Source of the DNA: a virus
Reading direction: 5' to 3' (one strand)
Virus record (IMG/VR): IMGVR_UViG_3300017714_000197
Coordinates: 1-22,323 of that record
Length of the DNA stretch: 22,323 nt
The position numbers and the translations under genes are program-made. The notes beneath the pieces are model-generated. The model saw only the letters and a program-made list of their open reading frames with translations, was not told the origin of the DNA and did not search any database. Shown one piece after another: positions 1 to 22,323 of the stretch. How positions within the stretch are numbered: the stretch's first letter is position 1; each line of letters starts with the position of its first letter.

Positions 1-1
1 A

Positions 2-829
2 AAGGACCTCGGAACTTGGCAATCCACCCTGACAGATTTTAGATATTTGTCATCTTCGTGGAAGAAAAATTGTGAAGATGAAAGATTGCTCGGCGTTTCG
101 ATGACTGGCATCATGGACTGCGAACGCACCAACGGTAAAGATGCAGGACTTGAAAAATTACTTTGTGAATTGCGTCAAGAGGTGGTCGATGTGAATCGTG
201 AATATTCAAAAAATATTGGAATCGAACAATCCGTGGCAACCACTTGCGTGAAGCCCTCTGGAACTGTCTCACAACTCGTTGACGCGGCTTCTGGCATTCA
301 TGCGAGACACAATCCACATTACATTAGAACCGTTCGTGCGGACAATAAAGACCCTCTCTGTCAATTCATGAAAGACCAAGGTTTCCCACATGAAGCCTGT
401 GTCATGAAGCCAGAAAATGTCACCGTCTTCTCCTTCCCAGTGAAGGCTCCCGAAAATTCTGTTTTCAGAACCGATATGACGGCAATCGAACAATTAGAAC
501 TTTGGTTGAGTTATCAACTATTTTGGACAGAACACAAGCCATCAGTGACAATCACAGTCAAGGAAAATGAATGGTTTGAAGTTGGTGCATGGGTTTGGAA
601 AAATTTAGATAATATTTCAGGAATTTCATTCCTTCCACATTCGGATCACACCTATAAGCAGGCTCCATATCAGGACTGCACGGAGGAAGAATATGAAGAA
701 TTATTAGAAAAATTACCAAAAAGTACAAATTGGTCTTTATTGAAAAATTATGAACAGGAAGATAACACGGCAGGATCCCAAACAATGGCATGTTCTGGAG
801 ATTCCTGCGAAGTCGTAGATTTGTCTTGA
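2..829 (+). CDS. nrdJ: Adenosylcobalamin-dependent (class II) ribonucleotide reductase, C-terminal part
   Basis: Reduces ribonucleotides (probably triphosphates) to deoxyribonucleotides with a B12 cofactor, feeding phage DNA synthesis. The reading frame is open to the left edge (it reads K-D-L-G-T-W-Q-S-T-L-T before the first visible in-frame start), so the 5' part of the gene is outside the window. Family signatures seen are RLLGVSMTGIMD, TCVKPSGTVSQLVDAASGIH, a YIRTVRAD stretch, FSFPVKAPE, EHKPSVTI, GISFLPHSDHTY and a C-terminal CSGDSCEVVDLS containing the expected cysteine pair. These match the monomeric Lactobacillus leichmannii-type triphosphate reductase better than the dimeric NrdJ type. 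The stop codon lies inside the -35 box of the next promoter. Identification is secure; the exact subclass is inferred from motif similarity. Confidence 0.95.
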   Translation, partial: KDLGTWQSTLTDFRYLSSSWKKNCEDERLLGVSMTGIMDCERTNGKDAGLEKLLCELRQEVVDVNREYSKNIGIEQSVATTCVKPSGTVSQLVDAASGIHARHNPHYIRTVRADNKDPLCQFMKDQGFPHEACVMKPENVTVFSFPVKAPENSVFRTDMTAIEQLELWLSYQLFWTEHKPSVTITVKENEWFEVGAWVWKNLDNISGISFLPHSDHTYKQAPYQDCTEEEYEELLEKLPKSTNWSLLKNYEQEDNTAGSQTMACSGDSCEVVDLS

Positions 830-854
830 CAGACGGTATACATACGACTACAAT
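826..854 (+). promoter_or_regulatory. Sigma70-like promoter for the 64-aa protein/porin unit
   Basis: TTGACA and TACAAT are separated by exactly 17 bp. The first ATG with a ribosome binding site is 53 bp downstream. The -35 box overlaps the TGA stop of the reductase gene. Near-consensus boxes suggest recognition by the host housekeeping RNA polymerase. Confidence 0.75.
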
Positions 855-907
855 TTTGATGTCAAACCATCTGACTTTTAGATGGAGCCTAACATAAGGA
901 GAATTAT

Positions 908-1102
908 ATGGCTACTAAGACACCTAACGAATGCCCTACATCGTGTAGTGGCGGTTGCATTTGCAGGTTCCTCTCGCGGATTGGGCTTTGTCGCTCAACC
1001 CTCGTGACCCTTGCCCTCGTCCCTTTCGCATGGGATGGCGTTGAATGGTTCGTCAATTCGATCCGTTCACTCTTCGATCTCGTTTCTGGAGTCGGAGGCT
1101 AA
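908..1102 (+). CDS. Small cysteine-rich membrane protein, unknown
   Basis: 64 residues, not recognised. The start is fixed by AAGGAG six bases upstream of ATG. The N-terminal 30 residues hold five cysteines (9, 13, 17, 19 and 28), followed by a single hydrophobic segment at about residues 30-44 and a short C-terminal tail. It lies one base from the porin gene and shares its promoter, so the two are presumably co-translated. It could be a partner or maturation factor for the barrel, or a small inner-membrane protein; nothing in the sequence decides. Confidence 0.7.
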   Translation: MATKTPNECPTSCSGGCICRFLSRIGLCRSTLVTLALVPFAWDGVEWFVNSIRSLFDLVSGVGG

Positions 1103-1103
1103 T

Positions 1104-1874
1104 ATGGCTTTTGCAAGTGTACTGTGTCTTTCTGCTATTGCCGCAGCAGGAGATATTGAGTTTAGCGGCGTTGGACAAACTGTTGTGACATCTATTGATG
1201 GTGTCGAGACTTTGGATACTCGGTTGTTGCTTGGTGCATACGGCGAATCCAAGGGTGCTGTTTATGGTTTCGCTTTTGAAACCAATGCCGATCTCGACGA
1301 TGCAACACTTTGGGAAGCCTATGTTGGTGCTGATCTCGGTGGTCTTGATGTCACCGTTGGTCGTTTCCAGCGTAACTTTAGTGCTGAACTCGCAATGTCC
1401 GATTACACCTACGGTCTTGGTCTTACCAACTCCAGTGTTTTCGGGCGGAACGGCGTTGTCGTTGACGGCGTGTCGTTCGGAGGAAACGTCGGTGACGCTT
1501 CCTTCTCTTTGGACATCATTGGAGATGATGTCTTTGATGGAGACTCCGTGACTTACGGTGGTCGTGTTGAACTTGGAGCATTGGGCTTCGGTTTCGTCGG
1601 TGAAGATGCGGAAATTTGGACTGTTGACATCTCTGGTGATGACGGTTTCATTTCCTATACCGATGACAATGGCGAATGGGTCGCCGTTGCACAAGGAGTT
1701 TTGTTTACCATTGAAGATACCTTCTCTGGTTATGGTCGTGTCGAATACGATCATCTTGACGAAACCACATTCGCCGTTGGCGGCGTGTGTGAATTCCAAG
1801 AGGGCGTTGCTGCTCTCGTTGAATATGATGATCGGGACGAAGGAATTCGTGCCGGTTTGAGATTCACCTTCTAA
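1104..1874 (+). CDS. Porin-like outer-membrane beta-barrel protein
   Basis: 256 residues, starting at an ATG preceded by CGGAGG. A short hydrophobic leader (MAFASVLCLSAIAAA) ends with an A-A-A signal-peptidase-like site before GDIEFSG. The rest alternates polar and hydrophobic residues in many short strands with Gly and aromatic residues, including GADLGGLDVTVGRFQ, which is typical of porin strands, and it ends in R-F-T-F, the C-terminal Phe that the Bam machinery recognises. It is strongly acidic. I infer a barrel of about 12-16 strands in the host outer membrane. It has its own promoter and terminator, like a moron. The known precedent is the Lc porin of lambdoid phage PA-2, which replaces host porins and blocks superinfection. 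A virion role cannot be excluded. Confidence 0.75.
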   Translation: MAFASVLCLSAIAAAGDIEFSGVGQTVVTSIDGVETLDTRLLLGAYGESKGAVYGFAFETNADLDDATLWEAYVGADLGGLDVTVGRFQRNFSAELAMSDYTYGLGLTNSSVFGRNGVVVDGVSFGGNVGDASFSLDIIGDDVFDGDSVTYGGRVELGALGFGFVGEDAEIWTVDISGDDGFISYTDDNGEWVAVAQGVLFTIEDTFSGYGRVEYDHLDETTFAVGGVCEFQEGVAALVEYDDRDEGIRAGLRFTF

Positions 1875-1895
1875 AAAAGGTTTGCTTATGTAGAG

Positions 1896-1924
1896 AACAG
1901 CCCATCGAAAGGTGGGCTGTTTTC
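1896..1924 (+). terminator. Rho-independent terminator after the porin gene
   Basis: AACAGCCCA and TGGGCTGTT form a perfect 9-bp stem around an 8-base loop, ending in TTTTC. It is 22 bases after the porin stop and closes the unit that begins with the promoter at 826. Confidence 0.85.
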
Positions 1925-1938
1925 GCATACATACTTGT

Positions 1939-2229
1939 ATGGGATTCAATAGAGAACTGATTGACGAAGAATTTGAAGCGTTGCTCAAGCAAGACACCTT
2001 TAGCGGTGATTTTGATTTTGGGTTTGCGGACGAAGTTGAGGTATCTGAAGTTTCTGGTGCAGCAAATGATGCGAAAGAACAGTTGGACAAACTTGAAAAG
2101 TTGATCCTACCAATTCTTTATAATCTAAAAAAGAATCCAGAGAAAGATTATATTGTGTGGGATGGTGCGAAAAGATCTGCTGCATGTGAAGCACAAATTC
2201 AAAGGATTCTCGAAATCACAAGGTTATGA
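1939..2229 (+). CDS. Acidic protein of unknown function
   Basis: 96 residues, not recognised. The N-terminal half is acidic (FNRELIDEEFEALLKQ, then D-F-D-F-G-F-A-D-E). The C-terminal half is predicted helical (KEQLDKLEKLILPILYNLKK) and ends near RSAACEAQIQRILEITRL. No Shine-Dalgarno sequence precedes the chosen ATG, which lies only 15 bases after the porin terminator, so the transcript may start very close by or reach it by read-through. Its TGA overlaps the next ATG by four bases, indicating translational coupling with the resolvase operon. Confidence 0.65.
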   Translation: MGFNRELIDEEFEALLKQDTFSGDFDFGFADEVEVSEVSGAANDAKEQLDKLEKLILPILYNLKKNPEKDYIVWDGAKRSAACEAQIQRILEITRL

Positions 2230-2459
2230 AGGTAAGAAAGTTTTTAGTTGATATGTGGAATGGAAGAACGCAACAAGAATTAGAAAGTTATATCTCAGAT
2301 GTATGGAACGGTCGCACCGGAGTAGGGGATGCGGTCAAGATAATGATCGACACCGCATCGAAAGGTAAGATCAAACAATGTGGAGGCTGCATAAAACGAC
2401 AGCAATATTTGAATGAACTCTTCTCAAAATCAAAAAAGAATATCAATAGCCGGGATTGA
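2226..2459 (+). CDS. Small CxxC protein with internal heptad repeat, unknown
   Basis: 77 residues, ATGA-coupled to the gene before it and overlapping the resolvase gene by 47 bases. It contains a near-repeat, DMWNGRT at residues 9-15 and DVWNGRT at 25-31. Near the C-terminus is CGGCIKRQQYLNELF, a C-x2-C followed by a basic helix, which may bind zinc or pair with a protein. Similar short CGGC(K/R)-type proteins occur in marine phages as far as I recall, without a known function. Confidence 0.65.
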   Translation: MKVRKFLVDMWNGRTQQELESYISDVWNGRTGVGDAVKIMIDTASKGKIKQCGGCIKRQQYLNELFSKSKKNINSRD

Positions 2460-3006
2460 TTACTCGCTCAACGGACCTTGTGTTTGTGTATTTTGTGGGG
2501 ACGATAAGTTCTCATACAAACAATGTTCTTTTTATTATTTGACAAATACAAAAAACGTAACTGGAGTTTTCAAGTATCGATTCCACGGTGAACTTTTCAA
2601 CGAATTCAATCATGAGTGTCAACGATATGATTCGATCTCTGATTGGGCAGTTGATAAAGTTTTAGGTTGTAACTATGTTGGTCTAGAAGGATACGCATAC
2701 GGAGCCTCGGGTCGTGCCATATTTCAGATTGCAGAGAACTGTGGACTTCTCAAATATAAACTATGGGAAGCCGGTATCACAGTCGATGTGATCGCACCTA
2801 CAAAAATAAAAAAAGAAGCAACGGGAAAAGGCAACTCTGACAAGCGTAAAATGGTTGATGCTTTCCACCTAGACACGGGTGTAGATTTACAGAAACTTAT
2901 AACGCCAAAACGGGCAACCATAGGGTCACCCGTTTCAGACATTGCTGATGCTTATTTTATTTGCAAGTCTGCTTACGAGGCTTACGCAAAAATTCAAACC
3001 AGATAA
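2413..3006 (+). CDS. RuvC-like Holliday junction resolvase/nuclease
   Basis: 197 residues. It probably cleaves branched DNA before packaging, the job done by endonuclease VII (gp49) in T4. RuvC-fold signatures are in order: I-A-G-I-D16-Y-S-L-N-G (first catalytic Asp on strand 1), VGLE92GYAYG (second acid), a basic segment PTKIKKEATGKGNSDKRKM at about 130-147 that matches the RuvC K..tGkG..K motif, and the final acids in SD176IAD179AYF. It overlaps the preceding gene by 47 bases and is the last plus-strand gene. Convergence with the minus strand follows after 12 bases. Fold assignment is strong; substrate is inferred. Confidence 0.85.
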   Translation: MNSSQNQKRISIAGIDYSLNGPCVCVFCGDDKFSYKQCSFYYLTNTKNVTGVFKYRFHGELFNEFNHECQRYDSISDWAVDKVLGCNYVGLEGYAYGASGRAIFQIAENCGLLKYKLWEAGITVDVIAPTKIKKEATGKGNSDKRKMVDAFHLDTGVDLQKLITPKRATIGSPVSDIADAYFICKSAYEAYAKIQTR

Positions 3007-3018
3007 GATAACCCGAGA

Positions 3019-3273
3019 CTACGAGGGCAATAGCCCATCCAAATATAGCCACGGGTCCGAAACTTTTTTTGAGGCATTTTCCTCCATACGCTGGTAGGTG
3101 TCAACTCCAAGAGCATCACCTGCACCAAGTAGACCAACCGTTTCGATTTGTGTTGCAGAGTCAAGTGTGTGGTAAGTGTAAGGCTCACCGTTTTCATCAA
3201 CAGTGACGAATGGCTCTTTTACACTTTGCACGCTTGAACATCCAATGAGAAAAAGAATCGCCAAATATCTCAT
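3019..3273 (-). CDS. Small predicted lipoprotein, possible o-spanin
   Basis: 84 residues. The N-terminus MRYLAILFLIGCSS is a lipoprotein signal with a lipobox L-I-G-C; Cys12 would be lipidated. The remainder is polar, with no repeat or recognised domain. The start overlaps the stop of the upstream membrane protein gene by four bases (ATGA). A small membrane protein followed by a small lipoprotein, downstream of a holin-like gene, recalls an i-spanin/o-spanin pair, but there is no sequence match to known spanins. Confidence 0.7.
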   Translation of the reverse strand: MRYLAILFLIGCSSVQSVKEPFVTVDENGEPYTYHTLDSATQIETVGLLGAGDALGVDTYQRMEENASKKVSDPWLYLDGLLPS

Positions 3274-3509
3274 CGAGGAACTCTTTCCTTTGGTGTCTCC
3301 GTTCGCTGCATATGCTCACGAAGTTTTTTTCGCCTCTCTCTTTTTTCAAGTAGTACAGGCTTCCCGACTTCTTTCAATAATCTATCGTGGACACGATGTT
3401 CAACTTCTATAACTGCGTACTTGTATCCACCGGCAAAGCCAATCACTACACCCAAAATAAAGATACAAACTCTTTTCAAAATAATACATTCATGCTTACA
3501 ATCGCTCAT
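3270..3509 (-). CDS. Single-pass membrane protein, possible i-spanin
   Basis: 79 residues. One hydrophobic segment at about residues 14-31 (CIFILGVVIGFAGGYKYAV) is followed by a charged, helical, Arg/Lys/Glu-rich tail that might form a coiled coil. It is coupled by four-base overlaps to both neighbours, the SNase gene upstream and the lipoprotein gene downstream. The heavy positive charge of the tail fits a cytoplasmic tail as well as a periplasmic spanin arm, so the spanin idea is tentative. Confidence 0.65.
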   Translation of the reverse strand: MSDCKHECIILKRVCIFILGVVIGFAGGYKYAVIEVEHRVHDRLLKEVGKPVLLEKRERRKKLREHMQRTETPKERVPR

Positions 3510-3943
3510 GTGATTCCCCTTATTTCTCTAAGTTCTTGGAAGTCTTTTTTCTTGGTTCCACCATCGTATTCCCAAGCATAACCTTCCTGAATCATTCGCT
3601 CATTGATTGATTCGGTTTCGTCACCGATATACAGCCAACCAAGAAGCCTACCATATTTGCCCACACCGCCATCAAGTTCGGTGCGAATTACTAAATCATC
3701 TTCACCAGAAATTGCACCATCAAGTTCTCCTGTCAACCAATCGGTTGCATCTTGACCGAGTTTCTTTTCTTCAAGATCCCGTGTTCTCTTTTCGGGAGTA
3801 TCAACACCTGCGATACGAACACGTTCCTTTTTATAAAGATCAAAACCCAAGTCGATGATGACATCGATGGTATCACCGTCAAGAACTTTGACGATTTCGG
3901 TAACTCTAAAGTTATAGCACGACTTTCTATTTGGTGGTATCAT
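3506..3943 (-). CDS. Staphylococcal-nuclease-like (SNase) thermonuclease
   Basis: 145 residues. Calcium-dependent sugar-nonspecific nuclease fold. Seen: VLDGDTIDVIIDLG with D22/D24, RVRIAGVDTPE with Arg43 and D48-T-P-E51, and GKYGRLLGWLY with Arg99, corresponding to the catalytic Arg35/Glu43/Arg87 set of the staphylococcal enzyme. Also INERMIQEGYAWEY, a family-typical segment. No signal peptide is present, so it acts in the cytoplasm or leaves with lysis. Such nucleases are common in cyanophages and other marine phages and may degrade host DNA for nucleotide recycling. It lies between a holin-like gene and small membrane protein genes, with an ATGA overlap downstream. Confidence 0.9.
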   Translation of the reverse strand: MIPPNRKSCYNFRVTEIVKVLDGDTIDVIIDLGFDLYKKERVRIAGVDTPEKRTRDLEEKKLGQDATDWLTGELDGAISGEDDLVIRTELDGGVGKYGRLLGWLYIGDETESINERMIQEGYAWEYDGGTKKKDFQELREIRGIT

Positions 3944-3950
3944 TTACTTT

Positions 3951-4397
3951 TTACTTTCCTCTGACTGCGGTTCCGAAGTAGAATCCAACGATGGTAACGA
4001 GAATCTGCCTATTTTCTTCTGTGTATAGGTAACCCTCGACCGGGGTATAAGTTCTTACCTTTTCCTCACCGAACAAACCGAGCAAGTCCCATGGCTTGTA
4101 GACGGTTTGTTCATGCTCGACCACGGTGGTTACACCGTCGCTGAATGCAATAATAAACGGAGCGATGATAGTGCCAAACATAATACAAAGCACGATGAAT
4201 CGACGAACCAGTTTACCTGCGTCAATTGATACACGGCCTACGGCAGCATTCGCATGTTCGTTTTCTTTTTCGGCTGTACCCATCGCCATCTTCCATCGCT
4301 CTTGCTCTTGGGCACGACGTTCAGCCATTGCTTTGAATAGGAATCCTGTCGCCGATCCTGCCATCAGCGAAAGAAAATCAGGTGATAAAAAATCCAT
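3951..4397 (-). CDS. Holin-like membrane protein (3-TM type)
   Basis: 148 residues with three hydrophobic segments: about 8-24, 67-86 (FIVLCIMFGTIIAPFIIAF) and 131-146 (ILVTIVGFYFGTAVRG). A charged helical linker follows the first. The spacing and the closing V-G-F-Y-F-G-T-A-x-R motif resemble the three-TM holin family known from gene transfer agents and marine phages, which make inner-membrane lesions for lysis. The start has AGGAG nine bases upstream. No endolysin gene is visible in this window, so the lysis role rests on topology and motif only. Confidence 0.55.
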   Translation of the reverse strand: MDFLSPDFLSLMAGSATGFLFKAMAERRAQEQERWKMAMGTAEKENEHANAAVGRVSIDAGKLVRRFIVLCIMFGTIIAPFIIAFSDGVTTVVEHEQTVYKPWDLLGLFGEEKVRTYTPVEGYLYTEENRQILVTIVGFYFGTAVRGK

Positions 4398-4398
4398 G

Positions 4399-5007
4399 TT
4401 AGTTTCTCCTGTTATGTTTCAAGCGTTGGTCGTTGTACCTTCTTCTGTACAAAGAAAGTTCACCAGAATCTTCATCTTGAATAACAACAGGTTTGTTTGG
4501 ATTTCTAAGAGAATATGACCTAACAGTATTGGGTAATTCCTCTTCAAACCTACCAAATTTTCGCTTTTTCTTACTTCTAAGACGATTGTAAAGTTTATTT
4601 GGAATACGGAATCGAGGATTGCCCATCAAAACTTTGTTGAATCCACCGACTCGATCAAAAGATCCACTCGTATTTGTATACGGTGCGTCTGCTTTCGACG
4701 CATTGGCAATTGCACCAGTTCCCATTTCTTCAAAAAGAACCACATACCCATGTTTGATATGAGTGTCTAGTTCTGACTTTGAAATAAGTTTGGCTTCGCC
4801 GCGATCTTTACTAAAAACAATTGATTGATCTTTTGTTTTTTGTCTTTTTAGATTAGCGACGGATCTTCGCAACTCTGTTGGAAGAGTTGCAAAATTATCA
4901 AGTGTTTCGGGGGATTCAATGTAAGAGGGAATAGCAGGAACCGCTCCGCCGTATACTGCTTCCGCGATGGTTTGAAGATTTCTTTTTATATTTCTATATG
5001 GTTTCAT
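4399..5007 (-). CDS. Unknown basic protein with capsid-targeting-like N-terminus
   Basis: 202 residues, not recognised. The ATG is preceded by AAGGAA and overlaps the upstream stop by one base (TGATG). Residues 14-17 read I-A-E-A, the same tetrapeptide at which the T4 prohead protease cuts internal proteins, after a basic amphipathic leader (MKPYRNIKRNLQT). The middle is mixed, with a GTGAIANA stretch, and the C-terminal third is strongly basic (RLRSKKKRKFGRF, RRRYNDQRLKHNRRN), which would suit contact with packaged DNA. It is probably a virion or head-interior protein (inference). Confidence 0.7.
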   Translation of the reverse strand: MKPYRNIKRNLQTIAEAVYGGAVPAIPSYIESPETLDNFATLPTELRRSVANLKRQKTKDQSIVFSKDRGEAKLISKSELDTHIKHGYVVLFEEMGTGAIANASKADAPYTNTSGSFDRVGGFNKVLMGNPRFRIPNKLYNRLRSKKKRKFGRFEEELPNTVRSYSLRNPNKPVVIQDEDSGELSLYRRRYNDQRLKHNRRN

Positions 5008-5387
5008 CAAACGTTCCTTAGAGTATTTATCACTTTCGCATCTAGAGGAATATCCAAAAGATTGATTGAATCTAGTGAGTCCTCTGGAAGAAAGTTCAAA
5101 TACACAAGGAAGGTTTTTAGTAATGAGTATTGGTCATCATCCAATCGATTGAAAAGCATTCTTGTCGCGGCAGGAAGCCCGAACACATTGTGAAGAATGA
5201 TAATATGATTGAGAATTAGACGTTCCCTTAGAATACCAGATGTATTGTAACGGTTGAACAATCGCTTGATGTATTTTATGCGATTGAAATCCTCTTGAAA
5301 CTCGTCAAGTCCTTTGCAGGAAGGATTATCATAATTTTTCATAGCGTAGCGAATGATATTATCATCATTCAGTTCAAAAAATTCCAT
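5007..5387 (-). CDS. Conserved phage protein of unknown function
   Basis: 126 residues from MEFFELNDDN. The frame stays open further upstream but would run deep into the previous gene. It is all-helical and rich in Leu/Asn/Ile: IIRYAMKNYDNPSCKG, then FNRIKYIKRLFNRY, GILRERLILNHIIILHNVFG, and a C-terminal DAKVINTLRNV. From memory, proteins of this layout (FKYIKRL..R.. followed by LRERLILNH) recur in T4-like marine myoviruses next to structural genes, without assigned function. It sits among virion-type genes. Confidence 0.75.
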   Translation of the reverse strand: MEFFELNDDNIIRYAMKNYDNPSCKGLDEFQEDFNRIKYIKRLFNRYNTSGILRERLILNHIIILHNVFGLPAATRMLFNRLDDDQYSLLKTFLVYLNFLPEDSLDSINLLDIPLDAKVINTLRNV

Positions 5388-5394
5388 AATGTTA

Positions 5395-5898
5395 TCACTT
5401 GAATGTTGCTTTGATGATGTATCCTCTTTGTACAGGCTCAAAGTTGAAGACAACTGTGGTGTAGGGAAGCGTCGTTTCAATTCGTTCGGTTCCCGTCGCT
5501 GAAGTCACCAGATCATCAATAAATTTATCAGCGTCAGACTTTGGTTCACCAAGTCTGTGACCATAAAAGTTCAGTTGAGATTCCAAAGTTCCAGAAGGAA
5601 CGGCTTCTCTCACGATTTTTGGATCAAGATCATAGGAAAGACCACTAATGTTTAGCATGGCTCTTGCCTTTGACAATGCACCAACAACGTCACTCTGAAT
5701 ACCAGCAAGAACGTTATTGAGTCCAGTCAAAATCTCATCCAAGTTTACTGAATTTGCATAAGGCGTGTTTGCACCATTCGCAAAGCCACCAAGATCAGCA
5801 CCAGCAATATCACCAAGGTTACCACCATTAGCATACGCTGTTGGTCCTTGATAATAGTTTTCAGTAATATAATTTTTGATGTCTTTGAACGATTTCAT
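5395..5898 (-). CDS. Unknown virion-type protein with capsid-targeting-like N-terminus
   Basis: 167 residues, not recognised. It starts MKSFKDIKNYITENYYQG: a basic-aromatic leader with I11-T-E13, which fits the (L/I)-x-E prohead protease consensus. A Gly/Asn/Ala-rich low-complexity stretch follows (residues about 18-52, several N-G and A-N-G units), then a helical section (LNNVLAGIQSDVVGALSKA) and a beta-rich C-terminus. It lies four bases after the proline-rich protein gene, in the same transcription unit. Confidence 0.7.
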   Translation of the reverse strand: MKSFKDIKNYITENYYQGPTAYANGGNLGDIAGADLGGFANGANTPYANSVNLDEILTGLNNVLAGIQSDVVGALSKARAMLNISGLSYDLDPKIVREAVPSGTLESQLNFYGHRLGEPKSDADKFIDDLVTSATGTERIETTLPYTTVVFNFEPVQRGYIIKATFK

Positions 5899-5902
5899 TC
5901 AA

Positions 5903-6817
5903 TCACATGCCCTTCTGTTGCTTGAGTTGATTGAACATTTTATCAATCATTGCAAGCATACTTTCGTCATCCATAGCATCCACCATAGCGTTCATTTCTT
6001 CTTCTCTTGGTCTGAAGGACGGTGAGGGATTGAAGACGGGTCCGCCATCGGGCTGAACCATTGGTCCACCGGGAACAGATCCCGGTTGTACGGCTGGATT
6101 CATTGGATTAGGACCGGGGGGAACGGGCATCCGAAGCGGTGCGTCAGGATCAACTCCGAATGGCAACTCAGGTCTGGGTTGCGGTGGGCGACCGGAAGGA
6201 GCCATAGGTGGGGTAAGTGTGGGTGGGTTGTATACAGGTGATCCCGGCAATCCACCATGAACTGGAACATTGGGGTTGATTGGCTGGGGGTCAATCATGT
6301 CAGGAATCCCGTCACCATCCATGTCAGAGTCAAAAGGACTCACATTGTCGGGGATTTGCTCAGGGAACATTGGTGTTCCGAAAGGAAAGCCCGATGGTCT
6401 GCCAGCAGGATCAAACATCTCTGCCTCCGCACCACCTCTACGCATCATGCCATAACCTTCACTCAACTTCTCTTGCTTGGATTGAACAGATTCCACGAGT
6501 TTGTTGAAAACTTCTTTGTGATTGTGCGCACGAAGGACTTCTCTTTCGAAAGCAGTGGCATTCGCAGCAGTCAGTTGCTGACCATTTTGTTTTGCGTGTT
6601 CCATGAGATACTTATTGATCATTCTCTTCATGTCTTCCCAAGTTTGTGCGTTTTCACGCAACTCCATAGCAACAGAGAGAATGTCTTCTTCTGTGATGGT
6701 TTCTGGAAGTTTGATGGTCTTTTTATCTTTATTAGACAAAACACCCTTCACTGCGTCCATAAGTGAACTAGTTTGTGAGGCTTTGCTAAATGGTCCGCTG
6801 GGTGAAAAACTTTGCAT
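5903..6817 (-). CDS. Proline-rich protein with a thrombospondin-3-type calcium repeat
   Basis: 304 residues. Residues 1-130 are helical and charged. Residues 137-270 are extremely rich in Pro and Gly (PPQPRPELPFG, PVPPGPNPMNP), and the last 35 residues form an acidic helix. Residues 163-177 read DSDMDGDGIPDMIDP, the D-x-D-x-D-G-D-G-I-P-D pattern of thrombospondin type-3/OmpA-linker calcium loops. GGAG lies six bases before ATG. It is probably an extended virion or surface protein. L37-P-E39 and I41-T-E43 could be protease sites. TSP3 loops are common in secreted planctomycete proteins and I know no T4 structural protein with one. Confidence 0.75.
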   Translation of the reverse strand: MQSFSPSGPFSKASQTSSLMDAVKGVLSNKDKKTIKLPETITEEDILSVAMELRENAQTWEDMKRMINKYLMEHAKQNGQQLTAANATAFEREVLRAHNHKEVFNKLVESVQSKQEKLSEGYGMMRRGGAEAEMFDPAGRPSGFPFGTPMFPEQIPDNVSPFDSDMDGDGIPDMIDPQPINPNVPVHGGLPGSPVYNPPTLTPPMAPSGRPPQPRPELPFGVDPDAPLRMPVPPGPNPMNPAVQPGSVPGGPMVQPDGGPVFNPSPSFRPREEEMNAMVDAMDDESMLAMIDKMFNQLKQQKGM

Positions 6818-6844
6818 GGAATACTCCTGTTCCCTTTATGTATA

Positions 6845-9800
6845 CTATTTTGTTCTGCGATTGAAATAAGTAGAGGCCATATCGTTGAATTGTCCGGGTG
6901 TCATGGAACGATACATTAGCGTTCGTTCGGGTGTACCCTCTAGTTGACCTCGATGAGTCTCTTCTTCAGTTCTTTTCTTTTTCTTTGCCATGTTTGTAGC
7001 AGTTCCAAAGATGACATCTTTATAATTTTTACCATATCGACTTTTGAAATCTGCTGTCGCATCCTTTTTGAGATCCTCAGCGTACTTATCTCTCAGTTGC
7101 ATTTCTTTCTTTGTAAGAGTTGCCTCCGAGAGTTTTTCGGTTTTGATAAATGTCTTACCCGGATCAACAATGATTCCAAATTCTTTCATAAATGGTACGC
7201 CAACCAAAACTGGTGTACCTTTTTCTGACCGATCATCCAGAGTAAATCGACGGTTTGGATACTTTTTGCCCATAAATTCAATATCAAGTTCAATCATTGG
7301 ACGCTGTTCAACGTCATGTGCGATTGCACCTTGCAGCACAGTCAAGATATCGACAACTTTATTTGTGAATTTCTTGCCGCCATGGGTCCATGTCACCGTG
7401 TCCCCATCGATTTGATATTCATCTGCATGGATTGAGTTTACCACCATGTTTCCAGTGTCGAATTTACCGACCAAAGGTCCAATGCCCTCTACACTCATGG
7501 TTTCTCTTCTTCCGACTACGGTTGGTGAATACATCCAATTGTCCTTATCTAAGATGTGGTCGATAAAGTCTCCCACAATGTTCTGTTTTGTTGCCATCTC
7601 GATTCCCTCGGAACCGGGAGAGGAGTTTACCTCAATTATGTAAGGTTTCTTTGTTTTTGCAGAGACAGCAATATCAACACCGCAGTAATAGCAGCCAATT
7701 GTCTTTGCTGCTTTTAGTGCTAACTCTTCAATTTCTTTACTAATTGAAACTTTTTTGATCTTTGCACCCATTGAGAAGTTGCTTCTAAAGTCATTCTTGA
7801 CTTTTCCTCGATTCATCACACCAACAACCTCACCGTCAAGAACAATGATTCTCATATCACTCTTCATATCAATATATTCTTGAAGAATAATCTCTTCTGA
7901 TTCATCAATTTTCTGAATTGCATCAATAACAGACTTGAGAGATGGCTTACTATCAATAATAAAGACACCCTGACCCTTTGATCCTGTAAGTGTCTTCGCA
8001 ACAACAGGGAATTTCCCGCCAACTTGCTTATGAAGATCTTCGATCATTTCTGGATCAGTGACAAGTGCGGTTCGTGGGGTCGGCAGACCTACTTCCGTAA
8101 GCGTTACGGCAGTGCGATACTTGTCTGAACAGATTTCAATCGAATCTCTTGAGTTGATAACGAAGAATCCGTCTTTTTCGAAGGACGAAATCATGTCAAG
8201 GGTTCCACTCTGTGCAGATGCAGCACCACGGACAATCACAACGGTATCAAATCTATTTGCAATAAACTCTTTTCCGTCTTTGTTTACAACAGTTCGAGTT
8301 CCGTCTTCATTTTTGAAAGATCGTGCGAAAGGAACGAAGGCGACAAAGCAAGGAACGTTTCTTTTTTTACATTCCTCTTTGAGTCTTTTAGCGGTCTTCA
8401 TCAAATTGCTATCGTTCTCTTCGCTGTATCCAGAGAAAATCAAAACTTTGACTGGCTTGCTTGCCTTTCGTTCTTCGTTCATCTCTTTTGTTTTCTTTTT
8501 CATCTGTTCGATAAACTTACGATACACAGCAGCCTCCGCAGTTTTCTTCATCACCTTGGCTCGTTGCTCCATCGCAATCGCAGCCTGAATCTTGTGTGCG
8601 TGCGTTCGGTCAGACGACTTGATTTTACGAACCGATGCCTCAGCCGTTTCTACGTCCTTGAAACCAAGTCCGTGGATTGTGCCTTTTGGATCTTCATCGG
8701 TGTAGAGATCAGAATGAGTATCGGGGTCTTGGTTCTTGCGTGTTTTAGCAATGCGGTTTGCTTCCATAAACTCACGGAACATCGACATCGTGCGACCGAT
8801 TTCAGTTTGCTTGTCACCCGGCTTGCGACCCTTGATAATATTTTGAATGCCAGTCTTTTCAAGATTGCCATACAAGTCAGTCAGCACATCCCCATATCGT
8901 CCGAGTCTGTAATGTTGCAAACTAACATTCGTTTTGGGCTTCATCGTGAGCGGTGTTTCTTCGTCAATCAACTGCAAGACTTTTCGTAGTTCTTTATCAT
9001 TTCCCGAAGTGCTGTATTTTTTTGCTCCCGAAATCTCACCATATTCACCTTCTACAAAACGAACCCAGCCTTTTTCCATTGCCATAAAATCAACGAGGTT
9101 GTCAACATCTCGTATTCCCCGTTTGATTTCATTGAAGTGTCCATCTGCCGCCGATTCTGGGTCATTTCTGTTACTATACTTCTCCACCAAGCGTTCTTTG
9201 ATTTTCTTTTCAGTAAGACCAAAGAATCTTGGATCTTTCACAACCATCTGAATGTGATATGGAGTATGTCCCTGAATGATTCTTGTCTTTCCAGTTTTCG
9301 GATTCACCCAACCTTTGTAGCCCGGAATGTTGACTTCATCGAGTTCCACCTCTTCACGAACACCCATTGCCTTACGAAGATCATCAAAAAGTTTTCGTGC
9401 CTGTGCATCTGTTGCCTTCGACGGCACACCAGTCTTGAATGTTTCAAAATCTCCCTCTGTCGCAGCGGCTCTCATTTTTGACGCAGACATACCAGAAACA
9501 TCTTTTGCGTCTGGGTCGCGTCTACCGGCACTTACAACCTCAAATGAGTCGAGATCAAATGATTTATCTGGATCTGGGTGATTGACATAAGGACGAATCG
9601 TCTTATCGAATTCTTCTACACGATCACCACCGACAACAACAGTAATATTTTTGTAACCTTCGTCTGCCAAATATCCGATAGCATCAAATATTGTGCGGAT
9701 TGAAGGATTATACATAACATTGGCGTTCCTAAAGAACGTTTTCATATAATTTGTTTTAGTTTTTGAATCTAGAGGGTTCTTTCGTTTGTCTTTGCTGTGA

Positions 9801-9982
9801 CTCGCAAAGATAAAATTCGTAGAGCCTCTTTTTTTTGCCTCTTTCAGAACCTTGTTTACCAAAAGTTCATGACCGGAAGTGGGTGGGTTGAAGCGTCCAA
9901 AGGTAAGAACAGCACTTTTACCCTTCCGCTCTTCACGTAGTGATACATCATCATTCACGCCATCATTATAGAATGGTTCCAT
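6845..9982 (-). CDS. Four-part fusion: nucleotidyltransferase, phage helical region, RimK-like ATP-grasp ligase, RimB-like retropepsin
   Basis: 1045 residues; start fixed by GGAGG nine bases before ATG. Residues 23-190: cytidylyltransferase/NMNAT-like fold, with FNPPT35-S-G-H38 (HxGH type) and V-S-G-M-S-A-S-K-M-R171 matching the ISSTxxR motif. Residues 215-510: charged helical region including HAHKIQAAIAMEQRAK. Residues 512-815: RimK-type ATP-grasp, with VVAKTLTGSKGQGV, the LQEYIDMKSDMR stretch, GVDIAV and metal-binding E784-V-N786. Residues 824-948: RimB-like retropepsin (ATP-dependent Zn protease family), with GRRE, K-F-D842-T-G-N, S-I-H-A-D-E and PVLVGVPFMKEFGIIVD. The tail is basic (MAKKKKR). 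RimK adds glutamates to proteins and RimB removes or remodels such tails in bacteria. L15-R-E17-E18 is a possible prohead protease site, so the protein may be packaged and even processed (inference). Confidence 0.88.
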   Translation of the reverse strand: MEPFYNDGVNDDVSLREERKGKSAVLTFGRFNPPTSGHELLVNKVLKEAKKRGSTNFIFASHSKDKRKNPLDSKTKTNYMKTFFRNANVMYNPSIRTIFDAIGYLADEGYKNITVVVGGDRVEEFDKTIRPYVNHPDPDKSFDLDSFEVVSAGRRDPDAKDVSGMSASKMRAAATEGDFETFKTGVPSKATDAQARKLFDDLRKAMGVREEVELDEVNIPGYKGWVNPKTGKTRIIQGHTPYHIQMVVKDPRFFGLTEKKIKERLVEKYSNRNDPESAADGHFNEIKRGIRDVDNLVDFMAMEKGWVRFVEGEYGEISGAKKYSTSGNDKELRKVLQLIDEETPLTMKPKTNVSLQHYRLGRYGDVLTDLYGNLEKTGIQNIIKGRKPGDKQTEIGRTMSMFREFMEANRIAKTRKNQDPDTHSDLYTDEDPKGTIHGLGFKDVETAEASVRKIKSSDRTHAHKIQAAIAMEQRAKVMKKTAEAAVYRKFIEQMKKKTKEMNEERKASKPVKVLIFSGYSEENDSNLMKTAKRLKEECKKRNVPCFVAFVPFARSFKNEDGTRTVVNKDGKEFIANRFDTVVIVRGAASAQSGTLDMISSFEKDGFFVINSRDSIEICSDKYRTAVTLTEVGLPTPRTALVTDPEMIEDLHKQVGGKFPVVAKTLTGSKGQGVFIIDSKPSLKSVIDAIQKIDESEEIILQEYIDMKSDMRIIVLDGEVVGVMNRGKVKNDFRSNFSMGAKIKKVSISKEIEELALKAAKTIGCYYCGVDIAVSAKTKKPYIIEVNSSPGSEGIEMATKQNIVGDFIDHILDKDNWMYSPTVVGRRETMSVEGIGPLVGKFDTGNMVVNSIHADEYQIDGDTVTWTHGGKKFTNKVVDILTVLQGAIAHDVEQRPMIELDIEFMGKKYPNRRFTLDDRSEKGTPVLVGVPFMKEFGIIVDPGKTFIKTEKLSEATLTKKEMQLRDKYAEDLKKDATADFKSRYGKNYKDVIFGTATNMAKKKKRTEEETHRGQLEGTPERTLMYRSMTPGQFNDMASTYFNRRTK

Positions 9983-10044
9983 TATTGATCACCTCCTCGA
10001 CAGTGTTAGTGGATCCACCCACCCCGGTCATGAACTTTTCCAGT

Positions 10045-10167
10045 TCACTTGTTCCAAGGCAGATATCCGCGAAGCCACTCAAACATTGGTTTTCCAATCA
10101 AAGCACCTATTGTAAAAGTAATAAGCGTGTGTGCGATAAATCCGTAAGTTGTTGCTACAAATTCCAT
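10045..10167 (-). CDS. 40-residue membrane microprotein
   Basis: MEFVATTYGFIAHTL opens a peptide with one hydrophobic helix (about residues 8-25) and a basic/aromatic end (WLRGYLPWNK). AAGGAG precedes ATG by seven bases, and a CTAAATA box lies 32 bases upstream of the start. It therefore looks like a deliberately expressed late gene between two long genes. Function unknown. Confidence 0.7.
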   Translation of the reverse strand: MEFVATTYGFIAHTLITFTIGALIGKPMFEWLRGYLPWNK

Positions 10168-10199
10168 TTTTTTCTCCTTGATTGGTTGGGTAACCGTAT

Positions 10200-10206
10200 T
10201 ATTTAG
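10200..10206 (-). promoter_or_regulatory. Late-promoter-like box CTAAATA
   Basis: Reads ACTAAATAA on the minus strand in the 61-base gap before the microprotein gene, and resembles the T4 late promoter TATAAATA. It would place a start site about 25 bases before the ATG and serve the microprotein and the 1045-residue fusion. Confidence 0.55.
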
Positions 10207-10228
10207 TGGTACTGGTTCTTCTGAAAGT

Positions 10229-11428
10229 TTACTTTGTCCAGTCTTTTGATACGGTAAAGTTTGCTTTTGAGAATTCCATACGATCAACAAGTTTCACTGC
10301 TTTGCCCACATGGTCAATTGCAACAAAGCCTTCAGGGTCCGTGACCCTATATCCGTCATCAGTTTTTATAAATGACGGCATTGTATTTAGTGACTGAAGT
10401 TTCCGCAGCACGACTGTTTTTGCCTGTGCCAAGTAGTATTGTGCAGAAAATAAATCATTCATTCCTTTTGAGATCGAATCGATAAATCGGGTTACAGTAT
10501 TTCTTTCGGTTTCTAATTTTTTCTTTGCTGCATCGGTTTTGAGTTTTGCAATCCTCTGGTCAAACCGAGATGCAATAAACCCAGCCAACTCTTGGGCAGA
10601 GCCTCTGTCTTTTCCGACACGAACATTTGCATTTGTATAGATCTTTATCAAATCTTTCAGTGCCTTGTCTGATGTAATTTTATCAATCAGTCTTTTGTTT
10701 TTCGTTAGCACTCTTCGAACACCCGCCAAGTTTTTACGAATCTCTTCTGTTTCTTTTTTGGTAAATGTTGCACTACCGCTCACATCTTTATAATCAGCAT
10801 CATCAAAATACACATTCTTTGATTTTCGTAAGCCAGATACATCTGCACCAAAGTTTGCCTTGAGGTCTGCAATTGTTTTGCCCTCATAAGTCGTGTGAAA
10901 AATAATGCCCATCTTTGCCGCTGCGATTCGACTACCAAGTTTACTATCCACAGGAACCGCATACGTAATCGTGTTTGGTGTGAAAGAGTACATGGATTGA
11001 CCGTCAATCGTTTCGGTATTCACATCCTCCGAAGTAAACAACATATCACCCTGAATCACTCCAGTGATCCCAAGTTTTGAAAGATACTTCAATGCAACTT
11101 TTAGTTTTCCTGCAAGTCCCCCACCATGATTTGCGTCGATGTCTGCATCTGTATAATTGATCTTTGGTGTTTTATTGAAAAGAGACTTAGTGGCAACGAA
11201 AAATTTACCATTCTCTGGGTTGATCCCGGCAAAGACTGCTGGGGCCCCATCCCACTTGACAGTTACATTCATTTTTTTGTTTGAGTTACCTTGGAGCATA
11301 GTCACCAATGATTCAATAAAATTCATTGCCTCATTAGCCCCGGCAGAACCACGATTGAAAATCTCGTCCTCAAGATGTTCGAGGTGAAGATTTTTTTCTT
11401 CAACTAAAAAGTTGCTTAGAGTTTTCAT
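10229..11428 (-). CDS. KxDG-type covalent nucleotidyltransferase (RNA/DNA ligase-like), capsid-targeting-like N-terminus
   Basis: 399 residues. Ligase-superfamily motifs are in order: K58-W-D-G (motif I, adenylated lysine), GKFFVATKSLFNK at 74-86, GVIQGDMLF at 123-131 (motif III region), GIIFHTTYEG at 174-183 (motif IIIa region), E366-G-F-V (motif IV) and V-K379-L-V-D-R (motif V). A helical insert of about 165 residues separates motifs IIIa and IV. It resembles a protein family I recall from T4-like cyanophages (DUF6267). The N-terminus MKTLSNFLVEE has L8-V-E10 at the same position as I8-A-E10 of T4 internal proteins. It could seal RNA or DNA nicks, perhaps delivered with the genome; activity is inferred. 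Confidence 0.75.
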   Translation of the reverse strand: MKTLSNFLVEEKNLHLEHLEDEIFNRGSAGANEAMNFIESLVTMLQGNSNKKMNVTVKWDGAPAVFAGINPENGKFFVATKSLFNKTPKINYTDADIDANHGGGLAGKLKVALKYLSKLGITGVIQGDMLFTSEDVNTETIDGQSMYSFTPNTITYAVPVDSKLGSRIAAAKMGIIFHTTYEGKTIADLKANFGADVSGLRKSKNVYFDDADYKDVSGSATFTKKETEEIRKNLAGVRRVLTKNKRLIDKITSDKALKDLIKIYTNANVRVGKDRGSAQELAGFIASRFDQRIAKLKTDAAKKKLETERNTVTRFIDSISKGMNDLFSAQYYLAQAKTVVLRKLQSLNTMPSFIKTDDGYRVTDPEGFVAIDHVGKAVKLVDRMEFSKANFTVSKDWTK

Positions 11429-11431
11429 TGT

Positions 11432-12550
11432 TTATCCTCTGTACTGGTCAATGAAAGATACAATGTCTCTGCCAAGTTCGACAAGAAGACGGAACCTCAC
11501 GGTATAGCCTTCTCTTTTCTTGTCTGCATCATACCGGAAACGAATCGAAAACACAAGCATGTTGTTTGCGTATAGACCGATTGTCGGGTTTCCTGTTGGC
11601 ATAACTTTCCATTCAACGTCGCCTGTTTTTGAAGTTTCCAAAAGCCCTCGTGAAAGTGCCTCAAAAGTTTTTTTATCGAATGAAAAACCACTCTTGATAA
11701 TTTCAAGATCTTCTTCTCGTCCTCTTGCTGCAACCAACAAACCATTGGTAAGTGCCTTGATATTATTTTCTTTATTGAGCCAGTTTCCACCATACTTCTT
11801 TGAGATCTTTGTAAACACTGGACTCACCGCAGAAAAGATAATTTGCTTATCCTTTGCAATAATTGGATCTGTTCTACTTTGATATACACCAACAATATTG
11901 GCGACTGCCTTTTTCAAATCACCAAGCATACTATTGACATCCATGCCAAACGACTTGAATCCAAGTTGCATGTTCTTGACTGCATCGGAACCAGCAAACT
12001 GACCGACCTGCTTGACACCACCGTACTTGACGGAGAAACCAGCCTTTCGATTTTCTCGACCATTTACAAAAACATCTACATCAGATTTTGTTTTCATCTG
12101 TCCTGACGTTCCACCACAGACAACATCGACCACATCAGGCTTTCCGTTTGTGATGACATCATCAGACAGTTTTTTCAGTGTGCCGTTTTTGTTCACTGCT
12201 TCGATTGCAGTGGTCACAAGAGTTTGTACTTCTTTGGTTCGACGGACTGATGGATTGCTCAATGCCGACAATACTTCTGGAGGAAGACCAGTTCCGTCAA
12301 ATTCAATGACATCAAGACCGTCACCCTCTTCGACTTCCCACGCACGATAGCCACCAAAATATTTCAACATAACATCCTCAACCGCATCTCTTGTTAGTGG
12401 TTGGGGTGTTCCGTCATCAAACCGATCAGTAAATCTGGCAACCATTGCTGCGGCGAGAACAAACTCGTAGGCATGACCTAGATTGAAAGTTACCTCTTCA
12501 TTTAGATAGTTTCTGAAATTTTCGAATGGTAGGTCAATAGGTTCTTTCAT
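11432..12550 (-). CDS. Phage protein with PD-(D/E)XK-like pattern and capsid-targeting-like N-terminus
   Basis: 372 residues, no firm family. The N-terminus carries NFRNYL16-N-E18-E, a basic-aromatic leader with a prohead-protease-like site. Residues 24-40 (LGHAYEFVLAAAMVARF) look like the first helix of a restriction-endonuclease fold with Glu29. Residues 156-176 contain S-D-V-D-V-F-V, then 11 residues later F-S-V-K175, compatible with a D...(S/E)xK active site, followed by KQVGQFAG. Similar proteins appear beside the KxDG protein in marine T4-like phages as far as I recall. It starts with GGAG nine bases upstream, inside the end of the phosphatase gene, with a 17-base overlap. Nuclease activity is only a suggestion. 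Confidence 0.7.
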   Translation of the reverse strand: MKEPIDLPFENFRNYLNEEVTFNLGHAYEFVLAAAMVARFTDRFDDGTPQPLTRDAVEDVMLKYFGGYRAWEVEEGDGLDVIEFDGTGLPPEVLSALSNPSVRRTKEVQTLVTTAIEAVNKNGTLKKLSDDVITNGKPDVVDVVCGGTSGQMKTKSDVDVFVNGRENRKAGFSVKYGGVKQVGQFAGSDAVKNMQLGFKSFGMDVNSMLGDLKKAVANIVGVYQSRTDPIIAKDKQIIFSAVSPVFTKISKKYGGNWLNKENNIKALTNGLLVAARGREEDLEIIKSGFSFDKKTFEALSRGLLETSKTGDVEWKVMPTGNPTIGLYANNMLVFSIRFRYDADKKREGYTVRFRLLVELGRDIVSFIDQYRG

Positions 12551-13232
12551 TTATAATGTCTCCAAAGTTTAGTGTAATAGATTCGGTGAGGGTTGGCAAT
12601 TTTGTTTTATCTAGTTTAGTATACAATTCATCGCCAAGTATCCTACCTGCTTCGATGTCACTAGGGAAATGAACCCCCAGAGCAATTCTAGATTCTGAAT
12701 TTTTATTTGCAATATGATTGAATCGTGAAGATTTTTCTGGATAGTAATTGGACATTACTCGTGCAATCAAATGACCGACTGCGGTATGGTTGCTTGGATA
12801 TCCCGGTGTATCAACTTCAATATGTGGTGTGAATTTGATACCATGATATTTTGCAATTTCTTTTGGTCGGGGTCGATTGTATGAATACTTCATGTTCAAT
12901 GTCACAACGTCGGTGTCTTGCTTGATGAGATCGACAAGATCAATAATCTCAGTTCTGGCTTCAACTTCCTTCAATTCAGTTTTGAACATTTTCAAATAGT
13001 CTTTATCAATTTCTTTATACGCAGCCAAAATCTCGTTACGAAGAATTACTGCGTCCACCACTTCCATGAGTTCCATTTTCAATTCCATAGAAGATGGTTT
13101 CTCTGGTTTCAAAAGTTCAATATCTTTATAGCCTTTGAAAATACTCACAGGTCTTCGCATAATCAACAATTGCACTTGCGAGGGTTTTGCCAGCAGTGGC
13201 TCATTGTTCATATAATTCTTGAAATCAATCAT
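12534..13232 (-). CDS. PAP2-superfamily phosphatase (acid phosphatase/haloperoxidase fold)
   Basis: 232 residues. The three catalytic motifs of the family are intact: K115-Y-S-Y-N-R120-P (KxxxxRP), Y-P146-S-N-H149-T (PSxH) and S181-R-x3-G-V-H188-F-P-S-D192 (SRxxxxxHxxxD). A charged helical region (45-110) precedes the domain. There is no signal peptide and no transmembrane helix, unlike bacterial class A acid phosphatases (secreted) and lipid phosphatases (membrane). Instead it opens MIDFKNYMNNE, the same kind of leader as its capsid-targeting-like neighbours, though the N-N-E site departs from the consensus. The substrate (phosphate monoester, lipid phosphate or nucleotide) cannot be told from sequence. 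The start is coupled to the upstream stop (ATGA). Confidence 0.85.
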   Translation of the reverse strand: MIDFKNYMNNEPLLAKPSQVQLLIMRRPVSIFKGYKDIELLKPEKPSSMELKMELMEVVDAVILRNEILAAYKEIDKDYLKMFKTELKEVEARTEIIDLVDLIKQDTDVVTLNMKYSYNRPRPKEIAKYHGIKFTPHIEVDTPGYPSNHTAVGHLIARVMSNYYPEKSSRFNHIANKNSESRIALGVHFPSDIEAGRILGDELYTKLDKTKLPTLTESITLNFGDIINERTY

Positions 13233-13918
13233 CGTAGAAATTCCTCAACAAGTTTCATATTCACCAGTACCCGAGTCCCCAGATCATGCCCTACAACGGG
13301 TGTCTCGCTCGTCAGAGAGGGAGTAACGCCTAAAGTGGCAAGGTAGTCTCCGAACATCCCCTGATCGTCAGAATCGATTCTACCGCCCTCAAACAGAGGA
13401 TAAAAGTTTCCAATCAGATCCACCATACGGTCCCCCAGATCGTCTGTATCGCTCCACACGAAAACATAGCCCTCCCCCCTCCAAGGGTCTTCCTGAAGGT
13501 CTAGGAAGCCTTCTGAGGCGAGTGGGAGCCAGTAGTCTCGCAGGTCCAGAAGAGCCGCCATTTCTCGGGACGGATCATGCGGAATATCGTGGTTGGGGTT
13601 TCGATTTGCGTCATCTTCATGTTTGCCTGATCTAAAAGTTTCTTTTGACATAATCGGAAGATACGAAACATTTACATTCTTTGGTTTATTATTTTTTACA
13701 TATTCGAGAAGACCAAACCAGCCAGCAGGTTCGTCACCCTGAAATGCAGAGGCGATCATCTTGTTCGGAAGATTTTTATTTTTGTTGAGCGGAACAAAAA
13801 AAGTATGACCATTTTTATCAACTCTTGCATGTGTCGTTTGCACAGCATCTTCAAAATCTTGAAGGTACTTTTCGACCGCATCAACTTCTTCGAAAAGATA
13901 AGATTTGAAATTCCGCAT
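13229..13918 (-). CDS. Unknown acidic protein with capsid-targeting-like N-terminus
   Basis: 229 residues, not recognised. I chose MRNFKSYLFEE because L8-F-E10-E aligns with the leaders of the neighbouring genes. The frame is open 60 bases further, but that extension lies inside the PEP-CTERM-like gene. No Shine-Dalgarno sequence precedes this ATG, and a CTAAATA box ends five bases before it, so translation may be leaderless or reinitiate after the upstream stop. Notable segments are AGWFGLLEYVKNN, a His/Asp/Pro-rich PNHDIPHDPSREMAALLDL, and an acidic middle (WSDTDDLGDRMVDLI). Confidence 0.65.
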   Translation of the reverse strand: MRNFKSYLFEEVDAVEKYLQDFEDAVQTTHARVDKNGHTFFVPLNKNKNLPNKMIASAFQGDEPAGWFGLLEYVKNNKPKNVNVSYLPIMSKETFRSGKHEDDANRNPNHDIPHDPSREMAALLDLRDYWLPLASEGFLDLQEDPWRGEGYVFVWSDTDDLGDRMVDLIGNFYPLFEGGRIDSDDQGMFGDYLATLGVTPSLTSETPVVGHDLGTRVLVNMKLVEEFLR

Positions 13919-13922
13919 ACTG

Positions 13923-13929
13923 TATTTAG
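13923..13929 (-). promoter_or_regulatory. CTAAATA box overlapping the PEP-CTERM-like gene's stop
   Basis: Reads ACTAAATAC on the minus strand. The TAA inside the box is the stop codon of the PEP-CTERM-like gene. A transcript from it would begin almost at the next ATG, so it is either a leaderless late promoter or chance. Confidence 0.3.
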
Positions 13930-14564
13930 TAGCGTCTTCTTCTACCACCCATGAGAATGCCCAAACCACCCAAGGCAACGGACGCAGGAGCAGGAACGGG
14001 AACCGTTTCTAAGTCCGGCATCAACGATTCAAATATCGTAGCAGTTCCATCACCTTGAAGAACTCCGGGGGACGTAGTATATTCGTCTGCCCAAGCGAGA
14101 ATCCAAACCGTTGCTGTCTCTCCGGGGGCTAAAGAACTCGTAGTTGTATCGTCCGAAAAGCCCCAGTCCCATGAGAACAGACCTGTCTCGTAACCAAAAT
14201 TTACATAGTCCGGGGCATTGTAAAAAGGATCTATTTGTTCTTGAATGGGTGTTTCTATAAAGTATCCCGGCATCACAAGAGAAGCGATTTCGGATGTGCT
14301 TTCCCCAACGTAGATGTCGAGGTCTTCGATGTTCAGCATTGACTCCCAACTGTTTTCAACAGTGATTGTCACCAGCATCGCACCTTCGGGAAGACCTACG
14401 ACATCTTGTTGTTCGGGTTCGGTATAAACTGCGGAGGAAACAGTGGCAGAGAAGAATCCATCTTCATCCTGCGACCAAACTTCGTACTCCATAAACGCTG
14501 TCGGATCACCGGCAATATCGCCAAATGCAGCCGTAGTAATAAGTAACGCTAATGGTCTAATCAT
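13926..14564 (-). CDS. Secreted protein with PEP-CTERM-like sorting tail
   Basis: 212 residues. It has a short signal peptide (MIRPLALLITTAAFG), a beta-rich acidic body (SAVYTEPE, LVTITVEN, DLDIYVGE, ETATVWILAW), and a C-terminus reading V-P-x-P191-A-P193, then ASVALGGLGILMGG, then RRRRY. This PAP/hydrophobic/poly-Arg layout is the variant of PEP-CTERM seen in many Phycisphaerae. In bacteria such tails are recognised by an exosortase; no exosortase is in the window, so the host enzyme would be needed. AAGGG precedes the ATG and a CTAAATA box lies 46 bases upstream. It is probably a surface-exposed late product of host origin. Confidence 0.78.
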   Translation of the reverse strand: MIRPLALLITTAAFGDIAGDPTAFMEYEVWSQDEDGFFSATVSSAVYTEPEQQDVVGLPEGAMLVTITVENSWESMLNIEDLDIYVGESTSEIASLVMPGYFIETPIQEQIDPFYNAPDYVNFGYETGLFSWDWGFSDDTTTSSLAPGETATVWILAWADEYTTSPGVLQGDGTATIFESLMPDLETVPVPAPASVALGGLGILMGGRRRRY

Positions 14565-14610
14565 ACAGAAACCCTTTTTGTAAAAGTTGTCCGAAGTATT
14601 CGAACAGATT

Positions 14611-14617
14611 TATTTAG
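14611..14617 (-). promoter_or_regulatory. Late-promoter-like box CTAAATA before the PEP-CTERM-like gene
   Basis: Reads CCTAAATAAA on the minus strand; its TAA is the stop codon of the 278-residue dockerin-like gene. The ATG of the PEP-CTERM-like gene is 46 bases away, with its own ribosome binding site. Confidence 0.5.
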
Positions 14618-15450
14618 GAATTTGAATTTCCCCAAGCCGCAAGAATTTTCAGAATTGCATCGAACACATCGTCATATCTTTCTGCGTCATTCAGAACCAT
14701 CAGTAAGTCTCCAAAATCAACTCTGTCGTCGTAGTTCAAGTCTTCCCAGATTGTGGACTGGGTAGCATCTCCGAAGTAACCGATGGTTTCGTAATAATTC
14801 CAGTGTGGCAAACCGTCATACTTGTTCAGGTTTACACCACCCTTGAATCTTACATTTCCCTTTGTGGTAAGTTGCATAAAAGGATTCTCACCGATCTTTG
14901 CATTTTGAGCATTTGAATTTACGACAACAATAAGTCTTGACAATGTAAAAATATCATTGTTTTCACCCAAGATCAGATTGTTGGTTTGGTTCAGTCGGTA
15001 TGGAGTTGCAACACCGGCACAGGGGTAGTTGTCACCAAGACCGGGAACACCGACACAATCGGGAAGTTCACCCATTGGAAAGTGTGAATCAAAATCCTGT
15101 CGTGGATCTTGTCCCAAGAAGTAGCGAAGCGGACCCGATGGTGTTTGCTCTGCGGTGGACCAAGTGTCTCCCCACGGAACATCGCTCGGGTGATTGTTCC
15201 AGAATCCTTCCTCGGAAGTTGTCACAAGAATAAACGGTGTTTGAGTTGCGATTCTCGCACCGAGTCCAGAGTAACCAGCATTCAGTGGCAAAATACAAGT
15301 CGGTGTTTCCGCATCAATAAAGAAACGATATGTGTTTCCGTATGGAGTCATACGACCCATATTTTGAATACGAAGTCCGGTGGTACAATCCTCACCCGGA
15401 TCATTGTCATCACCAAGAGCAATAGCAGCAGATAAAATCAAATCAATCAT
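14614..15450 (-). CDS. Secreted dockerin-like protein B
   Basis: 278 residues. A very short leader (MIDLILSAAIALG) ends before DDNDPGED. After it comes M-G-R-M-T-P-Y-G-N-T-Y, shared with the upstream paralogue. The C-terminus (about 236-274) has E-D-L-N-Y-D-D-R-V-D-F-G-D-L-L, a calcium-binding dockerin/EF-hand-like loop, then a second helix ending LKILAAWGN. That is the planctomycete-style dockerin layout, with the terminal cysteine missing. A cysteine-containing body suggests export to an oxidising compartment. GGGGA lies seven bases before ATG, and the start overlaps the end of the upstream paralogue by eight bases. Its binding partner (a cohesin) is not in the window. Confidence 0.75.
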   Translation of the reverse strand: MIDLILSAAIALGDDNDPGEDCTTGLRIQNMGRMTPYGNTYRFFIDAETPTCILPLNAGYSGLGARIATQTPFILVTTSEEGFWNNHPSDVPWGDTWSTAEQTPSGPLRYFLGQDPRQDFDSHFPMGELPDCVGVPGLGDNYPCAGVATPYRLNQTNNLILGENNDIFTLSRLIVVVNSNAQNAKIGENPFMQLTTKGNVRFKGGVNLNKYDGLPHWNYYETIGYFGDATQSTIWEDLNYDDRVDFGDLLMVLNDAERYDDVFDAILKILAAWGNSNS

Positions 15451-16537
15451 TACAATTTCCCCATTCAGATAAAACTTTCAATACGGCAGAGAAGCCGTTA
15501 TTTGTTTGTGGATGATACTTACTCGCAGCAACATCCCCTAAAACTTGCAACAAATCTTGAAATCCAACTGTGCCATCTTCGTTGAGATCAGATGGGCAAG
15601 AATTGTCAGCATAGTAGTCTACAAAGTATGGGGCACGGTCGCAAGGATAACCTTGATTACACGCAAAACGAATCACTCCACCACTTCCGAAGTAGTCAGG
15701 ACCAGTAAATCGTGCAATGTGATATGAACCGGGATGCTTTTCGCTCGACCAGTCTACATCAGTGCCACGCCACATAATCAAATCACCGTAATCATTCTGA
15801 CCGGGAGAAGAGCAACAGACTTGCCCAACAATGGTGTCAAGAGGTGTCCAGAACTTGATTACTCTATTGAGTGAATAGTGTGGTGTTATGAGATCGGCGT
15901 GTTGTTGCTGTACTTGTGGGTATTTGGGAGTACCGAACGCACCATACTTCTTACCGGGTTCTCCGTGAAGAATCCAAGAGTCACACCAGAAGTATTCTAG
16001 ATTCGTCAGATCAAATGTGTTCGGAATACCACCGGGTGCATCCCAATTGACTGGGGTATAGTTCTGTCCAAGATACATCCAGCGTTGGTAGGGATTGGAC
16101 TGAATGCAATCCCAATACGTGCCGGGAATGTCGCAGGACACAACCGTTCCATCGTCTTGCTCCCAAGTTTCAAACGTGGTGTATCCCTGCCAATATTCAA
16201 TACATTCGGGACAATTCTCAAGGAATGGGTAAGTGGCATCGTTGCGGTTCTTGAAAACATCCCCTTCAATATTCCACGCAAACGCACGAGTAGGAATCTC
16301 GCTTCCACGAGTAGACCCAATCATATACGGGGGACGGGAACTACCATCAGGCTGGGAGAACTCGGGGTCAAACCCTGTCTGAATGTAAACGTCGAACGTC
16401 CGACCAAACGGAGTGAGTCTACCAAGATCGTCAATCCACATTTCAACCGTGTCGGGATTGGTTGGTTTGCCGCCGTTATCACCAGCAAAACTAAAAGAAG
16501 AAAGTGCGAAAACTACAAGAGTACAAAAATGCTTCAT
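15443..16537 (-). CDS. Secreted dockerin-like protein A
   Basis: 364 residues. I take MKHFCTLVVFALSSFSFA as start and signal peptide because GGAGG is eight bases upstream; the earlier in-frame ATG overlaps that site. The body is rich in Trp, Tyr and Cys (about ten Cys), with L-G-R-L-T-P-F-G-R-T-F near residue 38, shared with the downstream paralogue. C314-P-S-D-L-N-E-D-G-T-V-G-F-Q-D-L-L is a dockerin type I-like calcium loop, and the protein ends L-K-V-L-S-E-W-G-N-C, as planctomycete dockerins do. It has a late-type box 19 bases upstream and is first in the dockerin/PEP-CTERM operon. It could be a virion surface or exported host-interaction protein; catalytic motifs are absent. Confidence 0.8.
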   Translation of the reverse strand: MKHFCTLVVFALSSFSFAGDNGGKPTNPDTVEMWIDDLGRLTPFGRTFDVYIQTGFDPEFSQPDGSSRPPYMIGSTRGSEIPTRAFAWNIEGDVFKNRNDATYPFLENCPECIEYWQGYTTFETWEQDDGTVVSCDIPGTYWDCIQSNPYQRWMYLGQNYTPVNWDAPGGIPNTFDLTNLEYFWCDSWILHGEPGKKYGAFGTPKYPQVQQQHADLITPHYSLNRVIKFWTPLDTIVGQVCCSSPGQNDYGDLIMWRGTDVDWSSEKHPGSYHIARFTGPDYFGSGGVIRFACNQGYPCDRAPYFVDYYADNSCPSDLNEDGTVGFQDLLQVLGDVAASKYHPQTNNGFSAVLKVLSEWGNCND

Positions 16538-16556
16538 TACAAAGACCTCCATAATT

Positions 16557-16563
16557 TATTTAG
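16557..16563 (-). promoter_or_regulatory. Late-promoter-like box CTAAATA before the dockerin operon
   Basis: Reads ACTAAATAAA on the minus strand, five bases after the U-tract of the Hsp20 terminator and 19 bases before the ATG of dockerin-like protein A. This is the clearest example, because the terminator isolates it from upstream transcription. Confidence 0.65.
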
Positions 16564-16568
16564 TATAC

Positions 16569-16597
16569 AAAAAAAACAACGGGGGTTCGCACCCCCG
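16569..16597 (-). terminator. Rho-independent terminator after Hsp20
   Basis: On the minus strand, CGGGGGT and ACCCCCG form a 7-bp GC-rich stem with a GCGA tetraloop, followed by TTG and a run of eight T. It ends the right-hand small-gene transcript before the late block. Confidence 0.9.
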
Positions 16598-16630
16598 CTG
16601 CTCAGAAAGGTCCACACTACTGGACATTTA

Positions 16631-17026
16631 TTATTGAATTTGGATTTCCTTTGGTTTCTTTTCTTCAGGTACAATCTTGTGAACATTTACAGAAAGAATT
16701 CCGTCTTCACAATATGCTCCCGTGACGTTCCAATCCTCGGTGAGAGGAAGTCGCGTGCGGAACTTTCGGCGAGCGATTCCTCGATGCTCGAACATCTTCT
16801 CTTCCGTAGATTCACGATCAGAAGCAACTTCCAAAACCTTGTAATTCTGAGGGTGGGGGATAACAGTAATTGATAAATCATTTTTCTTATATCCTGCCAG
16901 TGCAAACTCAATGGTTGCGTTTTCTTCGTCGTGACGAATAATGTTGTATGACGGGAAATTCATATTCTTTTCTAATCCCCGTTCAATTTCAGTAATATGA
17001 TCCCAAAAATTTTCAATACTCAGCAT
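16631..17026 (-). CDS. Small heat-shock protein (Hsp20/IbpA-like)
   Basis: 131 residues, typical length for the family. It holds unfolded proteins in an ATP-independent way. Seen: FPSYNIIRHDEENATIEFAL opening the alpha-crystallin domain, then AGYKKNDLSITV, F-E-H-R-G-I-A-R-R-K-F-R-T-R-L-P-L, and GILSVNVHKIVPEEKKPKEIQI with the C-terminal I-x-I motif (I-Q-I). AAGGAG precedes the ATG. A CTAAATA box is 58 bases upstream and a strong terminator follows, so it may be its own transcript. Hsp20 genes are widespread in T4-like marine phages, presumably aiding capsid or tail folding. Confidence 0.92.
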   Translation of the reverse strand: MLSIENFWDHITEIERGLEKNMNFPSYNIIRHDEENATIEFALAGYKKNDLSITVIPHPQNYKVLEVASDRESTEEKMFEHRGIARRKFRTRLPLTEDWNVTGAYCEDGILSVNVHKIVPEEKKPKEIQIQ

Positions 17027-17057
17027 AATTTTTCTCCTTGTATAAGCGAGTAAACGT

Positions 17058-17080
17058 GGAGTCCCAACTTAGGCAACTCC
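17058..17080 (-). promoter_or_regulatory. Possible stem-loop in the Hsp20 leader
   Basis: GGAGT and ACTCC pair across 13 bases, with a further CC/GG pair possible inside. It would lie at the 5' end of a transcript started at the CTAAATA box and might protect the mRNA. The stem is short, so this is tentative. Confidence 0.3.
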
Positions 17081-17083
17081 GTG

Positions 17084-17314
17084 TTATTTAGTTGTGTTTC
17101 TTCTTGCCTTACGATAAGGCTTGGGAATGTAGTCTTCAATTAGTTTGAATTTCATTCCCGCTCGTGGATGTCTGTACCAGTCTCGGTTCAGAATATCACA
17201 CTCATTCGCTGCTTCTCTGCGAAGTTTGAAAAGTGAAACAATTGGTTTGTTTTTTTGATCATAACCATCAATCATCCACTTGTTTAGTTTTATACACCAG
17301 ATTCCGTATGCCAT
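17084..17314 (-). CDS. Small basic protein, unknown
   Basis: 76 residues, not recognised. It opens MAYGIWCIKLNKWMIDGYDQ, a beta-rich start, followed by LFKLRREAANECDILNRDW and a basic tail (PYRKARRNTTK). It has GGAG seven bases before ATG, its start overlaps the previous gene's stop region, and its own TAA is part of a CTAAATA box. Confidence 0.7.
   Translation of the reverse strand: MAYGIWCIKLNKWMIDGYDQKNKPIVSLFKLRREAANECDILNRDWYRHPRAGMKFKLIEDYIPKPYRKARRNTTK
17085..17091 (-). promoter_or_regulatory. Late-promoter-like box CTAAATA before Hsp20
   Basis: Reads ACTAAATAA on the minus strand. Its TAA doubles as the stop codon of the 76-residue gene, and the Hsp20 ATG is 58 bases downstream. Confidence 0.5.
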
Positions 17315-17523
17315 TATCGACTCCGAAAATATTCACGCTCAAGACGACGGATGTTTTCACTGCCTGTCGCCATCACGATTTCACCAGCGGTCTTGTGACC
17401 GTAAATCATGTATCCCTTACGCTCGGGAATGTGCTTGTCCACACACTTCACACAATGGTGAGTGCCGGGAGCAGCCTCAAGACGAGCAGCGGGAATCACG
17501 TTTCCACAATCAATACAATTCAT
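17314..17523 (-). CDS. TraR/DksA-type zinc-finger protein
   Basis: 69 residues. C-x2-C, then N-V-I-P-A-A-R-L-E-A-A-P-G-T, then C-x2-C: the four-cysteine zinc finger of DksA/TraR. The coiled-coil tip of full DksA is missing, and a C-terminal extension (TGSENIRRLEREYF) replaces it. Phage and plasmid TraR proteins bind RNA polymerase in its secondary channel, so a transcription-modulating role is possible, though many short members are uncharacterised. Two ATGs stand in tandem after GGAG; I take the second (six-base spacing). Confidence 0.75.
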   Translation of the reverse strand: MNCIDCGNVIPAARLEAAPGTHHCVKCVDKHIPERKGYMIYGHKTAGEIVMATGSENIRRLEREYFRSR

Positions 17524-17525
17524 CA

Positions 17526-17624
17526 TTATCTCCAGTAAGTATCAACGAACCCGGACCCAAGGCATACGCCAAAGATCAAACCAAATGTGAATCCACCCAA
17601 TGCAAAAAGCATCATTCCCATCAT
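17526..17624 (-). CDS. 32-residue membrane microprotein
   Basis: MMGMMLFALGGFTFG continues as a single Gly-rich hydrophobic helix (LIFGVCLGSGF) and ends DTYWR. AAGGAG precedes tandem ATGs, and the start may be three bases further in. Both ends overlap neighbouring genes (GTATGATG and TAATG), which argues that it is real. Function unknown. Confidence 0.6.
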   Translation of the reverse strand: MMGMMLFALGGFTFGLIFGVCLGSGFVDTYWR

Positions 17625-17806
17625 ACGCTCCTTGTGTAATAACTTTTGACGGTTCGTCTTTCGATTGCAGCCTCCGCGTCTTTACGTCCACGGCGAGACT
17701 TGATTGTACCTTTACCCCAAGCCGAACGAACCACGGTGTGCCGACGAACAGCAGACCCTTCGCGTTCGGCTTCTAAATCAAATTGATCGAGTTGGCGTTT
17801 AGCCAT
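17621..17806 (-). CDS. Small basic protein, unknown
   Basis: 61 residues from MAKRQLDQFDLEAERE; GGAG lies nine bases upstream, inside the previous gene's end. It is rich in Arg/Lys (RRHTVVRSAWGKG, IKSRRGRKDAE, ERRTVKSYYTR), which suggests nucleic-acid or ribosome contact. No family recognised. The stop overlaps the next start. Confidence 0.65.
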   Translation of the reverse strand: MAKRQLDQFDLEAEREGSAVRRHTVVRSAWGKGTIKSRRGRKDAEAAIERRTVKSYYTRSV

Positions 17807-18035
17807 TTGTTTCTTCTCCAAGAAATACTAAGTTTTCATGTTCCCATTGTTCATATGAGATATTTGCATCAATAACTTCGGAGTCTTTGCTTTCAACAAA
17901 CTCCATCCACGCTTCTTCTTCGTCACGCGAAGAGGAATACCATTCGTGGGTTTCTTTGATAAACTTTGTATCACGATCATCATAGAATTCTAATTCAATC
18001 GTAACATCTGCACGCCATTTGTAATCATCAGCCAT
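17799..18035 (-). CDS. Small acidic protein, unknown
   Basis: 78 residues from MADDYKWRADVTIELEFYDD. An in-frame ATG 24 bases earlier (MNQSEINS) is possible, but its ribosome binding site is weaker. It is acidic and aromatic, with SSSRDEEEAWMEFVES and SYEQWEHENLVFLGEE. No known domain. It overlaps both neighbouring genes by eight bases, in a chain of coupled small genes. Confidence 0.65.
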   Translation of the reverse strand: MADDYKWRADVTIELEFYDDRDTKFIKETHEWYSSSRDEEEAWMEFVESKDSEVIDANISYEQWEHENLVFLGEETNG

Positions 18036-18213
18036 TGAGTTGATCTCGCTTTGGTTCATTGTGATTGGGTTCACCCGTAACTTCACGCAATTTTTGTGTT
18101 TTCAGATCTCCGGGATTTTCTTGTGCCCGATGAAGACTCGCTTCGTACTCAGCATCAGTCAAAAGAAGTTTTCGAACGTTACCGTTATCGTCAGTGTGTT
18201 CTACAGTGTGCAT
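18028..18213 (-). CDS. Small protein sharing a motif with its upstream neighbour
   Basis: 61 residues, GGGAG before ATG. N-terminal MHTVEHTDDNGNVRKLLLTD, then E-Y-E-A-S-L-H-R-A-Q-E-N-P-G-D-L. The LLLTD-x-E-x4-RA-x2-N-x2-DL pattern recurs in the gene immediately upstream, suggesting local duplication and divergence. The C-terminus is polar (EPNHNEPKRDQLNG). Function unknown. Confidence 0.65.
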   Translation of the reverse strand: MHTVEHTDDNGNVRKLLLTDAEYEASLHRAQENPGDLKTQKLREVTGEPNHNEPKRDQLNG

Positions 18214-18214
18214 A

Positions 18215-18505
18215 TCAATCTCCCGCCATCAACCAACTAAAGAAACCACCCGACTTCTTTGGCTGTGCAACGTCTTTGTCATCAAGAAGAATTGTCTCTT
18301 CTTCGCTGCGACCTTGAATGATTGCAAAATGCTTCGGCAAATCTTCCTTGTTCTTTTCAGCACGCTTTGCGGCACGCTCAAGTTCTTTGTCAGTGAGAAG
18401 AAGCATCACGACATCATCGCCGCCCCCGTCACCATCCCGAACGTGTGTTGCAAAAAAGTAATGTTTGTCCGCTGCACGATGTGCGTTTTTGTTTTCAACC
18501 TTCAT
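18215..18505 (-). CDS. Small protein with LLLTDKE motif, unknown
   Basis: 96 residues from MKVENKNAHRAADKHYF, with AAAGGA upstream; longer in-frame starts run through the lipoprotein gene and lack a binding site. Contents: a Gly/Asp stretch (RDGDGGGDDVV), then M-L-L-L-T-D-K-E-L-E-R-A-A-K-R-A-E-K-N-K-E-D-L shared with the next gene, and a C-terminal KKSGGFFSWLMAGD that may touch membrane. It overlaps the lipoprotein gene by 11 bases. Confidence 0.65.
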   Translation of the reverse strand: MKVENKNAHRAADKHYFFATHVRDGDGGGDDVVMLLLTDKELERAAKRAEKNKEDLPKHFAIIQGRSEEETILLDDKDVAQPKKSGGFFSWLMAGD

Positions 18506-18764
18506 TGTTCTGATTCCTTTCAAATTTCTTTTTTTCTTCGTCAGACAGTTCGTAATAATTAGGCTCACCTTTTGGCGGGGCTGTTTCAACAAACTCACCC
18601 GTGGCTGTGTAGTACCCTTTGTCCTCATGCCAAATTCGATTTCCGTATTGGTCATATCGATACGTTCCGGGCATGCTTATCCACTTATCCGTAGTGTTCA
18701 CTCCGGCATACTGACAGCCGGAAACACAAGAAATAACGCCAAAAAGTAAGACTGCTTTTTTCAT
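18495..18764 (-). CDS. Small predicted lipoprotein
   Basis: 89 residues. MKKAVLLFGVISCVSGC is a textbook lipoprotein signal (lipobox V-S-G-C17). The mature part is Tyr-rich (TYRYDQYGNRIWHEDKGYYT) with a charged C-terminus (ELSDEEKKKFERN). It is ATGA-coupled to the basic 55-residue gene upstream. Phage lipoproteins often serve in superinfection exclusion or as spanins; neither can be assigned here. Confidence 0.75.
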   Translation of the reverse strand: MKKAVLLFGVISCVSGCQYAGVNTTDKWISMPGTYRYDQYGNRIWHEDKGYYTATGEFVETAPPKGEPNYYELSDEEKKKFERNQNNEG

Positions 18765-18928
18765 ACTCCAATTGTAGGCCAGAAACATTTAGGAAGCAAG
18801 CCCTGTTTGTGAAGTTGCTTCATTTTTCTTTTGTCAGCCTGAGCAATCCAATCATTCCGAATATTTAGTTTTCTAAGTTTTCTTTTACGATGTTTTCGTT
18901 TTGCAGAAATTTGTTTACTATTTGGCAT
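18761..18928 (-). CDS. Very basic 55-residue protein, unknown
   Basis: Opens MPNSKQISAKRKHRKRKLRK, about one third Lys/Arg, then IRNDWIAQADKRKMKQLH and a hydrophobic end (CFWPTIGV). Start and stop abut or overlap both neighbours (TAAATG and GTATGA), which supports expression. The charge suggests RNA or DNA binding. Confidence 0.6.
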   Translation of the reverse strand: MPNSKQISAKRKHRKRKLRKLNIRNDWIAQADKRKMKQLHKQGLLPKCFWPTIGV

Positions 18929-19081
18929 TTAGTTCTTCTTTTCAAAGTATTGTCCAACCAAGAAAAATGACGGAACCCAAAGACCAATGTAGGTCGCCAT
19001 ATCAATTCCGTAAGAACCATATGACAGAATAGAAAGACCAATCGATACAAAACCTAAACCATAACAAATTTTTGAAATCAT
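18929..19081 (-). CDS. 50-residue two-helix membrane protein
   Basis: Two hydrophobic segments (about 4-20, CYGLGFVSIGLSILSYG, and 26-44, ATYIGLWVPSFFLVGQYF) end in EKKN. AAAGGAG is nine bases before ATG. The stop abuts the next gene's ATG. Function unknown. Confidence 0.65.
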   Translation of the reverse strand: MISKICYGLGFVSIGLSILSYGSYGIDMATYIGLWVPSFFLVGQYFEKKN

Positions 19082-19108
19082 AATAATAAACTCCTTTTTG
19101 TTTATAAA

Positions 19109-19182
19109 CAGTCGCGGCAGGACTCGAACCTGCAATCTACGGATTAGAAGTCCGTTGCATTATCCAATTATGCTACGCGACC
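19109..19182 (-). tRNA. tRNA-Arg (anticodon UCU)
   Basis: 74 nt with a complete cloverleaf: acceptor GGTCGCG/CGCGACT (one G-U), D-stem GCAT/ATGC, anticodon stem ACGGA/TCCGT with loop CTTCTAA, and T-stem GCAGG/CCTGC with loop TTCGAGT; discriminator G. No CCA is encoded. It reads AGA, a codon likely rare in a GC-rich host but frequent in this phage. It sits inside the minus-strand small-gene array, so it is presumably cut from a polycistronic transcript. Confidence 0.95.
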
Positions 19183-19187
19183 AATTT

Positions 19188-19334
19188 TCAAAAGCGTAAC
19201 TTCTTTCCATTTCCTGAACGAGAAGTTTTACCTCTACCACTAACTGACCAAGACTTCTTCTTTCCGGGTCTTCGTGGTTTACCTACTGATGTGATACCAC
19301 TTTTCAGTCCTGTTGCGAGTGCTGCACGTGCCAT
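19188..19334 (-). CDS. Very basic 48-residue protein, unknown
   Basis: Opens MARAALATGLKSGITSVGKP, continues with RRPGKKKSWSVSGRGK and ends in a Gly/Lys/Ser-rich tail. GGAGG lies six bases before ATG and overlaps the end of the upstream gene. The tRNA begins five bases downstream. It looks disordered and nucleic-acid-binding. Confidence 0.65.
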   Translation of the reverse strand: MARAALATGLKSGITSVGKPRRPGKKKSWSVSGRGKTSRSGNGKKLRF

Positions 19335-19335
19335 A

Positions 19336-19656
19336 TCATTCCTCCGTCAAAAGTTGTGAACCGATGACACCAGCAACATCACCAGCGGTAGGCATTTCAA
19401 TACCTGTCGCCATCGTGGTGTATTCCTTTGCCAATTCAGCGTGAGGTGAAGCGATGAAGACGATCTTTTCTGTCGGGACCGTCACGCCATCTTCCTGAAT
19501 CGTAGAGTATGGACACCATGGCATGAGTGCGATACCCTTGCCTTGGGTTGGAATAATAAGATGTGGTTTATCAAAAGATACCCCACCGTCTACGTTTTCA
19601 ATCTTGGCGAGAACTTCCTCGCCGCTTACCAATCGTACCAATTTTACTTCGTTCAT
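19336..19656 (-). CDS. Sm/Hfq-like small phage protein
   Basis: 106 residues from MNEVKLVRLVSGEEVLAKIE; an AAAGGA box supports this start. The opening strand pattern V-K-L-V-R-L-x-S-G-E-E-V-L-A-K-I, followed by D-G-G-V-S-F, K-P-H-L-I-I-P and L-M-P-W-C-P-Y, matches Sm-fold phage proteins I recall from cyanophages. The C-terminus is an Ala/Gly/Thr-rich tail. It may bind RNA or form rings, but Hfq's RNA-binding residues are not recognisable. It has its own ribosome binding site and a 32-base gap before it. Confidence 0.6.
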   Translation of the reverse strand: MNEVKLVRLVSGEEVLAKIENVDGGVSFDKPHLIIPTQGKGIALMPWCPYSTIQEDGVTVPTEKIVFIASPHAELAKEYTTMATGIEMPTAGDVAGVIGSQLLTEE

Positions 19657-19688
19657 TTTTGAATCCTTTCTGTATCCATTGTGTAACG

Positions 19689-19850
19689 TCAATGCTTGTC
19701 ACGGGCAGGGGGTTTCGTTTTCCCTTTAGATAAGCCCTTTGCATTTGATTGTGTGTTTCTTTTCCGGGTGTTAGCACCAAAAGCCCTTTCCCAATTTTCT
19801 TCCCATTTCTTTTTGTTTACGGGACGATACGAATCGCCTTTTCCAGCCAT
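19689..19850 (-). CDS. Small basic MAGKGDSYRPV protein, unknown
   Basis: 53 residues. MAGKGDSYRPVNKKKWEENW, then RAFGANTRKRN and a basic tail (KGKTKPPARDKH). AAAGGAG is ten bases before ATG. The G-K-G-D/S-x-x-R-P-V/F opening is common in small proteins of marine T4-like phages; function unknown. It lies directly downstream of two hairpins. Confidence 0.7.
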   Translation of the reverse strand: MAGKGDSYRPVNKKKWEENWERAFGANTRKRNTQSNAKGLSKGKTKPPARDKH

Positions 19851-19874
19851 ATAAATTGTCTCCTTTCGGAAAGA

Positions 19875-19902
19875 CAGCCGACTCTGTTTCCAGAATCGGC
19901 TG
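19875..19902 (-). terminator. Stem-loop, terminator-like (distal of two)
   Basis: CAGCCGATTCT and AGAGTCGGCTG form an 11-bp stem (one G-U) with loop GGAAAC on the minus strand. The tail is TCTTTCC, a poor U-tract, so it may attenuate rather than stop transcription, or protect mRNA 3' ends. Confidence 0.55.
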
Positions 19903-19910
19903 CGATGAGC

Positions 19911-19940
19911 GTTGCCGAGGTTTCCTGCCTCCTCAGCAAC
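19911..19940 (-). other. Stem-loop (proximal of two)
   Basis: GTTGCTGAGG and CCTCGGCAAC form a 10-bp stem (one G-U) with a 10-base loop, starting seven bases after the winged-helix gene's stop. No U-tract follows. With the next hairpin it makes a tandem structured region. Confidence 0.55.
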
Positions 19941-19947
19941 TATTGAA

Positions 19948-20211
19948 TCAGGCGAGTGCCGACTCGACATGTGTAACGTCAATCATAGGATTGGCAAGGA
20001 CAACACGCTTCATAGAGTAGCGTTGACCGTTACCGTTCTTGAGTGGGTTGGACACCATACGCCAGTTGCCGTACTGCTCAACAGTAGAGCGAACACGAGA
20101 CATAGTAGCCGACACGTTAGAGATGCCGAACTGACGTTGGATTTGGGAAGTGGTGAGATCCTTGCCCGAGCCAAGGAAACGAATGATTTGACGGGACTTG
20201 CTGTTTTGCAT
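19948..20211 (-). CDS. Winged-helix/HTH DNA-binding protein
   Basis: 87 residues from MQNSKSRQIIRFL; GGAG is six bases before this ATG, excluding upstream in-frame starts. Residues about 19-41 (TTSQIQRQFGISNVSATMSR) form a helix-turn-helix with a recognition helix, followed by a wing-like W-R-M-V-S-N-P-x5-G-Q-R-Y-S. It has its own sigma70-like promoter and a structured 3' region, fitting an early regulator that binds DNA in the cell. Target unknown. Confidence 0.75.
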   Translation of the reverse strand: MQNSKSRQIIRFLGSGKDLTTSQIQRQFGISNVSATMSRVRSTVEQYGNWRMVSNPLKNGNGQRYSMKRVVLANPMIDVTHVESALA

Positions 20212-20294
20212 AATAAACTCCATTAGTAACGACAGGTTCAAAGTGAGAAGGAAGAAGACTCTGCCGCCAGCCTTCGTTCCCTTTTACATGTGCC

Positions 20295-20322
20295 ATTGTA
20301 CATCGGCACGGATCTGTGTCAA
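20295..20322 (-). promoter_or_regulatory. Sigma70-like promoter for the winged-helix gene
   Basis: TTGACA and TACAAT are separated by 16 bp on the minus strand, 83 bases before the ATG. The -35 box contains the TGA stop of the DUF4230-like gene. Confidence 0.7.
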
Positions 20323-20978
20323 CCCTCGATTTCAGAAAATCCTTGAGCGATGGTTGTACGGTATTCAACAATAAGTGTTCTTTCGTTGATATGAGGTTCT
20401 ACCAAACCTTGAATCAAAACTTCAAGATTTCTTTTTGCCATATCAAGATTTCGTGGGTGCAATGAAAGTTCGATCATACGATCCTGCGCACTCTTCCAAG
20501 TGTCGTTCATCAAAGATGCACTTGCATCATGTGTACGTAGACCAGTGACCTCATTTTCATAAACGTACGAATCTTGCATATCAATAAATGCTTCATTCAT
20601 TACAGGTTCATTGACTGTAATTGTAACATTTTCTGGATTCACAATAATATTTGCAGTCGATAGGTCAACTCCATAGACTGCGTACCCTTGGGCAACAATC
20701 AAAACTTTATTATCTCCCCAGAACGATTCGTCAATTCCTTCCACGACTCCGGACATTGAAACCCGAAGTGTATTCAACTCTGAGATTGATTTGAAAGAAT
20801 CGCTAAGTGTTGAGGCAATACGAATCTTTCTTTCTGATCCAAAGTCAAAAGTTGATAAACGAAAGAATCGAGATACTGGAAATGAAAAAAGAATTATTCC
20901 AATTACAATTCCAATCAGCGTAAACCGATTACTGAGAAATTCAAAAAGTGATTTTGTCCAATTCATAAAGATGGTCAT
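20319..20978 (-). CDS. DUF4230-like membrane-anchored protein
   Basis: 219 residues from MTIFMNWTKSLFEF, with AAGGAAC upstream. One N-terminal transmembrane helix (about 21-36, LIGIVIGIILFSFPVS) is followed by a soluble domain outside or facing the periplasm. VLIVAQGYAVYGVDLSTA, then V-T-I-T-V-N-E-P-V-M-N-E-A-F-I and D-S-Y-V-Y-E match the DUF4230 pattern (G-x-x-x-x-G-V-D-L, then beta-strand, then E-P). A C-terminal helix (MAKRNLEVLIQGLV) follows. The family is known in bacteria and some eukaryotes without function. It has its own early-type promoter, suggesting a host-envelope role during infection. Confidence 0.65.
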   Translation of the reverse strand: MTIFMNWTKSLFEFLSNRFTLIGIVIGIILFSFPVSRFFRLSTFDFGSERKIRIASTLSDSFKSISELNTLRVSMSGVVEGIDESFWGDNKVLIVAQGYAVYGVDLSTANIIVNPENVTITVNEPVMNEAFIDMQDSYVYENEVTGLRTHDASASLMNDTWKSAQDRMIELSLHPRNLDMAKRNLEVLIQGLVEPHINERTLIVEYRTTIAQGFSEIEG

Positions 20979-21004
20979 GAGGTTCCTTTCGTTTAGACCA
21001 TTCA

Positions 21005-21032
21005 AGTATAGCACCGCAAACGCCGAAGTCAA
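21005..21032 (-). promoter_or_regulatory. Sigma70-like promoter for the DUF4230-like gene
   Basis: TTGACT and TATACT are separated by 16 bp on the minus strand, 26 bases before the ATG. The -35 box starts one base after the GroES-like gene's stop codon. Confidence 0.7.
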
Positions 21033-21033
21033 A

Positions 21034-21348
21034 TTACTTTGCAGCGACTTTTGAGAAGACTCCCAAAACCGATGTTGCCTTCATGAGCATGTAATCGCCC
21101 AAAGGAACATATGCTTCTTCCATAAAATAAATTTTACATCCGGGCTTGATTCTTGCATTTTCTTTTGTAAAAACTTCATCATCACCAACGGCAATGACGG
21201 TTCCGGTTTGACGGTTTTGTTCTTTGGCAAACCAGATCCCAGCGTCGGTCTTCTCCTCGCCAGTATCGCGTTTCAACAAAATGCGATCACCCGTGGGTTG
21301 AAGCATTGCATAATCTTCTGCGGTAATATCAATTTTCTTTGGTGGCAT
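21034..21348 (-). CDS. groES: GroES-like co-chaperonin
   Basis: 104 residues. L-Q-P-T-G-D-R-I-L-L-K-R opens the GroES domain. The mobile-loop region E-E-K-T-D-A-G-I-W-F corresponds to E-x-K-S-A-G-G-I-V-L of GroES, with I-W-F replacing the I-V-L tripeptide that touches GroEL. T-G-T-V-I-A-V-G-D-D and I-K-P-G-C-K-I-Y-F complete the barrel. It would cap host GroEL to fold phage proteins, as gp31 does in T4. AAGGA is nine bases before ATG, and it overlaps the upstream gene by 20 bases. Confidence 0.88.
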   Translation of the reverse strand: MPPKKIDITAEDYAMLQPTGDRILLKRDTGEEKTDAGIWFAKEQNRQTGTVIAVGDDEVFTKENARIKPGCKIYFMEEAYVPLGDYMLMKATSVLGVFSKVAAK

Positions 21349-21595
21349 TGTTTACATCCTTTACAGTTTCAAAATGCTCTTGGCGACCGAACAACCATTT
21401 TTGTTGTGCATCTCGCGTATTCAAAATATCACGTTGTTCCTCAAGGAACTCGATAAAATTATTTAGGTCATCTTTTGTAAAGCCACACTCGGCATCTACG
21501 CAATCGACACCCCACAGAAAAAGTGAGGGTTGTTTTTCATGATTCACACCGATACGGTGTCCCATGTTGAGATTGTTCAATTTACTCGTATTCAT
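21329..21595 (-). CDS. Unknown small protein
   Basis: 88 residues from MNTSKLNNLNMGHRIG; GGAAG lies six bases before ATG. Contents: LFLWGVDCVDAECGF, then a helix DDLNNFIEFLEEQRDIL, and a polar C-terminus. No family recognised. It overlaps genes on both sides (14 and 20 bases). Confidence 0.7.
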   Translation of the reverse strand: MNTSKLNNLNMGHRIGVNHEKQPSLFLWGVDCVDAECGFTKDDLNNFIEFLEEQRDILNTRDAQQKWLFGRQEHFETVKDVNNATKEN

Positions 21596-21887
21596 TGTAA
21601 TCTTCCTCCGGTTGATCAAACTTTTGTAAAAGATCGTTCTTGTATTGTTCCATGCGATCCGCAACTTGATTCACCATCTCGACGAGTTTATCACACTCGG
21701 TGTTCGACAACGATGGCAACACCGCATTCGGATTTTTTCCAATCCACTTGCAGGCTTTTGCCGCAGGTAACGCATTTTCAAGAAAAGAATCTGACATCGG
21801 ATCTTCATATTGAAAAAATGTCACAAACATTCGAATCGCTTCGATCCGATCAGAGATCTGAAAAGTTGAAGGTTGCATGAAATTCAT
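21582..21887 (-). CDS. Unknown helical protein
   Basis: 101 residues starting MNFMQPSTFQISDRIEAIRM. All-helical prediction: FVTFFQYEDPM, AAKACKWIGKNPN, and a long C-terminal helix LVEMVNQVADRMEQYKNDLL ending in an acidic tail (PEEDYNEYE). Coupled by overlap to both neighbours. Not recognised. Confidence 0.7.
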   Translation of the reverse strand: MNFMQPSTFQISDRIEAIRMFVTFFQYEDPMSDSFLENALPAAKACKWIGKNPNAVLPSLSNTECDKLVEMVNQVADRMEQYKNDLLQKFDQPEEDYNEYE

Positions 21888-22090
21888 AAAAGTTGAGCCT
21901 CTACAGGGGGTTCAGGGAGCGTGCCATCCACAATGTCCGACACTTCGACGTGCTTGGAAAGCAAGCAACGAAGACGATTGTAATCATCTTCACTGTCTTT
22001 GTCAATGGGTCCACGCGAAAGAGACTGGTCAATCATTCGCAGTTCATCGGCGGACAGACGAAGTTCATAATAATCTTTATTTGGTTTCAT
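21884..22090 (-). CDS. Unknown small protein
   Basis: 68 residues from MKPNKDYYELRLSADELRM; GGAG six bases before this ATG favours it over the ATG two codons upstream. One helix (SADELRMIDQSLSRG) and a second (DYNRLRCLLSKHVE), then a proline-rich end (PEPPVEAQ). Not recognised. Confidence 0.65.
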   Translation of the reverse strand: MKPNKDYYELRLSADELRMIDQSLSRGPIDKDSEDDYNRLRCLLSKHVEVSDIVDGTLPEPPVEAQLL

Positions 22091-22187
22091 TGTCATCTCC
22101 AGTAAGTTTCATCAAAATAATCGAAAAGATTGCCACGCAGACAAACAAAAGAGTAAGAAAAAAGAATTGAACCTCTGGTTCATTCAT
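22077..22187 (-). CDS. 36-residue membrane microprotein
   Basis: MNEPEVQFFFLTLLFVCVAI begins a single hydrophobic helix (residues 7-26) ended by LMKLTGDDNETK. GAGGA lies upstream, and both ends overlap neighbouring genes by a few bases. Function unknown. Confidence 0.6.
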   Translation of the reverse strand: MNEPEVQFFFLTLLFVCVAIFSIILMKLTGDDNETK

Positions 22188-22323
22188 GGACATCATCCTC
22201 TAAATCATCATTGTAATTTGTGTTGGTCATGGGCTTGGCACGCATGATCTTGCCCCATGTTGGTGACGGTGTGTATTCGTCTTCGTCTTCTTGGTACTCG
22301 TTTGGCTTCTCTTGAGTAATTCC
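22180..22323 (-). CDS. Partial acidic protein, 5' end outside the window
   Basis: 47 C-terminal residues are visible: an acidic stretch (NEYQEDEDEYTPSPTW), then GKIMRAKPMTNTNYNDD and LEDDVHE. The frame is open to the right edge. Not recognised. Its stop overlaps the microprotein start. Confidence 0.6.
   Translation of the reverse strand, partial: GITQEKPNEYQEDEDEYTPSPTWGKIMRAKPMTNTNYNDDLEDDVHE

Follow-up and report, generated by a model that had tools for sequence, protein, structure and literature searches.

A promoter-to-terminator unit at positions 826-1924 of a 22.3-kb viral fragment from IMG/VR, the whole of which (22,323 nucleotides) is called the window here, probably represents a phage-encoded, host-directed outer-membrane porin operon that alters the permeability of the infected cell for solutes. 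The unit comprises a gene for a small Cys-rich membrane protein and a gene whose product is strongly supported, by profile comparisons and structure modelling, as a 16-stranded outer-membrane porin with a closed barrel and loop L3 in the pore. The following features were assigned in and around the unit:

2-829, + strand: 3′ end of nrdJ, class II ribonucleotide reductase, upstream flank (PHROG 367, E 1.9e-71)
826-854, + strand: sigma70-type promoter TTGACA-17-TACAAT (11/12 match; equivalents in relatives)
867-885, + strand: leader hairpin in the 5′-UTR (MFE -8.5 kcal/mol, z -2.4)
896-901, + strand: Shine-Dalgarno sequence AAGGAG of the small gene (from sequence; AGGAG in nearly all of 72 relatives)
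908-1102, + strand: small gene, Cys-rich single-TM membrane protein of 64 aa (profile matches; always the first gene of the unit)
1094-1098, + strand: Shine-Dalgarno sequence GGAGG of the porin gene, within the end of the small gene (from sequence)
1104-1874, + strand: outer-membrane porin of 256 aa, 16 predicted strands, C-terminal F (sequence, profiles, AlphaFold model)
1299-1508, + strand: two-allele segment, porin residues 66-135 (strand 4, L3 eyelet, strand 6); the window carries allele A
1371-1457, + strand: predicted constriction loop L3, residues 90-118, with helix 94-98 (AlphaFold model)
1893-1924, + strand: intrinsic-terminator-like hairpin, 14-bp stem, GAAA loop, short U-tract (-25 kcal/mol, z -8.0)
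2413-3006, + strand: RuvC-like resolvase, downstream flank (PHROG 159, E 1.3e-29)

Organization of the unit and its leader RNA

The original prediction described a self-contained unit between a reductase and a resolvase gene, consisting of a near-consensus sigma70 promoter, a small Cys-rich membrane protein gene, an outer-membrane barrel gene ending in R-F-T-F, and a terminator, and this layout was recovered in the window and, with equivalent promoters and hairpins, across related loci. The window nrdJ shares 60-66% identity with nrdJ of roseophages and of HMO-2011, and two small ORFs separate the unit from the downstream RuvC-like gene. The promoter is the top-scoring match within positions 1-4000, and its -35 box overlaps the nrdJ stop codon (827-829). 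When 72 non-redundant related loci were scanned in the same way, a promoter matching at 10-12 of 12 positions was found 5′ of the small gene in 55 of the 61 loci where this gene does not abut nrdJ, and in none of the 11 loci where it starts 20-32 nt past nrdJ. Thus, the promoter is real, albeit not universal. The 11 promoterless loci are probably transcribed by read-through from nrdJ.

At the 3′ end, the terminator had been predicted with a 9-bp stem; the hairpin is present, its stem is longer than claimed and its U-tract short. Terminator-like hairpins of differing sequence follow the porin gene in 57 of 68 related loci, compared with 3 of 680 shuffles, and 57 is a lower bound because the script misses the window's own hairpin, whose stem runs into the U-tract.

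The small protein contains five Cys residues and one hydrophobic segment, and gave no matches in Pfam, PHROG or NCBIfam. According to profile matches, its gene lies directly 5′ of the porin gene in every locus that a contig start does not truncate. In the window, the porin ATG (1104) starts 1 nt after the small-gene stop codon (1100-1102), and the Shine-Dalgarno sequence of the porin is embedded in the 3′-terminal part of the small gene, so that the two genes are likely to be translationally coupled. One further copy of the small gene, in locus L057 (4959-5177), stands behind a 12/12 promoter and has no porin; the small protein might thus act, or be mobilized, independently of the porin. In L065 (3787-4008), the small gene looks split across two frames (73- and 50-aa pieces) and may be frameshifted.

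The 5′ leader of the window has one hairpin, while phages with larger porins at this locus have a structured leader RNA of 110-134 nt with four to five tandem hairpins (located in L060:4860-5003, L083:3502-3641, L107:2024-2166 and L103:3484-3622). Over the leaders of 51 relatives, the median folding z-score was -3.3, and GGAG was placed within a hairpin loop in 28 of them, compared with 32 of 1020 shuffles. The dyad GTCnCTAnATAAGnGAC was found only in these leaders, and an Rfam search with the leader gave no family. From the full leader alignment, RNAalifold recovered only two of the hairpins since the subgroups differ in register. The leader could be a regulatory leader or an operator.

Fold, homology and variation of the porin

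The porin ORF ends in LRFTF, and all relatives end in F. Residues 1-15 resemble a signal peptide by eye, being hydrophobic and ending AAA|GD; it is atypical, as the n-region carries no basic residues in the window and in most close relatives. The ORF is kept open in relatives down to about 70% identity with a median dN/dS of 0.12 (91 pairs), which indicates that the gene is under purifying selection.

On its own, the window porin gave no matches in Pfam, PHROGs, NCBIfam or PDB sequence searches, and neither Porin_O_P (PF07396, curated cut-off) nor Porin_4 (PF13609) matched it; its close relative L038 matched Porin_O_P with E 0.0013, below the cut-off. Larger sister porins from the same locus do pass the Pfam cut-offs (Porin_4 with E 1.1e-12 and 1.7e-7; Porin_O_P with 6.6e-7), among them the porin of L060, which meets the Porin_O_P cut-off. 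PDB porin sequences gave no match by phmmer or by profile, while the sister porins match Porin_4. The window-family profile aligned to the larger phage porins over about 208 columns with a score of 65.9 when L061/L062 were included as bridging sequences and 47.4 when they were omitted; as controls, 60 column shuffles scored no higher than 26.4, and reversal gave 17.4. By these profile scores, the window porin is homologous to the larger porins of the Porin_O_P/Porin_4 type which many marine T4-type phages carry at this locus.

Structure modelling, which the original prediction had named as a check of the barrel, yielded no usable fold from the single sequence with AlphaFold2 (pLDDT 31). With a 59-sequence alignment of proteins derived from the loci, a 16-stranded porin was obtained (pLDDT 87.6, pTM 0.80), in which L3 is a 29-residue in-folded loop after strand 5 with a short helix (residues 94-98). 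Foldseek matched the model to the R. blastica porin and OmpU at E of about 2e-10 to 3e-10, and VIA-align gave Z 21-22 over 230-245 residues to PorB, OmpU, OprP and OprO. Fold and homology evidence are not fully independent, as the fold alignment includes the larger porins. The predicted architecture, with 16 strands, L3 folded inwards after strand 5 and a C-terminal F, is that of the 16-stranded porins PorB, OmpU, OmpF and OprP/OprO. The window porin differs from the solved porins by its mature chain of 241 residues compared with 289-426, by outer loops of 2-10 residues, by an identity of about 15% and by being phage-encoded. With 45 acidic and 10 basic residues, the mature protein has a net charge of -35.

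Except for the in-folded L3, all predicted outer loops are in this range of 2-10 residues, and the larger sister porins have longer loops L4, L5, L7 and L8. Among 14 close relatives, mean entropy was lowest in the outer loops (0.32), reached 0.44 in the strands, and was highest in L3 (0.90), where the barrel varies most. The segment comprising residues 66-135 exists as two alleles, which are 47-53% identical in amino acids within the segment compared with about 74-86% on either side. Allele B has 5-6 Lys/Arg and 2-4 His in this segment, whereas allele A has 2-3 Lys/Arg and no His. In the pairs L030/L014, L010/L015 and L017/L021, the DNA is 93-97% identical at the nrdJ end and 78-98% in the small gene, and the pore segment only 53-62%; in some pairs the nrdJ 3′ region is 92-97% identical in DNA and the porin eyelet 53-62%. 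The opposite pattern was found with diverged nrdJ genes (66-77% DNA identity), where the porins are often 80-94% identical. Because nrdJ and porin identities are uncoupled, the porin moves between phage backbones, and the comparison indicates that it is exchanged independently of nrdJ. As to the predicted moron layout, the unit's own promoter and terminator and this independent exchange agree with it, whereas the missing promoter in the 11 abutting loci does not.

Carrier phages, neighbouring genes and host

Scans of IMG/VR detected the barrel in 25 contigs and the small gene likewise in 25, mostly the same contigs. Via the small gene, more distant phages were reached in which this position is occupied by larger proteins of 341-386 aa, and a scan with these proteins yielded 72 loci. 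Altogether, the pair of small gene and porin recurs in about 100 IMG/VR contigs with two porin size classes. In the flanks examined, nrdJ is located upstream in most loci and ruvC downstream in many. All four records of more than 100 kb (102-142 kb) encode a T4-type gp23, which marks these phages as T4-type myoviruses; judging from their gene content, the carrier phages appear to be T4-type and lytic-looking. The isolates in INPHARED contained no relative of the window barrel, and the larger porins had just one weak hit there, to an unannotated faecal phage.

The porin terminator of nine allele-B loci is directly followed by a gene coding for a membrane protein of 314 aa whose PiT-type motifs are duplicated. 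The gene is found upstream of nrdJ in three further loci, L013 (allele B) and L102 and L122 (both with larger porins), and among the larger-porin records searched PiT was present in two only. The protein shares its duplicated motifs with the PiT/PHO4 family and its profile matches the solved phosphate transporter TmPiT (6l85; E 1e-5), but it is below the Pfam PHO4 cut-off. Scanning whole records, PiT was found in 5 of 5 records with the basic allele B and in 0 of 8 with the acidic allele A, the window fragment being one of the latter. This contrast spans nrdJ backbones that are 96-99% identical in protein (L030/L014, L008/L015, L017/L021). Since the records are fragmentary and the genes linked, this association does not prove that the two act together; physical linkage alone could make PiT and the basic allele travel jointly. 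In the L037 contig (G018:C1:17030-17891), the PiT match comes in two pieces, split at 17815/17820 by a frameshift or through misassembly. In L030 (2822-4423), the place that PiT occupies in sister phages, downstream of the porin terminator and before ruvC, is taken by a gene for a 533-aa secreted-looking protein with a C-terminus that is dockerin-like by eye, so this slot holds exchangeable cargo.

The porin itself points to a diderm host. The planctomycete-type host of the original prediction did not find support: PEP-CTERM and dockerin models gave no match above the cut-off in any of 17 related records, and two pattern scans of GTDB contigs, covering chosen motifs only, revealed no cellular relative.

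Elsewhere in the window, all on the minus strand, a 1045-aa fusion protein (6845-9982) combines an N-terminal cytidylyltransferase (PHROG 3041, E 2e-56) with a central ATP-grasp/RimK-like domain (PHROG 2599, E 7e-23). The region 13926-16552 encodes three proteins predicted to be secreted; a PEP-CTERM-like tail in one of them scored below the cut-off, and two have ends that are dockerin-like by eye. It is followed by an Hsp20 small heat-shock protein (16631-17026, E 8e-13), a tRNA-Arg (19108-19183) and a GroES-like co-chaperonin (21034-21348, E 8e-10).

Possible role of the porin during infection

We favour a role of the unit in solute permeability. A host-type RNA polymerase would transcribe it early in infection, the Cys-rich protein would enter the inner membrane, and the porin would be exported via Sec and then inserted by BAM. 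The new pores would widen or retune the permeability of the outer membrane for small solutes during phage DNA synthesis, a timing suggested by the adjoining ribonucleotide reductase gene. In the sister group with the basic allele, the phage PiT-like transporter in the inner membrane would pass solutes on, most likely phosphate. The strongly acidic barrel of the window, unlike the phosphate-selective OprP/OprO, counts against phosphate, and due to this charge and the lack of PiT on the fragment, the solute of the window lineage is more likely cationic or non-specific. More tentatively, porin and transporter might form an exchangeable two-membrane import line in which the constriction cassette suits the cargo, the basic cassette together with phage PiT serving phosphate import, and the window porin might be among the smallest natural 16-stranded pores.

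The original prediction had instead drawn on the Lc porin of phage PA-2 (Lc/NmpC), likewise a phage-encoded porin carried as a moron: here, the phage porin would replace or dilute the host receptor porin so that related phages cannot adsorb. We regard such superinfection exclusion as the main competitor, though a rather improbable one. The promoter and terminator of the unit and the horizontal exchange between phages fit it, and a barrel that has shed its extracellular loops could act as a substitute pore without receptor activity. An arms race about receptor blocking would, however, predict variable outer loops and a conserved pore, and the reverse was found, the extracellular loops being the least variable part; this weakens the idea of Lc-like replacement. 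Furthermore, sister phages carry a phosphate transporter next to the porin, a fresh porin would have to displace pre-existing receptors inside one infection, and the carriers look like lytic T4-type phages (gp23, nrdJ), unlike the temperate PA-2. With tiny, conserved outer loops, variation in the pore and a transporter as neighbour, solute uptake is favoured over exclusion.

Pairing with a small single-TM protein is also seen in some lysis cassettes and would fit a virion- or tail-associated beta-barrel, or an outer-membrane protein of the lysis stage, in place of a physiological porin. This we consider unlikely: the gene is placed between nrdJ and ruvC outside any structural or lysis block, the N-terminus is signal-peptide-like and the C-terminal F of the BAM type, and a full 16-stranded porin with an L3 eyelet is predicted. 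Also, the promoter is of the sigma70 type and the late-type motif TATAAATA is almost absent upstream (2/128), so that gene order and promoter type alike make a virion protein unlikely. Even less probable is a neutral hitch-hiker, i.e. a host porin captured without selection. It would agree with the linkage to variable cargo between porin terminator and ruvC, but not with the dN/dS of 0.12, with a locus conserved in about 100 contigs and both size classes, or with the conserved promoter and terminator.

PA-2 Lc is a close relative of enterobacterial porins. The window porin, in contrast, is diverged, had no cellular relatives in the motif scans of GTDB contigs, and belongs to a type that T4-type phages carry in a conserved operon, next to PiT in sister phages. 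A few annotated phage porins are present in BFVD. In marine viral contigs, an OmpL porin was described beside glnK-amtB with a predicted promoter and terminator (PMC8115048). Like the unit studied here, it is a marine viral porin with promoter and terminator which adjoins a nutrient transporter (here in sister phages), but the transporter family and the locus are different, and OmpL is derived from Flavobacteriales. With this viral OmpL, the BFVD entries and PA-2 Lc as precedents, phage porins, also in marine viral contigs, are not new, which weakens the novelty claimed originally.

If a conserved phage operon remodels the host's outer membrane during infection, the control of permeability would itself be a phage trait, while the known auxiliary genes of phages mostly encode enzymes or inner-membrane and periplasmic parts. 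The uptake of phosphate or other solutes by infected marine cells through phage-made pores thereby becomes testable, and the unit would offer a 16-stranded porin of very small size whose selectivity segment varies naturally between alleles.

What the first reader, a model, noticed from the sequence alone, without database searches (positions are those of the whole stretch)
4399..13918. Set of enzymes and unknown proteins with T4-like capsid-targeting N-termini
Six proteins transcribed from one block share a basic-aromatic leader, five of them with an (L/I)-x-E step: MKPYRNIKRNLQTIAEA, MKSFKDIKNYITEN, MKTLSNFLVEE, NFRNYLNEE and MRNFKSYLFEE; MIDFKNYMNNE lacks the step. The 1045-residue fusion has S-L-R-E-E at 14-18. 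T4 internal proteins start MKTYQEFIAEA; this short leader targets proteins to the prohead, and the gp21 protease cuts after (L/I)-x-E. The step sits at residues 8-10 in two of them, exactly as in T4. If the analogy holds, a ligase-like enzyme, a PAP2 phosphatase, a possible nuclease and a ligase/protease fusion are packed in the capsid and delivered with the DNA.
Basis: partly seen in the sequence, partly recalled or inferred. Interest (0 to 1): 0.85.

Follow-up and report, generated by a model that had tools for sequence, protein, structure and literature searches.

The report
Capsid-entry tags on phage enzymes
Several enzymes of an uncultured T4-like virus of bacteria start with a short tag like the one phage T4 uses to load proteins into its head, so they are probably carried in the particle and delivered with the DNA, which would explain why related enzymes keep turning up in purified marine phage particles.

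Summary
The leaders are real and the reading largely holds. All seven N-termini are as stated. In IMG/VR relatives DUF6267 proteins start with aromatics at T4-CTS positions 4 and 7, L/I at 8, E at 10; 87 of 89 distinct N-termini have (L/I)xE before the domain, 75 of 89 the full motif. A matrix trained only on those leaders ranks ipII and ipIII first among 254 T4 genes, finds T4 gp23's cut at E65, and marks 89 of 1705 held-out N-termini against 23 of 8538 internal Mets. Homologues of the fusion's N-domain found in S-SM1, S-CREM2 and S-SCSM1 virions all carry the leader. The gp21-type protease is in 4 of 4 complete relatives, not in this 22-kb fragment. Three window proteins have strong leaders, two weaker; PAP2 keeps only the targeting half; the fusion's is degenerate. 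Against: several cyanophage homologues lack the leader; cleavage and injection are untested. Verdict: T4-type capsid targeting of large enzymes, one RNA-ligase-like; a new variant of a known kind.

The parts
13229..13918 (-). Unknown protein, 229 aa, leader MRNFKSYLFE|E (leader codons 13889-13918)
   Evidence: 9.1 bits; leader kept in 4 relatives at 57-76% identity: MRTFKTYLTEE, MKDFRTFITEE (two contigs), MKSFRKFLVEE
12534..13232 (-). PAP2-family phosphatase, 232 aa, MIDFKNYMNNE: aromatics at 4 and 7 kept, (L/I)xE step lost (13203-13232)
   Evidence: PF01569 E 1e-12; homologues have the step one to several residues later: KILNEAAS, SVLHEAAS, KVLHESAT, or ISLEE
11432..12550 (-). Unknown protein, 372 aa, leader at residues 9-18 (FENFRNYLNE|E; 12497-12550)
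   Evidence: 11.6 bits; leader E18 invariant in 6 homologues; residues 1-22 have pLDDT under 50 in the AF2 model
10229..11428 (-). DUF6267 protein, 399 aa, RNA-ligase-like, leader MKTLSNFLVE|E (11399-11428)
   Evidence: PF19782 E 3.4e-117; leader conserved family-wide; KWDG invariant 48 of 48; top VIA-align rows are RNA ligases, Z up to 7.7; residues 1-16 pLDDT under 50
6845..9982 (-). 1045-aa fusion: NMNAT/cytidylyltransferase-like (1-220), mobile module (401-510), RimK ATP-grasp (619-810), Zn_protease (869-949); weak leader MEPFYNDGVNDDVSLRE|E (9932-9982)
   Evidence: -9.2 bits, but SLREE kept in a 62% relative and canonical leaders on a shorter same-domain homologue (L091 MKKFRDILAEA), on separate cytidylyltransferases and on separate ATP-grasp proteins
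5395..5898 (-). Unknown protein, 167 aa, leader MKSFKDIKNYITE|N (5860-5898)
   Evidence: leader kept in relatives: MKTFKEIRQNVSEN, MKSFKDIRSKLTEE, MKTFKELRSQVNEE
4399..5007 (-). Unknown basic protein, 202 aa, leader MKPYRNIKRNLQTIAE|A (4960-5007)
   Evidence: 76% relative MKTYKEIKEKFEMIAEA; more distant relatives lack the step
13923..13929 (-). CTAAATA, candidate T4-type late promoter directly upstream of the block
   Evidence: 8 in the window, all on the minus strand, against 2.1 expected; same place in relatives; late promoter of phage Aeh1 (PMC1524935 passage)

Best explanation
The leaders are capsid targeting sequences of the T4 type. The phage makes these enzymes late in infection; the first about 10 residues (aromatic at 4 and 7) dock each protein in the prohead core; a gp21-type protease then cuts after the Glu of (L/I)xE and frees the mature enzyme inside the head; the enzyme is packed with the DNA and enters the next host with it. 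Shown here: the leaders, their conservation in the T4-critical positions, their spread over some 31 protein families in relatives, disordered leaders in two models, the protease in relatives, and leader-bearing homologues reported in virions. Inferred: late timing, packing of these very proteins, cleavage and injection. PAP2, lacking the cut site, would be packed uncleaved; the fusion would enter poorly or by another determinant.
For: Conserved motif in DUF6267: 75 of 89 distinct N-termini full motif, 87 of 89 (L/I)xE before the domain; position counts. Held-out families: 89 of 1705 N-termini at 9 bits or more against 23 of 8538 internal Mets; 66 against 6 at 12 bits. Blind recovery of T4 ipII and ipIII as top 2 of 254 genes and of gp23 E65 as best site of that protein (65-residue propeptide per PMC9026906 section 9). 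Marine gp23 has FLxE at residue 52 in Melnitz, Mosig and HTVC008M. PF03420 in 4 of 4 complete relatives and 7 of 20 related contigs, most of the misses fragments. Cytidylyltransferase/NMNAT detected in virions of S-SM1, S-CREM2, S-SCSM1; all three start with the leader, 13.3, 19.2 and 19.0 bits. The YerA41 record calls its ATP-grasp homologue a structural protein; that phage had 63 particle proteins by MS.
Against: No prohead protease in this 22,323-base fragment. Cyanophage DUF6267 homologues are leaderless in S-SM1, Syn9, S-PM2, DSL-LC02, S-WAM1, P-RSM6, P-HM2, S-MbCM7 and Syn1; in P-HM2, S-MbCM7 and Syn1 the partner cytidylyltransferase lacks it too. The fusion scores -9.2 and PAP2 -2.4 bits. 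Distant relatives of 4399 lack the step. Most virion proteins do not carry the tag: in S-CREM2 gp146-179, 1 of 8 detected. HTVC008M's cytidylyltransferase lacks a good leader. No cut N-terminus or capsid location was measured. The T4 internal proteins IPI-IPIII are small (about 8-20 kDa, PMC9026906 passage); a 1045-aa cargo would be unusually large.
Confidence: 0.82

Rival explanations
1. The leader docks proteins in the prohead core as assembly or scaffold aids; after cleavage they are mostly destroyed or stay in the shell, and are not delivered as enzymes.
For: T4 core proteins are cut into pieces and mostly removed (PMC9026906 section 9); several leader proteins have no enzyme domain.
Against: Many leader proteins have recognisable enzyme domains (adenylate kinase, PNK/zeta-like kinase, nucleotidase, RimK, NMNAT-like), odd for a scaffold; cytidylyltransferase homologues persist in mature virions.
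Confidence: 0.12
2. The shared N-termini are a general feature of phage gene starts (Lys-rich second codon, amphipathic first helix) or a docking motif for a cytoplasmic partner, unrelated to the capsid.
For: MK starts are common; loose motif counts in whole genomes are near chance in Syn9 and S-PM2; chance-like hits occur in UvsX, IscA-like, gp33-like and HSP20 families.
Against: Strict motif 254 of 1831 N-termini against 41.8 in shuffles and 194 of 9649 internal Mets (DUF6267 included); position-exact match to T4 determinants; recovery of ipII, ipIII and gp23 E65; virion detection of leader-bearing homologues; none of lambda, P-SSP7, HTVC010P has a hit and SPO1 has 1 against 1.2 expected.
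Confidence: 0.05
3. Chance resemblance limited to this window.
For: Two of the seven leaders score low.
Against: Same leaders in homologues at 31-93% identity and in some 31 other families.
Confidence: 0.01

Closest known systems
T4 capsid targeting sequence (CTS) and internal proteins IPI, IPII, IPIII, with gp21
   Same: Length, aromatic at 4 and 7, L/I at 8, E at 10, cut motif (L/I)xE, diverse cargo behind a conserved tag, S77 protease in the clade
   Different: Cargo here is large enzymes and unknown proteins (167-1045 aa) rather than proteins of about 8-20 kDa; clade differs; some leaders are shifted or longer; packing not yet shown
Virion-associated cytidylyltransferase/NMNAT of cyanophages (T4-GC190; S-SM1, S-CREM2, S-SCSM1)
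   Same: Homologous to the fusion's N-domain (S-SCSM1_91: 38.6% over 202 residues); leader-bearing
   Different: In the window it is fused to RimK and Zn_protease and has a poor leader
RNA ligases (T4 Rnl2, RNA editing ligase, Naegleria ligase)
   Same: Invariant KxDG; top 13 structural rows, Z 6.9-7.7
   Different: No significant sequence match in the PDB; Z under 8; activity untested
SPN3US / phiKZ-type ejection proteins
   Same: Head proteins cut by a prohead protease and ejected (abstracts in listing)
   Different: Giant-phage system; not compared by sequence here

Membership tests
T4-type CTS cargo | N-terminal tag with aromatic at 4 and 7 (targeting) | tested here: met
   Both aromatic in 13229 (F4,Y7), PAP2 (F4,Y7) and, with offset 8, 11432 (F12,Y15). 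Partly: 10229 L4,F7; 5395 F4,I7; 4399 Y4,I7. Fusion: F4 only. Family-wide in DUF6267
T4-type CTS cargo | (L/I)xE cut site with E near residue 10 | tested here: met
   E10 in 10229 and 13229; E13 in 5395; E16 in 4399; E18 in 11432; E17 in fusion; not met in PAP2
T4-type CTS cargo | Phage encodes a gp21-type S77 protease | tested here: inconclusive
   Absent from the 22-kb fragment; in 4 of 4 complete relatives and 7 of 20 related contigs
T4-type CTS cargo | Clade's protease uses the same motif | tested here: inconclusive
   gp23 of Melnitz, Mosig, HTVC008M has FLxE at 52, no cut measured
T4-type CTS cargo | Protein present in the virion head | not testable with these tools
   Uncultured; homologues of one cargo reported in three virions
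T4-type CTS cargo | Tag removed after the Glu; injection into host | not testable with these tools
   Needs proteomics
Covalent nucleotidyltransferase (RNA/DNA ligase) superfamily, for DUF6267 | Motif I KxDG lysine | tested here: met
   K58 W D G invariant in 48 of 48
Covalent nucleotidyltransferase (RNA/DNA ligase) superfamily, for DUF6267 | Ligase fold | tested here: inconclusive
   Best Z 7.7, rmsd 4.1-5.0 over 187-193 residues, nearly all 50 rows are ligases, but Z under 8; Foldseek E 0.086 for its best ligase row
Nuclease, for 11432 | Nuclease fold or family match | tested here: inconclusive
   No Pfam hit; best Z 4.2 to unrelated folds; conserved SDVDV...SxKY only suggests it
PAP2 superfamily, for 12534 | PAP2 domain | tested here: met
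   PF01569 E 1e-12, 48.4 bits over cut-off 27.2

The most novel reading that the evidence does not exclude
Abundant marine T4-like phages carry an exchangeable capsid-entry tag on a whole enzyme kit: an RNA-ligase-like DUF6267, a polynucleotide-kinase-like P-loop enzyme, a PNK-phosphatase-like HAD enzyme, adenylate kinase, an NMNAT-like enzyme and RimK/peptidase fusions. Injected with the DNA, the kit would mend cut tRNA or nucleic acid and refill NAD and nucleotides at once, before any phage gene is read, against first-response host defences.
Probability: 0.2. Interest if true: 0.9.

Novelty: new variant of a known kind. Interest (0 to 1): 0.72.

Why it matters
If true, a ten-residue tag predicts from sequence alone which proteins a marine T4-like phage carries into its host. 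It would explain the repeated detection of NMNAT-like enzymes in cyanophage virions (PMC9602691 passage), turn many unknown genes into candidate injected effectors, and offer ready-made tests and a delivery tag for marine phages. The distribution (464 phage records with a DUF6267 homologue; at least 599 IMG/VR stretches) shows how common the gene block is, though not every homologue bears the tag.

Tried and rejected
A loose motif count over whole genomes was too weak to be informative and was replaced by a strict pattern and a trained matrix. Some families pass by chance: gp33-like, UvsX, IscA-like, HSP20 (these names are my reading of the N-termini, no family search was made for them except HSP20); I do not count them as cargo. 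Fold search for 11432 gave nothing. PDB sequence searches for DUF6267 and the fusion's N-domain gave nothing usable. The classical T4 late promoter TATAAATA is absent. The apparent broken start of PAP2 in L173 is one base less in an A-run, so not a biological leader loss as far as can be told. My gene caller is a simple script: it chose late starts for homologues of 11432 in L088, L089 and L171, so leader counts are lower bounds for such genes. The set of loci was chosen around DUF6267 and fusion homologues and is not a random sample of phages; several loci come from one contig (dropped before the counts: L086, L166, L167, L168, L170, L174, L250, L251, L252; identical proteins counted once). 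The tie between leader and virion detection rests on few phages: three with leader detected, S-PM2 without leader not detected, but that S-PM2 study also missed true structural proteins, so this is weak. The annotated S-PM2 gene looks frame-disrupted.
Full report
What the window is. The window is a 22,323-base IMG/VR virus fragment. Its relatives are T4-like phages: HTVC008M, Melnitz, Mosig and the cyanophages. The seven genes of interest lie in one minus-strand block with overlaps or gaps of a few bases, except before the fusion gene, where a short reading frame lies in the gap.

Observation. They are not equal: scored with a matrix trained on DUF6267 leaders, 11432 gives 11.6, 10229 9.3 and 13229 9.1 bits; 5395 gives 3.1, 4399 2.0, PAP2 -2.4 and the fusion -9.2. 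DUF6267 itself is in the training family, so its score is not independent.

Conservation. Among DUF6267 proteins of IMG/VR relatives, 87 of 89 distinct N-termini have (L/I)xE before the conserved HLEH stretch and 75 of 89 the full aromatic-xx-aromatic-L-x-E motif. The counts by position in 65 distinct full-motif leaders, selected by that pattern, are F 57 at T4 position 4; F 31 and Y 27 at 7; L 53 and I 12 at 8. In an alignment of 48 (of the 56 sequences listed) E10 is kept in at least 90%. T4 genetics, as reviewed in PMC9026906 (passages), places targeting in residues 4 and 7 and processing in 8 and 10. Homologues of the other window proteins keep the pattern while the rest diverges: 13229 in all 4 relatives outside the near-identical contigs; 5395 in all such relatives with small shifts; 11432 in L169, L098 and L089, and as INEE/IKEE in L088 and L171. 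PAP2 homologues have the cut step at a shifted place. Distant relatives of 4399 do not have it.

Blind tests. The matrix, built without any T4 sequence, puts ipII and ipIII at the top of 254 T4 genes, 15.1 bits each. Slid along T4 gp23 its best site is E65, 14.4 bits, matching the 65-residue propeptide given in PMC9026906 section 9. Marine gp23 proteins show FLSE or FLGE at residue 52; it is the best site of the protein in Melnitz and Mosig, not in HTVC008M, and S-PM2 has no good site. In families other than DUF6267, 89 of 1705 N-termini reach 9 bits against 23 of 8538 internal Mets, and 66 against 6 reach 12 bits. Hits fall in 31 families; in 29 of these the best member lies in a locus with a DUF6267 gene, always on the same strand, but the loci were chosen around such genes. 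Controls: lambda, P-SSP7 and HTVC010P 0 hits, SPO1 1 against 1.2 expected.

Cargo. Leader families include adenylate kinase, a zeta/AAA_33 kinase that also matches a polynucleotide-kinase family, a HAD protein matching another polynucleotide-kinase family, a 5'-nucleotidase, cytidylyltransferases and a 683-aa cytidylyltransferase-RimK-Zn_protease protein with the same domain order as the window's fusion and a canonical leader. Of 20 family representatives searched in Pfam (of 31), 12 had no match. DUF6267 itself has an invariant KWDG, and the best structural rows are RNA ligases, Z 6.9-7.7; the EGFV and VKLVDR stretches fit ligase motifs IV and V as I recall them. AF2 leaves residues 1-16 of DUF6267 and 1-22 of 11432 below pLDDT 50, as expected of a removable tail.

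Virion evidence. Sullivan et al. 2010 (PMC3037559, passages) found gp21 and the cytidylyltransferase T4-GC190 in S-SM1 virions. PMC10665884 (passages) lists cytidylyltransferase ORF154 in S-CREM2 virions; PMC9602691 (passages) the NMNAT ORF91 in S-SCSM1 and speaks of frequent detection of such proteins. All three proteins start with the leader, and S-SCSM1_91 aligns with residues 17-214 of the window's fusion, E 7e-41. Against over-reading: in S-CREM2 gp146-179 (34 genes) only gp154 scores 7 or more, so 7 of 8 virion proteins there have no tag; and in my sample of cyanophages about half of the cytidylyltransferases have a leader, so three of three is suggestive, not proof.

Leaderless homologues. 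Cyanophage DUF6267 proteins start as MSKNTHLEHLED, MAKNTHLEHLED or MKNTHLEHLED: the mature part without the tag. In DSL-LC02, S-WAM1, P-RSM6, Syn9 and S-SM1 the next gene, the cytidylyltransferase, carries it; in P-HM2, S-MbCM7 and Syn1 neither does. So the tag is gained or lost as a unit, and not every phage packs the DUF6267 protein this way.

Protease and timing. PF03420 is in 4 of 4 complete relatives and 7 of 20 related contigs, not in the fragment. CTAAATA occurs 8 times, all on the minus strand, against 2.1 expected; it is the late promoter of Aeh1 (PMC1524935 passage). One lies directly before the block, in the same place in relatives.

Print status. Searches (open-licence papers only) showed T4, SPN3US and P1 work on such tags and general remarks that T-even relatives have CTS-like proteins, but in the listings and passages I saw, no paper describes the tag in marine T4-like phages or links it to virion NMNAT; DUF6267 gave 0 papers. 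Subscription papers are not held.

Verdict. It is a variant of the T4 system with enzyme cargo.

Noticed in passing
window 8453-8782 (fusion residues 401-510): A mobile module of about 100 residues (HSDLYTDEDPKGTIHGLGF...MKKKTKEMNEE) occurs in about ten protein families of relatives, also alone behind a tag (MKTFKQFIEAPRIPRKKG...) and inserted in a DUF6267-family protein; no Pfam or PHROG match over it in the fusion.
   Followed up: partly
window 13923-13929 and relatives L169, L171, L172, L089: CTAAATA ends 4-5 bases before the ATG of 13229 in all relatives seen; if it is the promoter, the late transcript would start at or next to the start codon.
   Followed up: partly
window 13926-16552: Three secreted-looking proteins, one with a PEP-CTERM-like tail (GGRRRRY) and two with dockerin/EF-hand-like ends (my reading), unusual in a phage and conserved in related contigs; hints at the host.
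   Followed up: partly
window 1140-1874: Porin-like plus-strand protein (my reading), no Pfam match, conserved at 68-86% in several related contigs and 34% in one.
   Followed up: no
window 16631-17026: HSP20 protein starts MLSIENFWDHITEIE, scoring 10.1 bits as a leader; three of four distinct relatives fit the strict pattern too; could be chance or a packed chaperone.
   Followed up: no
L088 7908-18129: Four paralogues of one unknown family in one contig, two with leader MKSFKRFLKE.
   Followed up: no
L102, L120, L135 and others: Separate cytidylyltransferases with clear leaders (MKFREFITEN, MKFRDYIQEA, MRFSDFLQEQ), showing the tag on proteins that are not fused to RimK.
   Followed up: partly
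window 5903-6817: Proline-rich protein with a DSDMDGDGIPDMIDPQ calcium-loop-like stretch between tagged genes; no leader; more distant relatives are only about 100 aa long.
   Followed up: no
L173 near 2330 against window near 13185: One base less in an A-run breaks the PAP2 frame in an otherwise near-identical contig; likely a sequencing difference.
   Followed up: yes

What the first reader, a model, noticed from the sequence alone, without database searches (positions are those of the whole stretch)
6845..9982. One polypeptide joins nucleotidyltransferase, RimK-like ligase and RimB-like protease
Motifs for a cytidylyltransferase-type domain (T-S-G-H, S-M-S-A-S-K-M-R), a RimK ATP-grasp (GSKGQGV, E-V-N) and a RimB-type retropepsin (K-F-D-T-G-N plus VPFMKEFGIIVD) lie in one 1045-residue frame. 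RimK and RimB are separate, opposing or cooperating enzymes of ribosomal protein S6 modification in bacteria. A phage fusion holding both, with a possible capsid-targeting start, suggests a delivered system that tags and trims a host or virion protein with amino acids.
Basis: partly seen in the sequence, partly recalled or inferred. Interest (0 to 1): 0.8.

Follow-up and report, generated by a model that had tools for sequence, protein, structure and literature searches.

The report
Phage RimK–RimB–adenylyltransferase fusion protein
A marine phage gene joins, in one long protein, an enzyme that builds glutamate tails on proteins, a protease of the kind that trims such tails, and a NAD-synthesis-like enzyme; relatives of its parts have been found in phage particles, so it may be injected to alter the host cell, but this has not been tested.

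Summary
A 1045-residue ORF on the minus strand holds a NadD/NMNAT-like adenylyltransferase, two variable modules, a RimK ATP-grasp ligase, a RimB-type retropepsin and a basic tail. Five distinct complete versions occur in IMG/VR contigs, so it is not an assembly accident. Catalytic residues are invariant in the 38 aligned RimK–RimB relatives, as are three basic residues whose counterparts bind polyglutamate in RloA. RimK–RimB in this order, as a stand-alone gene, is common in marine phage contigs. Bacterial RimBK hybrids have the opposite order and fall in a separate clade. Most stand-alone phage copies begin with a leader like T4's capsid-targeting sequence. Homologues of the RimK–RimB part (YerA41) and the adenylyltransferase part (S-SCSM1, S-CREM2) were detected in virions. 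I read it as a probable virion-delivered enzyme cargo in which neighbouring cargo genes have fused. Its likely action is making and trimming polyglutamate on a host protein, S6 being the obvious candidate. Packaging of this particular fusion, its substrate and a polyprotein-cleavage idea are untested; the fusion's own leader is degenerate, and cleavage-type sites at module joints are only weakly enriched.

The parts
6845..9982 (-). complete fusion ORF, 1045 aa (ATG at 9982)
   Evidence: same fused ORF in L002, L003, L004, L007, L008
9920..9982 (-). N-terminal leader, residues 1-21, degenerate; holds L-R-E, the L/I-X-E form cut by T4 gp21-type proteases
   Evidence: motif rule from PMC9026906; strict T4-like pattern absent here
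9344..9937 (-). NadD/NMNAT-like nucleotidyltransferase domain, residues 16-213; TSGH at residue 35, SASKMR at residue 166
8783..9343 (-). variable module B, residues 214-400, function unknown; absent from L004, L007, L008
   Evidence: pLDDT mostly 60-90 for 223-310, below 50 after 312
8471..8782 (-). mobile helical module C, residues 401-504; also found alone or inside other phage proteins
7547..8470 (-). RimK-like ATP-grasp ligase, residues 505-812
7625..7633 (-). metal-binding E-V-N, residues 784-786 (E784 and N786 invariant in 38 of 38)
7118..7519 (-). RimB-type retropepsin-like domain, residues 822-955
7457..7459 (-). codon of catalytic Asp842 in K-F-D-T-G
   Evidence: D in 38 of 38 relatives
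6848..7117 (-). basic C-terminal tail module, residues 956-1045, also recurrent in other phage proteins
10229..11428 (-). DUF6267 gene next to the fusion; several orthologues start with T4-like leaders
11432..12550 (-). neighbour with leader FRNYLNEE, function unknown
13229..13978 (-). neighbour with leader MRNFKSYLFEE (likely start inside the listed ORF); leader kept in 4 of 4 copies listed

Best explanation
The gene encodes a multi-enzyme cargo protein of a T4-related marine phage. The RimK part ligates glutamate (or a similar amino acid) to a protein end using ATP. The RimB part is an aspartic protease that needs a second copy to form its active site and cuts polyglutamate; by analogy with Pseudomonas RimB it may also boost RimK. 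The first domain adenylylates a nicotinamide- or nicotinate-type mononucleotide. These enzymes belong to a gene set (DUF6267, RimK-RimB, adenylyltransferase) whose stand-alone members mostly start with capsid-targeting leaders, are packed into the head and enter the cell with the DNA. In this lineage neighbouring cargo genes have fused. At the onset of infection the protein would reset glutamate tailing on a host protein (the S6 C-terminus is the first candidate) and supply NAD. SHOWN: domain content, conserved catalytic residues, K-then-B order, leaders on stand-alone relatives, virion detection of homologues. INFERRED: packaging of this fusion, activity, substrate, benefit to the phage.
For: RimK fold: solved RimKs match the model at Z 29.5-30.5, including RimK bound to RpsF (5zk6, Z 29.8, 287 residues, rmsd 3.1). 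K621, K663, R711, D770, E784, N786 invariant in 38 of 38. RimB: the profile of 17 phage-type domains hits solved bacterial retropepsin-like proteins 9g59 (E=8.8e-14), 9g58 and 2pma. K840, R894, R918, the counterparts by spacing of RloA K46, R114, R137 that contact polyglutamate (PMC12239564; mapping mine), are invariant in 38 of 38. Leaders: of 50 distinct N-termini of stand-alone RimK-RimB ORFs, 40 carry the strict T4-like motif against a shuffle mean of 0.65 (max 4 in 500 shuffles), and the core motif occurs 0 times in 29,730 other residues; T4 IPII/IPIII start MKTYQEFIAEA. Virion MS: YerA41 'Ribosomal protein modification protein*'; S-SCSM1 NMNAT and S-CREM2 cytidylyltransferase, both homologous to the NT domain (39% and 34%) and both with leaders, MKSFLQFLKEA and MKNFSSFLTEA. 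The three isolates tested, Mosig, YerA41 and Melnitz, encode a gp21-type protease and gp23-type capsid. Gene order DUF6267, RimK-RimB, NT as three separate genes in L115 and L154, and RimK-RimB followed by NT in L174.
Against: The fusion itself lacks the aromatic CTS pattern in 5 of 5 complete versions; L/I-x-E is present in 4 of 5, V-x-E in L008. The gp21 and gp23 families were found in 0 of 11 IMG/VR records tested, including a 189 kb one, though these may be fragments. In S-SCSM1 as a whole the leader is not enriched among virion-labelled ORFs (1 of 45 against 5 of 222). YerA41's own copy lacks the strict motif, and 63 of 201 YerA41 proteins were seen by MS, so carry-over is possible; the S-CREM2 authors also allow it. 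D. psychrophila RimBK cut polyglutamate but did not glutamylate the S6 tested. No substrate evidence exists here.
Confidence: 0.55

Rival explanations
1. It is not packaged: it is an ordinary intracellular auxiliary enzyme made during infection, modifying host or phage proteins, and the fusion simply co-expresses neighbouring genes.
For: The fusion's start lacks the strict capsid-targeting pattern. The leader does not predict virion detection across S-SCSM1. Virion MS can pick up abundant cell proteins (authors' caveat). YerA41 g112 is listed as a middle gene, not late.
Against: Stand-alone relatives carry the leader in 40 of 50 distinct N-termini; homologues of both halves were found in virions.
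Confidence: 0.25
2. The main job is NAD supply against NAD-depleting defences (adenylyltransferase), with RimK-RimB acting on a small molecule or peptide rather than on S6.
For: The NT domain is most like NadD and recurs in cyanophage virions. Phage NAD restoration is a known counter-defence (search listing only). ATP-grasp relatives in the fold list include small-molecule and peptide ligases (LysX/ArgX, glutathione synthetase).
Against: Stand-alone RimK-RimB without the NT domain is the commoner form (77 ORFs against 9 with NT, duplicates included). The retained polyglutamate-contacting basic residues point to polyglutamate chemistry.
Confidence: 0.15
3. It is a head polyprotein: several cargo enzymes are packaged as one chain and the prohead protease cuts at the module joints (L/I-X-E) to release them.
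For: L/I-x-E precedes RimK in 4 of 5 fusions (shuffle 1.5), the tail in 4 of 6 (3.1) and module B in 5 of 6 (2.4); remnants of whole leaders sit before module C (MFREFMEA in the window, FSNFLES in L004).
Against: Small, related samples; before internal module C overall it is 12 of 32 against 7.5 expected, before internal NT 4 of 9 against 3.6. Acidic linkers raise the chance rate. No gp21-type protease was found in the IMG/VR records tested.
Confidence: 0.2

Closest known systems
Bacterial RimBK hybrid, Desulfotalea psychrophila DP2392 (PMC11957791)
   Same: RimB-type retropepsin and RimK-type ligase in one chain
   Different: RimB is N-terminal there; here RimK comes first, fused behind an adenylyltransferase and extra modules. 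Alphaproteobacterial RimBK hybrids and the phage enzymes fall in separate groups on a tree (DP2392 itself was not in it).
Pseudomonas RimABK ribosome-modification module (RimK 7qyr, 7qys; RimB)
   Same: same two enzyme families; conserved catalytic residues
   Different: separate chromosomal genes; no RimA here; no virion link
Stand-alone phage RimK-RimB: Mosig_00005, YerA41_066 and many IMG/VR copies
   Same: same K-then-B order, 39% and 34% identity over 455 and 428 aligned residues
   Different: about 460-475 aa, no adenylyltransferase or B/C/tail modules; most have a T4-like leader
Cyanophage virion NMNAT/cytidylyltransferase (S-SCSM1 ORF91, S-CREM2 ORF154)
   Same: homologous first domain; found in virions; T4-like leaders
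   Different: not fused to RimK or RimB
T4 internal proteins IPI-IPIII and Alt
   Same: proposed delivery route: leader, prohead packaging, injection
   Different: unrelated mature proteins; the window fusion's own leader does not match the T4 pattern
P. aeruginosa RloA retropepsins (9G58, 9G59; PMC12239564)
   Same: closest solved relatives of the RimB domain by sequence profile; DTG and basic polyglutamate-contacting residues kept
   Different: secreted, separate gene, role in osmotic stress

Membership tests
RimK ATP-grasp glutamate ligase | RimK ATP-grasp sequence family | tested here: met
   PF08443 E=7.2e-45 over cut-off; RimK top in phmmer vs PDB
RimK ATP-grasp glutamate ligase | RimK fold | tested here: met
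   Z 29.5-30.5, rmsd 2.8-3.1, 287-289 residues vs solved RimKs; LysX/ArgX (3vpb Z 30.7) tie, so the fold does not settle the substrate
RimK ATP-grasp glutamate ligase | ATP- and metal-site residues | tested here: met
   K621, K663, R711, D770, E784, N786 invariant in 38 of 38; roles recalled from E. coli RimK literature
RimK ATP-grasp glutamate ligase | ligates glutamate to S6 | not testable with these tools
   needs assay
RimB / PF05618 retropepsin | family profile | tested here: met
   30.8 bits, cut-off 27; 9g59 E=8.8e-14 with the phage profile
RimB / PF05618 retropepsin | DTG catalytic aspartate | tested here: met
   D842-T843-G844 in 38 of 38
RimB / PF05618 retropepsin | retropepsin dimer fold | not tested
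   the domain was folded only as part of RimK-RimB; listed matches cover mainly model residues 3-314; no dimer modelled
RimB / PF05618 retropepsin | cleaves polyglutamate | not testable with these tools
   contact residues conserved; activity needs assay
NadD/NMNAT adenylyltransferase | fold | tested here: met
   top Foldseek hits are NadD, 8aih E=8.7e-6, TM by target 0.60
NadD/NMNAT adenylyltransferase | [T/H]xGH and SxSxxR-type motifs | tested here: met
   47 of 47 and 44 of 47 distinct NT segments (the 47 were picked by GRF[NQ]PP, which overlaps the first motif); motif names recalled
NadD/NMNAT adenylyltransferase | uses NMN or NaMN | not testable with these tools
   needs assay
bacterial RimBK hybrid | RimB N-terminal to RimK | tested here: not met
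   order is K then B; bacteria show B then K in 17 of 17 places with both
T4-type internal protein with CTS | aromatic CTS leader ending in L/I-X-E | tested here: not met
   window fusion: LREE only, no aromatic pattern. Stand-alone relatives: 40 of 50 meet it
T4-type internal protein with CTS | gp21-type prohead protease in the same phage | tested here: inconclusive
   yes in 3 of 3 isolates tested, no match in 11 of 11 IMG/VR records; the window record is a 22 kb fragment
T4-type internal protein with CTS | presence in virion | not testable with these tools
   only homologues detected

The most novel reading that the evidence does not exclude
Marine T4-related phages carry in their heads a self-contained polyglutamate writer-eraser enzyme that is injected with the genome and rewrites glutamate tails on a host protein, probably ribosomal S6, at the very start of infection; in the window lineage it is fused with a second injected enzyme (NMNAT-like), a multi-enzyme cargo that the prohead protease may separate.
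Probability: 0.35. Interest if true: 0.85.

Novelty: new variant of a known kind. Interest (0 to 1): 0.62.

Why it matters
T4 Alt shows that an injected enzyme can modify host RNA polymerase at once (PMC9026906). A packaged RimK-RimB would be a translational counterpart: a phage delivering both the enzyme that adds glutamate tails and the protease that removes them. It would give RimK, whose role in phages is only guessed at, a testable context, and it offers a sequence rule (leader plus family) for finding other injected enzymes in marine phages. The reversed fusion order also suggests that the RimK-RimB partnership was joined covalently more than once.

Tried and rejected
Cytidylyltransferase proper for the first domain: fold search favours NadD-type enzymes. 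Chance or assembly fusion: rejected, five distinct complete versions. Bacterial RimBK gained from a host: not favoured, opposite order in 17 of 17 bacterial places and separate groups on a FastTree (bacterial sampling is Alphaproteobacteria plus one Saccharibacterium, L193 dropped as overlapping L206; MAG_L174 sits on a long odd branch). Leader as a general mark of virion proteins: not supported in S-SCSM1 (1 of 45 virion-labelled against 5 of 222 other ORFs; three virion-labelled genes cut by stretch ends or on the minus strand were not in the 45). Joint cleavage (polyprotein): left as a weak rival. DUF6267 against solved structures: nothing convincing, best E=0.018. A cellular source of K-then-B genes: 4 relatives in genome contigs, all MAG contigs; L174 and L175 look phage-derived to me, L176 is unclear and L177 is an ordinary rimB, rimK pair. 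The pdb_via list does not show the RimB domain because the ATP-grasp fills it; this says nothing against its fold. Module B: no informative fold match in the 50 listed rows.

Literature: searches for RimK with phage, ATP-grasp and retropepsin, RimK with virion and phage, S6 glutaminyl transferase with phage, ATP-grasp/pelagiphage terms and capsid targeting sequence with cyanophage showed, in their listings, no report of a phage RimK-RimB fusion or its packaging. Iyer et al. 2009 on amidoligases is not held and may describe RimK-protease links; I know it only from recall.
Full report
WHAT IS THERE. The finding's coordinates hold one open reading frame of 1045 codons on the minus strand; the plus strand is closed. 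The window is a 22,323-base virus record. Domain searches find, in order, a nucleotidyltransferase (res 16-212), a RimK ATP-grasp (619-810) and the PF05618 family to which RimB belongs (869-949). Between them lie a module B (214-400) and a helical module C (401-504), and a basic tail follows (956-1045).

IS IT REAL. A search of viral contigs confirmed 206 of 217 stretches and kept the best 80, 79 distinct loci. Five distinct complete fusion ORFs were found: the window (L002 identical), L003 (1162 aa), L004 (915), L007 (764) and L008 (847), with partial copies L005 and L006 (lengths are stop to stop). Modules B and C come and go: L007 and L008 have neither, L004 lacks B. The ligase and protease stay together in every complete copy. 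The gene neighbourhood (DUF6267 before; orthologues of the ORFs at 5903, 5395, 5007, 4399 and 3951 after) is kept in L003, L004, L007 and L008.

RIMK. The AlphaFold model of residues 505-971, built on 38 aligned sequences, has mean pLDDT 83.8. Solved RimKs align at Z 29.5 to 30.5; LysX/ArgX are tied (3vpb Z 30.7), so the fold alone does not fix the substrate. K621, K663, R711, D770, E784 and N786 are invariant in 38 of 38 rows; E702 is E in 32 of 38.

RIMB. A profile of 17 phage-type domains finds three solved proteins at E below 0.001: 9g59, 9g58 and 2pma. 9G58 and 9G59 are the RloA retropepsins of Pseudomonas aeruginosa (PMC12239564, passages read). That paper names K46, R92, R114 and R137 as contacts to polyglutamate, all but R92 conserved in RimB. 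By spacing on the alignment (my mapping, offset 20 in 9g58) K46, R114 and R137 correspond to K840, R894 and R918 here, invariant in 38 of 38, as is D842-T-G. In the wider set of 17, which includes YerA41, the lysine is L in YerA41 while both arginines stay. This predicts, but does not show, polyglutamate cleavage.

FIRST DOMAIN. The model of residues 1-512 is confident for about residues 20-210; the top structural matches are NadD enzymes. The [TH]xGH motif is present in 47 of 47 and the SxSxxR-like motif in 44 of 47 distinct segments. 'Cytidylyltransferase' is a family label; NMN/NaMN adenylyltransferase is the better guess.

ORDER AND ORIGIN. A published bacterial hybrid, RimBK, has RimB at the N-terminus (PMC11957791, passages read). 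I searched 142 genomes of one class (Alphaproteobacteria, from the centre used): 22 have PF05618, at 23 places. At 13 places a separate rimB is followed by rimK, at 4 there is a RimB-RimK fusion, and at 6 no rimK of its own was found in the 1.5 kb held on either side; so B precedes K at 17 of 17 places with both (read with the match positions). In phage contigs, 77 ORFs are RimK then RimB without the other domains, and 9 rows (5 distinct) have NT as well. A FastTree of 61 RimK domains separates the bacterial ones from the phage-type ones with support 1.0; the bacterial set is small.

STAND-ALONE COPIES AND LEADERS. Of 73 stand-alone ORFs with a complete 5' end there are 50 distinct N-termini, and 40 carry the pattern M..[FYW]..[FYL][ILVM].E; shuffles average 0.65, and the core occurs 0 times in 29,730 residues downstream. 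Four of the ten misses show the same leader behind a V (GTG) in place of M (listed). Examples are MKAPKFREFISEA and MQVQPFKNYLEEA; T4 IPII and IPIII begin MKTYQEFIAEA. In T4 this ten-residue leader targets proteins to the head and gp21 cuts after L/I-X-E (PMC9026906, passages read). Among 1898 other ORFs of at least 100 aa in these loci, most of them not genes, 108 have the motif; which they are was not listed, but neighbours such as the 13229 ORF and many DUF6267 orthologues show it.

VIRION EVIDENCE. YerA41: 63 of 201 proteins were found in particles; 'g112 Ribosomal protein modification protein' carries the asterisk for detection (PMC7354516, passages and Table 3). I equate g112 with YerA41_066 from gene order after ribonucleotide reductase and from the GenBank label 'structural protein'. 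The NT domain is homologous to S-SCSM1 ORF91 and S-CREM2 ORF154 (39% and 34% identity), both detected in virions (PMC9602691, passages; PMC10665884, passages; record notes), and both start with the leader. The S-CREM2 authors note that carry-over cannot be excluded.

FUSION OF CARGO GENES. In L115 and L154 DUF6267, RimK-RimB and NT are three adjacent genes, NT starting MNKTYQQFLKE or MSKSYQQFLKE; in MAG contig L174 RimK-RimB is followed by NT. In the window lineage NT and RimK-RimB are one chain. Its N-terminus keeps L-R-E but not the aromatic pattern. Before module C the window has MFREFMEA and L004 FSNFLES, which look like leader remnants.

RESULTS AGAINST. Cleavage-type sites at internal joints are not clearly enriched (C 12 of 32 vs 7.5; NT 4 of 9 vs 3.6; tail 4 of 6 vs 3.1; RimK 4 of 5 vs 1.5; B 5 of 6 vs 2.4). 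In S-SCSM1 the strict motif marks 1 of 45 virion-labelled and 5 of 222 other ORFs. gp21 and gp23 families were found in Mosig, YerA41 and Melnitz but in none of 11 IMG/VR records, one of them 189 kb.

MECHANISM. Most likely: a virion-borne ligase-protease that makes and trims polyglutamate on a host protein, with an NAD-type adenylyltransferase on the same chain. In Pseudomonas, RimB both trims S6 tails and stimulates RimK (PMC11957791 abstract), so a covalent pair could be self-regulating. D. psychrophila RimBK, however, showed no S6 glutamylation in the published test, so another target is quite possible. Another paper reports infected SAR11 cells devoid of detectable ribosomes (PMC11066056, abstract and outline), but with other pelagiphages; I draw no conclusion from it.

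NOVELTY. RimK, RimB, their bacterial hybrid and packaged cyanophage NMNATs are known. New here, as far as the searches listed in Tried and rejected go, are the reversed phage RimK-RimB fusion, its T4-like leaders, and its further fusion with an adenylyltransferase: a new variant of a known kind.

Noticed in passing
window 13926-16552 (-): Three secreted-looking proteins; one ends in a weak PEP-CTERM match (PF07589, below cut-off), two have DLNEDG/DLNYDD dockerin-like repeats, as I recall from Planctomycetes. The host may be a planctomycete; not tested.
   Followed up: partly
window 1011-1874 (+): Possible outer-membrane porin-like protein by eye; no Pfam or PHROG match.
   Followed up: partly
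window 10229-11428 (-): DUF6267 carries K-W-D-G, the form of the ligase/capping motif KxDG (recalled), with a weak RNA ligase hit (E=0.017); PHROG 455 joins it to an NT domain in one profile. It may be an undescribed nucleic-acid ligase-like enzyme that travels with NMNAT and RimK-RimB.
   Followed up: partly
L176 (Clostridia MAG contig): RimK-RimB-like ORF with a further domain, next to three ORFs starting KFSEFI(T/A)EGMWGSAL: the same type of leader in another setting.
   Followed up: no
L081 2611-2820 and 8016-9401: Phage Mosig encodes a putative ribosomal protein S21 within 6 kb of its RimK-RimB gene.
   Followed up: no
window 16631-17026 (-), 21034-21348 (-), 12534-13232 (-): Hsp20, GroES-like and PAP2 phosphatase genes.
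   Followed up: partly
module C in many loci: A ~100-residue helical module (HSDLYTDEDPKGTIHGLGFKD...) is scattered singly or inside many different marine phage proteins; no Pfam family matched it in the fusion.
   Followed up: partly

Follow-up and report, generated by a model that had tools for sequence, protein, structure and literature searches.

A late cluster of three phage genes, here called A, B and C, probably encodes accessory proteins that are exported and sorted by Phycisphaerae envelope machinery and that act at the cell surface. The genes lie in a 22,323-base stretch (the window; IMG/VR virus record IMGVR_UViG_3300017714_000197), all on its minus strand (Table 1). On the best reading of the data they belong to a late module that is widespread among phages and moves horizontally, its exported proteins borrowing host sorting signals to act at the envelope. 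A preliminary description of the window had placed the three genes at 13926-16537 and reported exported proteins with dockerin-like ends closing in W-G-N for A and B and a PEP-CTERM-like end for C; the open reading frames were recovered at these coordinates on the minus strand, with both kinds of tail and with hydrophobic N-termini. The further claim that the three genes overlap holds for A and B, which share 8 bases, but not for B and C, which are separated by 49 bases.

Table 1. Features of the module and its surroundings (positions refer to the window unless a contig is named; bracketed positions include the stop codon).
Feature	Position	Strand	Remarks
Gene A	15446-16537 (15443..16537)	-	364 aa; export-type leader, Cys-rich conserved body, dockerin-like tail
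Gene B	14617-15450 (14614..15450)	-	278 aa; paralogue of A
Gene C	13929-14564 (13926..14564)	-	212 aa; N-terminal hydrophobic leader, PEP-CTERM-like tail
Dockerin-like tail of A	15446..15607	-	about 54 residues
Dockerin-like tail of B	14617..14757	-	about 47 residues
PEP-CTERM-like sorting tail of C	13929..14000	-	residues 189-212: P-x-P, hydrophobic stretch, RRRR
CTAAATA late-promoter-like box	16557..16563	-	20 bases ahead of A start
CTAAATA late-promoter-like box	14611..14617	-	47 bases ahead of C start
CTAAATA box	13923..13929	-	end of C; 5 bases ahead of start of next gene
Hsp20 gene	16631..17026	-	upstream neighbour of the A-B-C module
Gene after C	13232-13918	-	followed by PAP2-type phosphatase gene
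tRNA-Arg(TCT)	19108-19183	-	about 83-87% identity to Phycisphaerae tRNA genes over 60-77 bases
CPxC family members	L227:2647-3132; L262:2703-3122; L319:2276-2695	- (L227)	podovirus-like and siphovirus-like contigs

The phage nature of the stretch was borne out, with a T4-like affiliation indicated by the gene at 10232-11428, which matches 464 phage records, predominantly from cyanomyoviruses; the top matches are Pelagibacter phage HTVC008M and Methylophilales phage Melnitz. Late-type genes downstream of A-B-C are also present in marine T4-like phages, and related contigs encode a gp23-like head protein, a DNA polymerase and a UvsX-like recombinase. The window has 8 copies of CTAAATA, a late-promoter motif published for a T4-like phage (PMC1524935), every one of them on its minus strand; 2.1 were expected, and 0 of 100 shuffles reached 8. 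The gene homologues and this motif together assign the window to a T4-like marine myovirus. As had been claimed, A and C share their boxes with clear phage genes, a further copy preceding the next gene. In related contigs the Hsp20 gene adjoins the module in either order, Hsp20-A-B-C or A-B-C-Hsp20.

A, which probably starts at 16537 behind a GGAGG within an open reading frame at 15443-16552 (minus strand), ends in ...CPSDLNEDGTVGFQDLLQVL...VLSEWGNCND, and B ends in ...WEDLNYDDRVDFGDLLMVL...ILAAWGNSNS. Both tails follow the same order: one calcium-type loop (DLNEDGTVGFQD in A) is followed by a hydrophobic helix, and a linker then leads to W-G-N. In the A family, 47 of 47 aligned proteins have D, N/D, D and D as loop ligands. 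Since proteins of the B family match the A profile at the N-terminal GRxTPxG region and again at the tail, B is regarded as a paralogue of A. When a pattern for the dockerin-like tail was run on 1633 viral ORFs, 19 proteins matched, every one of them from the A or B family. The tails resemble the type I or GC-type dockerins of Planctomycetota in their C-terminal DxNxDGxVxFxDLL loop, hydrophobic helix and terminal W-G, but A and B have a single calcium loop and no enzyme domain: a second DxDxDG loop was found in 0 of 47 A sequences, short of the two repeats of dockerin type I, and the dockerin models PF00404 and NF041540 match neither A, nor any A-family member, nor B. Cohesin (PF00963) was detected in 21 of 150 Phycisphaerae genomes and not in G003, the best candidate host genome, which, together with the absent second loop, weakens cohesin-dockerin docking as a mechanism. 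For the same two reasons the module is termed dockerin-like, true dockerin status not being established for either tail.

Upstream of the tail, the body of A is strongly conserved in the alignment and rich in Cys. It was not found in 84,980 species genomes (pattern scan) or in 248 Phycisphaerae (profile), and a cellular origin was rejected on these grounds. Neither A nor B showed homology in its body, by sequence or by fold, to anything known; for A there was no Pfam or NCBIfam domain, no weighty PDB sequence match and no fold match in PDB or BFVD, the predicted structure models (pLDDT 55 and 47) being too poor for fold identification. The N-termini of A, B and C are on a par in hydropathy with those of spanin-like and lipoprotein-like genes. 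Short leaders without positive charge occur in B and in many A homologues, and among complete A-family copies the leader varies in sequence and retains its hydrophobicity.

C ends in ...VPVPAPASVALGGLGILMGGRRRRY. The Pfam model PF07589 aligns to its residues 189-211 with 16.3 bits (E 0.011) against a cut-off of 20.7, and because C thus stays below the curated PF07589/TIGR02595 cut-off its tail is called PEP-CTERM-like. The same model matches 6 of 11 C-family members (lowest E 0.0031), and a protein from a Phycisphaerae MAG that is evidently of PEP-CTERM type likewise falls under the cut-off, at 19.2 bits. P-x-P, a hydrophobic segment and a terminal basic cluster are found in C and in the 11 homologues aligned with it, even where identity drops to 46% (one homologue ends in IPTPSVLSLMGVAILARSRKRYT). 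The body of C is devoid of Lys and Arg, of which the window proteome would predict 21.7 residues, and likewise of Cys, and both T (10.4%) and S (8.7%) are raised in residues 17-189. Behind a leader recognised from hydropathy alone, C therefore has the K/R-poor, Cys-poor and Thr/Ser-rich body that belongs to the PEP-CTERM signature of Haft et al. 2006 (PMC1569441). The likeness to the PEP-CTERM/exosortase (EpsH) system extends over the leader, P-x-P, hydrophobic stretch, basic end and body, and candidate hosts encode the exosortase; C differs in coming from the late region of a T4-like phage, in its score and in carrying P-A-P, as in Phycisphaerae, and not P-E-P. Between C and most of its homologues dN/dS was 0.09-0.24, and C is evidently kept under purifying selection. 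A pattern for PEP tails matched 12 of the 1633 viral ORFs, 11 in the C family and one in another phage protein. The latter (L035:1386-1814, plus strand; 143 aa) has a clear exosortase-type tail, IPTPGAFALLGFASLFTTRRRK, and lies near a GroES-like gene on an 86-kb T4-like contig, where the A-B-C module was not found.

A scan of the A tail against the 84,980 species genomes was led by marine Phycisphaerae MAGs, which matched over the full tail, most matches in Flavobacteriales being confined to its first half. A GH66 glycosidase and a PHA-depolymerase-like esterase are among the MAG proteins that have this tail at their very C-terminus. Each of the ten Phycisphaerae genomes to which the scan led contains 55-136 tail matches, against 0-8 in three other Phycisphaerae and 31-65, with weaker best scores, in three Flavobacteriales. 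With the A profile, tail matches were obtained in 20 of 248 Phycisphaerae, many covering the whole tail, and in 2 of 149 Bacteroidia, covering the first half only; the C profile matched 10 of 248 and 0 of 149, respectively. Phycisphaerae PEP tails take the form VPAPGALALLGL..RRRR, nearly that of the phage (for example IPAPGALALLGVGGLLGGRRRR vs VPAPGALALGGLSILTGGRRRR in the phage), and the C-terminal part of C is 40% identical to a Phycisphaerae PEP-CTERM protein over 63 columns (E 3.8e-6). The earlier view that the tails are of Phycisphaerae character is supported by the full-length matches and by this PEP-tail form. Even clear-cut examples from Phycisphaerae MAGs score under the library cut-offs.

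The exosortase model PF09721 matches 147 of 150 Phycisphaerae genomes, G003 among them, and C is predicted to be processed by such an enzyme. From the tail matches and the presence of exosortase, a Phycisphaerae-like host is the best inference for the phage in the window. The planctomycete host proposed at the outset is thus a candidate favoured by the tails and by exosortase; no spacer, prophage or body-homology link was found, and weaker dockerin-like tails also occur in Flavobacteriales. With 19.9 kb of the window as query, the DNA matches listed included no spacer or prophage link to Phycisphaerae; all of them fell in the tRNA-Arg gene, which is not host-specific. Bacteroidetes were rejected as hosts, because the tails there mostly cover the first half and no PEP-CTERM match was found in the three Flavobacteriales genomes searched.

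A, B and C had 0 matches in 50,697 phage records. A scan of IMG/VR for the dockerin-like tail gave 100 confirmed stretches, 80 of which were kept, and at least 63 dockerin-tailed ORFs from these 80 share the A body, with 59-99% identity. The contigs concerned include T4-like ones (in three arrangements), a podovirus-like one, with portal and head-tail adaptor families, and a siphovirus-like one, with terminase, portal, head and tape-measure families; in some relatives (L102 and L105), two A paralogues stand ahead of B and C. In a tree of A, the window copy clusters with podovirus-like copies (97/100) and apart from its backbone sister L276, which indicates that the A gene moves between phages. 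As the same dockerin-tailed protein recurs in dozens of otherwise unrelated phages, those that carry it seem to use host envelope-sorting machinery late in infection.

Exosortase-type tails recur beside A in two unrelated families, that of C and a CPxC family. Members of the latter are 140-170 aa long and combine a CPxC motif at the N-terminus with a hydrophobic segment; their ends are of the type VPEVGQLALLGSLPFLMNKRRR. In a count restricted to ORFs of at least 100 aa, an exosortase-type tail was present in 22 of the 164 lying no more than two genes from A vs 0 of 180 farther off (p 4e-8), a figure tempered by the tail pattern having been devised after some such tails were seen; in related T4-like loci the count was 2 of 938 ORFs. 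An exosortase-like tail near A on L299 was set aside as belonging to a relative of the holin-like gene. It is quite possible, and we propose it tentatively, that Phycisphaerae phages of myovirus, podovirus and siphovirus type share a mobile late two-part module, made up of an A-family protein and often an exosortase-tailed neighbour, which draws on the surface-sorting systems of the host for a common step of infection.

In the proposed mechanism, the N-terminal leaders would carry A and B through the inner membrane, their C-termini presenting the dockerin-like module that is found on dozens of secreted Phycisphaerae proteins, and the host exosortase would take C as a substrate through its PEP-CTERM-type tail, with cleavage or anchoring to follow. 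Made late, the three proteins would most likely end up at the host envelope or immediately beyond it and exert their effect on the cell surface during infection or lysis. Their likeliest job may be to mask or alter receptors and surface polymers; new phage particles could then get away without being trapped by debris or adsorbing again. Phage proteins exported to the host envelope are known from lambda (Lom and Bor) and T5 (Llp), which use lipobox or outer-membrane barrel signals, and T5 Llp masks the receptor and protects the progeny. A, B and C would resemble these proteins in their predicted location and would differ from them in using C-terminal sorting tags of the host, the A family moreover spanning several virion types.

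An explanation we consider rather unlikely is that A, B and C are components of the virion (decoration, fibre or receptor-binding proteins) whose tails hook the particle to host surface machinery. The late-promoter boxes would suit such proteins, as would the position of A(-B-C) directly 3' of the gp23-like major head protein gene in several T4-like relatives and that of A between structural-region genes in the podovirus-like G414. However, T4-like virions assemble in the cytoplasm, to which export-type leaders and the membrane-type tail of C are ill-suited, and one A family is present in three virion types that have no structural proteins in common. The preliminary description had offered two options, virion surface proteins or tools to alter the host surface; given cytoplasmic assembly and the exported look of A, B and C, the former is disfavoured and the latter, although unproven, is the better of the two. 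Its overall interpretation otherwise stood as to phage origin, late boxes, export-type leaders and Phycisphaerae tails.

It is also unlikely that the three are auxiliary metabolic or matrix genes, for example polysaccharide-active or exopolysaccharide-associated, that keep the infected cell or its matrix functioning. Secreted enzymes are among the host proteins that bear the same tail, PEP-CTERM proteins have been tied to exopolysaccharide (PMC1569441) and the C-terminal part of C has its Phycisphaerae counterpart, but the body of A is missing from the cellular genomes scanned, no A-family member has a Pfam or NCBIfam enzyme domain and the genes are placed late, not early. That the tails are convergent look-alikes (an EF-hand-like loop and a hydrophobic C-terminus) with no sorting role is very improbable: scores below the Pfam and NCBIfam cut-offs and the lack of a cohesin match in the best candidate host would agree with it, but the loop ligands are invariably kept, two phage families with exosortase tails recur beside A, C has the composition described above and the Phycisphaerae examples themselves fall under the same cut-offs.

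Few planctomycete phages have been described, one being the chronic phage of strain ZRK32 (PMC10945688), and neither INPHARED nor the open-access literature searched holds a precedent for PEP-CTERM or dockerin-like tails in planctomycete phages; within these two sources, the earlier statement that no phage with a PEP-CTERM-like tail is known still stands. If export and sorting of A, B and C by the host are correct, the module would allow phages that infect uncultured Phycisphaerae to be recognised from sequence, and phages would be able to borrow PEP-CTERM/exosortase and dockerin-like sorting, systems that are poorly understood in their bacterial owners. Furthermore, a phage protein acquired again and again by unrelated phages would offer a way to test what the sorting tags do.

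Several other genes of the window deserve mention. The gene after C scores 50 bits against an N-acetyl-ornithine deacetylase model, far under the cut-off of 400, and the 1045-aa product of 6848-9982 (minus strand) fuses a nucleotidyltransferase-like domain, a RimK-type ATP-grasp and a Zn_protease-type domain. The minus-strand genes at 3022-3509 and 3954-4397 comprise a spanin-like pair, made up of a membrane protein and a lipoprotein, together with a conserved 148-aa holin-like protein, for which the libraries hold no name. A porin-like outer-membrane barrel protein, with a leader and F as its last residue, is encoded at 1101-1871 on the plus strand, the strand without late boxes, between a ribonucleotide reductase fragment and a RuvC-like gene; to our knowledge a porin encoded by a phage is unusual, and this one has relatives in 22 IMG/VR loci.
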